Shown here in pieces: positions 1 to 64,000 of a DNA stretch of 64,000 bases (the stretch's first letter is position 1; every line of letters starts with the position of its first letter). This stretch comes from Qipengyuania psychrotolerans (lineage in GTDB: Bacteria > Pseudomonadota > Alphaproteobacteria > Sphingomonadales > Sphingomonadaceae): the NCBI RefSeq assembly GCF_019711355.1, contig NZ_CP081297.1, positions 248,001-312,000 on the forward strand, given 5' to 3'. The notes under the pieces were generated by a model. That model was not told the origin of the DNA. It saw nothing but the letters and a program-made list of their open reading frames with translations, and did not search any database. Made by a program: the position numbers and the translations under genes.

Positions 1-666
1 CACGCTGCTTTCGTGCTGCGGCGGGATGGTTTGCGGCAGCCATTCGATCAACCGTTCCATCTTGGGCATGTGTTCGGTTTCGGACAGCTTATACTGCTTT
101 GACCAGCGCGCGATCTGGCGCGCGCAATAGTCGGTTGGCTTACCGTAGTCACCCAGGCCGATTTCATCCGGCTTGCGCAGGTGAAGTTCGGCCATGGTGT
201 CGATCATAGCATTGTATATTTCGCGGCGATCGGCAGGTTCGACGCCGGGAAGGGCACCGTTCCAGAGCGAGCGGCCATCGGCGAGGCCCATGACGAAGAA
301 CTTGCTGCCCAGAACCTCGGGATCTTCGCACAGGCCGTAGGTCGTCGGTACCGGGAAACCGGTCGGCCCCAAGGCATGCATCGCCTTGTATTCGCGGTCG
401 ACCGCGTGGGCGCTCGGGAGCAGTTTTCCGAACGGTTGGCGGCGCAGGACATAGGACCGCGAAGGCGTGTCGATCCGGTAGGTCGGGTTCGATTGACCAC
501 CCTTGAATTTCGAATAGGAAATCGGCCCCTCGAAGCCTTCGACATTGGCTTCGAACCAAGCGGTGAGCTTGTCCATGTCGAGCTGGTCACGCTCGGGCAC
601 TTCGATGGTGCCGACCATTTCCTTGTCGAAATCGATAGCCTGTTCGGTCTTCGCGTCCTCTGACAT
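1..666 (-). CDS. Phosphotransferase family protein (APH fold), 3' end beyond window
   Basis: This is the first 222 residues of a minus-strand gene that runs off the left edge of the window. The readable part matches the N-lobe of the aminoglycoside phosphotransferase/choline kinase fold as found in ACAD10/11-type proteins: a GGQSNPTYRI nucleotide-loop motif near residue 57, then SYVLRRQPFG (the Arg-rich beta strand), then a conserved FFVMGLADGRSL hinge near residue 125. The catalytic HGD and metal-binding DWE motifs would lie outside the window and cannot be checked. The start is the ATG at 666, which overlaps the stop of the upstream alcohol dehydrogenase as TGATG, so translation is probably coupled. 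Such kinases usually travel with acyl-CoA dehydrogenases, as here, and may phosphorylate a hydroxyacyl-CoA; the substrate is unknown. Confidence 0.85.
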   Translation of the reverse strand, partial: MSEDAKTEQAIDFDKEMVGTIEVPERDQLDMDKLTAWFEANVEGFEGPISYSKFKGGQSNPTYRIDTPSRSYVLRRQPFGKLLPSAHAVDREYKAMHALGPTGFPVPTTYGLCEDPEVLGSKFFVMGLADGRSLWNGALPGVEPADRREIYNAMIDTMAELHLRKPDEIGLGDYGKPTDYCARQIARWSKQYKLSETEHMPKMERLIEWLPQTIPPQHESSV

Positions 667-1754
667 CAGTCGAACACCACCACGCTGCGGGCCGAGGTGC
701 CCTGTTTCATCTTCTCGAACCCGTCATTGATCTGCTCGAGCGGCATGCGTTCGGCAATGATGGTGTCCAGATCAAGCAGGCCGCGCATGTAGAAATCGAC
801 GAGGCGCGGCAGGTCGACCGGGAAATGGTTCATGCCCATGATCGCGCCTTGCAGCTTCTTGCCGGACAGAAGGTCCATCGCACCGAGGCCGACCTTGCAG
901 TCCAACGGCATCATGCCGAGGATCGTGGCCGTCCCGCCGCGGCGAAGCAGTTTCACGGCGAGATCCGCCGATGCCTGCCTTCCGACAGCTTCGATCGCAT
1001 GATGCACGCCGCCGCCGGTCAGCTTCATCACCTGGTCGACCGCATCACCTGCCATGGCATCAATCGCATGGGTTGCCCCAAGCACCATGGCCAGCTCGCG
1101 TTTTTCAGGAATTGGATCGAGAGCGATTACCTTGCCGGCGCCTGCGATCTTGGCCGCATTGATGGTGGCCAGGCCGACGCCGCCGCAGCCCACGACTGCC
1201 ACTGTCTCTCCGGGTACGACCGAACACGCATTGAAAATCGCCCCGGCACCCGTTGTTACCGCGCAGCCGATGATGGCTGCACGGTCGAGCGGCATGTCCT
1301 TGTCGATGGCCACGCACGCGTTTTCATGAATCAGCATCTGTTCGCAGAACGCCGACAGGTTCAGCATCTGCGCGACGGGTCCGCTGCCATCGGCGCGCAT
1401 GATCCTTGGCGAAGCACCCTGCGCACGGCGGGTGTCGGCGCCCATGCACAGCGCCATCCGTCCGGTCACGCAGAATTCGCAGTGACCGCAAAAGGCGGAC
1501 AGGCAGGAGACCACGTGATCTCCCGGCTTCACCGTTTTCACTTCGCTGCCGACGGCGCGCACCACGCCGGCCGCTTCATGGCCCGGAATGGCGGGAAGCG
1601 GGTGCGGATAGGTGCCTTCGATGAAGTGCAAGTCCGAATGGCACAGGCCGCAGGCCTTGGTGTCGATCAGGACTTCGTGCGGGGCCGGATCGGCGAGTTC
1701 GACCTCGCCGATCGTCAACCCGCCAACCTGTTCGAGGATTGCAGCCTTTGCCAT
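666..1754 (-). CDS. Zn-dependent medium-chain alcohol dehydrogenase
   Basis: A 362-residue NAD-dependent alcohol dehydrogenase. The catalytic zinc site is visible as GLCHSD (Cys38) and GHE (His59-Glu60). The structural zinc lobe has its four cysteines in CGHCEFCVTGRMALC around residues 89-103. The Rossmann glycine motif GCGGVG follows near residue 190. The closest family by sequence style is the class III/AdhC-like long-chain alcohol dehydrogenases. The ATG at 1754 overlaps the TGA of the preceding acyl-CoA dehydrogenase, and its own TGA overlaps the start of the kinase gene, so it sits in the middle of a translationally coupled operon. It probably oxidises an alcohol intermediate made in the same pathway; the substrate is inferred only from context. 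Confidence 0.9.
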   Translation of the reverse strand: MAKAAILEQVGGLTIGEVELADPAPHEVLIDTKACGLCHSDLHFIEGTYPHPLPAIPGHEAAGVVRAVGSEVKTVKPGDHVVSCLSAFCGHCEFCVTGRMALCMGADTRRAQGASPRIMRADGSGPVAQMLNLSAFCEQMLIHENACVAIDKDMPLDRAAIIGCAVTTGAGAIFNACSVVPGETVAVVGCGGVGLATINAAKIAGAGKVIALDPIPEKRELAMVLGATHAIDAMAGDAVDQVMKLTGGGVHHAIEAVGRQASADLAVKLLRRGGTATILGMMPLDCKVGLGAMDLLSGKKLQGAIMGMNHFPVDLPRLVDFYMRGLLDLDTIIAERMPLEQINDGFEKMKQGTSARSVVVFD

Positions 1755-3088
1755 CAGCGCGTCGCTCCCATGTCGCCCGAACTCAGGCGCTCGTCTGCGC
1801 CCACCGGACCGCTACCGTCACGCAATGCGTTTGCGGTCGGCCCTTCCTTGGGCAGGTGCTTGGCAAATTCCATCCGTGCGATCGAGCGTGCGTGCACCTC
1901 GTCGGGACCGTCTGCCAAACGCAGGGTACGCTGGTGAGCATAGGCATTGGCGAGACCGTAATCGTCCGAAACACCGCCGCCGCCATGAGCCTGGATGGCA
2001 TCGTCGATGATCTTGAGCGCCATGTTGGGCGCTTGCACCTTGATCATGGCGATTTCCTGCTTGGCGCTCTTGTTGCCGACCTTGTCCATCATGTCGGCAG
2101 CCTTGAGGCAGAGCAGGCGCGTCATATCGATGTCGATACGTGCGCGCGCAACCCGTTCTTCCCAGACCGAATGCTTGTAGATCGGCTTGCCGAACGCCTC
2201 GCGCTCCTGGAGACGGCTGCACATCTTGGACAGCGCTTCTTCGGCAACGCCGATGGTGCGCATGCAGTGGTGGATACGGCCCGGCCCGAGGCGACCTTGA
2301 GCGATCTCGAAGCCGCGGCCTTCGCCCAGGAGCATGTTCGTGACCGGTACGCGCACGTCCTTGAGTTCGACTTCCATGTGTCCGTGCGGCGCATCGTCAT
2401 AGCCGAAGACAGGCAGGTGGCGCAGGATGGTTACGCCCTTGGCGTCCATGGGCATCAAGACCATCGACTGCTGGGCGTGGCGCTTGGCTTCGAGATCGGT
2501 CTTGCCCATCACGATGGCGACCTTGCAGCGCGGATCGCCCACGCCCGAAGACCACCACTTGCGGCCGTTGATGACGTATTCGTCGCCGTCGCGTTCGATA
2601 CGCGTCTCGATGTTCGTTGCATCGGAGCTGGCCGTGAATGGCTCTGTCATCAGGAAGGCAGAGCGGATCTTGCCGTTCATCAGCGGATCGAGCCATTGCT
2701 CTTTCTGTTCGCGCGTACCGTAGCGGAAGAAAACTTCCATGTTGCCGGTGTCGGGCGCGGAGCAGTTGAAAACTTCCGATGCGAAACCGATGCGGCCCAT
2801 TTCTTCGGCGCACAGGGCATATTCAAGATTGGTCAGGCCCGGGCCTTCGAAATCGAAGCTCTCGTCGACATGGTGATGGCTGTCATTGCGCGGCGGCATG
2901 AACAGGTTCCAGATGCCCTGGTCCTTGGCTTTGGCTTTCAGGTCTTCGACGACCTGGATCACTTTCCACCGTTCACCTTCGGCGTCCTGCGCCTTGTAGG
3001 TGGGAACTGCAGGTCGGACGTGATCTTCGATGAAGTTTTTCACCCGATCGCGCCAGTAGACTTGCCTCTCTGTGGGTTCGAAATCCAT
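1754..3088 (-). CDS. Acyl-CoA dehydrogenase
   Basis: A 444-residue FAD-dependent acyl-CoA dehydrogenase of the FadE/ACAD10-11 type. The N-terminal helical domain is followed by the middle beta domain ([12 protein letters not shown], then [10 protein letters not shown] near residues 145-165) and the C-terminal helical domain. The C-terminal segment [16 protein letters not shown] carries a Glu in the loop where this family places its catalytic base. I chose the ATG at 3088 ([12 protein letters not shown]) rather than the farther upstream start because GAGAGAGGA lies at a good distance before it and the extra residues do not look like the family. It follows the permease gene by 74 bp and is coupled to the alcohol dehydrogenase by TGATG. 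Confidence 0.9.
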
Positions 3089-3162
3089 CGTGTAATCCTC
3101 TCTCTCAAAATAAGTTGCGCGGTGAAACTGGCAGAGCAAGCCAGCTGCGCCAAGTGGGAATC

Positions 3163-4599
3163 TCAGGGAACCGAAGTACCCGCGTCGATATCGCCGCGTG
3201 CGATCGCGTCGAGAGCGGCAATTCGCGCTTCGTGCTGCTCGCGGTCAATGGGGAAGCGGCCGAGCCAATAAGCGGCAAGGATTGCAAGCACGATCATGGC
3301 GCCGCCATAAAGCAGCAGCATGTTGCTCAGCACGTCGAACGACACTTCGCCGGGGCGGGCATTTTCCGGCATTCCGGCAAACTTGATTATCTGGCCAGTG
3401 AACAGAATGCCCACGCCCGTCGCGCATTTCTGGACGAACCAGTTGCCAGAATAAAAGCTGCCTTCAGCCCGCCGGCCTGTGCGTTCTTCGTAGGCCTCTA
3501 CGATCTCTGCGATCATGGACGATCCGGAAATCATGACGATAATTCCGAAGAGGTTGGCGAAGACCAGGAATGCAAAAACCAGCGTGGTCGACAGGGCGCT
3601 TCCCGGTTCGGGCCACATCCCGGCCAGGAAAAGCCCGTAAGGGGTCAGGCCGAAAGCCACGGAGACTAGCGATCCGATCACTGCGCTTTTTGGTTTCCCC
3701 CAGTTTCGGTGCATGGGGCCAACCAGGAAAAACATGATGACCACGCTGGCGAACAGCACGATCGGATAGAGGATCAGTTCTGCACGGTCGAACTGCCAGA
3801 CGAACAGGTTCACGTAATTCGTGATGGAGAACGTCATGCCCTGGCTGACATAGGCCGCAAGGCCGCCGGCGACGAAAATCAGGAAGGCCCGCTCCGAGAA
3901 CGCATCGCGAATTTCGTCGAAACTGCCCTTGATGCTGAACGGGCCGGGACGCTTTTCGGGAAGCTTGGCGACGAGATAGTGCTGTCCCAGGGCCGAGCCG
4001 ACGACGGAAACGAACATCAGGCCTGCGCCAAAGATACCGAAGAGGCTGTAACCGCCAGCCTGCAGCATTCCGTCCTGACCCGGCATGAAGACGGTATAGG
4101 CAAGAAGCATCATCGCGATCCCGCCAACCCATCCCGACAGGTAACGGTAACGGAACAGCGTCGTCCGCTCGTCATAGTCTGCGGTGATTTCCGGGACGAG
4201 GCTGACTGACGGCACTTCGCAGGCCGACAATAGCAAGCGCACAACGACCGCAATGCCAAGTAATTCCCAGAAGCTTGGAGTGCCGTCGATTACGGGATTC
4301 CACAGGACTGCCCACGCCAGGGCAAGCGGCAATGCCGCGGTGTAAAGCCACGGCAGGCGGCGGCCCCAGCGGGTGTAAGTGCGGTCGGACAAATTGCCCA
4401 GAATAGGGTCAATCACGGCATCGAATATGAGCGCTGCGCCCAGCGCAAGGCTGACCAGCCCTGCATCCATGCCGAGGACCTGGTTATAGAAAATGAGCAG
4501 GAAAAAGCTGAATCCGCTGTCCTTCACGCCAAAGGCTACGGCTCCGAAGCCATGAATGAATTTCAGCCGTTGGGGCAGTGGGCCTTCGACAAAAGCCAT
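3163..4599 (-). CDS. MFS transporter, GPH/MelB-like family
   Basis: A 478-residue inner-membrane permease with about twelve hydrophobic segments. The signature [18 protein letters not shown] followed by WGRRLPWL, near residues 58-82, is the loop 2-3 motif of the glycoside-pentoside-hexuronide:cation symporters. In sphingomonads members of this family often sit in catabolic clusters for hydrophobic compounds rather than sugars, so the cargo is left open. The start ATG at 4599 overlaps the TGA of the upstream SDR gene (TGATG), which places it firmly in the same operon. Its likely role is uptake of the compound degraded by the surrounding enzymes; that is inference from position. Confidence 0.88.
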
Positions 4600-5459
4600 C
4601 AGTTGGTTTTGCCCGCTTTCTCCATGGCTTCGAGCGCTTCGAACATTCCGGGTTCCTCGGGATCCCAGGAATGCCGGGGGCCAAGAGTGATGCCGCCGTC
4701 GACGATGATGGATGTCCCTGTAACGAAGCTGGCTGCATCGCTGGCCAGATAGGCGACCGCTTCGGCGATGTCGCGTGGCTGTCCGCCGCGCGCAACCGGC
4801 TGGGCGTTCGAGGACATCTGGGCGATGACCTGCTTCGCCATGCGCTCTGCCTCGCCGGAAAATTCGAGGGTGGAGGTGAAGATATTGGTGTTGATGAAGC
4901 CCGGCTGCACTGCATTTACGCGAATACCGTACTGCGCCAGATCGGTGGCTGCACATTTCGTCAGATGGAGCACGCCGGCTTTCGCGACAGCATAGGCTGT
5001 GGGCGAATAGCCGGGACCGACCGCTGCCACGCTGGATACATTGACGATGCTTGCACCCTTGCGCCCCTTCATGTGGGGGACGGCATAGCGGATGCCCATG
5101 GCGACCGAGCGCATCAGGAGGTTGAACGTCTGGTCCCATTCCTCCGGCTCGATCTCGTCGATCGGTGCGCGCGCACCGCCCGCGCCGGCATTGTTGAAGA
5201 CCACGTCGATCCCGCCCGTCTCGGAAGCGGCATGATCCATAAGCGCCTTGATGTCGGCCGGATCACACACATCGCAGCGACGAAAGCGTATGTCGCCCGG
5301 ACCATTTGCCGCCAGGTCGGCTCCGCCATCGGCATCGATATCAGACGCGAAAACCACAGCGCCTTCGGACGCGAACAGGCGCGAAGCCTCGGCACCAATG
5401 CCTGATGCGGCGCCGGTGATAACCACGGTTTTACCGCAGAATCGGCCAGACTCGGACAT
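4599..5459 (-). CDS. SDR family oxidoreductase
   Basis: A classical short-chain dehydrogenase of about 286 residues and the first gene of the leftward operon. It has the cofactor motif TGAASGIG near residues 14-21, an acidic residue after beta-2 (SDID) suggesting NAD(H) preference, the NNAG motif, a catalytic Ser (VNVSSVAAVG) and the YAVAK active-site Tyr/Lys. A GTG two codons upstream (5465) is also in frame, but GGGAGAG sits at the right distance before the ATG at 5459, which I prefer. It is coupled to the permease gene by a TGATG overlap. It probably interconverts a hydroxyl and a keto group during degradation of the pathway substrate. Confidence 0.88.
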   Translation of the reverse strand: MSESGRFCGKTVVITGAASGIGAEASRLFASEGAVVFASDIDADGGADLAANGPGDIRFRRCDVCDPADIKALMDHAASETGGIDVVFNNAGAGGARAPIDEIEPEEWDQTFNLLMRSVAMGIRYAVPHMKGRKGASIVNVSSVAAVGPGYSPTAYAVAKAGVLHLTKCAATDLAQYGIRVNAVQPGFINTNIFTSTLEFSGEAERMAKQVIAQMSSNAQPVARGGQPRDIAEAVAYLASDAASFVTGTSIIVDGGITLGPRHSWDPEEPGMFEALEAMEKAGKTN

Positions 5460-5501
5460 GCTCACTCTCCCACGTTTTCCTCGCCTTTAAGCTTAGGGCA
5501 G

Positions 5502-5544
5502 CCATGCCTGTCGTCAACGTAATCTGCCTGACGCTACGGCATGG
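5502..5544. repeat. Inverted repeat in divergent promoter region
   Basis: CCATGCC at 5502-5508 is repeated in inverted form as GGCATGG at 5538-5544, with a 29-base spacer that contains ACGTAA and GACGCTACG segments. It lies in the 180-bp gap between the two divergent catabolic operons, on the side of the leftward one. The spacing would suit a dimeric regulator or a long hairpin near the 5' end of one transcript. The function is unknown and the match could be chance. Confidence 0.35.
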
Positions 5545-5587
5545 CGCTTTGCCGTGATCGCCCTTGCGGCTCGGGCCCGAATCACCC

Positions 5588-5601
5588 TAACGTAAACGTC
5601 A
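5588..5601. promoter_or_regulatory. Candidate operator, ACGT-N2-ACGT palindrome
   Basis: TAACGTAAACGTCA is a near-perfect dyad (TnACGT-AA-ACGTnA) 39 bases before the start of the acyl-CoA dehydrogenase gene at 5641. Sites of this general shape are known for regulators of acyl-CoA and branched-chain catabolism in Proteobacteria, but I cannot assign a regulator and none is encoded in this part of the window. Its position between two divergent catabolic operons makes it a reasonable control site for both. Confidence 0.4.
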
Positions 5602-5640
5602 AGTTGCAAGGCTTGAGAGAGATAGAGAGAGGAGCCCCCG

Positions 5641-6822
5641 ATGTCCGATCATGAAGCGTTCCGCGCCGAAGTGCGCGAATGGCTGGAAGCCAATTGTCCC
5701 CCCGAAATGCGCCAGCCCGTGCGCGATGAAGGTGATGTTTACTGGGGCGGCCGCAACGCCCAGTTCAAGAACGATGCCCAGAAGGCCTGGTTCGAAGCGT
5801 GCCGTGACAAGGGATACACCGTAGCGGAGTGGCCCAAGGCCTATGGAGGCGCAGGCCTCTCTCCGGCTGAAGGCAAGATCTTGCGGCAGGAAATGAGCCG
5901 CATCAACGCGCGCCCGCCGCTGTCCAGCTTTGGTATCTGGATGCTTGGCCCCGCGCTGCTCAAGTTCGGCACGGAAGGTCAGAAACAGAAGTTCCTCAAC
6001 GAAATCGCGGCTGGAAAAATCCGCTGGTGCCAGGGTTATTCCGAACCGGGCAGCGGCAGCGATCTCGTATCGATGCAGACGTTCGGCGAAGACAAGGGCG
6101 ATCACTGGATCGTCAACGGCCAGAAAATCTGGACGTCCTATGCCGATGAAGCCGACTGGATTTTCTGCCTCGTGCGCACCGACAAGGAAAACAAATACCA
6201 GGGCATCACCTTCATGCTGTTCGACATGGCGAGCGAAGGTGTCTCGACCAAGCCGATCAAGCTGATCAGCGGCAACAGCCCGTTCTGCGAAACCTTCATG
6301 GACGATGTGAAGGTGCCCAAGAGCTACGGCGAAGACACGCCGGGCTATGTCGGTGAAATCAACCGCGGCTGGGACGTTGCGAAATATCTGCTCGGCCATG
6401 AGCGCGAGATGATTTCGGGCGCTGGCGGCGGCGACCGCACTAGCGCGATCGGAGCTGCGATGACCCGTATGGCGGGCGAGCTCGACGCCGTCCTGCGCGC
6501 CGAAATCGCGATGTTCGATGTCGATGCGCTGGCTTACGGCGCGATGGGCGAGAAGTTTCTCGACGAAATGAAGGCCGGCAAGGGCCACCCTGCGCAGCCC
6601 AACATGATGAAATACGTCGGTACGGAACTGAACAAGACCCGTCACGAACTGATGATGGCGGCTGGCGGCAGCCGAGCTTTGGAATGGGAGAGCGAAGACA
6701 CCGGCCGCGGCAAGCCGTCGCGCAACTGGCTTCGTACAAAAGCCAATTCGATCGAAGGCGGCACGAGCGAAGTCATGCTCAACGTCGTCGCCAAACGTAT
6801 CCTCGACCTGCCGGGAGCCTGA
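5641..6822 (+). CDS. Acyl-CoA dehydrogenase, putative catalytic subunit of a pair
   Basis: A 393-residue acyl-CoA dehydrogenase resembling the FadE28-type enzymes of sterol side-chain degradation. It has the flavin-contacting GYSEPGSGSD near residues 131-140, the WIVNGQKIWTSY strand near 155-166, and a C-terminal IEGGTSEVM whose Glu lines up with the catalytic base loop of classical enzymes. GAGAGAGGAG precedes the ATG by seven bases. It is the first gene of the rightward catabolic operon and is followed after three bases by a second, shorter acyl-CoA dehydrogenase that lacks this Glu loop. The two probably form an alpha2beta2 heterotetramer acting on a bulky acyl-CoA. Confidence 0.9.
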   Translation: MSDHEAFRAEVREWLEANCPPEMRQPVRDEGDVYWGGRNAQFKNDAQKAWFEACRDKGYTVAEWPKAYGGAGLSPAEGKILRQEMSRINARPPLSSFGIWMLGPALLKFGTEGQKQKFLNEIAAGKIRWCQGYSEPGSGSDLVSMQTFGEDKGDHWIVNGQKIWTSYADEADWIFCLVRTDKENKYQGITFMLFDMASEGVSTKPIKLISGNSPFCETFMDDVKVPKSYGEDTPGYVGEINRGWDVAKYLLGHEREMISGAGGGDRTSAIGAAMTRMAGELDAVLRAEIAMFDVDALAYGAMGEKFLDEMKAGKGHPAQPNMMKYVGTELNKTRHELMMAAGGSRALEWESEDTGRGKPSRNWLRTKANSIEGGTSEVMLNVVAKRILDLPGA

Positions 6823-6825
6823 CCC

Positions 6826-7965
6826 ATGCCTCTTTATCACGATGACGATCAGGCCATGCTGGCCGAAACCGCAAGTCAGTTCATGGCCGAAGAAGGCTCG
6901 ATCGCGAAACAACTGCGCCATTGGCGTGACCGCGATTGCAAGGACGGCTTTGGCCACGGTCTGTGGAAGCAGTTTGCCGAAATGGGTTTCACCGGAATGC
7001 TGGTGGATGAAGACGATGGCGGCCTTGGAATGGGCAGCTATGAAGCCGGGATCGTGCTCGAGGAAATCGGACGCAATCTTACTCCGTCACCATTCCTCGC
7101 CAGTTCGGTGCTGACTGCTACCGCACTTAAGCATGCCGACAGCAATGCGCGCGGGCGGTGGCTGCCCGGCCTCATTTCCGGCGAACATGTCTATACGGTG
7201 GCGATTGACGAGGGCGCCAAGCATCGCCCCGAACGCATAACCACCAAGGCGGAAAAGTCCGGCAACGGCTTCAGGCTGACCGGCCAGAAGGATTATGTCC
7301 TCCACGGTGCCAGCGCCGATATGCTGGTTGTTGCAGCGCGCACCTCGGGCAGCGATGACGACAATGACGGCATCACACTGTTTGCCGTGCCCAAGGATGC
7401 CAGCAACATGAGCCATGACGCGGTCCGCCTAGTGGACAGCTCGATGGCGACCCATACGAAGTTCGACGGCGTCGAGCTGGACGGCGATGCCGTGATCGGC
7501 GAAGTCGATGGCGGACGCGAAGTCCTTAACGCCATGCTTATCGCTGGTCGCATCGGCGCTGCTGCCGAGGGTGTCGGCGTTGCCAGCGGCGCAATGGATA
7601 TGACCGTCGATTACCTCAAGCAGCGCAAGCAGTTCGGCAAGCTGATCGGCGAGTTTCAATCGCTCCAGCACCGTGCGGCGCATCTCTATTCCGAAGTCGA
7701 GATCGCTCGCGCGGTCACGATGAAAGCTGCCCAGATGCTCGACGGCGGAAGCGAGAAAGCCGATCTGATGGCTTCTGTCGCCAAGGCAAAGGTTGCCAAG
7801 GCGGCAGGTCTGGCGGTCAAGGAAGGCGTGCAGATGCACGGCGGCATCGGGATGACCGACGAATACGACATCGGGCTCTACATGAAGCGTGACCGCGCGC
7901 TGCAGGAGTTCCTTGGCGATATGTATTACCACGCCGGCCGGGTGGCCGAAATGAGCGGCTACTGA
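6826..7965 (+). CDS. Acyl-CoA dehydrogenase, putative partner subunit
   Basis: A 379-residue acyl-CoA dehydrogenase-family protein starting three bases after its neighbour. The FAD/CoA fold is evident (QKDYVLHGA near residue 150; a KQRKQFGKLIGEFQ helix and QMHGGIGMTDEYDI in the C-terminal domain). Its final segment reads RALQEFLGDMYYHAGR and lacks the EGT-type loop that carries the catalytic Glu in the first protein. That pattern fits the heteromeric enzymes of steroid-type catabolism, in which one subunit supplies the base and the other helps to bind FAD and substrate. Pairing is inferred from adjacency and motif loss. Confidence 0.9.
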   Translation: MPLYHDDDQAMLAETASQFMAEEGSIAKQLRHWRDRDCKDGFGHGLWKQFAEMGFTGMLVDEDDGGLGMGSYEAGIVLEEIGRNLTPSPFLASSVLTATALKHADSNARGRWLPGLISGEHVYTVAIDEGAKHRPERITTKAEKSGNGFRLTGQKDYVLHGASADMLVVAARTSGSDDDNDGITLFAVPKDASNMSHDAVRLVDSSMATHTKFDGVELDGDAVIGEVDGGREVLNAMLIAGRIGAAAEGVGVASGAMDMTVDYLKQRKQFGKLIGEFQSLQHRAAHLYSEVEIARAVTMKAAQMLDGGSEKADLMASVAKAKVAKAAGLAVKEGVQMHGGIGMTDEYDIGLYMKRDRALQEFLGDMYYHAGRVAEMSGY

Positions 7966-7979
7966 TCAGGAGAGACAGC

Positions 7980-8786
7980 ATGAACCTCGAAGATATGTTC
8001 AGCCTCAAGGGCTGCAATGCGCTCGTCACAGGCGGAAGCCGCGGAATTGGCCGAATGATCGTGGAAGGCTTTCTCGCCGCTGGATGCGAGCGGGTTTACA
8101 TCACCGCGCGCAAGGGCGGAGAATTGCACGAAACCGCCAGTGAACTTGGCGAGCGCGTCGTACCAATCCAGGGCGACATCTCGACCATGGAAGGCATTGA
8201 AGAACTGGTCCGCGAACTTTCGGACCGTGAAGACCACCTCGATATCCTGGTGAACAATGCCGGTGCCGCATGGGGAGCCGATTATCTCGACTTTCCCGAA
8301 GAGGGCTGGGACAAGGTGATGGATCTCAACGTGAAGACCCCCTTCTTCCTGACACAGAAGCTGCATCATTTGCTCACCGCCAATGCCAGCCAGGAAAAGC
8401 CGGGCAAGGTGATCAATATCGCCAGCATCGACGGCCTCAGGATCAATCCGTGGGAGACGTATTCCTATCAGGCATCCAAAGCGGCGCTTATTCACCTCAC
8501 GCGCCGCATGGCTGCGCGGTTGGTGAAGGATCATGTCTATGTCACCGGGATCGCGCCGGGCGCATTCCCGTCCAGCATGAACAAGGTCGCCCGCGACCAC
8601 GCCGAAGCCAGCGCTGCGGGCATTCCCAACAGGCGTGTCGGCGACAAGTTCGATATGGGCGGAAGCTGCGTCTATCTCGCCAGCCGGGCCGGAAACTACA
8701 CCGTCGGCGAAACCATTGCGGTCGATGGCGGCATCGTGAATGCGCACCTGCCGACGCACTTCGCTGACCCGGCAGGCGGACGATAA
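7980..8786 (+). CDS. SDR family oxidoreductase (RhlG/FabG-like)
   Basis: A 268-residue short-chain dehydrogenase with the NADP-type glycine motif TGGSRGIG near residues 18-25, an ITARKG segment after beta-2 (basic residue, favouring NADPH), NNAGAAWG, a catalytic Ser in INIASIDG and YQASK. Overall it resembles RhlG-like 3-oxoacyl reductases. AGGAGAG lies at a good distance before the ATG. It is the third gene of the rightward catabolic operon, 14 bases after the acyl-CoA dehydrogenase pair, and may act on the beta-hydroxy/keto stage of the same substrate. Confidence 0.88.
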   Translation: MNLEDMFSLKGCNALVTGGSRGIGRMIVEGFLAAGCERVYITARKGGELHETASELGERVVPIQGDISTMEGIEELVRELSDREDHLDILVNNAGAAWGADYLDFPEEGWDKVMDLNVKTPFFLTQKLHHLLTANASQEKPGKVINIASIDGLRINPWETYSYQASKAALIHLTRRMAARLVKDHVYVTGIAPGAFPSSMNKVARDHAEASAAGIPNRRVGDKFDMGGSCVYLASRAGNYTVGETIAVDGGIVNAHLPTHFADPAGGR

Positions 8787-8806
8787 AGAGTAGGGGCGGG
8801 GGGATC

Positions 8807-10111
8807 ATGGCCATGCAAGAATTGTCCGACCCCCTTGTCCTTCCCTGCGGCGCCATATTGCCGAACCGTATCGCCAAGGGCGCGATGACCGAAGGATTGG
8901 CTACCCCTGACGGGAGGCCAACTCCCGAGCTGGAGCGGCTCTACGGCATCTGGGCCGATGGCGGTGCAGGGATGCTGCTGACCGGGAACATCATTGTCGA
9001 CCGGGACCATCTGGAACGGCCCGGCAATGTCGTGATCGAGCGCGAGCCCGATGCCGACATGGCGTCGAGGCTGGCCAGCTGGGCAAAGGCCGGAACGCGC
9101 AACGGCACTCATCTGTGGGCGCAAATCAGTCACGGTGGGCGTCAGACGCCGAAACTGGTCAATCCGGCACCCAAGTCGTCCTCCGACGTGCCGCTGGCAC
9201 TTCCCGGCGGGCAGTTTGGCAAGCCTGTTCCGCTCACTACGAGCGAGATCGCCGACCTGGCGAAGCGCTGGGCGGTTGCCGCAAAGGCCTGCAAGGATGC
9301 CGGGTTTACCGGCGTCCAGGTCCACGCTGCACATGGCTATCTGGTGTCGCAATTTCTCAGTCCCCGGGTAAATCTCAGGACGGATGGGTATGGCGGCACT
9401 CTCGAAAACCGGGCCCGCTTTTTGCTGGAAATCGTTGCGGCAACGCGCGAGGCGGTCGGGCCTGATTTCCCAATTTCGGTGAAGCTCAACAGTGCCGATT
9501 TCCAGAAGGGCGGCTTCGACTTTCAGGACAGCCTGCAAGTCGTCCAATGGCTGGAAGCGGCCAGCGTTGACCTGATCGAGATATCAGGCGGTACCTATGA
9601 ACAGCCAAAGTTGATGGGCATCGAAGGGATGGAAGAAGAGGAGCAGCAAAATGTAGCCCCTTCGACTGCCGCCCGCGAGGCATATTTCGTCGATTTCGCC
9701 AAGGCGATGCAAGACGCTGTTTCGGTCCCTCTGATGGTCACCGGCGGTTTCCGCACCCGCGCTGCAATGGAGCAGGCGCTCGAAATTGGCGCCGCTGATG
9801 TTATCGGTCTGGGCCGCCCGATGTGTGTCCAGACCGACGCACCGGCGCGTTTGTTGAAAGGCGCGCAGGAAGTGCCGCGGTATGAGGATGATCTCGACCT
9901 ATTGCCTGGATGGCTCGGCTTTTTGAAGCGCTTCCAGATGGTGAAAGCCGTGAGCGGGTTTGCCGGGATCTACTGGTTCTATCAGCAGCTCTGGCTGCTA
10001 GGCCATGAAGGCAGGACCGACGATCAATTCTCGGTCATGAAAGCCTTCCGGCTGGTCGAAGCCCGCAACAAGCGTATTATGAAAGAAAGGGCCGCAGCAA
10101 ACTCCCCGTAG
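8807..10111 (+). CDS. NADH:flavin oxidoreductase, old yellow enzyme family
   Basis: A 434-residue TIM-barrel FMN reductase. Family features are the N-terminal LPNRIAKGAMTEG, the HGGRQ motif near residue 107, VQVHAAHGYLVSQFLSP with the conserved active-site segment near residues 169-185, and a C-terminal MVTGGFRTR with GLGRPM, which bind the FMN phosphate. It lacks the C-terminal FAD/NADPH domain of full-length 2,4-dienoyl-CoA reductase. The unusual C-terminal extension from about residue 365 is hydrophobic and aromatic. It closes the rightward catabolic operon and probably reduces an enone or dienoyl intermediate. GGGGGGATC precedes the ATG; an internal ATG two codons later is equally possible. 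Confidence 0.88.
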   Translation: MAMQELSDPLVLPCGAILPNRIAKGAMTEGLATPDGRPTPELERLYGIWADGGAGMLLTGNIIVDRDHLERPGNVVIEREPDADMASRLASWAKAGTRNGTHLWAQISHGGRQTPKLVNPAPKSSSDVPLALPGGQFGKPVPLTTSEIADLAKRWAVAAKACKDAGFTGVQVHAAHGYLVSQFLSPRVNLRTDGYGGTLENRARFLLEIVAATREAVGPDFPISVKLNSADFQKGGFDFQDSLQVVQWLEAASVDLIEISGGTYEQPKLMGIEGMEEEEQQNVAPSTAAREAYFVDFAKAMQDAVSVPLMVTGGFRTRAAMEQALEIGAADVIGLGRPMCVQTDAPARLLKGAQEVPRYEDDLDLLPGWLGFLKRFQMVKAVSGFAGIYWFYQQLWLLGHEGRTDDQFSVMKAFRLVEARNKRIMKERAAANSP

Positions 10112-10172
10112 GACTGCCGCGAGGCGACCACGTGTTGGGCGATCTGCTTGCGAGCAGACCAACCGGTTCGCG

Positions 10173-10820
10173 TCAGCTCATCAATTCGCGAACGAAAGGG
10201 ATCAGTCCGGTCTGCCGCTGGCGCTTCATGCGCTCGGCATCGAGAATTTCGCGAACTTTTGCAAAGCACGCGTCGACATCCTCGTTGATGACCACATAAT
10301 CATAAGCGTCCCAATGGCTGATTTCAGCGCGGGCACGCTCCATCCGGGCATCGACCACGTCCTGCGCATCGGTGCCGCGGCTGCGCAGGCGGCGCTCCAG
10401 TTCAGCGATGCTTGGCGGGAGGATGAACACCCGGACCACGTCCTGCTGATCCTTCTGATACAGCTGCTGTGTACCCTGCCAGTCGATGTCGAACAGGAAA
10501 TCCTGCCCTTCTTTCAACGCGCTACGAATCCGGCCTTTTGGAGTGCCGTAACGATAACCGAAGACAGGCGCCCACTCATAAAAATCGTCTTCTTCGACCA
10601 TACGGTCAAAATCGGCATCGTCCACGAAGTAGTAATGGACACCATCCACTTCCCCCGGGCGCGGTGGGCGAGTGGTTACGCTGACCGAAAGTTTGATCTC
10701 GCTGTCAGCTTCCAGGAGCATCCGCGAGATAGTCGTCTTTCCGGCTCCGCTGGGCGAGGAAAGGATGAACATGAGGCCCCGACGGGCCAGCGCGTTTTGT
10801 GAAGAAGTGGATTCGGCCAT
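10173..10820 (-). CDS. gmk: Guanylate kinase
   Basis: A 215-residue enzyme that phosphorylates GMP to GDP. The P-loop SSPSGAGKTT lies near residues 21-30, followed by the GMP-binding segment SVTTRPPRPGEVDGVHYYFV near residues 47-66 and the IDWQGTQQL strand near residue 112. A Ser/Gln-rich 15-residue N-terminal tail precedes the core; no clear ribosome site marks the start, so translation could begin slightly downstream. It is transcribed toward the catabolic region and converges with the OYE gene. Confidence 0.95.
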   Translation of the reverse strand: MAESTSSQNALARRGLMFILSSPSGAGKTTISRMLLEADSEIKLSVSVTTRPPRPGEVDGVHYYFVDDADFDRMVEEDDFYEWAPVFGYRYGTPKGRIRSALKEGQDFLFDIDWQGTQQLYQKDQQDVVRVFILPPSIAELERRLRSRGTDAQDVVDARMERARAEISHWDAYDYVVINEDVDACFAKVREILDAERMKRQRQTGLIPFVRELMS

Positions 10821-10877
10821 GCGCGCTGTTGGCGCATCAAGTGGCAGTTGATCAAGCCCGCGAGGCCCGATTCCTTC

Positions 10878-11312
10878 CTAGCTGTCCGGATCGGCCTGCT
10901 TGCGAAGGCTCTTTTGGCCCGCCCGCCGAGATTTCCGGCGTGACTGACTGCGGTCGAACAAGACCTTAATCGCGAGGCCGGTCCCCACGACAAGCGCGCC
11001 CGGCACCGACTTTGTCGCGACTTTGGTTACGCCGTAAGCGGCGAGCGTTTGCACCAGCGATCGGTTTTCCACCGCGTCCTTGGCAAATTGCGGGCCATAC
11101 TGGCGGCCCAACACTAGTTTTTCGACAGTAAGACGGGACATGCGGCCCACGCTGCGCAAGAGGATGTCATGGATGATGACATTGGTCGCGGGATTCGTGC
11201 TGGGCCCCGGCACGGGATCGTCATGCGCTGGGTTGCTGTCCGTCATCGTTTCGAGCGCGTCTGCTGCGCGGTCGGTGATGTGGTTCGGTTTGTTTTTCCT
11301 GGAAAAGCCCAT
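10878..11312 (-). CDS. Hypothetical protein, small basic
   Basis: A 144-residue protein of unknown function. The N-terminal third is polar and Pro/Asp-rich. The middle (about residues 45-115) reads as amphipathic helices with a glycine-rich hydrophobic stretch SVPGALVVGTGLAIKVLF that could dip into a membrane. The C-terminus is strongly basic (SRRKSRRAGQK). AGGGGCAGGA lies just before the ATG, which supports the start. It lies between gmk and sspB on the same strand. I do not recognise a domain; the basic tail could bind nucleic acid or anionic lipid. Confidence 0.75.
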   Translation of the reverse strand: MGFSRKNKPNHITDRAADALETMTDSNPAHDDPVPGPSTNPATNVIIHDILLRSVGRMSRLTVEKLVLGRQYGPQFAKDAVENRSLVQTLAAYGVTKVATKSVPGALVVGTGLAIKVLFDRSQSRRKSRRAGQKSLRKQADPDS

Positions 11313-11350
11313 GTCCTGCCCCTTGTCGGCGCGGGAATATGGCCGCGCTG

Positions 11351-11851
11351 TTATTTCTTTCGGCCGAAATCGACCGTGACGACGTTTGAGCCGTCTTCAG
11401 CACCTTCAACGGGTTCTGCACCGCCCTGTTCCTCGTCATTTCCGGCAGGATCGGTTGCAGCAGGCGCCATGTCGGCAACAGTTGCCTGGAATTGCAGGCC
11501 GAAATCTACCGCCGGATCGACGAATTGGGTAATTGCGGAATACGGAATATCGAGCGCGGCCGGGATCTGGTTGAAGGACAGGCCGACGCTGAAACCGTCC
11601 TCGCGAACGTTCAAATCCCAGAACTTGTTCTGCAGGACGATGGTCATTTCGTCAGGAAAACGTTCGCGCAGGCTGTCGGGAACCAATACACCCGGCGCAT
11701 GGGTTTTGAAGGTGATGTAGAAGTGATGCGCTCCGGGCAGTTCACTGCCCCCGGCCTCGATTTCGCTCAGCACTCGGCCAACCACGGCGCGCAGGGCTTC
11801 CTGTACGATTGAATCGTACGGAATAAGGCTGTCGGGAGTATCGTCGCTCAT
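11351..11851 (-). CDS. sspB: SspB-type ClpXP adaptor
   Basis: A 166-residue member of the alphaproteobacterial SspB family, which tethers ssrA-tagged peptides and other substrates to ClpXP. The conserved substrate-binding core is clear in residues 1-125: HFYITFKTHAPGV, a YxxIV N-terminal helix, LQNKFWDLNV and FSVGLSFN. An acidic and glutamate-rich linker follows, and the short C-terminal tail VDFGRKK corresponds to the ClpX-tethering peptide. It starts 114 bases from hisB, which is divergent. Confidence 0.9.
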   Translation of the reverse strand: MSDDTPDSLIPYDSIVQEALRAVVGRVLSEIEAGGSELPGAHHFYITFKTHAPGVLVPDSLRERFPDEMTIVLQNKFWDLNVREDGFSVGLSFNQIPAALDIPYSAITQFVDPAVDFGLQFQATVADMAPAATDPAGNDEEQGGAEPVEGAEDGSNVVTVDFGRKK

Positions 11852-11965
11852 GGGGCCCTAGGTGATACTCCAAGTGTCCCGGGTCAAGCGCTTTAAGCCA
11901 GTCTTTACCGCGCCAATAGCCGCATTTTCTTGCTTAGGGCGTCTGCTCGCCTATAGCGCGCAGCC

Positions 11966-12559
11966 ATGCGTACAGGCCGTATCGAAAGAAACACCGCTGA
12001 AACCAAGATCCTGGTCGAGGTCAATCTCGACGGGACCGGCACCTATGACATCTCAACGGGAATTGGCTTTCTCGACCACATGGTCGAACAGTTTTCCAAG
12101 CACTCGCTGATCGATGTCACGATGAAGGTCGAAGGCGACCTCCATGTCGATCAGCATCACACTACCGAAGACAGCGCGCTGGCGCTGGGCCAGGCGTTGT
12201 CGCAGGCGCTGGGCGACAAGGGTGGTATCGCGCGCTACGGCAGCGCTTATTCGCCGATGGACGAAACGCTGGTCCGCGTCGCACTCGACATTTCGGGCCG
12301 GCCCTATTTCGTCTGGAAGGCCGGTTTCAGCCAAGAAAAGCTTGGCGAATGGGACACCGAACTGATCGAACACTGGTTCCATTCGGTATCGCAGACCTGC
12401 GGCCTGACGCTGCACGTCGAGCTGCTCTACGGCACGAATAACCACCACATCTGCGAAGCCGCCTACAAGGGTTTTGCCCGCGCAATGCGCGCTGCGGTCG
12501 AAGTAGATCCGCGCAAGGGCGGGGCCATTCCGAGCACGAAGGGGCAGCTCGGTGGCTGA
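11966..12559 (+). CDS. hisB: Imidazoleglycerol-phosphate dehydratase
   Basis: A 197-residue monofunctional IGPD that converts imidazoleglycerol phosphate to imidazole acetol phosphate in histidine synthesis. It shows the metal- and substrate-binding motifs [13 protein letters not shown] near residues 32-44, [14 protein letters not shown] near residues 62-75, and [18 protein letters not shown] near residues 155-172. There is no fused phosphatase domain. It is the first gene of the his cluster and overlaps hisH by eight bases. Confidence 0.97.
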
Positions 12560-13178
12560 GGTTATCGCCCTCGTCGACTATGGTGCGGGCAATCTTCATT
12601 CGGTCGAGAACGCGCTACGCAAGGTTGGCGCCGATGTGACGGTTACTGCCAATCCCGATGTGCTGCGTGCAGCTGATCGCATAGTCCTGCCCGGTGTGGG
12701 CAGCTTCGGCGCATGTGCCGCTGGCCTTCGCGCTGAAGCTGGCGTGATCGAGGCGATGCACGAGCGTGTGTTCGTCGGCGGCGCGCCATTCCTGGGCATT
12801 TGCGTTGGGATGCAGCTGCTTGCCACGCGGGGCCTGGAATACGGTGAGACACCCGGTCTTGGCTGGATTGAGGGTGAAGTGCGGTTGATCAAGCCGCGTG
12901 ACGAAACCGTGAAGGTCCCGCACATGGGGTGGAACGACGTCGCGCTGACCCATCATGCGGAAGATCACGATGTCATCAGCGAAGGCGAGGCGTACTTCCT
13001 TCACTCCTACCACTTTCATGCTGCCAAGGGCCGCGACGTTCTGGCGATGACCGACCATGGCGGCGGTCTTGTCGCTGCCGTGGGCCGCGACAATCTGTTA
13101 GGCGTGCAATTTCATCCTGAGAAAAGCCAATCCTACGGACTTGGCCTTCTATCGCGTTTTCTTGAGTGGAACCCATGA
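12552..13178 (+). CDS. hisH: Imidazole glycerol phosphate synthase, glutaminase subunit
   Basis: A 208-residue class I glutamine amidotransferase. The nucleophile elbow is GICVGMQLL (Cys near residue 83) and the catalytic His-Glu pair is in QFHPEKSQ near residues 187-190. It supplies ammonia to HisF, encoded two genes downstream. Its start lies inside the end of hisB and its TGA overlaps the ATG of hisA (ATGA), so the three genes are coupled. Confidence 0.97.
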
Positions 13179-13903
13179 TCGTATTCCCCGCAATCGACCT
13201 CAAGGCTGGCCAGGTTGTCCGGCTTGCCGAAGGCGATATGGAGCGTGCAACCGTCTACGGCGACAATCCCGCAGCACAGGCGCAATTGTTTGCCGATGCG
13301 GGCGCAGAGCATCTCCACGTGGTCGATCTGGACGGCTCGTTCGCAGGGTCGGCGCAAAACCGCGAGGCTGTCGAGCGGATCGTTGAAGCCTTTCCGGGCC
13401 ATGTTCAACTTGGCGGCGGCATTCGCACGCGCCAAGACGTTGAAGGCTGGTTCGATGCCGGTGTCTCGCGCATCGTTATGGGCTCTGCAGCGCTGAAGGA
13501 CCCGGAGTTCGTCAAGGATATGGCGCGCGAATTCATTGGCGGGATCGTAGTAGCGGTAGATGCCAAGGACGGCATGGTCGCGACTGAAGGCTGGGCCGAG
13601 GTGTCGGATGTAGCGGTCGTGGACCTCGCCCGGCGGTTCGAAGATGCCGGTGTAGCTGCGCTCCTGTTCACCGACATCGGCCGCGACGGGCTGCTGAAAG
13701 GCGTGAATATCGATGCGACCGTCGAACTTGCGCGCCAGGTCGATATCCCGGTGATCGCGAGCGGCGGCTTGAAAGGGATCGATGATGTCCATGTGCTGAA
13801 ACTGCATGCGCATGAGGGTATCGAAGGCGTGATAACAGGCCGCGCATTGTATGACGGAAGGCTGGATCTTGCCGCTGCATTGGCGATGGCGACCCGAGCA
13901 TGA
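13175..13903 (+). CDS. hisA: ProFAR isomerase
   Basis: A 242-residue beta/alpha-barrel isomerase of histidine synthesis. The N-terminal FPAIDLKAG supplies the first catalytic Asp, DLDGSFAG and LGGGIRT the phosphate-binding loops, and [11 protein letters not shown] the second catalytic Asp. I start at the ATG at 13175 because it overlaps the hisH stop as ATGA and gives the normal family N-terminus; an in-frame GTG three codons earlier is less likely. HisF follows after 46 bases. Confidence 0.96.
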
Positions 13904-13949
13904 TCGGGCTCAGCTATTTCGCCGGACCAGCGATGGATATTGCCCTGCT

Positions 13950-14723
13950 ATGACCGTCCGTATCCGTGTCATCCCCTGTCTCGACGTTGCCGATGGGCGC
14001 GTGGTCAAGGGTGTCAATTTCGTCGACCTCAAGGATGCTGGCGACCCAGTCGAACAGGCGCAGGCCTATGACCGGGCGGGCGCTGACGAGCTGTGTTTCC
14101 TCGACATCTCCGCCACGCACGAAGGGCGCGGGACGCTGCTCGATATTGTGCGCCGAACGGCCGCGGTATGCTTTATGCCGCTGACTGTTGGAGGCGGGGT
14201 GCGGAGCGTTGAAGATGCACGGGCACTGCTGCTGGCCGGCGCCGACAAGGTGGCGATCAACTCTGCCGCTGTCTCGCGCCCCGAACTGGTCAGCGAGATT
14301 GCAGAGAAATTCGGCAGCCAGTGCGTCGTTGCCAGCGTGGACGCGCGGGCGAAGACCGAAGGCGAAGGCTTTCGCGGCTGGGAAATCTATACCCACGGCG
14401 GGCGAAAACCCACTGGCATCGATGCGGTGGAACACGCCCATCGGCTTGCTGAACTGGGAGCGGGCGAATTGCTCGTGACCTCAATGGATGGCGATGGCAC
14501 GAAACAGGGCTACGACCTCGAGTTGACGCGAGCGATTGCCGACAGCGTCTCCATTCCCGTGATCGCCAGCGGCGGTGTCGGCACACTCGATCATTTGGTC
14601 GAAGGCGTGACCAAAGGTCATGCGAGTGCGGTGCTTGCCGCATCCATCTTCCACTTTGGACAGCACACCGTGGCCGAAGCCCATACAGCCTTGCGCGCAG
14701 CCGGATTGCCCGCTCGCGGCTGA
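13950..14723 (+). CDS. hisF: Imidazole glycerol phosphate synthase, cyclase subunit
   Basis: A 257-residue barrel that uses HisH-derived ammonia to make imidazole glycerol phosphate and AICAR. The N-terminal [18 protein letters not shown] holds the first catalytic Asp; the second phosphate site is [11 protein letters not shown] and the second catalytic Asp lies in [12 protein letters not shown]. An upstream in-frame start would add 33 unrelated residues running back into hisA, so I chose the ATG at 13950. Confidence 0.96.
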
Positions 14724-14792
14724 GCCCGCGCAGTTCGCCAATTTTGCAGCTATTTACATCGCTGTGACGGAATCGGGTCTAGGGCCTGGGCC

Positions 14793-14903
14793 ATGGAAAT
14801 GCACGGCACCCTCTTGGCTGAACCGCACGGCATACTGCTCATGGGTGTTGCCTTGGGCGGCATCGTCATCGGGCGGTTCGTGCTCGATCGCAAACAGGAC
14901 TGA
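14793..14903 (+). CDS. Putative 36-residue membrane miniprotein
   Basis: A short frame between hisF and hisE encodes 36 residues beginning MEMHGTLLAEPHG, followed by one hydrophobic glycine-rich segment (ILLMGVALGGIVIGRFVL) and the charged tail DRKQD. The layout is that of a single-pass membrane miniprotein. No strong ribosome site is present (GGGCCTGGGCC), and the gap it occupies (14724-14938) is unusually long for this otherwise tight cluster. It could be a genuine small gene or chance; conservation in relatives is the deciding test. Confidence 0.4.
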   Translation: MEMHGTLLAEPHGILLMGVALGGIVIGRFVLDRKQD

Positions 14904-14938
14904 TTGCGCCGCTGGGTTCTGCGGTGCATAGCGCGCGC

Positions 14939-15253
14939 ATGGATACGCTCTCGCGCCTTGAACAAACAGTTGCTGCCCGGCGCAGCGCCGACCCCTCCAG
15001 CAGCTATGTGGCACAGCTCAACCATCGCGGCCTGCCCGTAATGGCGCGCAAGCTTGGCGAAGAAGCGGTCGAAACAATCACGGCAGCCTTGGCGGGCAGC
15101 CGCGAAGAACTGGTAGGCGAGGCAGCTGACGTGCTGTTCCACCTCATTGTCCTGCTGGGCGCAAAGGAGATTCCGCTGGCGGAGGTCCTCGCCGAACTCG
15201 ACCGGCGCGAGGGGATTTCGGGACTGGACGAAAAAGCGAGCAGGGCAGAATAA
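14939..15253 (+). CDS. hisE: Phosphoribosyl-ATP pyrophosphatase
   Basis: A 104-residue MazG-like all-helical hydrolase for the second step of histidine synthesis. The motif KLGEEAVETITAAL and the later EAADVLFHLIVLL supply the acidic metal ligands typical of HisE. I start at the ATG at 14939 (MDTLSRLEQ); a GTG five codons upstream is possible. Its TAA overlaps the start of the HIT gene (TAATG). No hisI is adjacent, so the cyclohydrolase must be encoded elsewhere. Confidence 0.93.
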   Translation: MDTLSRLEQTVAARRSADPSSSYVAQLNHRGLPVMARKLGEEAVETITAALAGSREELVGEAADVLFHLIVLLGAKEIPLAEVLAELDRREGISGLDEKASRAE

Positions 15254-15630
15254 TGCCGATCGATCCGACTTTGCCTTACGATGACAACAATCTCTTTGCG
15301 AAAATTTTGCGCGGCGAGATCCCGTCCACGAAGGTCTATGAAGACGACTGGGCCTACGCCTTCGAGGACATCAATCCTCAGGCCGAAATCCATACACTCG
15401 TGATCCCCAAGGGGCGTTACGTCAGCTGGGACGATTTCAGCACCAAGGCGAGCGCAGAGGAAATCGCCGGTTTCGTCCGGGCCGTGGGCAAGGTAGCCCG
15501 TGACAAGGGGCTGGTGGAGCCGGGATACCGCATGATGGCCAATATCGGCGCGCACGGCGGACAAGAAGTCCCGCATCTCCACGTCCATATCTTTGGCGGG
15601 CAATTCCTTGGACCAATGATCGCGCGCTGA
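15253..15630 (+). CDS. HIT family hydrolase (HINT-like)
   Basis: A 125-residue histidine-triad protein. The active-site motif HLHVHIFGG lies near the C-terminus, and the nucleotide-binding segment INPQAEIHTLVIPK near residues 40-53. Members hydrolyse purine nucleoside phosphoramidates or adenylated intermediates. It is coupled to hisE by a one-base overlap, an arrangement that recurs in alphaproteobacteria, but no role in histidine synthesis is established. Confidence 0.92.
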   Translation: MPIDPTLPYDDNNLFAKILRGEIPSTKVYEDDWAYAFEDINPQAEIHTLVIPKGRYVSWDDFSTKASAEEIAGFVRAVGKVARDKGLVEPGYRMMANIGAHGGQEVPHLHVHIFGGQFLGPMIAR

Positions 15631-15710
15631 GGGCATTTCACCGCCGTTCATCTATTTGAAGCCAAACGGAGCTTTGCAGCGAATCACCGCTGCGCTAGAG
15701 CGCCGCACTG

Positions 15711-16166
15711 ATGGTCCTGCCAAACTTTCCCGACGGTGTGCTCGATGGCGACCGGCATCTTTATGCCGTGCGCGCCTATTACGAAGACACTGATCTTTCC
15801 GGCATTGTCTATCACGCGAATTACCTGCGCTGGTTCGAGCGTGCACGCTCGGATTTGCTGCGCCGACTGGAAATCGACCAGCGCGCCGCGATTGAATCCG
15901 GCGAGGGCGCCTACGCGCTGTCCGAGGTCAATCTGAAGTATCTGCGGCCGGCAAAGCTGGATGATGACATCCTGATCGAGACGCGCTGCACAGAACTGAA
16001 GGCCGCGTCATGCCGGATGCGTCAGAAGGCGTTCCGGGGCGACGAATTGCTTGCCGAGGCACAATTGCGCGTCGGGTTCATTTCACTTGAAGGGCGGCCG
16101 AAACGGCAACCCGAAAAATGGCGCGCGGCTTTCGCGCGCTTCGTCAACTCGACAGAGGATCGATGA
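15711..16166 (+). CDS. ybgC: Tol-Pal associated acyl-CoA thioesterase YbgC
   Basis: A 151-residue hot-dog fold thioesterase. The catalytic motif YYEDTDLSGIVYHANYLRWFE near residues 23-43 is typical of the YbgC/4-hydroxybenzoyl-CoA thioesterase family. It heads the Tol-Pal operon, and its TGA overlaps the tolQ ATG (ATGA). It is thought to act in phospholipid-related envelope maintenance; the physiological substrate is uncertain. Confidence 0.94.
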   Translation: MVLPNFPDGVLDGDRHLYAVRAYYEDTDLSGIVYHANYLRWFERARSDLLRRLEIDQRAAIESGEGAYALSEVNLKYLRPAKLDDDILIETRCTELKAASCRMRQKAFRGDELLAEAQLRVGFISLEGRPKRQPEKWRAAFARFVNSTEDR

Positions 16167-16861
16167 TTACACTCGATATGCTCGCCGCAGGCGCACCTAC
16201 CCGGCTCGACCCCGTTCAGCTATTCCTCGATGCGGACATCGTCGTCCAGCTCGTGATGCTGGGCCTTATCCTCGCCAGTATCTGGGTGTGGACGATCATC
16301 GTTTCGTTTTCGCTGCGCATGAACGGATTGCGCAAGCGGACCCGTGCCTATGAGGGCGAGTTCTGGCAGGCGGAAAATTTCGACCGCTTCATGTCCGAAC
16401 GCGGAAACAAGGATATCCCTTCGGCCCGCGTGGCACAGGCCGCGGTGAGCGAGTGGCGCAAATCCAGCAAGGGTGAAATACGCGACCGCGAAGGGCTGCG
16501 CAGCCGGATCGCGACCGCAATGGAAAGCCAGGTCGCGTTGGAAGCAGACGATATCGCCGAGCGACTGAACTTCCTTGCCACCGTTGGCGCCGTCGCCCCG
16601 TTCGTGGGACTGTTCGGTACCGTCTGGGGCATCATGAACAGCTTCTTCCAGATTGGCGCGCAGGAAAGCTCGTCACTCGCCGTGGTCGCACCCGGTATCT
16701 CCGAGGCACTGTTTGCAACGGCAATCGGCCTGTTTGCTGCCATTCCGGCCGTTATCGCCTACAACCGCTTCAGCCACACGGTTGAGCGTTACGAGGCGGG
16801 ATTGCACCGCTTCTCCGACCGTCTCTACGCCACGTTCAGCCGCCAGCTGGAGCAGCGCTGA
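16163..16861 (+). CDS. tolQ: Tol-Pal system proton channel protein TolQ
   Basis: A 232-residue MotA/TolQ/ExbB-family membrane protein. Three transmembrane segments are visible at about residues 24-44, 137-157 and 175-195, with a cytoplasmic loop between the first two. The conserved FVGLFGTVWGIMNSF segment forms the channel-lining helix. With TolR it converts the proton gradient to force on TolA. The ATG at 16163 overlaps the ybgC stop; a start further upstream would lie inside ybgC. Confidence 0.96.
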   Translation: MITLDMLAAGAPTRLDPVQLFLDADIVVQLVMLGLILASIWVWTIIVSFSLRMNGLRKRTRAYEGEFWQAENFDRFMSERGNKDIPSARVAQAAVSEWRKSSKGEIRDREGLRSRIATAMESQVALEADDIAERLNFLATVGAVAPFVGLFGTVWGIMNSFFQIGAQESSSLAVVAPGISEALFATAIGLFAAIPAVIAYNRFSHTVERYEAGLHRFSDRLYATFSRQLEQR

Positions 16862-16862
16862 C

Positions 16863-17339
16863 ATGGCGATGAGCCTCGCTTCTTCAAAAGGACGGCGGCG
16901 CGGCAGGGGGCGTGCGCGGCGCCCAATGTCCGAAATCAACGTTACGCCATTCGTCGACGTGATGCTGGTGCTGCTCATCATTTTCATGGTGACCGCGCCG
17001 CTCCTGACAGCGGGCGTCCCGATTGAATTGCCCGACAGCCGCGCAAATGCCCTGCCGCAGGAAGCGCAGCAGGTATCGCTCAGCATTGATAGCCAGGGTT
17101 ATGTCTATATCGACGATCAGCAGGTCGCAGTGTGCGGTCTTCCTGCAGCGCTCGAAAGCATCCCGCGGGAGGGCGGCGGCCCGGATATCACCCTGCGCGC
17201 CGACCGCAGCCTCGATTACGGGCGGGTCATGGCAGTCATGGGCGAGCTTAACCGGGCAGGGCTCAATCGTATTTCTCTGGTGACCAATGGCGGTCAGTCC
17301 GCTGCTCCGGTCAATTCCGGTTCATCGGACGAGGAATAG
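16863..17339 (+). CDS. tolR: Tol-Pal system protein TolR
   Basis: A 158-residue ExbD/TolR-family protein. A basic N-terminal tail (GRRRGRGRARRP) is followed by EINVTPFVDVMLVLLIIFMV, whose Asp in FVDVMLVLL is the proton-carrying residue of the single membrane helix. The periplasmic domain follows to residue 158. It begins one base after the tolQ stop and so is co-translated with it. Confidence 0.96.
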   Translation: MAMSLASSKGRRRGRGRARRPMSEINVTPFVDVMLVLLIIFMVTAPLLTAGVPIELPDSRANALPQEAQQVSLSIDSQGYVYIDDQQVAVCGLPAALESIPREGGGPDITLRADRSLDYGRVMAVMGELNRAGLNRISLVTNGGQSAAPVNSGSSDEE

Positions 17340-17348
17340 CCAGAGGCA

Positions 17349-18149
17349 ATGGAGAGAGTTGGCATCAGGGCTGAGGAGCGCACCGGACTGATTGTCGCGG
17401 TGACGCTGCACCTGTTTCTGGTCGCCGCGATGGTTATCCAGGCATTTCTGCCTGCTCCGCAAATCCCGCAGACCGAGCGAATGACCGTAAGCCTGGCAGA
17501 GGATGTCGGCCTGGAAGCTACTGCGCCTGATCCGGTGCCGGAAAGCCGGGCGGCAATTGCACCGGAACTTGCCGACACGGCGGCTCCGTCACCCGAGATA
17601 CTCGAAGCCCCTTCACAGCCGCAGGTGGACCGGCCCATTGCGCGCGCCGAGCCTGTTCCCGCACCCGCCCGCGAAACCCGCACACAGGCTCGCCGCGAAC
17701 AACCGCGTGAGCAAGCTCAGCCACGCGCTTCCGAACGTAGCGGCGGCTCGCGCGTGGGCGACAATTTCCTGGCCGGAGCGGGTGATAGCACGGCTACTGA
17801 GGAAACCCGCGTCCCCGCTTCCCAAATCGGCGCGAGCGCCAAGGCGTCGCTGGTGCAGCGCATATCGCGAGAGATCAAACCGCATTGGCAGCCCCCGAGC
17901 GGTCCAGAAGTCGAAAAGATCACGACTTTCCTGCGCTTTCGCCTGAACCCGGATGGCAGCTTGAACGGCCGGCCCACAATCGTGAATCAGATCGGCGTGA
18001 ACGATACCAACCGCGCGCAAGCCGGACGTCACGGCGAACAGGCCATCCGGGCCGTGCAACTGGCTGCCCCGTTTGATTTGCCCGAAGAATATTACGAGGC
18101 TTGGAAGGTGGTTGGACCCTTCGGCTTCGATTGGAGACTTGCCCAATGA
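17349..18149 (+). CDS. tolA: TolA-like protein with TonB C-terminal domain
   Basis: A 266-residue protein with one N-terminal membrane anchor (about residues 14-36), a Pro/Ala/Glu/Arg-rich extended linker (about 40-145) and a folded C-terminal domain from about residue 158 (SLVQRISREIKPHWQPP, then FRLNPDGSLNG and AAPFDLPEEYY) typical of TolA/TonB domain III. The linker is short and lacks the long Ala/Lys helix of enterobacterial TolA. The stop overlaps the tolB ATG. It spans the periplasm to contact Pal and TolB. Confidence 0.9.
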   Translation: MERVGIRAEERTGLIVAVTLHLFLVAAMVIQAFLPAPQIPQTERMTVSLAEDVGLEATAPDPVPESRAAIAPELADTAAPSPEILEAPSQPQVDRPIARAEPVPAPARETRTQARREQPREQAQPRASERSGGSRVGDNFLAGAGDSTATEETRVPASQIGASAKASLVQRISREIKPHWQPPSGPEVEKITTFLRFRLNPDGSLNGRPTIVNQIGVNDTNRAQAGRHGEQAIRAVQLAAPFDLPEEYYEAWKVVGPFGFDWRLAQ

Positions 18150-19531
18150 AATATCTGTTGATCGCATCGCTAGCGCTGGTGGCCACTCCGCTGGCTGCAC
18201 AGGATCAGGATCTCGGCGAACCCCTGCCCGAAGGTCAGGCGGTCGAGACGATCGAGGAAGAGGGCGGCCTGACCGGCTCGGTTTCGTTCGAGGGCAATCT
18301 CGATGATCTCGGCATTGCCATCCCTGCCTTTGCGACCGACCGCAATGTCGCCACTCCGGCCAATGCCGAAGGTACCGCTGCGCTCGGGGTCGAACTCGCC
18401 CGTGTCATCACAGCCGATCTGCGCAACAACGGTTTGTTCAAGCCGACTGGACCCGATGCGTTGCCCAGGCCGACATTCGCGAACATCAATTCGCCCAGCT
18501 GGGCCACCTGGTCCAATCGCGGTGCTGAAATGCTGGTTCACGGCTATGTCCGCGCCCGCAGCGATGACCGGCTGACGGTTGGCTGCTACCTCTACGACAT
18601 GGCCTTGCAGGACCGTCTGGTTTCCGAAGGCTGGGTCGTCGCGCCGGCCGACTGGCGCCGGGCTGCCCACAAATGCGCCGACCTCATCTATTCGCGGCTG
18701 AGCGGCGAAAGCCCGTTCTTCGACAGCCGCATCGCGTATATCGCTGAAACCGGTCCGAAAGATAACCGCACCAAGCGGCTGGCCATCATGGACAGCGACG
18801 GCGCCAATCACCGGTTCATTACGACGGGCCGCTCTACCGCGCTTACGCCGCGTTATTCGCCCGATTACCGCCAGCTGGTCTACCTAAGCTATGTCGACGG
18901 CAATCCGCGCATCTATGTTTACGACATCGGCACCGGACAGCAGACCCTGGTGACGCAGAGCGAAAATCCGACCTTTGCGCCTCGGTGGAGCCCGGACGGG
19001 CGGTTCATTCTCTATTCGATGGCGGTGGGCGGCAATACCGACATTTACCGCGTCTCGGCTCGCGGCGGCCGCAGCGAACGCCTGACAGACGCGCCAGGCA
19101 TCGATATCGGCGGTTCGTTCTCTCCAGACGGCAGCAAGATCGTGTTCGAAAGCGACCGGTCCGGCAGTCAGCAAGTCTATGTCATGAACGTCGATGGATC
19201 GAACCAGCGCCGCCTGTCGTTTTTCGGCGGCCGGTCGGCCACGCCCGAGTGGAGCCCGCGCGGCGACCAGATCGCGTTCACGCATATCGCCGGCGATTTC
19301 AACGTGGCGGTGATGAACCCCAATGGCCGCGGCTTTCGCAAGCTGACCAAGGGCTGGCAGGACGAGGCGCCGACTTGGGCACCCAATGGCCGCATCATCC
19401 AGTTCTTCCGTACCGAGCGAAATAGTGGCCGCACATCGCTCTGGCAGGTTGACCTGACCGGTGAAAACGAGCGGCGTCTGCCTACTCCGGTCGACGCATC
19501 CGATCCGGCGTGGGGACCGATCCTGCCGTAG
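18146..19531 (+). CDS. tolB: Tol-Pal system beta-propeller protein TolB
   Basis: A 461-residue periplasmic protein with a Sec signal peptide (MKYLLIASLALVATPLAAQ, cut near residue 19). The N-terminal D1 domain (about 45-190) precedes a six-bladed propeller made of WD-like repeats such as PRWSPDGRFILY, GSFSPDGSKIVFES and PEWSPRGDQIAFTH. It binds Pal and is pulled by TolA. The ATG at 18146 overlaps the tolA stop (ATGA). Confidence 0.96.
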   Translation: MKYLLIASLALVATPLAAQDQDLGEPLPEGQAVETIEEEGGLTGSVSFEGNLDDLGIAIPAFATDRNVATPANAEGTAALGVELARVITADLRNNGLFKPTGPDALPRPTFANINSPSWATWSNRGAEMLVHGYVRARSDDRLTVGCYLYDMALQDRLVSEGWVVAPADWRRAAHKCADLIYSRLSGESPFFDSRIAYIAETGPKDNRTKRLAIMDSDGANHRFITTGRSTALTPRYSPDYRQLVYLSYVDGNPRIYVYDIGTGQQTLVTQSENPTFAPRWSPDGRFILYSMAVGGNTDIYRVSARGGRSERLTDAPGIDIGGSFSPDGSKIVFESDRSGSQQVYVMNVDGSNQRRLSFFGGRSATPEWSPRGDQIAFTHIAGDFNVAVMNPNGRGFRKLTKGWQDEAPTWAPNGRIIQFFRTERNSGRTSLWQVDLTGENERRLPTPVDASDPAWGPILP

Positions 19532-19612
19532 GATCATTAGAATAGTCGTGGGGGCGAATATCAATCGGGGGCAAACCGATTGCAACCGCTGTTTTATATA
19601 AGGGGACAGCTA

Positions 19613-20128
19613 ATGAATACACGTATTGCTACTACCGCGATGCTGACATCTGTTTTGGCGCTTTCCGCCTGCCAGAAAAAAGCTCCCGAAGAACTGCCGC
19701 CGCCGCCCCAGGATGTCGCGACGCCGGCACCGACGCCGACTGCACCGACTGGCCCAGCGGTTGGCAGCATGCAGCATTTCATTGCTGCTGTCGGCCAAGC
19801 GAACACGGTCGTCTATTTCGACACCGATCGTTATAATATCGATTCAGAAGACGCGGCCAAGCTTCAGACGCAGGCGCAGTACTTCAGCCAGTATTCGAGT
19901 GTGAACTTCACCATTGAAGGACACACCGATGAACGCGGGACGCGTGATTACAACCTGGCGCTCGGCGAACGCCGTGCAAACGCGGCGAAGAATTATCTCG
20001 TCAGCATTGGCATTCCGACCAACCGTATCCGCACGGTCAGCTATGGCAAGGAACGTCCGGTCGCGCTGGGTTCGAACGAATCCGCATGGGCGCAGAACCG
20101 ACGCGCAGCGACCATAACGATTAATTGA
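19613..20128 (+). CDS. pal: Peptidoglycan-associated lipoprotein Pal
   Basis: A 171-residue outer-membrane lipoprotein. The signal peptide ends in the lipobox LSAC (Cys18), followed by a Pro-rich linker and an OmpA-like peptidoglycan-binding domain from about residue 60, with TIEGHTDERGTRDYNLALG and RRANAAKNYL as its diagnostic stretch. AAGGGGACAG before the ATG at 19613 fixes the start. It is separated from tolB by 81 bases and is followed by a strong hairpin. Confidence 0.97.
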   Translation: MNTRIATTAMLTSVLALSACQKKAPEELPPPPQDVATPAPTPTAPTGPAVGSMQHFIAAVGQANTVVYFDTDRYNIDSEDAAKLQTQAQYFSQYSSVNFTIEGHTDERGTRDYNLALGERRANAAKNYLVSIGIPTNRIRTVSYGKERPVALGSNESAWAQNRRAATITIN

Positions 20129-20139
20129 TAACGAAGGGT

Positions 20140-20164
20140 GGGCTCCGGCAGGCTGCCGGGGCCC
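20140..20164 (+). terminator. Stem-loop after pal
   Basis: An 11-bp stem (GGGCTCCGGCA at 20140-20150 with TGCCGGGGCCC at 20154-20164, one G-T pair) with a three-base loop lies 11 bases after the pal stop. It lacks a T tract on either strand, so it may act as an RNA-stabilising or Rho-assisted element. It also lies just beyond the end of the convergent small gene on the minus strand. Confidence 0.5.
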
Positions 20165-20177
20165 GCTCCCGCTCGGA

Positions 20178-20327
20178 TCAGAAGCGTGCGTTGAGATCGA
20201 GAAGTGGGGCGTGTCCGGCAAACTGGCCGCTCTTGGGCGGGCCGAATTGGCCAGCATCTGCCGATGCAGCGAACAGGGCCATTGTCAGGACGGCTGTCAT
20301 TGCCGAGAATGTTAGCTGCTTGCTCAT
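20178..20327 (-). CDS. Small exported peptide, 49 residues
   Basis: A short minus-strand gene encodes a 49-residue precursor. The N-terminus MSKQLTFSAMTAVLTMALF followed by AASADA is a textbook Sec signal peptide, and cleavage after ADA would release a 24-residue mature peptide beginning GQFGPPKSGQF and ending LLDLNARF. AGAGG lies before the ATG at 20327. The mature part is rich in Gly, Pro and Phe and has no Cys. It converges on pal. The function is unknown; no family is recognised. Confidence 0.6.
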   Translation of the reverse strand: MSKQLTFSAMTAVLTMALFAASADAGQFGPPKSGQFAGHAPLLDLNARF

Positions 20328-20475
20328 GGACGAACCTCTAGGCAGGAAACATGAATCATACGTTGCAATGCAACATTTCTAATTGAAACGGGTTCCACCA
20401 TGGTTGCTTCTGATGCCAGCCGCCTTAGATTGAGCGCCATGATTTTCCGACAAATGACTTCAGCACAGACCTCTC

Positions 20476-21009
20476 ATGCCTAAGCCGCGTCGTTCGAACG
20501 ACTGGGGCTTCCCCCGCTGGCGCGGGTACGAGGCTACGCGCGATGCCGCCACGGTCCGGTTGTGCGATCGCCACGGCTGCGAAGAAGTGGGTAATTGTCC
20601 TGCGCCAAAGGCTCCGAACAGCCCGGAAAGGTGGATGTTCTGTCAAACCCATGCGGCAGAATACAACCGCAAGTGGGACTATTTCGAAGGCCTTGATAAG
20701 GCCGAGAAGGAAGCGCGCACAAAGACCGAGCAGACCGAAAATGCGGGCTATGCAGAAGCCCAGCATTACGGTTGGGGCGGGAGCGGCGACGGATCGCGCT
20801 CTGGCGACGAGATGCGGGCGCTCGAAGTGCTGGAGCTCGATGCGGATGCCGAATTCGCTGCGGTGAAGAAGGCGTTTCGGAGCAAGGCCAAGGAAGTTCA
20901 TCCGGACGTGAAGCCCGGCGATGCAGATGCGGCAGCCGAATTCCAGAAGTATTCTCTCGCATATGAAGTGCTCAAATCAGCCGAAGAGCGGCGCGAGTGG
21001 AAGGGCTGA
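20476..21009 (+). CDS. J-domain protein
   Basis: A 177-residue protein with a C-terminal J domain (about residues 112-176): ALEVLELDADAEFAAVKKAF, then the AKEVHPDVKPGD loop containing the HPD triad needed to stimulate DnaK. The N-terminal half has four cysteines (CDRHGC, NCP, FCQTH) in a layout that may bind a metal ion. It is probably a specialised DnaK co-chaperone; clients are unknown. Many alphaproteobacteria carry a similar protein of this length. Confidence 0.88.
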   Translation: MPKPRRSNDWGFPRWRGYEATRDAATVRLCDRHGCEEVGNCPAPKAPNSPERWMFCQTHAAEYNRKWDYFEGLDKAEKEARTKTEQTENAGYAEAQHYGWGGSGDGSRSGDEMRALEVLELDADAEFAAVKKAFRSKAKEVHPDVKPGDADAAAEFQKYSLAYEVLKSAEERREWKG

Positions 21010-21107
21010 TCTTCGCAAGATATTGAATTCCTGCGGCTTCCGATGGTGAAGCGCGAATTTACGAATTGTTGCTGGTTTTCTGCGAAAAAAGCGTCTTGGA
21101 ACCCAAG

Positions 21108-21392
21108 ATGACAATGCAACAACGCAGCTCAGACAGGAAGTCGACGAACATCGTCCTCGACTGCATCGTACGCAAACAGCGCGAGCAGGCGATCCTGTGT
21201 GACGTGTCACCAACCGGTTGCCGGATCGAGCTGTTCGACGCTGCCGTAGAGCTGGGATCGACCATCATCTTCGAGGTCGATGAAAAGCTGGGCTTTGCTG
21301 GCGAGGTCGTGTGGGTGCGGGGCGTTGAAGCCGGCGTGCGCTTCAGTCGTCCGCTGCTGCCGAAAATACTCACCGCGCTGGATCTGGATTAA
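21108..21392 (+). CDS. PilZ domain protein
   Basis: A single-domain PilZ protein of about 94 residues. The c-di-GMP-binding motifs are both present: RSSDR (RxxxR) at the N-terminus and DVSPTGCRI (D/NxSxxG) near residue 38. The start is taken at the ATG at 21108; further upstream in-frame codons give an N-terminus unlike the family, and the ATG two codons later is also possible. It probably changes partner binding when c-di-GMP is bound; the partner is unknown. Confidence 0.85.
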   Translation: MTMQQRSSDRKSTNIVLDCIVRKQREQAILCDVSPTGCRIELFDAAVELGSTIIFEVDEKLGFAGEVVWVRGVEAGVRFSRPLLPKILTALDLD

Positions 21393-22279
21393 CCGAGCCG
21401 TTTGCAGATCGCCTCGGCAAGCCGCATTCCCAATTGGCTGCCTTGCTGCGGGTAGAGATAAGGCTCGATCATTTCTGCCTCCATGACCGCAAGCTCGCCG
21501 GTGGCCAGCCGCGCCATGTCGATGCGGCAATAGAGCGCATCTGCGAATGGCAATGCGCGTTCAATAGTTCTGGCGCACTCAAGGTCACCAGGTGGGGGCG
21601 CATAGTCGCATTCATATCCGCCATAGAGGGACTGGATGCGGTATTCGTCCTGCGCCGCCCGTTTCTGGACGCCGTGGGAATATTCGCCGTCGATGAAGAC
21701 AAAGGTGTATTCACCTTCCTCCACAATACTGGGGAGGAATGGCTGGATCATGCAGGGCCGCCCCATGGACCAGTCTGCTTCCGGCAAGCTGGCGCGGGTG
21801 AAGCTGTATTGCCCGATCCCTCCGGCGCCGACCTGACGCTTTACCACCACGCGGTCGGTGCCGAAGTGGTCCATCGCCCCAGTCACAGCTTGCCTGTCTG
21901 CGTCCTCCAGCCACAGCGTCGGCACGGTGGTAGCGCCGCGCTGCTCGAGATCCTTCAAATAGCTCTTGTCGGAATTCCACCGCACGATGTCTGGCGAATT
22001 CTGGACCGTGATGCCGTGCTCTTGCAAGGCAGCCAGCTTGGCGATGAATTCGCGGGGATGGTCCTGATAGTCCCAGGCCGTACCCAGCAACACCATCGCC
22101 ATGCCGGCAAACTGATCCAGTGGTGAGCGCCAGTCCAGCTCCACCAGTTCCAGCCCGGCATCGGCGAATGCCGGGCGCAATGCTTTGACTTCCAGATCGT
22201 GCTCGAACGCGTCGCCGCGTCGTTCCCCGTCACCGGGCAAGGTATCCTTGCATGCAAGGAAGCCGATGCGGGTCGTCAC
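21389..22279 (-). CDS. ATP-grasp domain protein
   Basis: A protein of about 296 residues with an ATP-grasp fold like that of RimK and glutathione synthetase. Recognisable parts are the substrate domain with LGTAWDYQDHPREF, the ATP-binding VVKRQVGAGGIGQYSF glycine-rich loop, MIQPFLPSIVEEGEYTFVFIDGEYSHG, and the metal-binding EAEMIEPYLYP near the C-terminus. I place the start at a GTG two bases after the stop of the PLP-enzyme gene; longer versions starting inside that gene are possible. It probably ligates an amine or amino acid to a carboxylate. Its partner gene suggests a sulfur or amino-acid substrate. Confidence 0.78.
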   Translation of the reverse strand: MTTRIGFLACKDTLPGDGERRGDAFEHDLEVKALRPAFADAGLELVELDWRSPLDQFAGMAMVLLGTAWDYQDHPREFIAKLAALQEHGITVQNSPDIVRWNSDKSYLKDLEQRGATTVPTLWLEDADRQAVTGAMDHFGTDRVVVKRQVGAGGIGQYSFTRASLPEADWSMGRPCMIQPFLPSIVEEGEYTFVFIDGEYSHGVQKRAAQDEYRIQSLYGGYECDYAPPPGDLECARTIERALPFADALYCRIDMARLATGELAVMEAEMIEPYLYPQQGSQLGMRLAEAICKRLG

Positions 22280-22280
22280 T

Positions 22281-23591
22281 TCAGACGGTCTCGAGTGCCT
22301 GCTCGAAATCGGCGATAAGGTCATCTGCATCCTCGATTCCGATCGAAATACGCACGAGATTATCGGATATACCCAATTCCGCCCGGCGGCCTTCTGCCAC
22401 CGAAAGGTGGGTCATGCTGGCCGGATGGCTGGCAAGCGTTTCCGTGCCGCCCAGGCTGACTGCGAGCTTGGCAATCTTCAGGCTGTCGAGGAACCGGAAG
22501 CATTCAGCCTCGCCGCCCTTGAGAAGGAGCGAGAAGGTCGATCCTGCGCCCAGGCAATGGCGGTCGTAGATATCCTGCTGGCGCTCGTCCTTGATCATGC
22601 CGAGGTAGCCGAGGCCTTCGACCTTGGGGTGCTTAGACAGGTAATCGCAGACCTTGATCGCATTCTCGCCGGCGCGCTGCATCCGTAGTTCGACCGTTTC
22701 GAGCGAACGCAGCAGCATCCATGCCGTGTTCGGATCGCAAATACCGCCCATGGTGTTGCGCAGGGCGCGGACGGGATCCATCCATTTCTTCGCGCCTGCG
22801 ATGCTGCCGGCAACAAGGTCCGAATGGCCGCCGACATACTTCGTGAGCGAGTAGACCACGATGTCTGCTCCGTGATCGAGCGGGCGCTGCCACAGCGGGC
22901 CGAGAAACGTGTTGTCGATCGCGATGGGGCAGTCCCAATCAAGCGCCGCATCGCGGGCTGCCTTGACCGCTTCGATGTCGACCAGTGCGTTGGTCGGATT
23001 GCCCGGGCTTTCGAGGTAGATCATGCAGACCTTGCCGCCCTGATCGCTTGCCTGGACCTTGGCCTTTTCAAGCACAGCGTCGATTTCCTCGCGCGTGGCA
23101 CCGGCCGGGAAATCGATGTAGGTGACGCCGAACTTCGCCAGCACCTTGGCGATGAAGCCTTCGGATGCGGCATAGAGCGGCCCGGAGTGGACGATAACGT
23201 CGCCCTGGCTCGCATAGGCCAGCAGCAGCACGCAAATCGCGGTCATGCCGCTGGAGAAGCTGAGCGCGTCTTCTGCGCCGTCCCAGATCGAAAGGCGATC
23301 TTCGAGAATTTCCTGGTTCGGAGCGTTGAAACGCGAATAGACGAGGCCGTCCGCGCCGCCGGGCCGTTTGCCGGTGATGCCTTCGAAGTGACGCTTGCCT
23401 TCTGCCGCGCTGGGGAATGCGAAGGTCGATGTCAGGAAGATCGGCGGTTTCAGGCTGCCCTCGGACAGCACCGGATCATAGCCATGACCCATCATCAGTG
23501 TGCTGGGCTTTAGCTCGCGCCCGGCGATTTTCGTCGCTTCGGGTTTCGGGGCCATTCGCGGGCTGGTCGGGTCGATATCGTGGTCGCTCAT
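22281..23591 (-). CDS. Cys/Met metabolism PLP-dependent enzyme (cystathionine gamma-synthase family)
   Basis: A 436-residue fold-type I PLP enzyme of the Cys/Met metabolism family. Diagnostic segments are YSRFNAPNQEILEDRL near residues 85-100, SFSSGMTAI near residue 115, IYLESPGNPTN, and SLTKYVGGHSDLVAG with Lys251 as the predicted PLP lysine. It could be a gamma-synthase, gamma-lyase or O-acyl-homoserine sulfhydrylase; the sequence alone does not decide. The start at 23591 is preceded by AGGAAGG. Its upstream leader folds into a four-way junction that can compete with a hairpin near the ribosome site, which suggests riboswitch-type control. It is coupled with the ATP-grasp gene. Confidence 0.88.
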   Translation of the reverse strand: MSDHDIDPTSPRMAPKPEATKIAGRELKPSTLMMGHGYDPVLSEGSLKPPIFLTSTFAFPSAAEGKRHFEGITGKRPGGADGLVYSRFNAPNQEILEDRLSIWDGAEDALSFSSGMTAICVLLLAYASQGDVIVHSGPLYAASEGFIAKVLAKFGVTYIDFPAGATREEIDAVLEKAKVQASDQGGKVCMIYLESPGNPTNALVDIEAVKAARDAALDWDCPIAIDNTFLGPLWQRPLDHGADIVVYSLTKYVGGHSDLVAGSIAGAKKWMDPVRALRNTMGGICDPNTAWMLLRSLETVELRMQRAGENAIKVCDYLSKHPKVEGLGYLGMIKDERQQDIYDRHCLGAGSTFSLLLKGGEAECFRFLDSLKIAKLAVSLGGTETLASHPASMTHLSVAEGRRAELGISDNLVRISIGIEDADDLIADFEQALETV

Positions 23592-23603
23592 GAGTAGGAG
23601 CAT

Positions 23604-23727
23604 CCTTCCTGTAGTCGAACGCTCCCAGGAAGGCGGGAGCTAGTTGGCGGGCGCGCGGCACCCGTTCCTAACCTCCGCAGGAACGCTTCTCCGCGCACAG
23701 CAATGACGCTTGCGCGGATAAGCTCCC
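23604..23727 (-). promoter_or_regulatory. Structured mRNA leader, riboswitch-like
   Basis: On the minus strand GGGAGCT (23727-23721) pairs with AGCTCCC (23641-23635) to close three internal hairpins: CCGCGCA/TGCGCGG (23717-23711 with 23697-23691), GTTCCT/AGGAAC (23684-23679 with 23669-23664) and GGGTGC/GCGCCC (23663-23658 with 23654-23649). The last pairs with a G-U only on this strand, so the minus strand is the sense RNA. The 3' arm of the closing stem can instead pair with GGGAGC at 23626-23621, and CCTTCCT at 23633-23627 is complementary to the AGGAAGG ribosome site at 23610-23604. This is the layout of a translational riboswitch, but I do not recognise a known class. Confidence 0.5.
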
Positions 23728-23818
23728 ATGACCGTCAGATCAAGCGAAGGAAGCTAATTGATCGCGATTGCTTCGAGCCGTTACCGAGCAGGATGAAGTC
23801 CGACAATGCCGGGGCTGA

Positions 23819-25231
23819 TCAACCAGTAATCTGTGCCATTCCCCAAACGACCAGAACGATCATTACGATACCGACCAGATCGAGCAGGAACCCCGCTTTT
23901 ACCATTCTATCGATCTTTATCCGGCCCGTAGCCCATGCAATCGCATTGGGACCGGTTCCAGCTGGAAGCATGAAGCCCCAGCTCGCAGCCAGCGCGGCCG
24001 GCATGGCTAGGAGGATCGGATCGGCACCAAGAGCAACCACCAGGCTGGCGACCACGGGGATAATCCCGCTGGCCGTGGCCACATTGCTGGCAAACTCGGT
24101 GATCAGAACTACCATGGCCACAATAGCAATTGCGACGAGGATCAGCGGCCACGTCTCGAGCGGCAACAAGGCGTTGCCAAGCCAGTCGGCCAGCCCGCTG
24201 GCAGACATGCCCGCTGCAAGCGCAAGCCCGCCGCCAAACATCATGATCACGCCCCAGGGCGCGCGGTCAGCCTCTTCCCAGACGAGGAGTGGGCGGCCCG
24301 TACCGTCTGGCAGAAGGAAGAGCGCAAGGCCCATCGCAATTGCGATAGTACCGTCGGTCAGCGATCCGTCAGGCAGGAACGGCGCAATCCATCGCTGACC
24401 CATCCAGAGCATGAAGGTCACCGCAATGATCGGCACCAATCGCCGTTCCGCACTGGACCAGGCAGTATGGCTGTCGATAGCCTTGCGTGCGGTGGCGGTG
24501 TCGAAGGGGATATCCGAAACGCGCTGGACCTTGGCGATCAGCCACGCGGCAATAGGAATGCCGATGATGACTACTGGAAGACCGTAATAGGCCCACTGCG
24601 CAAAGGTAATCCGGGTGCCCGTCAGGGTGTCGAGCAGCCCGACAGCAATCGCGTTTGTCGGCGAGCCGACAAGCGTACCGAGCCCGCCTATACTGGCGGC
24701 AAAGGCAATTCCCATGGGCAGGGCGCCGGCAAGGCCATCCTGTTCGGCATCGGGGGACCCTCCGCCGCGCAAAACCGCGATTGCCATGGGCATCATGATG
24801 AGCGCAGTCGACGTGTTCGAGATCAGCATGGACAGAACCGCTGCCGTGATCATGAAGGCGAGCAGCACACCTGTCTGTCCGCCCTTGGCTCCGACCATGC
24901 TCAGCAATGCGAGCGCAAGTCGCCGGTGCAGACCTGTCCGCTCGATCGCCAGGGCAATAAAAGCGCCGCCGAGGATCAGGAAGAGGATCGGAGAATAGTA
25001 TGCGCTCGCAGTCGTTCGGGCGTCCATTACGCCCGCGAAAGGTAACACGAGAAATGGCATCAGCGCCGTCGCCGTAAGGGGAAGGGCTTCGGTCATCCAC
25101 CAGGCGGCCATCAGTATGACGAGGCCGGCGACGATAAGCGCCTGCCGGTCCATCCCGGATGGAAGCGGCGCAAAGATGGAAAGGACAAGGGCCGCAAGCC
25201 CCGCTGCAAGCCCGATATTCTTGGCCGTCAC
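23819..25231 (-). CDS. SLC13/DASS family anion:sodium symporter
   Basis: A 470-residue inner-membrane transporter with about eleven to twelve hydrophobic segments. The two repeated SNT-type substrate/sodium motifs are visible, ISNTSTALIMMPMA near residue 140 and a second hairpin with TEFASNVATASGIIPV near residues 375-395. Members carry dicarboxylates, citrate or sulfate with sodium. The cargo cannot be told from sequence. It is on the same strand as, and upstream of, the PLP-enzyme gene, but a 227-base gap with the structured leader separates the two. Confidence 0.9.
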   Translation of the reverse strand: MTAKNIGLAAGLAALVLSIFAPLPSGMDRQALIVAGLVILMAAWWMTEALPLTATALMPFLVLPFAGVMDARTTASAYYSPILFLILGGAFIALAIERTGLHRRLALALLSMVGAKGGQTGVLLAFMITAAVLSMLISNTSTALIMMPMAIAVLRGGGSPDAEQDGLAGALPMGIAFAASIGGLGTLVGSPTNAIAVGLLDTLTGTRITFAQWAYYGLPVVIIGIPIAAWLIAKVQRVSDIPFDTATARKAIDSHTAWSSAERRLVPIIAVTFMLWMGQRWIAPFLPDGSLTDGTIAIAMGLALFLLPDGTGRPLLVWEEADRAPWGVIMMFGGGLALAAGMSASGLADWLGNALLPLETWPLILVAIAIVAMVVLITEFASNVATASGIIPVVASLVVALGADPILLAMPAALAASWGFMLPAGTGPNAIAWATGRIKIDRMVKAGFLLDLVGIVMIVLVVWGMAQITG

Positions 25232-25314
25232 TGATTACCCTCCACCCATCGGGCGAGGGTTAGCAAGCCGGATCGATCAAGCCAATCGTGGCTGCCGCCA
25301 TATCGGTGGACGTG

Positions 25315-26463
25315 TTAATCCACCTCGGCTCGAGGCTCGCCAATAGTTTCGCCTGGATTGGGGAGGACGATTACACGTCCGGTGCGGCCTTCCTTGCGGA
25401 GCTTTTCATATTTCTTCTGGCGCTCGGTCAGGAGGCGGGCAACGGACGGTGAGATACGGAAGCCCTGAACGCGATCATCGGAGACGATTTCGTTGTAGGT
25501 GGGCGCTCGTTCGCCGCCGGCAAGGTCTGCGACCCGGTCAACATACTGGTTGAATTTCACTTCACTCTTGGAGGCGATCAAGTTCTTAACCTCGTCTTCC
25601 GCCAAAGAGTTCAAATGGGCGCGAAAATCATCACCCAAGCTCGGGAAATAAAATGGAGCTGCTTCTTCATAGATCGCAGATACGAGCAACGTCTTCCCGT
25701 ATCCCTCTACACCGCGCAGCGAATTCACAAATTCGTTGCCGCCTTCCAGGAGTAGCCGTTCGACGTTCTTGCCGGTGTGCGCTTCACGCAGGACTGAAGG
25801 TCCACCCACTTCGCCGCGGAAAAATCCGTAGATAACCTTGGCGTCTTTCCAGTTCGGGAACACGATCCGCGTGCGGATATCCTTCGGGCTCATCGAAACG
25901 CCAGCAACCGTGATGAATTGTGTTTCATCCAGGGGGGTCTGGTTCGCACCCAGCTTCATCCGCGATGGCGAGATAAGGGGATAGTTGAGCGCTATCTGTT
26001 CGATCACGGCCACGTTGTGGAGATTGATCCAGTAAGCGAGCTGCTCGTTTCTGGGCAGGGTTGCAATGTCGACATCGCTGCCAATCGCCTCCAAATCCTG
26101 CCGGTATTCGGTAAGCGTGGTGATCGCAACGTCGTCCATGATCGAAAACGGGATGCGGTTGCCTTCCAAACGCACCCGCGAATCGTGTCCGTAAACCTGG
26201 CGTGTACCCAAGCCGGCATCAGGCCGGCGCTCGCCATCTCGCGTCGAGGGGCCCATGCGCAAGACCATGTACTGGAGCGCATCTTCCCAGATCGAATAAT
26301 CCAGCGCGGCCTGCTTCTCGGGGCGGGGAGTGAAACGAGCAAAATCGACCTGACTGACACTAGCCTGAGCAAGCATCGGGTTCAGCGTTTCCTGAGCGGA
26401 AGCGTTTGAGGTGCCCGCAAGTACGGCTGCAATGGCTGCGGATGCAATAAGGTGCTTTTTCAC
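25315..26463 (-). CDS. DUF547 domain exported protein
   Basis: A 382-residue protein with a Sec signal peptide (MKKHLIASAAIAAVLAGTSNASA, cut near residue 23). The DUF547 hallmark YWINLHNVAVIEQ occurs near residues 145-157, followed by conserved HxG-type and FNGAL-like segments. The C-terminal 60 residues are charged and probably extended. DUF547 proteins have no established activity, although a papain-like fold has been proposed. The start is a GTG. No operon partner is apparent. Confidence 0.85.
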   Translation of the reverse strand: MKKHLIASAAIAAVLAGTSNASAQETLNPMLAQASVSQVDFARFTPRPEKQAALDYSIWEDALQYMVLRMGPSTRDGERRPDAGLGTRQVYGHDSRVRLEGNRIPFSIMDDVAITTLTEYRQDLEAIGSDVDIATLPRNEQLAYWINLHNVAVIEQIALNYPLISPSRMKLGANQTPLDETQFITVAGVSMSPKDIRTRIVFPNWKDAKVIYGFFRGEVGGPSVLREAHTGKNVERLLLEGGNEFVNSLRGVEGYGKTLLVSAIYEEAAPFYFPSLGDDFRAHLNSLAEDEVKNLIASKSEVKFNQYVDRVADLAGGERAPTYNEIVSDDRVQGFRISPSVARLLTERQKKYEKLRKEGRTGRVIVLPNPGETIGEPRAEVD

Positions 26464-26642
26464 GGGTCAGTCCCTGTCAAACATTGTCGGTACAGAGGCA
26501 TTCACGAACTTCGCCCCAATATTTTTCTATAATACTGTCTATTTGCATAGCGAGGCAACGTGACTCGACGATGAAGCCAAGCATTTCGTCGATTGATATA
26601 ATCGACAAATGTCGTTCGTCGCCCCAAACAGTCTCAAACCTG

Positions 26643-26680
26643 AAAACGAAAACGGGGCGCACGCCTTGGCGCCGCCCCGT
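26643..26680 (-). terminator. Rho-independent terminator of infC
   Basis: On the minus strand an 8-bp stem (ACGGGGCG at 26680-26673 with CGCCCCGT at 26659-26652), with a further inner pairing, is followed by TTTTCGTTTT. It lies 28 bases past the infC stop. It shows that infC is transcribed alone here rather than with rpmI and rplT, which are not adjacent. Confidence 0.85.
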
Positions 26681-26708
26681 ATTATTTCGTTGTCAGACGA
26701 TCACACGC

Positions 26709-27251
26709 CTATTTCGGCGCAAGTACCATCAGCATCTGGCGGCCTTCGAGCCGCGGAAAGCTTTCGACCTTGGCGATTTCTTCCACGTCGTCACGCACGC
26801 GGTTGAGGAGGTCCATCCCCAGCTGCTGGTGCGCCATTTCACGGCCGCGGAAGCGCAGGGTGCACTTCACCTTGTCCCCGTTTTCGATGAACTTCACGAC
26901 GTTGCGCATCTTCACGTCATAGTCGTGGGTGTCGATGTTCGGGCGCATCTTGACCTCTTTGATATCCTGGGTCTTCTGCGTTTTCCGCGCGAGGTTTGCC
27001 TTCTTCTGCGCCTCGTAGCGATATTTGCCGACGTCGAGGAACTTGCACACAGGCGGGTCTGCGCTGGGTGATACCTCGACGAGGTTGAGGCCGAGCTCAT
27101 TGGCCTGTTCGGTCGCTTCGCGGGTGAACATCACCCCAAGGTTTTCGCCTTCGTGATCGATCACGCGGACCTTGGGGACATTGATCATGTTATCGTAGCG
27201 CGGGCCGCTTTTCACGGGCATTTGCATGCTGCGCCGGGGAGGACGGGCTAT
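26709..27251 (-). CDS. infC: Translation initiation factor IF-3
   Basis: A 180-residue IF-3 with both domains: the N-domain (VRVIDHEGENLGVMFTREA, then the GLNLVEVSPSADPPVCK segment) and the C-domain (KEVKMRPNIDTHDYDVK, then KVKCTLRFRGREM). The perfect ribosome site AAAGGAG at 27266-27260 is followed eight bases later by ATA in frame at 27251, so I infer an AUA start. The next in-frame ATG, 24 bases downstream at 27227, has no ribosome site. Rare start codons are a known device by which IF-3 controls its own synthesis. Confidence 0.9.
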   Translation of the reverse strand: MARPPRRSMQMPVKSGPRYDNMINVPKVRVIDHEGENLGVMFTREATEQANELGLNLVEVSPSADPPVCKFLDVGKYRYEAQKKANLARKTQKTQDIKEVKMRPNIDTHDYDVKMRNVVKFIENGDKVKCTLRFRGREMAHQQLGMDLLNRVRDDVEEIAKVESFPRLEGRQMLMVLAPK

Positions 27252-27331
27252 GGGGCAATCTCCTTTGTGTGCCTCTAATATGCGGTCCATGTAGGCGTAG
27301 TTCCGCAGATTCGGAAGGGGTTTGCCGCCGA

Positions 27332-27360
27332 GTAGCCCTAAAAACCGACAACGCAGTCAA
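27332..27360 (-). promoter_or_regulatory. Candidate infC promoter
   Basis: TTGACT (27360-27355) and GGCTAC (27337-27332) are separated by 17 bases on the minus strand, upstream of infC. The -35 is a close match to sigma-70 consensus; the -10 is weak. It abuts the stop codon of pdeM, so infC and pdeM would be separate units. Confidence 0.3.
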
Positions 27361-27361
27361 T

Positions 27362-28066
27362 TCAGGCTGCGCTATTCCACAAATTGAACCGCGCCAGCTG
27401 GCCTTTCGCGGGCACGACTGCGTCAATCCGGTCTGCCGGTTGGAGCGCTTTGAGGATGGCCGGGTCTGCCGCGTTCATCCCGCCGGTATAAGCGCCGAAC
27501 GCGGGCAAGATCATGCGGCCGGAAGGCTTGCCGTCGGCGCCGTCGTTCGCGCTCACTACCGCACAGGGGCGGCGAATGTGCCGGCGGTGCACGGTCAGCT
27601 GAATGCGCGGATGGTAGTGGCCGGACAGTTCGGGGCGCAGTTCCCCCGGCTTGGCGCGGTGTCTCAAGATCGTGCCGCCAATTTCCAGTTCTTCCGCCAG
27701 CGTGCCGCCGCATCGTGCATCCATGTCGGGATCGTGATTGCCGGTGATCCAGACCCAGTCGACCGCCTTGGTGAGCGCTTCCAGCATTCCGCATGCATGG
27801 GGTTCGAGCCGCGTCGATCCAGCCGAATCGTGAAAATTGTCGCCCAGTGTGATGACCCGCCTCGCGCCTGTTTCACGAATGGCGAGAGCAACCCGCTCCA
27901 GCGTTTCGCGGCTGTCGTATGGCGGGATCATCTGGCCATGACCTGCGAAATAGCTGCCCTTTTCCAGATGCAGGTCGGCGACCAGCAACGCGCGTTCGCG
28001 CGGCCAGTAAAGGGCGCGGCCTTCAGTGAGGAGCCATTCCTCGCCAGCGAACGAAAGGGGAACCAT
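27362..28066 (-). CDS. pdeM: Ligase-associated DNA damage response endonuclease PdeM
   Basis: A 234-residue calcineurin-type metallophosphoesterase. The metal ligands are in order: ADLHLEKG near residues 30-37, TLGDNFHDS near residues 73-81, ITGNHDPD near residue 107, and SGHYHPR near residue 148. The size and the EEWLLTEGRALYWP N-terminus match the PdeM group that is usually linked to a DNA ligase and an Lhr-like helicase; those are not in this window, so the repair role is inferred. It diverges from hemF with 45 bases to the chosen hemF start. Confidence 0.85.
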   Translation of the reverse strand: MVPLSFAGEEWLLTEGRALYWPRERALLVADLHLEKGSYFAGHGQMIPPYDSRETLERVALAIRETGARRVITLGDNFHDSAGSTRLEPHACGMLEALTKAVDWVWITGNHDPDMDARCGGTLAEELEIGGTILRHRAKPGELRPELSGHYHPRIQLTVHRRHIRRPCAVVSANDGADGKPSGRMILPAFGAYTGGMNAADPAILKALQPADRIDAVVPAKGQLARFNLWNSAA

Positions 28067-28111
28067 GCGCCGCTATTGCCGTAGCCGCCGGTGAATGGCA
28101 AGGCTCCTTTC

Positions 28112-28969
28112 ATGACCGATTGGACCCAGAAAACCGAAGAGGCGCGTAGCTGGTTCGAAACCCTTCGCGACCGTATCTGCGCCGAATTCGAAAGCATCGA
28201 GCGCGAAGCCGGATCGGACGCCAGTTTCCAGTACGACAAATGGGACCGCGAGGAAGAGGGCAATCCCGATCCCGGCGGCGGGACACGCGGCTTGATGAAA
28301 GGCAAGGTTTTCGAGAAGGTCGGCGTCAATGTATCGACGGTTCGCGGCAAGTTCGCGCCCGAGTTCGCTGGTTCCATCAACGGTGCCACTGCCGAAAACC
28401 CCGGCTTTTCCGCGACCGGCATCAGCCTGGTGGCCCACATGGCGAACCCTCATGTGCCAGCGGTCCATATGAACACACGGTTCCTGACCACCAGCAAATC
28501 ATGGTTCGGAGGCGGGGCGGATCTCAACCCGCCAATTCCTTACGAGGAAGACACCGCTGACTTCCACGCACGCTTCCGCGCTGCCTGTGCAGGTCATAAC
28601 CCGACCTATTACGACCGGTTCAAGAAGTGGGCGGATGAATATTTCTACATCCCGCACCGGGGTGTGCACCGCGGGGTGGGGGGAATCTTCTACGATCATC
28701 TCGAATGCGAGGACGAGGCCGCGTTCGAACGCAATCTCGCCTTCACGAAAGACGTTGGCGAGGCGTTCCTCGACATCTTCCCGAAGCTTGTCCGCCGACG
28801 GATGGAAAGTGAATTCACCGAAGCTGACAAGCAGCAGCAGCTCGAATGGCGCGGACGCTATGCCGAATTCAATCTCGTATACGACCGGGGCACATTGTTC
28901 GGCCTCAAGACCGGCGGCAATATCGACGCCATCCTGATGAGCCTCCCGCCCGAGGCGACGTGGAGCTAG
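28112..28969 (+). CDS. hemF: Oxygen-dependent coproporphyrinogen III oxidase
   Basis: A 285-residue enzyme that decarboxylates coproporphyrinogen III to protoporphyrinogen IX in haem synthesis. It has the characteristic ENPGFSATGISLVAHMANPH region, VHMNTRF and WFGGGADLNPP near residue 135, and FYIPHRGVHRGVGGIFYDHL near residues 180-200. The ATG at 28112 is preceded by AAGGCTCC; an in-frame GTG 21 bases earlier is possible. The next gene starts inside its last codons. Confidence 0.95.
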   Translation: MTDWTQKTEEARSWFETLRDRICAEFESIEREAGSDASFQYDKWDREEEGNPDPGGGTRGLMKGKVFEKVGVNVSTVRGKFAPEFAGSINGATAENPGFSATGISLVAHMANPHVPAVHMNTRFLTTSKSWFGGGADLNPPIPYEEDTADFHARFRAACAGHNPTYYDRFKKWADEYFYIPHRGVHRGVGGIFYDHLECEDEAAFERNLAFTKDVGEAFLDIFPKLVRRRMESEFTEADKQQQLEWRGRYAEFNLVYDRGTLFGLKTGGNIDAILMSLPPEATWS

Positions 28970-29826
28970 GCGCTGGCGATCTGACCGCCTTTGAGGGGCG
29001 TGCCAGGCAAATCAACTATGCCGCAGTGCCGCAACTGCACTTTCTGGGAGACTATCGCCGCGACTTGCCAGTCAGCCTGACGCGCATGATGGAAAATGCA
29101 TACGACTGGGAACACCTGCCCTTCGTCCACCCGTCTTCCTTCGCGGATATCGCATTGGTGGAGCAGGGGGCATGGGGCTGGCGCTGCATGGCCGCCCTAC
29201 CGGGAGGCGGGGGCGAGCAGGCGGTCGAACTGCTGGTCGACAAGCAGAAGCACTATTGGGCAACAACCGTTGTGCGCGGCTTTGGCGAGGGTGTGCAGAT
29301 CCATACGCAGGCGGCGGCCAACCGAGGCCGGGCGGGCATCGCGATCGAAGTGCGCTTCTACCTGCCGCACCCCCCGGAGAGCGAGCAGCAAGGCTTGATG
29401 ATCCTCGCAGCACTTCGAATGCAGTATGCGAAGCTGTATGACGAAGACGAGGCGCTAATGACGGCGCGTCAGAACGCGTTGGATATGCATCGCGGCAAGA
29501 CCACAAGTCTGCTTGAGCATGGCCGCGATCTCGGACTCGCCATTACGATGGACCGCGAAGCGCCGAACCTGGTGAAGAGTGAAAACGGCGACGTCGTTGT
29601 TCGCTGGCACGGTGGCGGATGGATCGCTCATCAGGCGAAGTGTCCGCATATGCTGGGTCCTCTAAACAACGTTGAAGTCGAGGGCGGCAGTCTCGTTTGT
29701 CCCTGGCATGGCTATCGCTTTTCGCTGAGCGACGGGCGCGAGGCCGAAGCGAGATGCCCCTCTCTCAAACTTGCGAGGCTTGCGCAGGATGATGACGGCA
29801 GGCTCTTGGTCACGAGTCCCGGCTAG
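28960..29826 (+). CDS. Rieske oxygenase-like protein with inverted domain order
   Basis: A 288-residue protein starting at a GTG that overlaps the hemF stop by ten bases, with GAGG five bases before it. The N-terminal part carries ENAYDWEHLPFVHPSSF, in which Asp49, His52 and His57 match the D-x2-H-x4-H mononuclear-iron motif of ring-hydroxylating oxygenases. The Rieske 2Fe-2S motif is at the C-terminus: Cys228-x-His230 and Cys247-x2-His250. Standard oxygenase alpha subunits have the Rieske domain first, so this looks like a permuted arrangement. No reductase is nearby. Substrate unknown; the link with hemF could hint at a pigment or tetrapyrrole role, but that is speculation. Confidence 0.75.
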   Translation: MELGAGDLTAFEGRARQINYAAVPQLHFLGDYRRDLPVSLTRMMENAYDWEHLPFVHPSSFADIALVEQGAWGWRCMAALPGGGGEQAVELLVDKQKHYWATTVVRGFGEGVQIHTQAAANRGRAGIAIEVRFYLPHPPESEQQGLMILAALRMQYAKLYDEDEALMTARQNALDMHRGKTTSLLEHGRDLGLAITMDREAPNLVKSENGDVVVRWHGGGWIAHQAKCPHMLGPLNNVEVEGGSLVCPWHGYRFSLSDGREAEARCPSLKLARLAQDDDGRLLVTSPG

Positions 29827-29842
29827 GACCGTGCTCCCCTGA

Positions 29843-30703
29843 TCACTCAGCCGGACCCCAAACGCGGACCCAATCCACCAGCATCGCAACTTTACCGGAC
29901 TGAACGGCTTCTACCGTGTCAGCGGGAACGCCGGAATAAGGTTCTTCAATCCGGTTGGTTTTGAAGGGATAAGCGCCGCCCATGGCGAAATTCAGGATCA
30001 GGTACTTCTCGTTGTCGAACCGCCATTTGCCGTAGTTTTCTACCATCGGACGGGTGACGCGGTAGGTGACATGGTCATCCACCAGGAACTCGATCTTGTC
30101 CTCGCTCCACTCGACGGCGTAGTTGTGCCATTCGGTCACATCGAGGCCTTCAGGGAAGAAGAACTTGTTCACCAGCGGGGTTTCGCCGGAATAGCCGGGG
30201 CCGTGAAGTGCCACGCCGATCCAGTCTTTCTCTCCGACGTATTCCATGATGTCGATTTCGCCGGTTTCCGGCCATTTGCCGTTGCCGAGCAGCCAAAAAG
30301 CGGGCCACACGCCGACATTGGCAGGCATTTTGATGCGCGCTTCGGCGCGGCCATAAGTGAAGTCGAACTTGCCCTGAGTTTCGATCCTTCCGGATACGAA
30401 CGGGGCATTGCGATCCTTGTTCGGATCAACGCCGGGGCTGAAAACGGGGCGCAACATCAAGACGCCACCTTCAGCACCTGAAATGCCGTCGATAAAGCCA
30501 ATCACGGCCGGGTCGTCGACATACATCTGTTGTTCGTTATTGACCCAGAAATCGAGACCGATCGTAATCCACTTCTCGCGGTCGAGTTCGCCCGAATTAA
30601 ACTCATCTGCGAACAGCAGTTCGCGCTCGGCCGGTTCCTGCGCCGCGGCGCTGAATGGAGTGAGCGCAAGCGTTGCGGCGATTAGCGGCAAGATCGTCTT
30701 CAT
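29843..30703 (-). CDS. Glycoside hydrolase family 16 (beta-glucanase-like)
   Basis: A 286-residue exported glycosidase. The signal peptide is MKTILPLIAATLALTPFSAAAQ, cut near residue 22. The GH16 catalytic motif GEIDIMEYVG has its nucleophile at Glu149, assisting Asp151 and acid/base Glu154. Aromatic residues WPAFWLLG just before it are typical of laminarinase-type members. GGAGGG precedes the ATG at 30703. It probably cuts a beta-1,3- or mixed-linkage glucan, such as algal laminarin, outside the cytoplasm. Confidence 0.92.
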   Translation of the reverse strand: MKTILPLIAATLALTPFSAAAQEPAERELLFADEFNSGELDREKWITIGLDFWVNNEQQMYVDDPAVIGFIDGISGAEGGVLMLRPVFSPGVDPNKDRNAPFVSGRIETQGKFDFTYGRAEARIKMPANVGVWPAFWLLGNGKWPETGEIDIMEYVGEKDWIGVALHGPGYSGETPLVNKFFFPEGLDVTEWHNYAVEWSEDKIEFLVDDHVTYRVTRPMVENYGKWRFDNEKYLILNFAMGGAYPFKTNRIEEPYSGVPADTVEAVQSGKVAMLVDWVRVWGPAE

Positions 30704-30862
30704 GGGGTAGCCCTCCGGTTTGTTAACGTTCTCATGCCCTAATTTATGCAGCATTTCCAGTGCCGCGGGTACGTTTGCATGGTTGGCTCTGGTCTGGCGG
30801 CAGGGAATGCGTAATAGGTGCCCCATATTTCAATCAAGAACCCGACTTTTCCGGAGACAATC

Positions 30863-32761
30863 ATGCGCCGCATTGCCGCAACCCTGACCATCCTTCTGGC
30901 TACCACCGCCTGCCAGACGATGCCTCAATCCGGCACCTCGGCGGCGGAAGGCGCTACTCTTGCTGCTCCGATCCTGACCTCGCCGGAAGCAGTCGACACG
31001 CTGACCTATGCTAAACCCCAAATCGCACGGGTAACCCACGTCGCGCTCGATCTCGATCTCGATTTTGCGGCCAGGCGCGTCGCCGGTTCGGCGCAGCTGA
31101 GCGTGCTCGCAGCCAAGGATGCGGACGAGCTGATTCTCGATTCCAACGGCCTGCTGATCGAACGGATTACCGACAGTGCCGGACGCGATCTCGCCTTCAC
31201 CGTGGGCGAAACTGAAGTCGAGGGCGGCAAGGGAGCACCGCTTTCGATCGCCATCGGCGATGCTCGCAGCATCCGCATTGATTACCGCGCACCGCAGGAT
31301 GCGAGTGCTCTGCAATGGCTCACACCGCAGCAGACTTCCGGCGGAGAGCATCCGTACCTGTTCAGCCAAGGTCAGGCGATCCTCAACCGCACGTGGATAC
31401 CGACTCAGGACAGCCCCGGAATTCGCCAGACATGGGAGGCGCGCATAACGGCTCCCAAACCGCTCGACGTGGTCATGAGCGGGGTTCAGCAGGGCGAACC
31501 GGAAGATCTGGGTGATGGCCGCCGCGCGTTCCGGTTCCTGATGGACAAGCCGGTTCCGCCTTATCTCATCGCGATCGCGGCAGGCGATATCGACTTCAAG
31601 GCAATCGGTCCGCGGACCGGCGTCTGGGCAGAGCCTTCCGTACTGGAGAATGCCTATCAGGAGGTTGCCGATACCGAGGAAATGGTGGTCGCAGCCGAAG
31701 CGCTCTACGGCGAATATCGCTGGGGACGCTATGACATGATCGTCCTGCCCCCGGCATTTCCGTACGGGGGCATGGAAAACCCTGTGATGACCTTCCTCAC
31801 GCCAACTTTCATCGCTGGCGACCGTTCGAATAACGGCCTCGTTGCGCACGAACTTGCCCATAGCTGGTCGGGCAATCTGGTCACCAACGCCGTGTGGGGC
31901 GACAGTTGGCTCAACGAGGGTGTCACGACCTATTTCGAAAATCGCATCGTCGAAGCGGTCTACGGAAAGAAGCGTGCACAGCAGGAAGCGGCGCTGATGT
32001 TCGCCAATATCGAGGAGGTGTTGGGCGAGGTCGGTGCAGATGCTCCGGGCACGGCGCTCAGCACCGAGGGTGAGTATGAACTTGGCAGCGCGATCGCCTA
32101 TGACAAGGGCGCATTCTTCCTCCTGACGGTCGAGAATATCGTGGGCCGCGAGCGGTTCGATGCGTGGCTGCGCCAGTGGTTCGACAACCACGCGTTCGAA
32201 CCTGCCACCAGCGAGATGTTCTACGAAGACATGATGGAGAACCTCGTCGCCTCCGAACGCGAGGCGAAGGCGCTGATGCTCCGCGAGTGGATTTTTGAAC
32301 CGGGCCTCCCGTCGAATGTCGCGAAACCAGATCCGTCGGCTTTCTCCGAGGTCGATGCAGCGGTGAGCGATTATGCGCGAATGCAGACTATCCCTGCCGC
32401 ATATCCGGGCTGGACTGCGGCTGAGCAGATGCGGTTCCTCGACAGCGTGCCCGCCGAGCTTCCAGCCAGCCAGCTTGCCGCGCTCGATACTGCACTGGGC
32501 CTTTCGGACACTGGGAATAACGAGATCCTTTTCCTCTGGCTCGAGATGGCGCTGGAAAACCGGTACGAGCCCGCCGTTCCCCAGGCCGAAGAGTTCCTCG
32601 CCCGCGTCGGTCGGGCCAAATTCGTCCGTCCGCTATTCCAGGTCCTGTGGGACCAGGGCGACTGGGGCCGACCTGTCGCGCAGCGCATCTATGCCAAGAC
32701 CCGTGACAACTATCATTCGGTGACACGTGCAGGAGTGGATCGGATATTGGCGGCAGAATGA
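30863..32761 (+). CDS. M1 family metallopeptidase, lipoprotein
   Basis: A 632-residue zinc aminopeptidase related to leukotriene A4 hydrolase/aminopeptidase B. The signal ends in the lipobox ATTAC (Cys17), so it should be membrane-anchored in the periplasm. The substrate-binding GGMEN motif precedes the zinc site HELAH (His329, Glu330, His333) and the third ligand Glu352 in WLNEG. A C-terminal all-helical domain (about 480-632) completes the LTA4H architecture. GGAGAC supports the start at 30863. It is divergent from the GH16 gene. Confidence 0.92.
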   Translation: MRRIAATLTILLATTACQTMPQSGTSAAEGATLAAPILTSPEAVDTLTYAKPQIARVTHVALDLDLDFAARRVAGSAQLSVLAAKDADELILDSNGLLIERITDSAGRDLAFTVGETEVEGGKGAPLSIAIGDARSIRIDYRAPQDASALQWLTPQQTSGGEHPYLFSQGQAILNRTWIPTQDSPGIRQTWEARITAPKPLDVVMSGVQQGEPEDLGDGRRAFRFLMDKPVPPYLIAIAAGDIDFKAIGPRTGVWAEPSVLENAYQEVADTEEMVVAAEALYGEYRWGRYDMIVLPPAFPYGGMENPVMTFLTPTFIAGDRSNNGLVAHELAHSWSGNLVTNAVWGDSWLNEGVTTYFENRIVEAVYGKKRAQQEAALMFANIEEVLGEVGADAPGTALSTEGEYELGSAIAYDKGAFFLLTVENIVGRERFDAWLRQWFDNHAFEPATSEMFYEDMMENLVASEREAKALMLREWIFEPGLPSNVAKPDPSAFSEVDAAVSDYARMQTIPAAYPGWTAAEQMRFLDSVPAELPASQLAALDTALGLSDTGNNEILFLWLEMALENRYEPAVPQAEEFLARVGRAKFVRPLFQVLWDQGDWGRPVAQRIYAKTRDNYHSVTRAGVDRILAAE

Positions 32762-32766
32762 TTGCG

Positions 32767-32791
32767 TGGGTTGCACGTGCTGGTGCACCCA
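32767..32791 (+). terminator. Possible stem-loop after the M1 peptidase gene
   Basis: TGGGTTGCAC and GTGCACCCA form a nine-bp stem with one bulged T and a six-base loop, starting five bases after the peptidase stop. There is no T tract, so intrinsic termination is uncertain. Confidence 0.3.
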
Positions 32792-32847
32792 TTGCCATTG
32801 AACGGTTTCTGAGAGTCGGTTAGACAGCAGGAGCAGGGAGAAATGCA

Positions 32848-33831
32848 TTGAAAGCAAGCCTTTCCGCCCGTTTTGCCCCGGCTGCGATCTTGCTGGTCCC
32901 GCTGCTAGCCATTATCGCTGCCCGCCTTGCCACGCATAGCGATCTTGCGGCGCGCCACCCGCGCACCGCAGCCCTGCTGTTCCTCTGGATCGCCGCCGAT
33001 GCCCTGACCTTGGCCGCGATTGCCAAGGCCCCAAAGCACCGCCCCGGCCTTCGTGTTCTGCTGGGCACGATCGCAGCGGGCTGTATCGTGGCGACGCTTG
33101 CCGCTGCGAGCCCGGTGCGCGAAGCCCTGCTCGACATGCGGTCGGTGGTGATCGCAATGGCGCTGACCGTAATCGCCTATGCCGGCTGGAGTGCTATCGA
33201 AGCATGGCACACCTACCGCCGCACCAGGTCTTTCGAAAAGGCGGCAAGCGAGGTGCTGCCTGCCAAATTGGTGCGCTTTGCGGCATTCGAAAGCGGCATG
33301 ATGCGTTTGGCGCTCTTCAAGTGGGGGGCGAAGCCGCTGGTACCCGCAGGCACGCAGGCTTTCGCCTATCACCGCGTAATCAACCCGATGATCGCGGTCT
33401 TCCTCGTCCTCCAGATGATCGAAATCGTGGTGGTGGACCTGCTTGTCAGCCATTGGAGCCGGCCTGCGGCAATCGTCCTTCTGGCCCTCGGTATCTGGGG
33501 AGCGCTGTTTCTGATCGCGCTGATGAAAGGCTTCCGGCTTTATCCCATCCTGCTCGGCCGGGAATTCGTGCGAGTGCGCGCCGGACTCCTGATCAATCTG
33601 CGCGTTCCGATCGATGCCATCGAGGCGCTGGAGCCGTCCATCACCAAGGCCGAGACCGATCGGGCGGAGGTCCTGAATGCCGCGATCCTGTCCCACCCCA
33701 ATGTGATCCTGCGCCTTCGCTCGCCCATCCCGCACACGGGCCTGTTCGGAAAAACGCGAAATATTGGGCGTATCGCCTTTCGCCTCGACCAGCCTGCGCC
33801 CTTTATCGAAGCACTTGAAGCCCGATTGTAG
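32848..33831 (+). CDS. Hypothetical membrane protein
   Basis: A 327-residue protein with a TTG start; GGGAG lies upstream and the nearby ATG is followed at once by a stop. Hydrophobic segments are at about residues 10-27, 40-58, 68-86, 97-115, 180-200 and 205-228. Between the fourth and fifth lies a soluble loop, and residues 230-327 look like a cytoplasmic beta-rich domain, possibly PH-like. No known domain is recognised. It lies between the M1 peptidase and rsh on the same strand. Confidence 0.75.
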   Translation: MKASLSARFAPAAILLVPLLAIIAARLATHSDLAARHPRTAALLFLWIAADALTLAAIAKAPKHRPGLRVLLGTIAAGCIVATLAAASPVREALLDMRSVVIAMALTVIAYAGWSAIEAWHTYRRTRSFEKAASEVLPAKLVRFAAFESGMMRLALFKWGAKPLVPAGTQAFAYHRVINPMIAVFLVLQMIEIVVVDLLVSHWSRPAAIVLLALGIWGALFLIALMKGFRLYPILLGREFVRVRAGLLINLRVPIDAIEALEPSITKAETDRAEVLNAAILSHPNVILRLRSPIPHTGLFGKTRNIGRIAFRLDQPAPFIEALEARL

Positions 33832-33879
33832 GATTTTTGCGTTGCATTGCAGCACGGTTTGCCCACATCGTGTTCAAGC

Positions 33880-35973
33880 ATGCTGCGCCAGTACGAACTT
33901 GTAGAGCGGGTCAAGGAATACGACCCTGACGCCGACGAGGCCATGCTTAACCGCGCCTACGTTTATACCGTACAGAAACACGGCACACAGACCCGGGCTA
34001 GCGGGGATCCCTATTTCAGCCATCCGGTCGAAGTCGCCGGATTGATGACCGACCTGAAACTCGATCAGGAAACCATCGCAACCGCCCTGCTGCACGATAC
34101 CGTCGAAGATACTCTCGCGACGATCGAGGATATCGAAAAGAACTTCGGAAGCGATGTTGCGCGCCTGGTGGACGGCGTGACCAAGCTCTCCAAGATCGAG
34201 CAGATGCCTGAAAACGAGCGCGCGGCGGAAAATCTGCGTAAGTTCCTTCTCGCCATGAGCGAGGATATTCGCGTGTTGCTGGTCAAGCTGGGTGACCGCT
34301 TGCACAACATGCGCACGCTGAACTTCATCAAGAACCCCGAAAAGCGCCAGCGCATCGCGCGCGAAACGATGGATATCTACGCTCCGCTGGCAGAACGGGT
34401 CGGCATGTACGAATACATGCGCGAAATGCAGATGCTGGCTTTTGAACAGCTCGAGCCAGAGGCCTTCGAGACGATCAATCAGCGCCTTGACCATATCCGC
34501 CAAGAAGACGGAGGCCAGGTCGATGCCATCGCACTGGATATGAAGCACGCGCTGGCCGAGGCCGGATTGCAGGTCGAGGTATCGGGACGCGAAAAGCACC
34601 CCTATTCAATCTGGCGCAAGATGGCCGAACGCCACGTCTCGTTCGAGCAGGTGACCGACATCATGGCGTTCCGGATCATTACCGAAAACGAGGCCGATTG
34701 TTACCGCGCTCTGGGTATCCTTCACACGACTTGGCAATTCCTGCCCGGACGGTTCAAGGATTATATCTCGACGCCCAAGACCAACGGGTACCGAAGCCTC
34801 CACACCTCGCTCATCTACGGCAAATCGATGCGCGTGGAGGTGCAGATCCGCACGCGCGATATGCACCAGACCAACGAATTCGGGCTGGCTGCGCATTGGG
34901 CATACAAGCAGGCAGACAAGCCGGATGGGCAAGTCGGCTGGCTGCGCGACCTGATCGAAATTGTCGACGCCAGTCATGATCCCGAGGAATTGCTCGAGCA
35001 TACGCGCATGGCGATCTACCAGGATCGTATCTTCGCGTTCACCCCCAAGGGCGCGCTCTTCCAGCTGCCCAAGGGCTCGACTGCGGTCGACTTTGCTTTT
35101 GCTGTTCACACCGATCTGGGCGGCGCGACCGTCGGTGCAAAGATCAACGGGCGGCATATGCCGCTTCGCACCCAGCTCAATAATGGCGACGTGGTCGAAA
35201 TTTTGAAGGGCAAGAATACCGAGCCGCAGATGAGCTGGCTGGGGTTTGTCGTGACCGGTAAGGCGCGCGCCGCGATCCGGCGCGCCGTGCGTCTGAAAGA
35301 ACGCGCTGAAATCGCGGAAATCGGACAGAAACTGTATGATGAAATCGCGACCCGCGTACCCGCCAAGATAGGCAAGAAGGCCCTTCGCGAAGCGGTGAAG
35401 CGGCTTGAAATGGAAGATGACGAAGAGCTCTTCTATGCCATCGGTTCGGCCAACATCGGTGACCGTGATGTTATGGAGGCGCTGGTTCCGGGCTGTACCG
35501 AAAGCCTGGGTGAAGATGATGCCGAATGGCTGCGCAGTGGGAAGTCGATCTCGATCCGCGGCCTGACTGCAGGGGTAGGGTTCCAGCTGGCCGAATGCTG
35601 TCACCCGGTTCCGGGAGACCGCATCGTCGGATTGCGCAAACCCAACGAAGGCGTGGAAGTCCACACTATCGATTGTCACCAGCTTGCCAGCGGGATCGAT
35701 CACGACTGGCTGGATCTGAGCTGGGGCAAGCGTTCGCGCGGCGCAGTCGGACGGCTTCGGGTCACGCTATATGACCGGCCGGGTACGCTGGCAGACATGG
35801 CAGGGATCTTTGCGAAGAACGTGGTCAATGTGAAAAGCCTCGAGCAGGTGCAGCTGGACCATCCATTCACGACCTACGAGGTAGATCTCGAAGTTCAGGA
35901 CCTTGCCCATGTGACACGCATCCTCAGCGCGTTGAGGGCCAGCGATTCTGTTGCACAGGCAGAACGCGCATGA
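33880..35973 (+). CDS. rsh: Bifunctional (p)ppGpp synthetase/hydrolase Rsh
   Basis: A 697-residue RelA/SpoT homologue. The HD hydrolase domain is intact (HPVEVAGLMTDL, then LLHDTVEDT with His72-Asp73), and the synthetase domain has RFKDYISTPKTNGYRSLHTS and VEVQIRTRDMH, so both activities are expected. TGS (about 390-450) and a C-terminal ACT domain follow. As the only such gene seen here it is probably the stringent-response enzyme. The stop overlaps the ATG of a small VOC protein gene (ATGA). Confidence 0.95.
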   Translation: MLRQYELVERVKEYDPDADEAMLNRAYVYTVQKHGTQTRASGDPYFSHPVEVAGLMTDLKLDQETIATALLHDTVEDTLATIEDIEKNFGSDVARLVDGVTKLSKIEQMPENERAAENLRKFLLAMSEDIRVLLVKLGDRLHNMRTLNFIKNPEKRQRIARETMDIYAPLAERVGMYEYMREMQMLAFEQLEPEAFETINQRLDHIRQEDGGQVDAIALDMKHALAEAGLQVEVSGREKHPYSIWRKMAERHVSFEQVTDIMAFRIITENEADCYRALGILHTTWQFLPGRFKDYISTPKTNGYRSLHTSLIYGKSMRVEVQIRTRDMHQTNEFGLAAHWAYKQADKPDGQVGWLRDLIEIVDASHDPEELLEHTRMAIYQDRIFAFTPKGALFQLPKGSTAVDFAFAVHTDLGGATVGAKINGRHMPLRTQLNNGDVVEILKGKNTEPQMSWLGFVVTGKARAAIRRAVRLKERAEIAEIGQKLYDEIATRVPAKIGKKALREAVKRLEMEDDEELFYAIGSANIGDRDVMEALVPGCTESLGEDDAEWLRSGKSISIRGLTAGVGFQLAECCHPVPGDRIVGLRKPNEGVEVHTIDCHQLASGIDHDWLDLSWGKRSRGAVGRLRVTLYDRPGTLADMAGIFAKNVVNVKSLEQVQLDHPFTTYEVDLEVQDLAHVTRILSALRASDSVAQAERA

Positions 35974-36335
35974 GCTTGCTTACCGGCATCGACCATGTGC
36001 AACTCGCCATGCCGCATGGCGGGGAGGTTCATGCCCGCAAATTCTGGTCCGAGCTGATGGGCCTCGAAGAAGTGGCCAAGCCGGGGCATCTCGCGGTCAA
36101 CGGCGGCTGCTGGTTCGAGGGGGAGGGCATCGCAATCCATTGCGGGGTGGAAGAAGCATTCATGCCCGCAAGGCGTGCGCATCCTGCATTGCTCGTCGAA
36201 AACCTGGGTGCAATGGCAGCCAAGCTTCAGGCAGCAGGCATCAAGTTCAAACCGGGCAAGGCGCTCGAGGGCTACCGGCGCGGCGACATTGAGGATCCCT
36301 TCGGTAACCGCATCGAATTGATGGAAAAGCTCTAG
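35970..36335 (+). CDS. VOC family protein
   Basis: A 121-residue glyoxalase/dioxygenase-fold protein. GIDHVQLAMP near residue 6 supplies a first metal ligand (His9) and DPFGNRIELME at the end supplies a Glu near residue 118. The first residues overlap the rsh stop, so it is translationally coupled with it. Enzyme or binding function unknown. Its stop codon and that of the opposing DUF1905 gene share the palindrome CTAG. Confidence 0.88.
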   Translation: MSLLTGIDHVQLAMPHGGEVHARKFWSELMGLEEVAKPGHLAVNGGCWFEGEGIAIHCGVEEAFMPARRAHPALLVENLGAMAAKLQAAGIKFKPGKALEGYRRGDIEDPFGNRIELMEKL

Positions 36336-36649
36336 AGCAGCTCGATATCGACGGCGAGTTCATCGTCCACGGCGAGGTCTTCTGCCTTCATTACTTTCTT
36401 CGATACCAGCAGCACCCATTCCGACCGGGCGTTCTGCGGAAAGACCGAAGACTTCCACCTCGTATCGCCGATTTGGGCAACCACTTTGACCGAACCGAAG
36501 CCGCGCCTGCTGCCGAGCTCGAGCCGGGTGAGGCGTTCGTGCATGGCAATCTGTGCGGCACCATCGCCGGTAATGGTAACGAGATGATATGTCCCACGCT
36601 CCCCTCGCCATTGGCGCAGGGGGAGGGTGCAAGTGACCGATTCGCTCAC
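36332..36649 (-). CDS. DUF1905 domain protein
   Basis: A 105-residue protein of the DUF1905 family, a small beta-rich fold of unknown function. The conserved pattern of an aromatic N-terminal strand (LRQWRGERGTYHLVTI), the RGFGSVKVVAQIG strand and the C-terminal KAEDLAVDDELAVDIEL match. The start is a GTG that overlaps the stop of the cyclophilin gene as GTGA, so the two are coupled. Confidence 0.8.
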   Translation of the reverse strand: MSESVTCTLPLRQWRGERGTYHLVTITGDGAAQIAMHERLTRLELGSRRGFGSVKVVAQIGDTRWKSSVFPQNARSEWVLLVSKKVMKAEDLAVDDELAVDIELL

Positions 36650-37638
36650 TCGCCTGCGCGGCGGATGGGAACGGGAATATTGCAGATATCCGCGCCGCCT
36701 GCAGGGACGATGAAGAAAGGATCGCGGCGATTTGCGCGGGCTTCCGCATAGCGGGCGAAGGTCTCTCCTCCAGTTGAGAGATATTCAAAGGAAGGTCGGT
36801 CACCTTCCGGCAGGTCGCTGGCAATGCGGACCGAAAGGATTGGGGTGCGCTTATCTGCTTCGTCGGCAGTATAGAAGCCCAGCGCACCGTTGCCGCGAGG
36901 CAGGCTGGAGAGGTGCTCCATCCCGTCTACAATCCGGCCCACGAGAGCGATATTGCGGTCAAGATGCCTCGGTGCATGGCCGATCACGGTATAAAGTTCG
37001 GCCCCGGAGCCGGTATCGGGCGAGTAGCCTCGGCCTACGCCTACCATGCCATAGCAGTGGATCGGCCATGCCTGCGTGAGAAAGTCGGCTAATCTCGCAC
37101 CAGGCGGCGGCGAATAGATGCGATAGCCGACCGGGATGCTGCCGACAAAACCTACCCGCTCGGCATAGTCGTCAGATTTTAACGGCCCGCCAGTGCTTGA
37201 GAATGAACGCAGCGGAACATCGGGCGCATAGTCCTTTACTTCCATCACCCGCAGACCGTCGGGCAAGAGCTTGGCCTCTCCCTCAGCTTCCGGATTGTCG
37301 TAATTGATGTCGCCCCACTGGACGACGTAATTATCCTGCACGCGGTTGACGGTGATATCGTCGTACCATCTGGTGCGGGCGAGGGTGCGGATGTTCTCCA
37401 CCCAGCCTTGGCTGAAGGGTGCGGGCATCAGCTGGATAACGACCTTGCGCTCCGTCCCATCGTCTGCCGGGGCCAAGGTCATCACCAGCAAATCTTCTGG
37501 CGCGATTGCGATCCACTCTTCCGGTGCGGCTTGCCCTACGATCTCGTTCGGGGAAGGCGCACCTTGGGGCTCTTCCTGCGCGGCGGCGGGAAGGGCGAGG
37601 GCGAGCATCGCGGCGAGCGAAATCAGTGGTTTGATCAT
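36646..37638 (-). CDS. Peptidylprolyl isomerase, cyclophilin type, periplasmic
   Basis: A 330-residue exported protein with signal peptide MIKPLISLAAMLALALPAAA (cut near residue 20). The cyclophilin core is interrupted by insertions: RWYDDITVNRVQDNYVVQWGD matches the Arg/Gln active-site strands of classical cyclophilins, and RNIALVGRIVDGMEHLSSLPRG the C-terminal part. The catalytic Arg and Gln are kept, but the usual Phe motif is replaced (ELYTV), so activity on proline bonds should be tested. The start at 37638 is 25 bases downstream of a strong terminator-like hairpin. Confidence 0.85.
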   Translation of the reverse strand: MIKPLISLAAMLALALPAAAQEEPQGAPSPNEIVGQAAPEEWIAIAPEDLLVMTLAPADDGTERKVVIQLMPAPFSQGWVENIRTLARTRWYDDITVNRVQDNYVVQWGDINYDNPEAEGEAKLLPDGLRVMEVKDYAPDVPLRSFSSTGGPLKSDDYAERVGFVGSIPVGYRIYSPPPGARLADFLTQAWPIHCYGMVGVGRGYSPDTGSGAELYTVIGHAPRHLDRNIALVGRIVDGMEHLSSLPRGNGALGFYTADEADKRTPILSVRIASDLPEGDRPSFEYLSTGGETFARYAEARANRRDPFFIVPAGGADICNIPVPIRRAGE

Positions 37639-37663
37639 TATGCGGAGACTGCCACCGAACGGC

Positions 37664-37713
37664 CCAAACAAAAAGCCCCTTTTCGCACGTTTTAATGGGC
37701 GAAAAGGGGCTTT
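37664..37713 (-). terminator. Rho-independent terminator upstream of the cyclophilin gene
   Basis: A perfect 15-bp inverted repeat (AAAGCCCCTTTTCGC at 37672-37686 and GCGAAAAGGGGCTTT at 37699-37713), with a 12-base loop, is followed on the minus strand by TTTTTGTTT. On the plus strand the T tract is only three bases. It ends 25 bases before the cyclophilin start, leaving little room for a separate promoter. Confidence 0.75.
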
Positions 37714-37754
37714 GAAGCGATGGTCGCAGGGAATGCTATTCCGCGCACCATCGC
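37664..37754 (-). ncRNA. Candidate small RNA or attenuator leader
   Basis: Immediately before the terminator on the minus strand is a second hairpin: GCGATGGT (37754-37747 read as the complement) with ACCATCGC (37724-37717), and an inner GGAAT/ATTCC closing a three-base loop. The two-hairpin module ended by a T tract is typical of a trans-acting small RNA or an attenuator in front of the cyclophilin gene. The 5' end is not defined; no tRNA, 6S or SRP features are present. Confidence 0.4.
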
Positions 37755-37984
37755 GACTTGGGGGGTGGTGAAATTGAAACGAGGTTGCCCGCGCCGGGTT
37801 CCCGCCATTCAACCAAATTCAATGCCGAAAATCGATCAAGTCGGCGAAAGTTCAATGGCGTCAGCCATTTGGGAAGTAGCGATTTTGTAAATTCGTGTGA
37901 GGATGGCCTGCAAAACTTGGAGGTCACATCATCATGGCCTAGGATTTGATCGAATGAGCTCTGCATACGATTGGAATACCTACG
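37755..37984. other. Intergenic, promoter region for the FecR-LysM gene
   Basis: These 230 bases separate the small-RNA-like element from the LysM-FecR gene. No coding frame with a credible start and ribosome site is seen. It should hold the promoters for the plus-strand signalling genes and perhaps for the minus-strand RNA, but no match to consensus stands out. Confidence 0.4.
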
Positions 37985-39286
37985 ATGAAGCTTTCCGCTT
38001 GGATCATCCTTGCCACAGCGGCGCTGTTCGGCGGGCAGGTTCCTGCCGCAGCGCAGAGTGATCAAGCGGTTGAATACCGTATCAAGCAGGGCGATACGCT
38101 ATACGATCTGTCGAAAAGCTTTTTCGTCAATGAGGGCGCAATTGCAGACGTCATGCGCATCAACCGCATTCGCAACGCGCGCCGTCTGCCTGTCGGCGGT
38201 GTTCTCAGCCTGCCGCGCCGCCTGCTGCGGTACGAGCCGCAGCCGCTTCGAGTTCTGACATTTTCTGGACCAGTCACGATTTCCCATTCCGGATCAAAGC
38301 TGGAGCCCAGGCTCGGCGTTCAGGTCGCGGAAGGGGCCATTGTCGAAACCGGAGCAAGAGGCTTCATCTCCCTTGGCGGAACGGGGAATTCCCGGCTTTC
38401 GCTTCCGTCCAATTCGCGTGTGAGGGTCGACGGAGCGCGCCGCTACCTGATCAACGATGCCATCGATTTCGACATTCGCGTCCTCAAGGGCAGGAGCGAA
38501 ATCGTTGCTCCCAAGCTTAAAGACCAAGAGCGGTTTCGTGTCGGCACACCTCAGGCTGTGACCGCCGTTCGCGGGACGAAATTCCGCGTCGCCTACAAGG
38601 AGGCCGCAGAACGTTCTCTGACCGAAGTTGTCGAGGGAAATGTCGAGGTTGTGGTCGGCGAAGAAAGCGTCGCGGCAGCAGCCGGATCGGGCGTCGCGGC
38701 GAATGCATTGGCCATCGGCGCGGCGGAACCGCTCTTGCCTGCCCCCGCCTTGGTCGATGCCGGCAGTATTCAAACCGGCGAAGATGTCACGTTCACTGTC
38801 GAGGAGCTTGGCAAAGCGGAAGGGTATCGCACGCAACTGGCGCGTGATGCCGGTTTTGTCGAAGTTATCGCAGAGCAGATTTCGTCGGACGAAGTCGTTG
38901 CATTCGATGACATTGCGGATGGCCGTCTGTTTGTCCGGTCACGCGCTATCGCCGAGAGCGAGCTGGAAGGTCTCACAGAAGTCTATTCGTTTCGCCGCAA
39001 GCGCTTGGGCGCCGCTGTAAGTGTCGAGGCATCGCCGTTTGATGACGCATACAAGTTCATCTGGCTGCCCGAAGGTGAGGGGAAATCCTACGCCGGTTTT
39101 CAGCTGTGGGATGCGAAAAAGCCGGATACGCTGCTGGTCGACGAAATCGGGGTCGAGTTCCAAGGCTTTTATGTCAGCAATGTCGAACCGGCAGACTATC
39201 GCTGGCGCGTCGCCACTTTCCAGATCGACGAGGGCGAGGTTATCAAGGTCTGGGGCCCGGTGCAGGAATTCAAGGTCACCGAGTAA
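37985..39286 (+). CDS. LysM and FecR domain exported protein
   Basis: A 433-residue protein with a signal peptide (MKLSAWIILATAALFGGQVPAAA, cut near residue 23). A LysM peptidoglycan-binding domain covers about 30-78 (EYRIKQGDTLYDLSKSFF), and a FecR domain about 105-220 (GVQVAEGAIVETGARGFISL, then VRGTKFRVAY). The rest to 433 is Ig-like beta-rich. It probably senses cell-wall or envelope state in the periplasm. The CHASE2 sensor kinase starts 24 bases downstream, so the pair is likely a functional unit. Confidence 0.88.
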   Translation: MKLSAWIILATAALFGGQVPAAAQSDQAVEYRIKQGDTLYDLSKSFFVNEGAIADVMRINRIRNARRLPVGGVLSLPRRLLRYEPQPLRVLTFSGPVTISHSGSKLEPRLGVQVAEGAIVETGARGFISLGGTGNSRLSLPSNSRVRVDGARRYLINDAIDFDIRVLKGRSEIVAPKLKDQERFRVGTPQAVTAVRGTKFRVAYKEAAERSLTEVVEGNVEVVVGEESVAAAAGSGVAANALAIGAAEPLLPAPALVDAGSIQTGEDVTFTVEELGKAEGYRTQLARDAGFVEVIAEQISSDEVVAFDDIADGRLFVRSRAIAESELEGLTEVYSFRRKRLGAAVSVEASPFDDAYKFIWLPEGEGKSYAGFQLWDAKKPDTLLVDEIGVEFQGFYVSNVEPADYRWRVATFQIDEGEVIKVWGPVQEFKVTE

Positions 39287-39310
39287 GCACGGCCTTCTAG
39301 TGATCTGAAA

Positions 39311-41482
39311 ATGACCAAGCTTCGCCTTGTCGCCGAATGGGCACTGCTTTTGCTGGCTGCGGCGGCGCTGGTATTCGCCGCCCAGCAGCGCGGCCTTGTT
39401 GAACGCCTCGACCTTTGGCTGCTCGATATGGCGTCATGGGGGAAGGCGGCAGAGCCAAATCCCGACATCGTCATTGTCGAGATTGACGACCGAAGTCTTG
39501 CCAGAATCGGCAATTGGCCGTGGCAGCGCGATGCCCACGCTGAACTGATCGACCAACTCTCGCGTGCAGGCCCGAGGGTTATCGCAGCCGATATCCTCTT
39601 TCTCGATCCTGCCGATCCGAACCATGATCAGGCGCTTGCGCAATCGATTCGATCAGCAGGCAATGTTGTCTTGCCGCATACCTTCGGTCCGCTAATCGGT
39701 ACGAGCTCATCGGTGACCGCGGTGATGCCGATCGACCCCTTGCTGCAAGCCGCTCAAGGTGTGGGCCATGTCGCTGTTGAGCCGGATGCGGATGGCGTGA
39801 TCCGGCGGTTCGATCTGTCCCGCGATATCTCTGGCACTAAATTCCCGCACTTTGCGGCTTCTGTCGTCGAGATCGGCGGCGAGGCTGGAACGAGCTTTCC
39901 TTTACCGACCAATGCCCCGGCAATTATTCCCTATAACCGTGCGGGTAGTTTCCCCTCGGCTTCCGCATCGGACGTTGTTGCGGGCGAGGTGCCAGGGGAG
40001 TTTTTCCGCGACAAGATCGTGTTGATCGGTGCAACGGCGCAGGGCCTTGGCGATCGTTATTCAGTCCCCGACTATGCTGGCCGGCTGATGAGCGGGGTCG
40101 AGAACCAGGCAAATTTGCTCAGCGCGATTTACGACCACAAACTGATCCGCAAACTGCCGGCCTTCTGGGCGCTCGCGATCCAGTTCAGTGCGCTGGTGCT
40201 GCTTTTCATCGCGTTCTGGAAGCTTCGCCCACGCGCGGCCTTGATCGCTTCAATAGGCCTGATGGCCGCGCTGGTCGTAATTTCATTCATGATGCTGCGC
40301 ATTGGGTGTGTCTGGTTCGCTACCGGGCCTGCGCTTCTGGCCATTGTGATTGCCTATCCCCTCTGGGGTTGGCGTCGTCTGGCATCGGTCAGCCGCTTCC
40401 TCGAAACCGAAGCGCGCGCTCTCAGCGTTGACGGGGCCACGTCCCGGCGCCCGGCGGGCGAAGGTTTCGACGTGGTCGCGCGTCAGGTCTCGCTGCTCAA
40501 GAACCTGACCAGCGAAGTGAGCCGCAATTTGCAATTGGTACAGGACGTTCTCGATGCTTCGCCCGATGCCATGCTGGTCACCGGCGGAGATGGGCAGATC
40601 GTCATGGCGAATTCCCGCGCAGAGGTTCTGTTCGATTTTGCAGATGAGGAACTGCGCCGAGATTTTCTCGGCCTGGTTGTCGACATTGGCGCCGAATACG
40701 ATGAAATTTCGCACGAACTCTCGTGCGCCGATGGCAGCAGTTTCCTCCTGGCCAAGGCCCCGATTGATCCTTCTATCGGAAGCGAAGTTCTGGTCCTGCG
40801 CGATATCACCAGGATCAAGGACGACGAGCGCCAACGGCGCGAGACCCTGGAATTCCTGTCGCACGATATGCGGTCACCGCAGGTGGCGATTATCGGGCTC
40901 TCTGGCATCGCCGGCAGTTCGCTCGACCCTGCGGCAAGGCTTGGCCGGATCGAGGATCAGGCCCGGCGCACACTCAAATTGACCGACGATTTCGTCCAGA
41001 TTGCGCGCCTCGAGACCGAGGGCGTCACGAAACAAGAGGCTGAGCTGAATTCCATCCTCCACGAAGCATCGGACCGGGCATTCGCGCTCGCGCATCGCAA
41101 GAATATCCAGATCGTGACGCAAGAAAACGAAGAGCCCGTCTTTGCCGATGTCGACCCTTCTGCAATCGGCCGCGCGCTGGACAACCTGCTGAGCAATGCG
41201 ATCAAGTTTTCACCCGAGGGTGCCAAAGTCGAGATCGCGCTGGACACCTCGCGGGAAGGGCAGTTTGCATTCTCGGTAGCTGATCAGGGGCCGGGCCTTC
41301 CCGCAGAGCGCCAGAATGATCCCTACGCGCGCTTCGGTGCCAAATCCGATGAAGGCGGTCCCAGTTCGGGTCTTGGCCTCGCATTTGTAAAGCAGGTGGT
41401 GGACAAGCACGGCGGCAGCATCGCAGTTCGATCAGATGCAGCGTCAGGCACGCGCATCGAATTCGTCCTGCCCTACTCCTGA
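39311..41482 (+). CDS. CHASE2 domain sensor histidine kinase
   Basis: A 723-residue membrane kinase. One N-terminal helix (about 8-24) leads into an extracytoplasmic CHASE2 domain (about 35-280; PNPDIVIVEIDDRSLARIG), then three closely spaced helices (about 280-350). A PAS-like domain covers about 405-500. The HisKA box EFLSHDMRSPQ has the phosphorylated His at about 518, and the ATPase domain shows DNLLSNAIKFSP, DQGPGLP and GLGLAF. Its partner is probably the OmpR-type regulator encoded convergently at 42028-42744. Confidence 0.92.
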   Translation: MTKLRLVAEWALLLLAAAALVFAAQQRGLVERLDLWLLDMASWGKAAEPNPDIVIVEIDDRSLARIGNWPWQRDAHAELIDQLSRAGPRVIAADILFLDPADPNHDQALAQSIRSAGNVVLPHTFGPLIGTSSSVTAVMPIDPLLQAAQGVGHVAVEPDADGVIRRFDLSRDISGTKFPHFAASVVEIGGEAGTSFPLPTNAPAIIPYNRAGSFPSASASDVVAGEVPGEFFRDKIVLIGATAQGLGDRYSVPDYAGRLMSGVENQANLLSAIYDHKLIRKLPAFWALAIQFSALVLLFIAFWKLRPRAALIASIGLMAALVVISFMMLRIGCVWFATGPALLAIVIAYPLWGWRRLASVSRFLETEARALSVDGATSRRPAGEGFDVVARQVSLLKNLTSEVSRNLQLVQDVLDASPDAMLVTGGDGQIVMANSRAEVLFDFADEELRRDFLGLVVDIGAEYDEISHELSCADGSSFLLAKAPIDPSIGSEVLVLRDITRIKDDERQRRETLEFLSHDMRSPQVAIIGLSGIAGSSLDPAARLGRIEDQARRTLKLTDDFVQIARLETEGVTKQEAELNSILHEASDRAFALAHRKNIQIVTQENEEPVFADVDPSAIGRALDNLLSNAIKFSPEGAKVEIALDTSREGQFAFSVADQGPGLPAERQNDPYARFGAKSDEGGPSSGLGLAFVKQVVDKHGGSIAVRSDAASGTRIEFVLPYS

Positions 41483-41488
41483 CCGGCA

Positions 41489-42022
41489 TTATTCCCGCTT
41501 GGCTAGTGCGCCCTGGTTCATAACGCTTTTTACCAGCAGGTTCGCCAGTCCGTTCAGCTGATCGCGGTCGCCGGGGCAGGCGATGAAGTGACCTTCCGAC
41601 TTTGCGACCAACGTATTTGATGCGCGGTCGAAAATCGCGAGGCTTCCCCTTACCCTGTCGGGTGCGCACCGATTGTACCAGCGCGGGCGGCGATTTTCCG
41701 GTGCCTTGGGCTTTGTAGCTTCGCTCTCGCGCGATACAGGATCAAGACCGGTTTCAATACTGGTGGCCGACACCGCAAAATCAGCGACGAGGCTGCTACC
41801 GCTTTCAACTTCTACAGAGTGATCGAATAGGGCACGGTTCAAGGCTGATGAAAACTCTTGCCGCAATGCCGTTTCGTCTTTTTCGCTGATCAGCTCGACT
41901 TGGCCAAACGCGCCGTCATAAGGCTGTGCGTGGCTCAACGTCGGGGCGCGGTCTACTGCGCATGCTGATAGAGCCATGGCTGCAGCGCCGAGCAGCACAC
42001 CCGGCCTTCTTTTCTTAATCAC
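41489..42022 (-). CDS. Lipoprotein of unknown function
   Basis: A 177-residue protein with a GTG start and a lipobox LSAC (Cys21), so a lipoprotein. It carries a pair of downstream Cys residues (NRCAPD and FIACPGD) that could form a disulfide. No domain is recognised. It follows the response regulator gene by five bases and so is in its operon, facing the FecR/CHASE2 pair; it may be an output or accessory sensor of that system. Confidence 0.8.
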   Translation of the reverse strand: MIKKRRPGVLLGAAAMALSACAVDRAPTLSHAQPYDGAFGQVELISEKDETALRQEFSSALNRALFDHSVEVESGSSLVADFAVSATSIETGLDPVSRESEATKPKAPENRRPRWYNRCAPDRVRGSLAIFDRASNTLVAKSEGHFIACPGDRDQLNGLANLLVKSVMNQGALAKRE

Positions 42023-42027
42023 GCATG

Positions 42028-42744
42028 CTACCCTTCCGGATCGAGGATCTGGCGATCTACCGTACTATACTGATCCATGCGATACCCGAAGCCGAATACC
42101 GTGCGGATAGCGAAGCCGTTTTCCGGGGTGAGCTTGAGCTTCGAGCGCAGCCGCGAAACGTGCATGTCGATTGTCCGGGTTTCCAGTTCCGACTGGCCGC
42201 CCCATACGCGCGAAAACAGATAGCCGCGCGACAAAGGTCGATCCAAGTTCTGGAACAGCAGGTCGGCGAGCGCAAATTCCTTCGCGGTCAATTGTACCTT
42301 CTCGCCATCGCGGCTGAAGTTTTTCTCGAGACGGTCGATCCGGTACGGTCCAAACTCCTCATGGCGCTTTGTTTCAGGCCCTGCCAGTCGTCGTCCGGCA
42401 GCCTCGATCCGCGCGCGGATGACTTCGTCGGATTCGGGCTTCACGATGTAATCCACCGCGCCTGTTTCAAGTCCGATGACGACGTCACCCTTGTCCTGGC
42501 GGCTGGTGATCAGGATGAAGGGCGGGGGCGCCTCGAGATTTTCTCGTGCCCACTTGAGCACCTCCACACCGGTCTTGCCCGGCATGTTCCAGTCCAGGAG
42601 AACGACGTCGAAGGTTTCGCGCTGGAGGGCGTTGAGCACGTCCAGACCATTCGTGAAACAGTCCACGTTATGACCGGCGGCTTTCACGATATGGGAAATC
42701 TGATCGAGAATATCTTTCTCGTCGTCGGCCAGAGCGATCCTCAT
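42028..42744 (-). CDS. OmpR-family response regulator
   Basis: A 238-residue regulator. The receiver has the acidic pocket (ADDEKD), phosphorylation Asp in LLDWNMPG (Asp51), and Lys in DYIVKPES. The winged-helix DNA-binding domain covers about 140-230 (AKEFALADLLFQN, ETRTIDMHVSRLRSKL and TVFGFGYRM). GGGGGAC precedes the ATG. It is the likely partner of the CHASE2 kinase, encoded convergently, and is co-transcribed with the lipoprotein gene. Confidence 0.93.
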   Translation of the reverse strand: MRIALADDEKDILDQISHIVKAAGHNVDCFTNGLDVLNALQRETFDVVLLDWNMPGKTGVEVLKWARENLEAPPPFILITSRQDKGDVVIGLETGAVDYIVKPESDEVIRARIEAAGRRLAGPETKRHEEFGPYRIDRLEKNFSRDGEKVQLTAKEFALADLLFQNLDRPLSRGYLFSRVWGGQSELETRTIDMHVSRLRSKLKLTPENGFAIRTVFGFGYRMDQYSTVDRQILDPEG

Positions 42745-43130
42745 TAGTCCCCCATCTTATCTTGGGTTGGCTATTGAAAGACGCGCCGGTCCGGGCCGAT
42801 CGCGTATTCCGTGATTGGAAGGACGAGGCAGGAGTTACGGTTTTGGCCGTTTGCCCCCAGTCTGCCTCGCCCACCCCAAGCGCACGTCCGATCCTGCTTG
42901 TTCGTCCCTCTCGGCGCGACCCAAAGGGCACAGGATGCAATGTGTGTTGCAAATAACTATAGGAATGATGTCCGCAGCGCCATCCTTAGAAGGCTGAAAA
43001 CGCCCCGATTTTACAGCTTTTTACGATTGGCCTCCCGGCTCGATTCCAGCGCTGCGCGGCGCAAATTGCTGCCTTTGCAGTATCGCAAGGATCAGACTGT
43101 GCGATCACGCGGCCAGAAGATGAGGGTAGG
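42745..43130. other. Intergenic region without a recognised gene
   Basis: This 386-base stretch lies between the response-regulator gene start and the tRNA-Ser gene. Short open frames are present, but none has a ribosome site or a recognisable product. It must contain the regulator's promoter. No repeat or strong hairpin was noticed. Confidence 0.5.
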
Positions 43131-43221
43131 TGGCGGAGCAGGAGGGATTCGAACCCTCGATACGGGGTTACCGTATACACACTTTCCAGGCGTGCGCCTT
43201 CGACCACTCGGCCACTGCTCC
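43131..43221 (-). tRNA. tRNA-Ser (anticodon GGA)
   Basis: A 91-nt serine tRNA with CCA encoded. The acceptor stem is GGAGCAG with CTGCTCC, the D arm reads TGGCCGAGTGGTC, the anticodon GGA is at 43187-43185, the variable arm is long as in class II tRNAs, and the T arm is GGGTTCGAATCCC. It decodes UCC and UCU. It lies downstream of hspQ on the same strand, with its own promoter candidate in between. Confidence 0.97.
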
Positions 43222-43246
43222 GCATGCCGGCTAAGGCAAGGGCGCG

Positions 43247-43275
43247 CCTCTAGCGGGCTTGTCGGGGCTGTGCAA
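43247..43275 (-). promoter_or_regulatory. Promoter candidate for tRNA-Ser(GGA)
   Basis: TTGCAC (43275-43270) and TAGAGG (43252-43247) are spaced by 17 bases on the minus strand, ending 26 bases upstream of the tRNA 5' end. Confidence 0.45.
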
Positions 43276-43368
43276 GCTACGTGTCATCCCAAACACCGGG
43301 CCGGGAAAGCCGGACGCACGGCAATCGGGCTTTCACCTCAAATTATACAGGAGATGGCGACCCAATGG

Positions 43369-43749
43369 TCAGTGAGTAAGCTTCCGGCGCATTCGGTAGC
43401 GTCCATGCTCAAACTGCTCGAAATATTGGTGTACGTCTGGATGTGAGACGGGCCCCGACAGTGCATCACCGATAAGGTTCTGCTGGCTGACGTAAGCGAC
43501 GTAATCGCTTTCGTCGCTTTCGGCTAGGAGGTGGTAAAAGGGCTGGTTGCGATCCGGCCGAATCTCTTCCGGGATCGAAGCGTACCATTCTTCGCTATTG
43601 GCGAAGACTGGGTCGACATCAAAAATAACGCCGCGAAAATCGAAGGCCCGGTGTTTGACCACGTCTCCGATTGCAAAGCGTGTACGGATGCGGCGGGGCG
43701 CCTCAAGAGTGCGGCCGGCCTGCGCGGAGAAAAACGATGCCCTGTCCAT
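43369..43749 (-). CDS. hspQ: Heat shock protein HspQ
   Basis: A 126-residue protein matching the HspQ family, a hemimethylated-DNA-binding/Lon-modulating fold. The core FAIGDVVKHRAFDFRGVIFD, WYASIPEEIRP, FYHLLAESDES and YVAYVSQQNL is highly conserved. The open frame runs further upstream through the tRNA-Ser(CGA) gene, so I take the ATG at 43749 giving a family-sized protein with a short extra N-terminus. The ribosome site is weak. In enterobacteria HspQ affects Lon specificity; that role here is inferred. Confidence 0.88.
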   Translation of the reverse strand: MDRASFFSAQAGRTLEAPRRIRTRFAIGDVVKHRAFDFRGVIFDVDPVFANSEEWYASIPEEIRPDRNQPFYHLLAESDESDYVAYVSQQNLIGDALSGPVSHPDVHQYFEQFEHGRYRMRRKLTH

Positions 43750-43830
43750 GTCACCGAAGGATATGGGAAGGAACCGGGGCAGCACAAGGCGCAGCGCTGG
43801 AAAGTCCCCCGATTTCGCGTGCGAAAGGGC

Positions 43831-43859
43831 TTGGCAATACGTCTGCTGTGGGCTAACGG
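43831..43859 (+). promoter_or_regulatory. Possible promoter for tRNA-Ser(CGA)
   Basis: TTGGCA (43831-43836) and TAACGG (43854-43859) with a 17-base spacer lie 50 bases upstream of the tRNA. Both boxes are imperfect. Confidence 0.3.
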
Positions 43860-43909
43860 GCGCGCTCGCTTCGACCAGGGTCATCGACCCGCAAGCGCAC
43901 CCGACATGC

Positions 43910-44299
<390 letters not shown>

Positions 44300-45229
44300 A
44301 TGCCCGCACTACCGACGCAAACGCGCATCTATCAGAACCATCATCTGGATTCGACGCGGTGGAATTGGTTCGCGCCGCGCGAAGACGACATCGTGATCGC
44401 CACGTCTTACAAGGCTGGCACCACGCTGATGCAGACCATCGTAGGCAATTTGTTATTCCCGGCCGGCGATCTGCCCGGTCCGGCGTCATTCATTTCGCCA
44501 TGGCTGGACTTCCGGCCGATACCGCTTGAGATGGTGCTCGGCCAATTGGAGGCGCAGGAGCACCGCCGTTATATCAAGACCCACACTCCGCTCGATGGCT
44601 TGCCGTATTATTCACAGGCGAAATATCTCTGTGTGAGCCGCGACCCGCGGGATGTGTTCATGTCGCTACTCAATCACTGGGGCAGCCACACCGATGAATT
44701 TTATCTCATGGCGAACGGCATCCCCGGCCGGGTGGGAGACGAGTTTCCGAGATTTGGGGGCGACGTTAAGCAAATCTGGCGGGATTGGATGACGCGGAGC
44801 TGGTTCGAATGGGAAGTTGGCGGTTACCCTTATTGGTCACACCTCAGCTATGCACTAACCTTCTGGAAATTCAGGCATTTGCCCAATATCAAACTCGTCC
44901 ATTTCAACGATCTCATCGCTGACCTGGATGGGCAAATGCGCGACATTGCCGAATATCTGGAGATTGAGATTCCAGAAGCACTTTGGCCCGACGTTGTGAA
45001 GCGCTGTACCTTTGCGGAGGTAAAGAAAGATCCATCCAAGGTGGTTGGCGAAAACATCGCGTTCGCGTTTGAAGGCGGTGCCGATACATTCATCCACAAG
45101 GGTACGAATGGCCGCTGGGTCGACGTCTTCGATGAGGACGACCTGATGCTCTACGAAAATGCGATGAACCAACTGCCAGCCGACTATGCCCAGTGGCTGC
45201 AAGACGGCGGCGCTGTCCCGCCAACGTGA
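44300..45229 (+). CDS. Sulfotransferase domain protein
   Basis: A 309-residue cytosolic sulfotransferase-like enzyme. The 5'-phosphosulfate loop SYKAGTTLMQ lies near residues 37-46, the 3'-phosphate-binding CVSRDPRDVFMSLLNHW near residues 112-128, and a KGxxGxW-like segment (HKGTNGRWVDVF) near residue 270. It transfers sulfate from PAPS to a hydroxyl or amine. No PAPS-synthesis or acceptor gene is adjacent, so the substrate is open. It stands alone after a tRNA in a region with a broken gene, which suggests an acquired gene. Confidence 0.88.
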   Translation: MPALPTQTRIYQNHHLDSTRWNWFAPREDDIVIATSYKAGTTLMQTIVGNLLFPAGDLPGPASFISPWLDFRPIPLEMVLGQLEAQEHRRYIKTHTPLDGLPYYSQAKYLCVSRDPRDVFMSLLNHWGSHTDEFYLMANGIPGRVGDEFPRFGGDVKQIWRDWMTRSWFEWEVGGYPYWSHLSYALTFWKFRHLPNIKLVHFNDLIADLDGQMRDIAEYLEIEIPEALWPDVVKRCTFAEVKKDPSKVVGENIAFAFEGGADTFIHKGTNGRWVDVFDEDDLMLYENAMNQLPADYAQWLQDGGAVPPT

Positions 45230-45297
45230 ACGTTGAGCACGCGCAGGGCGGGGGCGGTACCTGACCGTTACTAGAAAATGGGGACCGCCCATCTTAG

Positions 45298-46014
45298 CAA
45301 GCGGACCGCGCGATCGCCGCCGAAAAGGAAACTTCCCGGCTTCGCGAACAATTCATCGCCGTACTTGGGCATGATCTGCGCAGTCCGCTCGCCTCGATCA
45401 GCAGCGGTATCCGCCTGCTCGCGCGGCGCGAGACGTCGAACGAAAAGGAACTGCAGGTCATGTCGCTTATGCAGGGCAGCATTCTGCGTGCGTCGGAACT
45501 GGTCGATAACGTTCTTGATTTTGCGCGGGGGCGGCTAGGTGGAGGGATGACCCTAAGCCGCGATGCCAGCGCGCCGCTTGGCCCGGTGTTCGAGCAGGTT
45601 GTTGCCGAAATCGTCTCGGTCAATCCTGATCATGACATCGAGACCCATTTCGAAGTCCAAGAACCGGTCGATTGCGACGGGGTGCGGCTTGGCCAGCTAC
45701 TGTCGAACCTGCTCGGTAACGCGGTGACCCACGGAGCGAAGGATCAACCCATTGCGGTGCGCGTCACCGCGGTAGACGGCGAGTTGACGATATCGGTCGC
45801 CAATGGCGGTCAGCCGATCGACGAAGCGGCACGGCGCAAGCTATTCCAGCCGTTCTTCCGTGAGGAAATTCGCCCTAATCAATCCGGGTTGGGGCTGGGG
45901 CTGCACATTGCGTCCGAAATTGCCAAGGCGCATGGGGGAAACTTGGAAGTGACGTCTGACGAGAACGTGACCCGTTTTGCCTTCACGATGCCGCTTGAGA
46001 CCGCCGAACCGTAG
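45298..46014 (+). pseudogene. Histidine kinase C-terminal remnant
   Basis: The open frame from 45298 (right after a TAG) to 46014 encodes a complete kinase core: HisKA with GHDLRSPLASI (His codon at 45370) and ATPase motifs NLLGNAVTH, VANGGQPI, and GLGLGLHIA. There is no start codon before the His box; the first ATG is at 45460, past it, and would encode only the dimerisation end and the ATPase domain. Sensor and upstream domains are missing, so this looks like a beheaded kinase gene. A rare start or leaderless internal start cannot be excluded. Confidence 0.7.
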
Positions 46015-46200
46015 GACCTCAATCGCTAAGGGCCATGCTGCGAAATGAAGACCCGATGACCCGTGCCGGTCCATCGGCTTGCGGAACCTTTCTCTGGCGG
46101 ATTGTAAGCTATGTACGCTTCGGGCGTAGCGGTGACGAAAATTACGGGATTGGCGCCGTACAGTTCTCGGATGTTTGTGAGCGCGCCTGAGCAGGGTTAA

Positions 46201-47073
46201 TTACGATTTTTGCTGGAGTTCCTCCGGCAACCCCAGAATTGCGAGCGCAAACTGGTCCAAGCTGATGCTCAACTCTCCCGTCACGGTATCGTGCTCGCCA
46301 TCGATCATCACATCAATCGTCTCGCCACTTGTTGGCTGACAACGGGCATGGCTCATATTCCCCAAGTCGTCATACGGGCCTTCACGGAAATCGCCTGCGG
46401 TGATTGCGAACCCTTGTTTTATCCACTCGGTCACAGTGTCCATATGGTACCCCCGGGCGGCGAGCGCCCCGTCCAGGACGGAAAAATGCAAGCCTGGATA
46501 TCCTTCTTCGCGGCCACTTGATGGTTCGACAAGCCGCACGAGGGGGCCAGTCGCGGCTTCTTCGGTGATTTCCAGCGTCTTGTTCAGGAGCTTGCCGATC
46601 TCGCGGTCGCGCAGATCCTCACGCGCCAGTGCCCACCGCGCGCCGGGCCCGACCAGGACTTCGGCGATAGCAGTGTGCTCGCCGCACCGCAGGCAGCTTC
46701 GTTGAGTTTTCTGCAGCCTTCCCTTTGCCAACATTTCCGCGATGGTTGGGGCATCGCGCTCCCCGAAAACGGCTCGGCAGAGTAGATTCTGCGTGCCGCC
46801 GGGCAGGGGCAAGGCCTCACCTTGCCAACCTTCACGTTCAAGCTGGCCAAGATATGCAGACAAGGTCCCGTCTCCAGCGAAGACCGCCAATTGCGTGACC
46901 TTTGCCGCTTCCAATTCTTTCCGGCCCGGCAATTGGTCTTGCTGGCAATCAATCACTTTCGCGGGAGCGAACTCGCCCTGCGCCAGTATTTCGCGAAGAT
47001 CCGCTATGGCCGCTTCATCGTAACTTCCACTGGTGCTGTTGATGACGAGCCACATAAGATTGTTTCTGCTCAT
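46201..47073 (-). CDS. Diacylglycerol/lipid kinase family protein
   Basis: A 290-residue protein of the diacylglycerol kinase catalytic-domain family. The nucleotide loop FAGDGTLSAYLGQL is near residue 68 and LPGGTQNLLCRAVFG near residues 90-104. The normal GGDGT is AGDGT here. The C-terminal part (about 180-290) is beta-rich as in the DagK/YegS fold. It probably phosphorylates a lipid. The start is taken at the ATG at 47073; a longer in-frame extension has no family match. It diverges from the desaturase gene. Confidence 0.82.
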   Translation of the reverse strand: MSRNNLMWLVINSTSGSYDEAAIADLREILAQGEFAPAKVIDCQQDQLPGRKELEAAKVTQLAVFAGDGTLSAYLGQLEREGWQGEALPLPGGTQNLLCRAVFGERDAPTIAEMLAKGRLQKTQRSCLRCGEHTAIAEVLVGPGARWALAREDLRDREIGKLLNKTLEITEEAATGPLVRLVEPSSGREEGYPGLHFSVLDGALAARGYHMDTVTEWIKQGFAITAGDFREGPYDDLGNMSHARCQPTSGETIDVMIDGEHDTVTGELSISLDQFALAILGLPEELQQKS

Positions 47074-47187
47074 CTTGCCGAAGCGTACGGCGCGGGATTG
47101 GGTTCCCCTACGCTGCCTGCGCGCATCCGATTTATGGTAGACGGCGGGCGGTTCCCTACATGGAAGATTAATCCCTGCCTTCTTAGT

Positions 47188-47202
47188 GGTGAAACGTTCA
47201 CC
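47188..47202. promoter_or_regulatory. Palindrome, candidate operator
   Basis: GGTGAAACGTTCACC is a perfect six-base inverted repeat around ACG, midway between the divergent lipid-kinase and desaturase genes (114 and 98 bases from the starts). Short palindromes of this size are typical TetR-family operators, which often control desaturases. No regulator is nearby. Confidence 0.4.
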
Positions 47203-47300
47203 CACCCTTTCTCCTGCCACGAAGTTCTGTATTGGCTCCTTAAGCCAACGCAGCATCGGCTTCGCTGACGTAAATTATTTGAAATCGAGAGTTCGGAATT

Positions 47301-48368
47301 TTGAAAAACAGACATTCGCCTGATCAGGGATGGTCGTCCCGTGCATATTCGGCTTCGCTGGATGCGCGTAAACTGACGGCCGATCTGAAGGCATTCGCGG
47401 CCCCGCGCACTGGCCGCAGCCTGTGGGAACTCAGCAATACGCTGGTGCCATTTTTCTGCGTGATCCTTGGTTTGTTGTTTGCGATCGATGCCGGCTATTT
47501 CCTTGCGCTGGCCATGGCACCGGTTGCAGGGCTGCTGTTGCTCAGGCTGTTTATCATCCAGCACGATTGCGGTCACGGCTCATTCCTTCGCTCTCGGTCT
47601 GCCAATGACTGGATCGGAAGGGGGCTGGGTGCGCTGACTTTCACTCCCTATGATTGCTGGAAGCGCTCACACGCCTTGCACCATGCAACTACGGGAAATC
47701 TGGATGCACGGGGATTTGGCGACATAGACACCTGGACCGTGGGAGAGTTTCACTCGCGCGGTTTCGTCACGCGCTTCTTCTATCGGCTGTATCGCCACCC
47801 GGTTGTCCTGTTCGGTATCGGTCCTGCCTATCTTTTTCTCTTACGACACCGATTGCCGATTGGCCTGATGAAGCAAGGCCCGAAATACTGGGTAAGCGCG
47901 ATGGTCACCAATCTGGTCACAGCCTCGGTGCTGGCCGTCCTGGTCTATTTTTTCGGGATTGCCACGACCTTGTGGGCCGTGTTGCCGCCGCTGTTGATCG
48001 CTGCCTCCGCCGGTGTCTGGCTGTTCTATATCCAGCACCAGTTTGAAGAAGCGCACTGGGACAAGGCTTCCAACTGGTCCTTCCACGAAGCGGCTTTGTT
48101 CGGAAGTTCCCACCTGGACCTTCCGCAACCCTTGCGCTGGTTTACCGGGAACATCGGGGTGCACAATGTGCACCATCTGGCGAGCCGGATCCCATTTTAC
48201 CGGCTTACCGAGGTTCTCAATGCATTCCCGGAGATCCGCAATCTCAATCGCTTCACCGCTCTCCAGACCTTCCGAGCGACCGTGCTGGCCCTGTGGGATG
48301 AGGAACGACGCACGCTGGTCACATTCAGAGAGGCGCGGTCCAGATACGCCTCGAACCTGACCGCGTGA
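47301..48368 (+). CDS. Fatty acid desaturase
   Basis: A 355-residue integral-membrane di-iron desaturase. Three histidine boxes are present: HDCGH (His88, His92), HALHH (His124, His127, His128) and HNVHH (His288, His291, His292). Hydrophobic pairs at about 45-80 and 200-245 place these on the cytoplasmic side. It resembles delta-12/omega-6-type acyl-lipid desaturases. The start is a TTG at 47301; no other start occurs before residue 70. It probably adjusts membrane fluidity. Confidence 0.9.
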   Translation: MKNRHSPDQGWSSRAYSASLDARKLTADLKAFAAPRTGRSLWELSNTLVPFFCVILGLLFAIDAGYFLALAMAPVAGLLLLRLFIIQHDCGHGSFLRSRSANDWIGRGLGALTFTPYDCWKRSHALHHATTGNLDARGFGDIDTWTVGEFHSRGFVTRFFYRLYRHPVVLFGIGPAYLFLLRHRLPIGLMKQGPKYWVSAMVTNLVTASVLAVLVYFFGIATTLWAVLPPLLIAASAGVWLFYIQHQFEEAHWDKASNWSFHEAALFGSSHLDLPQPLRWFTGNIGVHNVHHLASRIPFYRLTEVLNAFPEIRNLNRFTALQTFRATVLALWDEERRTLVTFREARSRYASNLTA

Positions 48369-48457
48369 GCTGAGTTAAAGCCGGCCTCGGCTGCGATTAT
48401 TTTCCATTTTCGGACACCTTCCGCGTTCTGTTGGTTCAGGATGCAGAGGAGGCGTTC

Positions 48458-48964
48458 TTGTCCAACACCATTTCCGTTAACGGCACCCAGCAACCGCTGC
48501 CCGAAGATCCCCGCACATCCTTGCTTGATTTCCTCCGGCATGACCTTGGTCTGACCGGCACCAAGAAGGGGTGCGACCATGGCCAGTGCGGCGCCTGCAC
48601 CGTCATCGTCAACGGCATCAGGATCAACAGCTGCCTGACGCTTGCGGCAATGCATGATGGCGATGAAGTCACCACGATCGAGGGTTTGGGAACGCCCGAT
48701 AAACCGTCCGAACTGCAGAAAGCTTTTCTCGAGCATGATGGCTTCCAATGCGGATATTGCACACCCGGCCAGATCTGTTCGGCCACCGCCATGCTTCAGG
48801 AAATTGCCAATAACTGGCCGAGCGATGCCAGCGAGAGCCTCGACGGCCAAATGACCATTACTGGCGAAGAAATTCGCGAGCGCATGAGCGGCAATTTGTG
48901 CCGCTGCGGGGCTTACGCAAATATCGTAGCCGCCATCCGCGACGTGGCGGAGAAAAGCGCATGA
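48458..48964 (+). CDS. Molybdenum hydroxylase, 2Fe-2S subunit
   Basis: A 168-residue iron-sulfur subunit of an aldehyde/xanthine oxidoreductase of the PaoA/YagT group. The plant-type cluster is KKGCDHGQCGACTVIVNG, with a fourth Cys (RINSC) near residue 63, and the second cluster is CGYCTPGQ with NLCRCGAY. The start is a TTG at 48458, chosen because GAGGAGG lies five bases before it. Its stop overlaps the FAD-subunit ATG (ATGA). It shuttles electrons from the Mo centre to FAD. Confidence 0.92.
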   Translation: MSNTISVNGTQQPLPEDPRTSLLDFLRHDLGLTGTKKGCDHGQCGACTVIVNGIRINSCLTLAAMHDGDEVTTIEGLGTPDKPSELQKAFLEHDGFQCGYCTPGQICSATAMLQEIANNWPSDASESLDGQMTITGEEIRERMSGNLCRCGAYANIVAAIRDVAEKSA

Positions 48965-49947
48965 GGCCTTTTGAATATACCAAAGCGCGCACGATCGAAG
49001 ACGCGGGCAAGATCACCGCAGATGAAGGCTCGATCGTGATTGCCGGCGGCACCAATTTGCTCGACCTGATGAAGCTGCAGGTCGAAACCCCGGGGCAACT
49101 TGCTGATATCAATCGCATCGGTTTCGGCGAAATTGAGGATACGCCCGATGGCGGGCTTCTGATCGGCGCGCTCGCGACCAATACCGCAGCAGCCGTGCAC
49201 CCGCGGGTCAGCTCGGATTATCCCTTGCTCGCCCGCGCAATCCTTGCAGGAGCCACTCAGCAACTGCGCAACAAGGCGACGACCGGCGGCAACCTGTGCC
49301 AGCGAACGCGGTGTTTTTACTTCACCAACATCGACCAGCCCTGCAACAAACGCGAGCCGGGCAGCGGGTGCGGGGCGATCGATGGGATCGCGAAACTGCA
49401 TGCGGTTCTCGGAACCAGCGATCAGTGTATCGCGACCTATCCCGGCGACATGGCGGTGGCGCTAAGCGCACTGGACGCGAAGGTTCACATTGCGAAAGCG
49501 GCTGGCGGCGAGCGGACAGTGCCGGTGCGCGATTTCCATTGCCTGCCCGGCGAAACGCCGTGGCGAGAGAACGTCCTTGAAGACGGCGAGATCATCACCG
49601 CAGTCACTCTTCCGCCTCCTGTGGGCGGCACCCAGATTTACCGCAAGGTGCGCGAGCGATCCTCTTATGCGTTCGCCTTGGTATCGATCGCCGCAATCAT
49701 CGAGTTTGACGAAGGCCTGTTCTCGCGCGCGGATCTCGCTTTCGGAGGCCTGGCGCACAAGCCCTGGCACGACCCGCGCATTGGTGAAGCCATCATCGGC
49801 CAACCGCCGACGGCCGAAACATTTGACCGCGCGGCTGACATCCTGCTCGAAAACGCGATTGGCTACGGCGAAAACGATTTCAAGATCCCTCTCGCGCGGC
49901 GCACGTTACACGCGGTGCTTGAACAGGCAGCGGAGGACGCAGCATGA
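48961..49947 (+). CDS. Molybdenum hydroxylase, FAD subunit
   Basis: A 328-residue FAD-binding subunit of the CO dehydrogenase/PaoB (YagS) type. It has IVIAGGTNLLDLMKL near residues 25-39 (FAD pyrophosphate loop) and TTGGNLCQRTRCFYF near residues 106-120. The four-Cys segment with CFYFTN and CNKREPGSGC resembles the extra 4Fe-4S cluster of PaoB, so this is likely a PaoABC-type aldehyde oxidase. Both ends overlap neighbours as ATGA. Confidence 0.92.
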   Translation: MRPFEYTKARTIEDAGKITADEGSIVIAGGTNLLDLMKLQVETPGQLADINRIGFGEIEDTPDGGLLIGALATNTAAAVHPRVSSDYPLLARAILAGATQQLRNKATTGGNLCQRTRCFYFTNIDQPCNKREPGSGCGAIDGIAKLHAVLGTSDQCIATYPGDMAVALSALDAKVHIAKAAGGERTVPVRDFHCLPGETPWRENVLEDGEIITAVTLPPPVGGTQIYRKVRERSSYAFALVSIAAIIEFDEGLFSRADLAFGGLAHKPWHDPRIGEAIIGQPPTAETFDRAADILLENAIGYGENDFKIPLARRTLHAVLEQAAEDAA

Positions 49948-52133
49948 CCGTCCATTTCAAACAGGACGAGCCGGACAAGAGCAATCGGCTCGATGGCATG
50001 AAGCAAGGCGTGCTCGGCAAGGGCATCTCGCGCGTCGAAGGCCTAGCGAAGGTGACTGGCACCGCGCCCTATGCTGCCGAATATCCGATCGAGGGCTGCG
50101 CCGAAGGCGTGCTGGTGACATCGACGATCACACGCGGTGAAGTCACGGGAATGGACCGGGACGCGGTGCTCGCCATGCCCGGAGTGCTTGCACTGGTCGA
50201 CGATCCCAAGCTCACCACCCGCGCGGCACAAGGCACGGCCGACGAAGCGCCCAAGCAAGGCCCGAAAACTGTCTGCTATTGGGGCCAGCCAATCGCGCTG
50301 GTCGTGGCGGAAACCTTCGAACAGGCACGCGATGCGGCAAAGCATCTTGCCGTCGAATATCGTGAGGACGAGGGCGCACCGATCGACCCGCAGGCAGTCC
50401 AGGGCGAAGAGCAGGAAGACGAAACGGTCCGGCAGGGCGATCTTGCCCGGGCCATGGCCGAGGCGGCTCATTCGGTCGATGTGATTTACACGACCAAGGG
50501 CCACGCATCGGCTGCGATGGAGCCTCATGCTGCAATCGCGCAATGGGATGGCGACAAGCTGACTGTCCACGCATCGCTGCAGATGCTGAATTACAACATC
50601 AGCGAATTGGCCGATGCGCTGGATATGGAAGAAGACAGTATCCGCCTGATCTCGCGCTTCGTGGGCGGCGGGTTCGGCTCTAAGCTAGGCATCAGCGAAG
50701 AAGTGGTCGCGGCGGCGATTGCGGCGAAAGAACTCAATAGGCCGGTCAGGGTCGTCCTGACGCGCCAGCAGGTCTTCCAATGCATCATGCGCCGCTCCGA
50801 GACGACGCAGCGCCTGCGGCTTGCTGCCGATGAAAACGGGGCGATCACCGGATTTGGTCACCATGCGCTGGTGTCCAATCTGCCGGGCGAAACCTTCGCC
50901 GAGCCGGTCCTGCAATCCTCGCACTTTCTCTACGCAGGCGAAAACCGCGAACTGATGCTCGAAGTGGCGCGCATACACCGCATGACCGCAGGCTCGGTGC
51001 GCGCACCCGGTGAAGCTGTCGGCATGCCCGCGCTGGAAGGTGCCATGGATGTGCTGGCGGAAAAAGTGGGCATCGACCCCGTCGAATTACGCCTGAAGAA
51101 TATCCCTGAGAAAGATCCCGAGGAGGGCCTGCCATTCTCCTCGCACAAGCTGGCAGAATGCCTGAAGCAGGGCGCCGAGGCGTTTGGCTGGGACAGTGGT
51201 CCGCGCAAGCCCCGACAGTCTCAGGATGGCGAATGGTGGGTCGGCACCGGCATGGCCAGCGCTGCTCGCGTCCATAATGTTTCCGAAGCGCGGGCGCGGG
51301 TTACGCTGAATGCTGACGGAAGCGCGCTCGTCGAAACCGACATGACCGATATCGGCACCGGCACCTACACCATCCTTGCTCAGCTTGCCGGTGAAATGCT
51401 CGGCCTCGCAACGGACAAGGTACTGGTGGAACTGGGCGATACCAGCCATCCTCGCGGGCCCGGATCGGGAGGAAGCTGGGGTGCAGCTTCAATCGGTTCA
51501 GCGGTCTATGTCGCCTGCAAGGCCATCCGCGAAGATATTGCCACTCGGATCGGGGTGGAGGAAACCGCTCTGGAATTGTCTGATGGCAAGACCTCGTCGG
51601 GTGACACACTTGTCGACCTGCTCGGCGGCGAGAACATCGCGCACGAAGGGCATTACGAGCCCGGCGACATCGAAGATGATTACACGGCATCGGGCTTCGG
51701 GGCATTTTTCGCGCAGGTGCGCGTCAATCGCTTCACCGGGGAAACGCGCGTCGACCGTATGCTCGGCGCGTTTGGTTTTGGCAGGGTTCTGAACCACAAA
51801 ACTGCGCGTTCGCAGTGCCTGGGCGGTATAACGTGGAGCATCGGCGTCGCACTCACAGAGGCGCTGGAGTTCGACCCTCGCGACGGGCATCTGGTCAATA
51901 GCGATCTCGCCGAATACCATGTGCCCGTGCATCGTGACGTGCCCGATCTGGAAGTGGTCCTGGTCGAGGAGCGCGATCCGGCGGCCAGCCCCATTCAGGC
52001 CAAGGGTATCGGCGAACTCGGCATGTGCGGCGGGGCGGCGGCGATTGCCAATGCCATTTACAATGCCTGCGGTGCGCGCATCTTCGATTATCCCATGACG
52101 CCTGATCGGGTGCTTCAAGCGATGCCGGACTGA
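49944..52133 (+). CDS. Molybdenum hydroxylase, Moco-binding catalytic subunit
   Basis: A 729-residue catalytic subunit of the PaoC/YagR type. Moco-binding segments include FVGGGFGSKLG near residue 240 and RAPGEAVGMPALEGAMD near residue 353. The catalytic Glu is at about 691 in KGIGELGMCGG. It hydroxylates an aldehyde or N-heterocycle; the substrate is unknown. There is no Tat signal on this or the 2Fe-2S subunit, so the enzyme may be cytoplasmic, unlike E. coli PaoABC. The TGA and the ATG of the XdhC-like gene overlap by one base. Confidence 0.93.
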   Translation: MTVHFKQDEPDKSNRLDGMKQGVLGKGISRVEGLAKVTGTAPYAAEYPIEGCAEGVLVTSTITRGEVTGMDRDAVLAMPGVLALVDDPKLTTRAAQGTADEAPKQGPKTVCYWGQPIALVVAETFEQARDAAKHLAVEYREDEGAPIDPQAVQGEEQEDETVRQGDLARAMAEAAHSVDVIYTTKGHASAAMEPHAAIAQWDGDKLTVHASLQMLNYNISELADALDMEEDSIRLISRFVGGGFGSKLGISEEVVAAAIAAKELNRPVRVVLTRQQVFQCIMRRSETTQRLRLAADENGAITGFGHHALVSNLPGETFAEPVLQSSHFLYAGENRELMLEVARIHRMTAGSVRAPGEAVGMPALEGAMDVLAEKVGIDPVELRLKNIPEKDPEEGLPFSSHKLAECLKQGAEAFGWDSGPRKPRQSQDGEWWVGTGMASAARVHNVSEARARVTLNADGSALVETDMTDIGTGTYTILAQLAGEMLGLATDKVLVELGDTSHPRGPGSGGSWGAASIGSAVYVACKAIREDIATRIGVEETALELSDGKTSSGDTLVDLLGGENIAHEGHYEPGDIEDDYTASGFGAFFAQVRVNRFTGETRVDRMLGAFGFGRVLNHKTARSQCLGGITWSIGVALTEALEFDPRDGHLVNSDLAEYHVPVHRDVPDLEVVLVEERDPAASPIQAKGIGELGMCGGAAAIANAIYNACGARIFDYPMTPDRVLQAMPD

Positions 52134-52984
52134 TGCTCCAGCGGGTAGCCGATATAACGGCCCACACCGAGGATCACGAGGCGCTGGCAGCGGCCTGCGA
52201 GGTCGGTGTCGGGCTATGCACAATCGTCGGTATCGAAGGCAGCTTTTCGCGGCGTATCGGCGCGCAGTTGGCAGTATTGGCTGACGGGTCAACTGTTGGC
52301 AGCTTGGCTGACGGCTGCCTCGAGGCGCAACTGGCGTCGGATATCCGCAATCTGACAGAAGCCGAAGTCATCCGTTACGGCGCGGGAGCCAGTACAATCG
52401 ATTTCCGGCTCCCATGCGGTGGCGGGCTCGACATCCTGCTCGACCCCGCTCCCGACCGCGTGGCCTGCCGCCGGGTTATCGGGGAGCTGGCGGACCGCAA
52501 GCCTGCCCGCCTCGCATTGCCTCACAGGTCAATTCTGACAGAGCGTGTTTACCTACCTGCCCTCCGCATTGCGGCTTTTGGTGAAGGGCCTGAACTCGGC
52601 TTTCTTGGTGACCTTGCGCAGGCAATGGGGATCGATGTCGAGATTTACGACAAATCGCGGTTGTCGCTTGGCCAGCAGGCAGCAGATTGTCCGCTCGACC
52701 GGTGGACGGCGGCACTGTTCCTGTTCCACGATCACGAGTGGGAAATGCCACTCATCGCCCAAGTGCTTGCCAGTGAGGTTTTCTTCGTAGGAGCGCAGGG
52801 CGGAGAGAATGCCCGTATATCGCGCGCTCTCGAGCTTGCCAGGCAGGGCCTTCCCGAAGAGCAAATCGCGCGGGTACGCAGTCCCGTCGGGCTCATACCG
52901 ACCTGCAAGACGCCAGCTGCGCTGGCCTTGTCCGCGCTCGCTGAAGTCGTAGCGCATTACGAACGACTTCGTGACCAGGTTTGA
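52133..52984 (+). CDS. XdhC-family Moco maturation factor
   Basis: A 283-residue XdhC/PaoD-type protein. The N-terminal domain has the conserved CTIVGIEGSFSRRIGAQLAV and GSLADGCLEAQL segments, and a Rossmann-like C-terminal domain begins near residue 145 (AAFGEGPELGFLGDLA). These proteins bind Moco, help its sulfuration and insert it into the Mo subunit. It is coupled to the catalytic subunit gene and overlaps the following nucleotidyltransferase gene. Confidence 0.9.
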   Translation: MLQRVADITAHTEDHEALAAACEVGVGLCTIVGIEGSFSRRIGAQLAVLADGSTVGSLADGCLEAQLASDIRNLTEAEVIRYGAGASTIDFRLPCGGGLDILLDPAPDRVACRRVIGELADRKPARLALPHRSILTERVYLPALRIAAFGEGPELGFLGDLAQAMGIDVEIYDKSRLSLGQQAADCPLDRWTAALFLFHDHEWEMPLIAQVLASEVFFVGAQGGENARISRALELARQGLPEEQIARVRSPVGLIPTCKTPAALALSALAEVVAHYERLRDQV

Positions 52985-53528
52985 TCCTGCAATCGCTTTA
53001 ATACTGCTCGCCGCCGGGCGCAGCGAGCGGTTTGGCGGCGAAAAGCTGGTCACTCCATTCAGGGGGAAACCCTTGTGGGAATGGGCTGCCGAGGCGGCGG
53101 AAAATTCGGGCTTCCAGAACCTCTACCTCGTGACCGGAGAGCACACTTCGATTGCGGCTTCAGATAGGTGGAGGAAAGTTATCAATCCGGACGCGGCTAA
53201 GGGCATGGGGACTTCTATTGCCGCGGGGGTGGCTGCAGCAGATGCCCATGAACGCGTGGTCATCGCCTTGGCCGACATGCCGCTGGTAACCTCGGATCAC
53301 TTGCGCGCGCTTGCGCACGGCACGGGCGCGGTTTTTACGCGCCAGCAGGACGGTAAGGCTGGTTGTCCCGCAGGCTTTGGTCGAGAAAATTTCGCCGCTC
53401 TGCGCAGGCTGACCGGAGATGAGGGCGCTCGCGTAGCGATCCCTGAGAATGCTTCGATCCTCCAGCCTGATGATCCAGTCATGCTCTTCGACGTCGATAT
53501 GCAAGAAGACCTGCATACCCGCTTTTAG
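52971..53528 (+). CDS. mocA: Molybdenum cofactor cytidylyltransferase-like protein
   Basis: A 185-residue MobA-like NTP transferase. The nucleotide loop LLAAGRSERFGGEK is near residues 12-25 and the Mg-binding ALADMPLV near residues 102-109. In this setting it most likely makes MCD, the cytosine dinucleotide cofactor used by PaoABC-type enzymes, like MocA. It starts at a GTG 14 bases inside xdhC and ends the operon. Confidence 0.88.
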   Translation: MTRFDPAIALILLAAGRSERFGGEKLVTPFRGKPLWEWAAEAAENSGFQNLYLVTGEHTSIAASDRWRKVINPDAAKGMGTSIAAGVAAADAHERVVIALADMPLVTSDHLRALAHGTGAVFTRQQDGKAGCPAGFGRENFAALRRLTGDEGARVAIPENASILQPDDPVMLFDVDMQEDLHTRF

Positions 53529-53727
53529 AGCCAAGAATGAGGTGATGTCGCCACCGTCAGCTAGCTGGGTTTACAGGGCCTAACTCTTCTGCGCGAATGG
53601 AATGGTGGCGCCAGCTTGGTGTGACCTGCAAAAGCCGCATTCAGGCTGACAGAGCCGAGCATATCGGGTGGGCCGAGGGATAGCAGGGGATTGCCGAAAA
53701 TCACCAAGGGGTGCAAAGTTCTTTGCC

Positions 53728-56700
53728 ATGACAAGCAGTTTCCCAATTATCGGCATTGGCGCTTCCGCTGGCGGGCTTGCTGCACTCGAAGCTTTCTTCG
53801 AAACGGCGGTTCCCGATCTGGGTGCGGCATTTGTCGTCATCCAGCATCTCGACCCCAAACATTCCAGCATGATTGCCGAAATCCTGTCACGCCACACCGA
53901 TATGCCAGTGAGGCAGATCGAGCATGGTATGCGGGTGGAGCCTGATCATGTTTATGTGATCCCGCCGAATTACTATGCCGCACTGAACGACCAGTCGTTC
54001 GAGTTGGGCGAGGCAGTGCCTCATCATGGTTTGCGGTTGCCGATCGACCGTTTCTTCTGTTCGCTGGCTGCGCAGCAACATCACCGTGCAGTCGGCATTA
54101 TCCTTTCAGGCACCGGCAGCGACGGAAGCCTAGGATTGCGCGAGCTGAAGGCAGCGGGGGGCATAGTTCTCGCCCAATCTCCGGAAACGGCCCAATTCGA
54201 TGGGATGCCGCGCGCTGCAATCGCAACCGGGCAGGTAGATGTGGTTTGCCCGGTTCCGGACATGCTACCGAAAATCCGCGATTATCTCAGCCATGATTAT
54301 GTTCGGATTTCTGAGGACGCGGAGGACGCAGCAGATCTTATCGGAGATGAGAGCGGGATCAATTCCGTCATTGCGGTCCTGCAGGCACAGCTCGGGAATG
54401 ATTTACGCGGCTACAAGACAGGCACATTGGGACGCCGGATTGCGCGGCGTATGGGCCTGCACAATATCGCCAAGGTTTCCGACTATCTCACCTATCTGCG
54501 CGAGCAGCCGGACGAGGCAAAGAAACTCTATAAAGACCTGCTGATCAGCGTGACCTCTTTCTTTCGCGATCCGGAGGCTTTTGACACGCTGCGCGATAGC
54601 GCGATCGTAAATCTTGTCCGGGACAAGGCATCTGATGAGGAGATCCGGGTCTGGGTCCCCGGCTGCGCAACCGGCGAGGAAGCGTATTCGATCGCAATGT
54701 TGCTGATTGAAGAGCTCGAACGGACCAAGAAAAGCTGTCCAATCCAGATTTTCGCTACTGACCTGGACGAGGCCGCGCTCGCCGCGGGACGGCAGGGTAT
54801 CTATTCAGCCAGCCTGGTCGCCGATATCCCACCGGACAGACTGCAGCGATTTTTCATCCAGCACGGCAAGGATTACCAGATTAGCAAGGAACTGCGCGAA
54901 ACAGTTACCTTCGCAATGCAGAATGTCATTTCCGACCCGCCATTTTCGCGGCTCGACCTGATCAGTTGCCGAAATCTGTTGATCTATCTGACTGCTAAAC
55001 TGCAGGATCGGATACTCGGTTATTTTCACTTCGCATTGCGCAAAGGCGGCTATCTGTTCCTCGGACGATCAGAAAGCATGGGCCAGCTTCACGGCATGTT
55101 CGAAACGATCGACAAGAATTCGCGCCTCTATCGCCGACTTGAGAATACCACGAACCACGTGGCGAGTTTTCCCGTCACCGGCGTACTCGCACGCGCCCCC
55201 GTGACTGGCCCGCTGCCCCCTCATCGGACCAAAGAAACCGTTCGCTTGCGCGAACTGATGCAGCAGCAATTGCTGCGCAGCTACGCTCCTGCGGCAGTCC
55301 TGACCAATGCCAGGCACCAGGTGCTTTATTTCATGGGCCCGACCGCGCGCTATCTCGAGCAGCCATCGGGATTGCCGACGCAGGACTTGCTCACCCTGGC
55401 CCATCCCGAACTTCGCAAAGGCCTGCGCAGCGGCATCAAAAAGGCGGCGGAATCGCACGAAGTGGTGACGATCAATGAAGTTTCCATCAAGCGCGGGCCA
55501 CCGCGCCAGGACACAAAAATATCGATCCGGCCGCTCGCTGCCACTGACCAAACTGAAAAGCTGCTGATCGTAACCTTTGAAGACATAACTCCACCGGACA
55601 CCGCCCAGCTCCCAGAGGCGACCGAACCTGCGAGTGAACAATCGACAATCGGCGAGCTGGAACACAAGCTTCGTGATGCACAGGAAGACCTCCAGATAAA
55701 CCTGGAGGAGCTGGAATCAACGAACGAGGAACTTCAGGCATCCAATGAAGAGATGATGTCCGTCAACGAAGAGCTTCAATCCGCCAATGAGGAGCTGGAA
55801 ACTTCCAAGGAAGAGCTCCAGGCGATGAATGAAGAGCTCTCGACGGTAAACAACCAGCTGAAGGACAAGGTAGAGCAGCTTGCCGAGCTGAGTGACGACC
55901 TGGCCAATTTTGTTTCGAGCACTGGGATTGCGACGCTGCTGCTCAATGCGCATCACACAATTGCCCGCTTTACCCCAGCGGCAAAGCGTCTGTTCAATCT
56001 GATCGATTCTGATCTGGGCCGGCCTATCGGCGATATCAGGCAGAAATTCGATGACGACAAATTTCTGGAGGATGTCGACAAGGTTTTCCAGAGCTTCACG
56101 CCGATTGAACGCGAAGTCCGCGCAGAAGATGGCGCGATCTACCTGATGCGAATAGCCCCCTACAGGGCCGATAAACAACGGTCCGGCGGCGTGGTGGTGA
56201 CGTTTGTCGATATTAGCCAGCGCCTGTTGGGCGAACAGCAACTGCGGGAAAGTGAAACCCGGTTTCGTATGCTGGTCGAGAACGCTCCTGATCCACTGAT
56301 CATGGTGGATGGCGCTGGAGAAATCTTCCTAGCCAATTCAGAGGCGCTTCACTTCTTCGGATATGATCGGGCCGAATTTGTCGGCATGAATGTGGAGCAA
56401 TTGCTGCCTCAATCGCTTCGCAAGCGGCATCAGGCTCATCGCAAGGAATATATGAAAGACGCCAAGGTCCGTCCGATGGGTACGGGCCTGGAACTGCGTG
56501 CATTGCTGAAGAACGGCGAGGAAGTGCCGATCGAAATCAGCCTGAGCCCGGTGTCGCTGGAAAGCGGCGAAATGATTTGCGCCTCGATCCGGGATATTCG
56601 CGACCATCTGCGTGCCATGCATGCTGTTGAGGAAGCGCAGGAGAGGGCCGAATCTGCTCTCGCGGCGAAATCGAGATTTCTCGCCACGGCGAGCCACGAT

Positions 56701-57759
56701 CTGCGCCAGCCGCTGCAATCGCTTGCCATGCTGACCGAAGCACTTGAGCTGAAAGCAGACGATCCCGAGCTTCTCGATCTGATCGGCAAACAAGGTGCCT
56801 CTCTCGAGAATATGCGAAATCTGCTCAATTCCCTGCTTGATATCTCCAAGCTGGATGCTGACGCAGTGAAGCCGAAGATTGGTGATGTCGACCTGCTCAA
56901 AGCAGTCGAAGAAGTGTGTGCGAGCTGCGAGCCGCATGCGAAGACCAAAGGTCTGGAACTGATTGTCGAGGTCCATGACCGAATCGTCCGGTCCGACCCT
57001 GACTTGCTCCGTCAAATCCTGATGAACCTGATCAGCAATGCGATCAATTTCACGAAAGAGGGCAGCGTAACGGTCGCCACTTCGCTGGTCGGTTCTGATC
57101 TCGGCATAGAGGTACGGGATACAGGTGTTGGGATACCGAAGGACCAACTGGGCAAGATATTCGACGAATTTTATCAGATCGGCCGCGATCCGCAGCAGGC
57201 CAATGCCGGGTTGGGCCTTGGCCTTGCGATTTCCCAGCGTATCGCTGCCACGCTGGGCTTCGAGATCGAGGTGAAATCCAAGGTTGGAAAAGGCACTACG
57301 TTCTCCTTCAAACTTCCGCTGAGCGAAGTTTTGCTTGCACCGCCCCGGACGGATAAAGCGGAAGTTCAAAGCAAACCTGACGGGGAAGGCATCATCCTCT
57401 TGGTGGATGATGATCCCGCTGTGCTAAATTCCACGCGCTTCCGGCTGTCCCTGCACAAGGGCCTCGAAATCCACATCGCTTCATCGCCCAAGGACGTAGC
57501 GAACGCTCTTGATTCAATGGCACCGAAGGAACCCGATGTGATCGTTACTGACTATCACCTCGGCGACAAGAAGAACGGCCTGGATATTATCACCGAAACG
57601 CGAAAGCGCCTGGGCAAGGAAATTCCCGCGATCCTGATATCGGGTGACACTGCGCTTGATGCTGCATCGCTGCGCAGCAGGGGCATTTCGCTTGTTTTCA
57701 AGCCGACTGCCGGAAACGAGCTGCGCGACCAGATACTCAGCGTGCTGTCCCCGAAATAG
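53728..57759 (+). CDS. CheB-CheR-PAS hybrid histidine kinase with receiver
   Basis: A 1343-residue fusion. Residues 1-190 are a CheB methylesterase domain with Ser13 (GASAGG), His40 and Asp132 as triad; about 205-470 is a CheR methyltransferase with the SAM loop PGCATGEEAYS near 311. A long coiled coil of NEEL-type heptads (about 650-725) leads to two PAS domains (about 730-960). HisKA has His990 (ASHDLRQPLQS), then an ATPase domain with GLGLGLAIS, and a receiver at the C-terminus with Asp1275. No chemoreceptor is nearby, so it probably works in a stress or general signalling pathway. Confidence 0.92.
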   Translation: MTSSFPIIGIGASAGGLAALEAFFETAVPDLGAAFVVIQHLDPKHSSMIAEILSRHTDMPVRQIEHGMRVEPDHVYVIPPNYYAALNDQSFELGEAVPHHGLRLPIDRFFCSLAAQQHHRAVGIILSGTGSDGSLGLRELKAAGGIVLAQSPETAQFDGMPRAAIATGQVDVVCPVPDMLPKIRDYLSHDYVRISEDAEDAADLIGDESGINSVIAVLQAQLGNDLRGYKTGTLGRRIARRMGLHNIAKVSDYLTYLREQPDEAKKLYKDLLISVTSFFRDPEAFDTLRDSAIVNLVRDKASDEEIRVWVPGCATGEEAYSIAMLLIEELERTKKSCPIQIFATDLDEAALAAGRQGIYSASLVADIPPDRLQRFFIQHGKDYQISKELRETVTFAMQNVISDPPFSRLDLISCRNLLIYLTAKLQDRILGYFHFALRKGGYLFLGRSESMGQLHGMFETIDKNSRLYRRLENTTNHVASFPVTGVLARAPVTGPLPPHRTKETVRLRELMQQQLLRSYAPAAVLTNARHQVLYFMGPTARYLEQPSGLPTQDLLTLAHPELRKGLRSGIKKAAESHEVVTINEVSIKRGPPRQDTKISIRPLAATDQTEKLLIVTFEDITPPDTAQLPEATEPASEQSTIGELEHKLRDAQEDLQINLEELESTNEELQASNEEMMSVNEELQSANEELETSKEELQAMNEELSTVNNQLKDKVEQLAELSDDLANFVSSTGIATLLLNAHHTIARFTPAAKRLFNLIDSDLGRPIGDIRQKFDDDKFLEDVDKVFQSFTPIEREVRAEDGAIYLMRIAPYRADKQRSGGVVVTFVDISQRLLGEQQLRESETRFRMLVENAPDPLIMVDGAGEIFLANSEALHFFGYDRAEFVGMNVEQLLPQSLRKRHQAHRKEYMKDAKVRPMGTGLELRALLKNGEEVPIEISLSPVSLESGEMICASIRDIRDHLRAMHAVEEAQERAESALAAKSRFLATASHDLRQPLQSLAMLTEALELKADDPELLDLIGKQGASLENMRNLLNSLLDISKLDADAVKPKIGDVDLLKAVEEVCASCEPHAKTKGLELIVEVHDRIVRSDPDLLRQILMNLISNAINFTKEGSVTVATSLVGSDLGIEVRDTGVGIPKDQLGKIFDEFYQIGRDPQQANAGLGLGLAISQRIAATLGFEIEVKSKVGKGTTFSFKLPLSEVLLAPPRTDKAEVQSKPDGEGIILLVDDDPAVLNSTRFRLSLHKGLEIHIASSPKDVANALDSMAPKEPDVIVTDYHLGDKKNGLDIITETRKRLGKEIPAILISGDTALDAASLRSRGISLVFKPTAGNELRDQILSVLSPK

Positions 57760-57985
57760 CCCTGTTAGATGGGCTCCGTTTGTGGGGCGCCTCTGGGCGA
57801 ATGCACCTTCTGCTGAGCGTTTATCGGTCGAGGCGGCTGGATGCCACGCAACAAGCATTCGGCAAGCCCATCTCGGTGTTTCAATTCGTCGCTTGAGATC
57901 AGCCGCGGTGCCGGCGGAAACTTACGTATAGCTGGACCGGGACAAGTGCTGAACCATCCGCGGGAAATTGGAGCGGAGATCAGCA

Positions 57986-58405
57986 ATGTTTTCACACATA
58001 TTGGTGCCAGTCGACCTGGATGAGCCCAGCTCATGGGCCAAGGCCGTGCCTGTCGCACAGGCGCTGGCGCAATCATTCGACGCGGGCGTAACGCTTTGCA
58101 CAATCGTGCCGGACAAGCTTGCGGTAGTCGAAGCGCCTTGGACAAGCGTTTCGCTAGGGGCGCTGATGGATAAAACGACGACGAGGCTCCATTCGCTTTC
58201 CCGAGAACTCGGCGTGGAAAGCTTTGGCAGAGAAGTCGGGTGTGGCAATATAGCGGGCGGTATCCTGGCGATCGCAGGTGACGTGGGGGCCGATCTTATC
58301 GCCCTGTCGTCGCATCGGCCCGAAATGAAAGACTGGCTGTTGGGCGCAAATGCAGCCCGGGTCGCGCGTCATGCGAAATGCTCGGTTCTGATCGTGCGCG
58401 AGTAG
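57986..58405 (+). CDS. Universal stress protein (UspA family)
   Basis: A 139-residue UspA-fold protein. The N-terminal HILVPVDL strand and the C-terminal LLGANAARVARHAKCSVLIVRE match the family's ATP-binding type only partly (the G-2X-G-9X-G signature is degenerate). The ATG at 57986 has GGAG upstream. It starts five codons before the VIT1 gene's potential start region and lies with it in a small stress-type cluster. Confidence 0.85.
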   Translation: MFSHILVPVDLDEPSSWAKAVPVAQALAQSFDAGVTLCTIVPDKLAVVEAPWTSVSLGALMDKTTTRLHSLSRELGVESFGREVGCGNIAGGILAIAGDVGADLIALSSHRPEMKDWLLGANAARVARHAKCSVLIVRE

Positions 58406-58410
58406 CTTTC

Positions 58411-59160
58411 ATGTCGCGCGAGCTTGAAGACCATATCAAGGACCATTCCCCCGCTCGAATACGCAGCCGTTTGGCCAATCCACGCGGCCTCAGTCCGCTT
58501 GGCGACTTCATGCTTGGCGGTGTCGATGGCGTGATCACGACTTTTGCCGTTGTCGCAGGGAGTGCAGGGGGGCAATTGCCTTCCTCGACCGTGATCATTC
58601 TCGGTTTAGCCAATCTCATCGCAGACGGCTTCAGTATGTCTGTCAGCAATTACCTCGGCACCCGGGCGCGCCAGGACGAAGTCAGGCAAGGCCGCCGAAA
58701 CGAGGAGAGGCACATAAGCCTCTACCCTGAGGGTGAACGGGGCGAGATAAAGGAAATATTTGCCCGCAAGGGTTTGGCGGGAAGCGATCTGGAGAAGGTT
58801 GTCGAAGTCATCACGGCAGATCGACGGGTATGGGTCGACACGATGATGGCCGAAGAGCTTCGCCTGACGGAAGAGACGGCCCGTCCGATGAAAGCTGCGT
58901 TCACGACCTATGTCGCCTTCTCGATCTGCGGTCTGGTTCCCCTGATCCCATTCCTGCTCGGCGTGGGCGAATTCAAATCGATGTTTCTCGCCAGCTCGCT
59001 GCTCGGAGTTCTCACTTTCTTCCTCTTCGGAATGGGGAAGGGAAGAGTTCTGGGCACCCCCAGCTTTAGTTCCGGGGTGCGAACCCTTGTCATTGGCGGG
59101 GCCGCCGCAGTCCTGGCTTACTTCACCGGATATTTGCTGCGCAGCTTGACCGGGACCTAG
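58411..59160 (+). CDS. VIT1/CCC1 family iron/manganese transporter
   Basis: A 249-residue membrane protein. Conserved segments are GDFMLGGVDGVITTFAVVAG (TM1) and NLIADGFSMSVSNYLGTRA (TM2), followed by a charged cytoplasmic domain (about 85-150) and three further helices (about 165-245). The Glu-rich cytoplasmic part resembles the metal-binding domain of plant VIT1. It probably exports or sequesters divalent iron or manganese. It starts five bases after the universal stress protein stop. Confidence 0.88.
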   Translation: MSRELEDHIKDHSPARIRSRLANPRGLSPLGDFMLGGVDGVITTFAVVAGSAGGQLPSSTVIILGLANLIADGFSMSVSNYLGTRARQDEVRQGRRNEERHISLYPEGERGEIKEIFARKGLAGSDLEKVVEVITADRRVWVDTMMAEELRLTEETARPMKAAFTTYVAFSICGLVPLIPFLLGVGEFKSMFLASSLLGVLTFFLFGMGKGRVLGTPSFSSGVRTLVIGGAAAVLAYFTGYLLRSLTGT

Positions 59161-59298
59161 AACCAATCGGGCTACCGGGGATGAGTACTTGCAGACCGTT
59201 CCATGGGTACGCGGCTCCATAATCCGGAGCTTTACGTATCCTTTCGGCATTCTCCGGGGCGTAGTGAAGTCCAATCCACCGAGCCGGAGAGACTTGCA

Positions 59299-60054
59299 AT
59301 GACTGCCATCCCAAAGAATGAATTGCGCGTAATCATCACCGGCGGCGCGCGGGGTATCGGCGGTTCCACCGCTCGTCTGCTAGCCGCTGCCGGGGCGAGG
59401 GTCATGGTGACCGACGTTCTTGACGAAGAGGGGGCGGCACTCGCGGAGGAACTTGGCCAGCATGTGCAGTACAGACGGCTCGATGTGACCAGTGAACATG
59501 ACTGGGAGGCAGCGGTTGCCGAAGCGCAAGACGCATTTGGCCAGGTCAACGCGCTGTTCAACAACGCGGGCGTTCTTTCACTCGATACGGTGGCGGATTG
59601 CGAACCGGATGAATTCCGCCGCGTAATCGATATCAATCTGACCGGAATATTCCTTGGAATCCGCGCTGTCGCACCGGCTTTGAAGCGCGCCGGAGGCGGT
59701 GTGATAGTCAACACGTCGTCGACTGCGGGAATGCAGGGCTATGGTGGACTGGCCGCCTATGTGGCCAGTAAGTGGGGTATCCGAGGCCTTACGAAAGCCG
59801 CAGCTCTCGATCTTGCTGCAGACAAGATCAGGGTCGTGTCGCTCCACCCGGGGCCAATCCGGACGCCCATGACCGAAGGGATGGGAGACGATGTGGTTGC
59901 CGCTCAGCCCATTTCCCGATTTGGCGAAGCCGACGAAGTCGCTCGCATGGTCGGCTTCCTGTTCAGCGAAGCAAGTTTCTCCACTGGCAGCGAATTCCTG
60001 GTGGATGGAGGTGCAATGGCGGGCCAGGTGCTGCCCTTGCACGAGGAAGCCTGA
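59299..60054 (+). CDS. SDR family oxidoreductase
   Basis: A 251-residue classical SDR. The glycine motif is TGGARGIGG near residue 15, an acidic residue follows beta-2 (TDVLDEE; NAD preference), then NNAGVLS, catalytic Ser in NTSSTAG and Tyr/Lys in YVASK. It resembles 3-alpha(20-beta)-hydroxysteroid dehydrogenase-like enzymes and cyclopentanol dehydrogenases. GGAGAG precedes the ATG at 59299. Its stop is 43 bases from the end of the convergent acyl carrier protein gene. Confidence 0.87.
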   Translation: MTAIPKNELRVIITGGARGIGGSTARLLAAAGARVMVTDVLDEEGAALAEELGQHVQYRRLDVTSEHDWEAAVAEAQDAFGQVNALFNNAGVLSLDTVADCEPDEFRRVIDINLTGIFLGIRAVAPALKRAGGGVIVNTSSTAGMQGYGGLAAYVASKWGIRGLTKAAALDLAADKIRVVSLHPGPIRTPMTEGMGDDVVAAQPISRFGEADEVARMVGFLFSEASFSTGSEFLVDGGAMAGQVLPLHEEA

Positions 60055-60096
60055 GCCCCGAAAGACTGCGTCCTTCCCATCAATACTCCGGAAAAA

Positions 60097-60354
60097 TCAG
60101 CCCGGTTCAGCCGGTAAATTTGCGGCGAGCCATCGCGCCGCACCGCCGATCGTCACGAACCTCGCAGCTTCGGCGTCCGGAATGTCGATCCCGAGCCGCT
60201 GGTGGAGTGCGGCGATCAGATTGAAGATGTCCATTGAATCGAGGTCGAGCGCCTCGCGCATGTCTTCATCATCGCGGATTGAAACCGGCGCGACGTCGGG
60301 GGCAATATTCTCGATTTCCTCGACTACAATTGTGCGGGCATCCGGCTGGTTCAT
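60097..60354 (-). CDS. Acyl carrier protein
   Basis: An 85-residue ACP-like protein. The 4'-phosphopantetheine site is the Ser of LDLDSMD near residue 40, followed by the family's helix 2 (DIFNLIAALHQRLG). It is the last gene of the five-gene operon and overlaps the E2 stop (ATGA). It is separate from the usual fatty-acid synthesis ACP cluster, so a dedicated function with the 2-oxoacid dehydrogenase and acyl-CoA synthetase is likely. Confidence 0.88.
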   Translation of the reverse strand: MNQPDARTIVVEEIENIAPDVAPVSIRDDEDMREALDLDSMDIFNLIAALHQRLGIDIPDAEAARFVTIGGAARWLAANLPAEPG

Positions 60355-61517
60355 AGGTCCTCCGGATGCATCAGCAATTGCTCGATCCGTCTCAAGAGCA
60401 GCGATCCGCGATGCCCGTCGTTCGCGCGGTGATCGCCGGCAAGGGTGACGGTCATCACCGGGCGGACGACCAGCGATTCTTCATCGGCCCATGGACGCCG
60501 CTCGACACTTCCGAAACCGATGATCGCAACCTGCGGAGGGTAAATCACGGGCAAGAGGCCCTCCACTCCGCGATCACCGAGGCTGGAAACGGTCGCCGTG
60601 GCGTCAGCGACCTCGGACGAGCGAAATTGCCCCCGCTTCGTGCGAGCAACAAGGTCGCGAAGCCTTGCCATCAGTTCAGCAAGCGGCAGGTTCGCGGCAT
60701 CCCTGATGCATGGGGCAGCAAGCCCGCCGCCGCGGATTGCGATGGCGTTGCCCAGGTGGACTGGCTTGCTGGGCACGAAATGATCGCTTTCGTAGAACCC
60801 GTTGAATTCGTGAAATTCGCCGAGGGCGAGCGCCGAGGCCTTCAGGATGATGGCTGACAGCAACAGCCTGTCAGGAGGCGGACGGTCTGCATTGTAGCGA
60901 TCGAGCCACTCAAGCGCTCGCGACAGCTCGATGCGATGCATTAGATAGTAGTGCGGAATCTCGCGCTTCGAACGTGCCATCGCAGCAGCAATTGCCCGGC
61001 GCATCGCGGTTAAGTCGAGGCCGGGGCCGGTTTTGGCCGGGCCAATGGAGGCGGTCTCGACATCGGCAAGCTGGATGGCGCCATCCGGACCACTGCCGGC
61101 AATCGAGGCGAGGTCGACACCGCGTTCGGCGGCGAGCCTGCGTGCGGCGGGGGAAGCGCGCAAACTCGACGCCTCGATTGGAGGCGGGGCCACTGTGGCG
61201 AGCGGCTGAGAAAGGGGGGGCTCGGTTGCGGGCTTGAGAGGCGCGGCCTGCGTTTGGGCAGGTGCGGCGGAGGGGATGTTTTCGGTCCCGCCAATCCTTG
61301 CGAGCGCGGTTCCTACGGGCACGCTTTGTCCCTTACTGACCAGAAGCTGTTCAATGATGCCGTCTTCGAAGACTTCGACTTCGATCGCCCCCTTGTCAGT
61401 TTCGACCACCGCAATGATGTCGCCGTGCTCGACGCGGTCACCCGGCGTTTTCAACCATTCGACCAGCGTTCCTGCCGCCATGTCCGCGCCGAGCGATGGC
61501 ATTACAAAGACGCCCAC
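60351..61517 (-). CDS. 2-oxoacid dehydrogenase E2, lipoyl acyltransferase
   Basis: A 388-residue E2. One lipoyl domain covers about 1-80 (VETDKGAIEVEV, lipoyl-lysine in TDKGA), an Ala/Pro linker follows, then a peripheral-subunit-binding domain (SPAARRLAAERGVDLASI, about 140-175), and a catalytic acyltransferase domain with DHRANDG near the C-terminus. The start is a GTG two bases after the E1beta stop. It passes acyl groups from E1 to CoA; the acyl group is not known. Confidence 0.9.
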   Translation of the reverse strand: MGVFVMPSLGADMAAGTLVEWLKTPGDRVEHGDIIAVVETDKGAIEVEVFEDGIIEQLLVSKGQSVPVGTALARIGGTENIPSAAPAQTQAAPLKPATEPPLSQPLATVAPPPIEASSLRASPAARRLAAERGVDLASIAGSGPDGAIQLADVETASIGPAKTGPGLDLTAMRRAIAAAMARSKREIPHYYLMHRIELSRALEWLDRYNADRPPPDRLLLSAIILKASALALGEFHEFNGFYESDHFVPSKPVHLGNAIAIRGGGLAAPCIRDAANLPLAELMARLRDLVARTKRGQFRSSEVADATATVSSLGDRGVEGLLPVIYPPQVAIIGFGSVERRPWADEESLVVRPVMTVTLAGDHRANDGHRGSLLLRRIEQLLMHPEDL

Positions 61518-61519
61518 CG

Positions 61520-62494
61520 TCAGCGGCCAAGTACTGCGCGGGCTGCAGCTACAACCTTGGCGGTGCTTGGCAGGGCAGCTTCTTCCAGGTGTTTGGCATA
61601 GGGTATCGGCACCTCTTCGCTGCATACCCGCGCGGGAGGGGCATCAAGCGTCCAGAATCCCTTTTCGACGATCCGCGCCATGATTTCTGCCGAAATACTG
61701 CCGGAACGCCAGCCCTCGTCGATGATCACGCAGCGCCTGGTCTTGGCCAGCGTGGCAAGGATCGCATCTTCGTCGAGCGGCCGAAGGACTCGCAGATCAA
61801 GGACTTCGGCATCAACTCCTTCGCCGGCCAGTTCCTCTGCTGCCGCGAGGGTCTTGCCCAGCGATCCGCCGTAAGTGATGAGGCTTATGTCGCGGCCCTC
61901 GCGCCGGATCGCAGCATGATCGATGTCGACTGCGATCGGTTGGTGAACTCCGGCAGTGTCGTTGTAGAGCAGCGCGTTTTCGAAGATCAGGACCGGGTCG
62001 GGGTCCTCGAGAGCAGGCCCGAGCATCCCGCCTGCATCCTCGACTGTTGCCGGAGCCAGAACGCGGATTCCGGGGATGTGCGCATACCATCCTTCGAGGC
62101 TGTGCGAATGCTGCGCGGCAAGCTGGCGTCCACCTCCGGTCGCCATGCGGATGACCACCGGCACAGCGATCTGGCCGCCCGACATGTGCCTGACAGTGGC
62201 TGCATTATTCATGATCTGGTCAAGCGAGAGCAGTGAGAAATTGCAGGTCATTACCTCTACGATCGGGCGCATACCGTTCATGGCTGCACCGAACCCGGCT
62301 CCGGTAAAGGCGCTTTCGGAAAGCGGGGTATCGCGGATACGGTCCGGCCCGAACTCTTCAAGCAACCCCTGCGAGACCGCGTAACATCCTCCGTAGCGGC
62401 CGACATCCTCGCCCATCAGGAAAACGCGTTCGTCCTCAAGCATTGCCTTGCGGATCGCCGAGCGCATTGCCTCGCGGTAACTGAGCTGGGTCAT
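61520..62494 (-). CDS. 2-oxoacid dehydrogenase E1 component, beta subunit
   Basis: A 324-residue transketolase-like subunit. [18 protein letters not shown] near residues 27-44, the [18 protein letters not shown] region that contacts TPP, and [15 protein letters not shown] with the conserved active-site His match acetoin/pyruvate dehydrogenase E1beta. Its ATG overlaps the E1alpha stop (ATGA). Confidence 0.92.
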
Positions 62495-63483
62495 GTGCGG
62501 CGCTCCGCTCCGACGTCGCGCATCAGATCTTCGACCGGTTCCCAGGTTCCCGTTTCGGCAAATGCGACCGCGCCTGACACCTCGCGCGCTACTTCAGCTT
62601 CGATCTCTCTGACGTCGTCTTCGCGAAGTTCTCCAGCCTCAAGCGCCCACTTTTGAAACCGCAAGATCGGTCCGCGTTCTTTCCATTCCTCGACTTCCTC
62701 CTTGGCCCGGTAAAGCTGGGGGTCGTACATCGAATGCGCGCGGAACCTGTATGTGCGGCATTCGAGGAAACGAGGCCCGCCATCTTCCCGGATCGCGGCA
62801 ACGGCGCGCCGAGCCGCGACTTCCACCGCGACCACGTCCATCCCGTCGGCCCACTCTGATGCCAGCTTGTAACAGGAGGCTTTCACGCTGATGTCGGTTT
62901 CCGATTCCGACAGTTCCAGCGCTGTACCCATGGCGTACCGGTTATTCTCGCACACGAAGAGCACAGGCAGTTGCCATAGAGCGGCAAGATTGAGGCTTTC
63001 ATGAAACTCGCCCTCGGCAGCCGCACCCTCTCCAAAGAAACAGACCGTTATGCACTTCCGCCCGGCGAGCTTGTCGGCGAGCGCCAGGCCGACTGCGATT
63101 GGCAGCCCGCCGGCAACGATCGCATTGCCGCCATAGAACCGCGCCTTGGCATCAAACAGATGCATCGAACCGCCGCGGCCGCGACTGCAGCCTTCCTGCT
63201 TGCCGTACATCTCGGCCATTATGCTATTTGCAGAGACACCCTTGAGCAGGGCATGGCCATGTTCGCGGTAGGTCGCCACGACAGCATCGTCAGGGACGAG
63301 CGCTTGCATAACCCCAACCGCCACCGCTTCCTCGCCAATATAGAGATGGAGGAACCCGCGGATTTTCTCTTGCGTGTAAAGCTCGGCGCATTTTTCCTCG
63401 AACCGGCGGATGCGCAACATCTGATGCAGCAATGTACGGCAATGTTCGCGCGTTAGCCGGACCTTGGGCAGTGCGCTTGTCAT
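62491..63483 (-). CDS. 2-oxoacid dehydrogenase E1 component, alpha subunit
   Basis: A 330-residue TPP-binding subunit. The TPP motif starts at [19 protein letters not shown] and ends with CENNRYAMG (GDG-type to NN) near residues 150-180. [12 protein letters not shown] and [10 protein letters not shown] are family landmarks. It resembles pyruvate and acetoin dehydrogenases more than branched-chain types. It overlaps the stop of the acyl-CoA synthetase (ATGA) and the start of E1beta. Confidence 0.92.
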
Positions 63484-64000
63484 GCTGTGGTTTCCAGCGT
63501 CGAGATATCGCCTTCCGGAAGGCCGAGTTCGCGCGCTTTAAGCAGTCGGCGCATGATCTTGCCCGACCGGGTTCGTGGCAGGTCCTCGCAGAACTGGATC
63601 TGCCGCGGCGCAATCGCTGCGCCCAGTCGTTTGCGGGCATGGGCCATCAACTCTTTGCGGAGCTGTTCGCTTGGCTCGAAACCATGATGCAGCGTGACGA
63701 AGGCCTTTACGATTTCACCGGCGCGTTCGTCCGGCACCCCGATGACGGCAGCTTCAGCGACCGCCGGATACTCGACCAGGGCGCTCTCCACCTCGAACGG
63801 CCCGATCAGGTGCCCGGCGGATTTGATCACATCGTCCGCCCGCCCGACAAACCAGAAATATCCATCGGCATCGCGCATCGCCAGATCGCCGCTCAGATAC
63901 CAGCCATCCCGAAAGCACTTTTCATAGCGTTCCTGCTGATCGAGATAGCCGCGAAACATCGATGCCCAACCCGGCCGCAAGGCGAGGTGTCCAGGCGTCA
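63480..64000 (-). CDS. Acyl/acetyl-CoA synthetase, N-terminus beyond window
   Basis: This is the C-terminal 173 residues of an AMP-forming acyl-CoA synthetase; the gene runs off the right edge. [21 protein letters not shown] (the hinge and adenylate-binding region) and [12 protein letters not shown] with the catalytic A10 Lys are clear. It resembles acetyl-CoA synthetase. It is the first visible gene of the leftward operon with E1alpha, E1beta, E2 and ACP. It may supply or recycle an acyl-CoA for the same pathway. Confidence 0.88.

What the first reader, a model, noticed from the sequence alone, without database searches (positions are those of the whole stretch)
23604..23727. Four-way-junction leader with a competing hairpin before a Cys/Met-metabolism gene
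Seen: a 7-bp closing stem encloses three hairpins, and its 3' arm can pair instead with a downstream GGGAGC. A CCTTCCT segment is complementary to the AGGAAGG ribosome site. A G-U pair in the third hairpin works only on the minus strand, the sense strand of the PLP gene. Inference: a translational riboswitch or thermosensor for a sulfur or amino-acid metabolite. I do not recognise the sequences of SAM-I, SAM-II, SAM-IV, SAH or other known classes.
Basis: partly seen in the sequence, partly recalled or inferred. Interest (0 to 1): 0.8.

Follow-up and report, generated by a model that had tools for sequence, protein, structure and literature searches.

The report
New RNA leader before sulfur-enzyme gene
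A folded RNA that the RNA-family library does not hold sits at the start of the message for a sulfur-amino-acid enzyme in one bacterial family, and it probably hides or frees the site where ribosomes bind, although what it senses is unknown.

Summary
Directly upstream of a Cys/Met-metabolism PLP enzyme gene (minus strand, start 23591) lies a conserved structured RNA, about 23708-23604. I collected 155 distinct copies; each lies just upstream of a homologue of this gene. No Rfam 15 family matches.

Fold: stem P1; internal loop; stem P2 with near-invariant loop UGCGGAGGUUA; stem P3 with near-invariant loop GCCUUCCU; then the SD, AGGAAGG. P2 and P3 covary: 57 of 708 cells changed on both sides, shuffled mean 14.4, 0 of 500 shuffles as high. 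P1 is supported by partner swapping.

Most likely mechanism: the P3 loop pairs either with the SD (translation off) or with GGAGG in the P2 loop (translation on), set by an unknown ligand or protein. The complementarities are seen; the switching and the ligand are inferred. A conserved short ORF and SAM/SAH-riboswitch membership were tested and not met.

The parts
23738..23743 (-). promoter -35-like TTGATC
   Evidence: best TTG..N17..TA pair; 145 of 155 leaders have theirs within two neighbouring 5-nt bins of distance
23715..23720 (-). promoter -10-like TATCCG (a weak match); transcript start inferred near 23708
   Evidence: start position is inference
23691..23698 (-). P1, 5' strand GUGCGCGG
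   Evidence: P1 supported by partner swapping
23686..23690 (-). internal loop, 5' side AGAAG (AGANG in most relatives)
23680..23685 (-). P2, 5' strand CGUUCC
   Evidence: covariation
23669..23679 (-). P2 loop UGCGGAGGUUA, near invariant; holds GGAGG
   Evidence: 88 of 92 model-found rows identical over 12 nt
23663..23668 (-). P2, 3' strand GGAACG
   Evidence: covariation
23659..23662 (-). internal loop, 3' side GGUG
   Evidence: varies in relatives
23651..23658 (-). P1, 3' strand CCGCGCGC
23635..23640 (-). P3, 5' strand GCUCCC
   Evidence: covariation
23627..23634 (-). P3 loop GCCUUCCU, near invariant; complementary to the SD and, with one bulged base, to GGAGG of the P2 loop
   Evidence: 85 of 92 model-found rows identical
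23621..23626 (-). P3, 3' strand GGGAGC
   Evidence: covariation
23604..23610 (-). Shine-Dalgarno sequence AGGAAGG
   Evidence: AGGAAGG in 71 of 146 leaders with a start codon found
22281..23591 (-). regulated gene: cystathionine gamma-synthase family PLP enzyme (NF005455/PRK07049); an in-frame ATG also at 23603

Best explanation
A new cis-acting leader RNA, found so far only in the family of this organism, made as the first ~100 nt of the enzyme's mRNA and acting on translation. Shown here: stems P2 and P3 (covariation), stem P1 (partner swapping), two near-invariant loops, an SD complementary to the P3 loop, one gene only. Inferred: the P3 loop has two exclusive partners. Paired with the SD (CCUUCC with GGAAGG, an H-type pseudoknot around P3) it blocks initiation; paired with GGAGG in the P2 loop (one base bulged) it frees the SD. 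The P1/P2 domain is where an unknown signal, most plausibly a metabolite of sulfur amino-acid metabolism, sets the balance.
For: Covariation of P2 and P3 on 59 sequences not chosen by pairing. P1 pairs better with its own partner: -16.7 against -15.4 kcal/mol (sd 0.2, 20 swaps), 6.5 against 5.4 bp. 155 of 155 distinct copies lie upstream of a homologue of the enzyme gene on the same strand. SD region pairs with the P3 loop at -9.9 kcal/mol on average, with 39 mechanical window ORFs of 250 aa or more at -5.5; AGGAAGG in 71 of 146 leaders against 0 of 39. The only P3-loop base that varies in the 92 model-found rows is the fifth, the one that would be bulged against GGAGG. Enforcing P2 and P3 costs a median of 1.8 kcal/mol, which fits a poised fold.
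Against: No ligand, expression or probing data. The two loops hardly vary, so neither loop pairing can be tested by covariation. The P3 loop pairs more weakly with the P2 loop (-7.5) than with the SD (-9.9). The 9 leaders with P3 loop GCCUCCCU or GCCUGCCU mostly have only short SD complementarity, and some divergent leaders have the SD far downstream. Best folds contain P2 in 105, P3 in 62 and both in 45 of 155 leaders; for the window leader the best fold is another one. One associated gene gives little ligand information.
Confidence: 0.55

Rival explanations
1. The same folded leader is read by a protein (for example a regulator or the enzyme itself) or by a small RNA that binds the P2 loop, not by a metabolite.
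For: One gene only and an 11-nt near-invariant loop are also what a protein or sRNA site would show.
Against: Nothing found points to a particular protein or sRNA; not searched for.
Confidence: 0.25
2. A descendant or look-alike of the SAM/SAH riboswitch: the P3-SD pseudoknot binds SAM or SAH.
For: Its loop, as numbered in PMC7367207 (passages; the exact letters partly recalled), resembles GCCUUCCU; that loop also pairs with the SD in an H-type pseudoknot and its last U pairs with the ligand adenine.
Against: RF01727 does not match the leader at E up to 10, nor in a search of the own genome and 20 relatives, where 0 of 21 genomes reach the cut-off and none of the 4 weak own-genome matches is at the leader. 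P3 is a plain 6-bp stem, without the extra A-C and A-G pairs described.
Confidence: 0.1
3. A leader-peptide attenuator: the invariant loop would read Cys-Gly-Gly-stop (UGC GGA GGU UAG).
For: The frame exists; an in-frame ATG, GTG or TTG lies within 12 codons upstream in 110 of 155 leaders (ATG 67, GTG 28, TTG 15).
Against: 45 of 155 have no such start; the codon three before UGC is ATG in only 61; stem changes alter the encoded residues and 2 leaders have a stop in the stem; the stems covary as RNA.
Confidence: 0.04
4. An RNA thermometer that melts to free the SD.
For: The SD can be paired in a local hairpin or pseudoknot.
Against: Melting needs neither an upstream P1/P2 domain nor near-invariant loops (inference).
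Confidence: 0.03
5. The first reader's four-way junction with a 7-bp closing stem GGGAGCT/AGCTCCC.
For: The complementarity is there.
Against: The 5' arm lies in the promoter spacer and outside the conserved block.
Confidence: 0.03

Closest known systems
SAM/SAH riboswitch (RF01727)
   Same: Alphaproteobacterial, H-type pseudoknot that takes up the SD, CUUCC-type loop, gene of methionine/SAM metabolism (PMC7367207, passages)
   Different: Covariance model does not match; extra P1/P2 domain with its own near-invariant loop; different gene
metXZ RNA element of beta-proteobacteria (PMC4239095, passages)
   Same: Conserved leader of methionine-pathway genes with alternative pairings and a proposed pseudoknot
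   Different: Beta-proteobacteria, terminator-antiterminator, metX/metZ genes; its letters were not seen, so no sequence comparison was made
Guanidine-II riboswitch (abstract of PMC9094411 in the listing)
   Same: Two hairpins proposed to form a kissing loop
   Different: A likeness of layout only; no Rfam 15 match here; ligand and genes unrelated

Membership tests
Any family of Rfam 15 | score at or above the family's gathering threshold | tested here: not met
   window: two tRNAs only; E up to 10: two miRNA families far below threshold
SAM/SAH riboswitch RF01727 | match to the covariance model | tested here: not met
SAM/SAH riboswitch RF01727 | SD taken up in a pseudoknot by the hairpin loop | tested here: inconclusive
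   complementarity present and commoner than in 39 window ORFs; pairing itself not shown
SAM/SAH riboswitch RF01727 | binds SAM and SAH | not testable with these tools
   needs a binding experiment
Riboswitch (any class) | conserved structured RNA in the 5' leader, upstream of a fitting gene | tested here: met
Riboswitch (any class) | direct binding of a small molecule | not testable with these tools
   needs in-line probing or similar
Leader-peptide attenuator | conserved short ORF with start codon | tested here: not met
   45 of 155 without in-frame start within 12 codons

The most novel reading that the evidence does not exclude
A new riboswitch class for a sulfur-amino-acid or adenosyl metabolite in which one hairpin loop (CCUUCC) chooses between an SD-like decoy (GGAGG) held in the loop of the sensing hairpin and the real SD (GGAAGG): the sensor carries its own copy of a ribosome binding site as a competitor.
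Probability: 0.3. Interest if true: 0.78.

Novelty: new variant of a known kind. Interest (0 to 1): 0.6.

Why it matters
It is a strongly supported RNA family without a match in Rfam 15. It sits on a Cys/Met-metabolism enzyme whose substrate the searches here do not settle, so its ligand would also be a clue to the enzyme. A published survey lists, for Sphingomonadales, one methionine regulon in 7 of 7 genomes (SahR, as I read the column; PMC4239095, passages) and no riboswitch. The proposed decoy-SD competition can be tested directly with loop mutants.

Tried and rejected
Four-way junction: not supported. The two miRNA matches (25.8 against a cut-off of 57 bits, 18.3 against 90) fall on an inverted repeat of this species that begins inside the promoter; taken as chance. 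Short ORF: not conserved. SAM/SAH membership: not met. Weak model matches in the order search: of 15 genomes whose best match is weaker than E 1e-5, plus a second weak match in G312, I fetched nine places (L148-L156, 26-33 bits); none has the enzyme gene in the ~4 kb fetched and 5 of the 9 also match on the other strand, so they look like palindromic repeats; the rest were not fetched. An alternative helix GGGNGCC/GGCNCCC, which would compete with P3, was looked at by eye only: mismatched in many leaders, absent in the Novosphingobium-type leaders; not adopted. Single-sequence folding was of no help for the window leader.

Literature: searches (listings and abstract starts only) and passages found by terms in PMC11109978, PMC6429828, PMC4239095, PMC8632094, PMC7367207 and PMC2864571 showed no description of this element. 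The library holds open-licence papers only; the 2017 paper I know (from recall) as a survey of 224 motifs is not held, so it was checked only through Rfam.

Full report
WHAT IS THERE. The finding lies between a DASS-family anion symporter gene (23822-25231, minus) and a gene for a cystathionine gamma-synthase family PLP enzyme (NF005455/PRK07049, 660.3 bits, cut-off 504; PF01053). The sense strand is minus. In the PDB the best sequence matches are 5ijg ('Cys/Met metabolism pyridoxal-phosphate-dependent enzyme') and 7swh ('putative cystathionine gamma-synthase'), then methionine gamma-lyases; the substrate is not settled by this. Rfam 15 gives nothing here at gathering thresholds and only two miRNA families far below threshold at E up to 10.

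CONSERVATION. Blastn of the intergenic leader matches in 60 of 60 genus genomes searched (own genome included), one match each, mainly window 23694-23598. A protein scan gave the best 80 orthologue loci (more existed than were kept); 68 of the 79 with upstream DNA carry the element, 11 do not (L070 is cut off). The covariance model R1 was built on 59 of the 85 distinct leaders then in hand. It finds one copy in the own genome at E up to 10. Among 396 genomes of the order 141 match at E up to 0.1; by my count of the listing 126 of these reach 1e-5, all in the same family. Among 385 genomes of the class 3 match, all in the same family, own genome included; an exact loop-to-loop pattern matches 5 of 398 genomes of the phylum, all in the same family. 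The last two samples hold few genomes of the family, and the large searches used strict filters. The enzyme gene is more widespread: 93 of 119 family genomes have it at E up to 1e-150.

STRUCTURE. P2 (CGUUCC/GGAACG) and P3 (GCUCCN/N'GGAGC) were counted on 59 sequences chosen by orthology or blastn and a loop motif, not by pairing: 98.6% of cells paired (shuffled 91.4%), 57 of 708 cells changed on both sides (14.4), 19 further pair types (11.7), each 0 of 500 shuffles as high; pairs with a change on both sides 6 (4.5; 32 of 500 shuffles as high); registers slid by 1 to 3 columns give 0 to 17 double-change cells. The sequences are related, so shuffles overstate significance; the slid registers are the fairer control. 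RNAalifold on 92 model-found rows predicts the same stems, 8 of 14 pairs with double change (that alignment leans to the model). P1 is variable in sequence: duplex energy with the own partner -16.7 against -15.4 kcal/mol for swapped partners (sd 0.2 of 20 swaps); 6.5 against 5.4 bp, and 107 of 155 leaders with 6 bp or more against a mean of 69 and a maximum of 80 in 200 swaps. The loops: in the 92 model-found rows, without a motif filter, the P2 loop with its closing G reads UGCGGAGGUUAG in 88 and the P3 loop GCCUUCCU in 85, GCCUCCCU in 6, GCCUGCCU in 1. In the 155 distinct leaders, which were picked with a motif filter, the figures are 151 and 146. The 155 come from 193 loci given to the script; it left out loci already seen to lack the element (L076-L083), the weak places L148-L156 and the repeats L114-L143; identical cores were counted once and five loci gave none (L057, L062, L070, L071, L146). 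L146 has a divergent P2 loop.

PLACE IN THE MESSAGE. In 155 of 155 distinct copies a homologue of the enzyme follows on the same strand within 560 nt. A TTG-N17-TA promoter-like pair lies at nearly fixed distance: 145 of 155 in the bins 45-54, while best sites of shuffled DNA spread over all bins (the score rewards TTG and TA, so the base counts alone prove little, the positions do). In the window this is 23743-23738 and 23720-23715, so transcription should begin near 23708, at the foot of P1. That removes GGGAGCT (23727-23721) from the RNA. The SD follows P3: of 85 leaders 66 have AGGAAGG exactly, 61 of them after a linker of 6 to 9 nt, five after 10 to 28. Of 146 leaders with a start codon found (9 of 155 without), 71 have AGGAAGG in the SD window, 41 more GGAAG, 25 more AGGA, 9 none of these. 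Among 39 mechanical ATG ORFs of 250 aa or more in the window (not curated; some may not be genes) 0 have AGGAAGG and 1 GGAAG. None of the 11 orthologues without the element shows AGGAAGG in the last 70 bases printed.

HOW IT PROBABLY WORKS. CCUUCC of the P3 loop is complementary to GGAAGG of the SD and, with one bulged base, to GGAGG of the P2 loop; both pairings cannot hold at once (from the sequence). P3 with one loop base before CCUUCCU and a 6-9-nt linker to the SD has the proportions of an H-type pseudoknot (general knowledge). Off state, on state and the role of P1/P2 as sensor are inference. Average pairing energies are -9.9 kcal/mol for P3 loop with SD region and -7.5 for P3 loop with P2 loop, so the off pairing is the stronger on its own. 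Best folds hold P2 in 105, P3 in 62, both in 45 of 155 leaders, and enforcing both costs a median of 1.8 kcal/mol: compatible with a poised switch, no proof of it.

AGAINST. Of the 9 leaders with a changed P3 loop most have only short SD complementarity, and some divergent leaders carry the SD far downstream. Near-invariant loops forbid a covariation test of either loop pairing. The window leader alone folds best in another way and is not unusual for its composition from 23708 on (z -1.11). There is no ligand evidence; neighbours vary (DASS homologue upstream in 51 of 68 loci with and 5 of 11 without the element; ATP-grasp homologue downstream in 21 of 65 with and 0 of 11 without).

COMPARISON. 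The SAM/SAH riboswitch works in a similar way (PMC7367207, passages) but its model does not match: works alike perhaps, member no. The metXZ element is beta-proteobacterial and transcriptional (PMC4239095, passages). The guanidine-II riboswitch is a likeness of layout only (abstract).

VERDICT. A real leader RNA with no Rfam match, strongly supported as a structure, with a plausible but unproved mechanism and unknown input.

Noticed in passing
upstream of element leaders (e.g. L018) and at or near the start codon in loci without the element (e.g. L057, L071, L077, L078, L251, L255, L260, L268): A palindrome like GGTTNCANNTGNAACC, which looks like a repressor or activator site: best site with at most 2 mismatches in 75 of 155 element leaders (0 of 155 shuffled), mostly near the -35; also in 16 of 30 orthologue upstreams without the element (no shuffle control for these; one place counted twice, L057 and L267).
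   Followed up: partly
21389-22330, minus: The ATP-grasp-like gene after the enzyme overlaps its end; best NCBIfam match is D-cycloserine synthetase DcsG, far below cut-off (107.7 against 360 bits); no Pfam match at E up to 0.001. A homologue follows in 21 of 65 element-bearing loci.
   Followed up: partly
L147, L158, L162, L226, L240, L241, L254: Divergent or neighbouring lineages keep the two hairpins but have a long insert between P3 and a separate SD, so SD capture may work differently there.
   Followed up: no
L149, L150, L152, L153, L156: Weak model matches on both strands at the same place suggest a palindromic repeat family in some related genomes, three places in one genome (G371).
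   Followed up: partly
43134-43221 minus and 43910-43996 plus: Two tRNA genes, the only Rfam matches in the window at gathering threshold.
   Followed up: no
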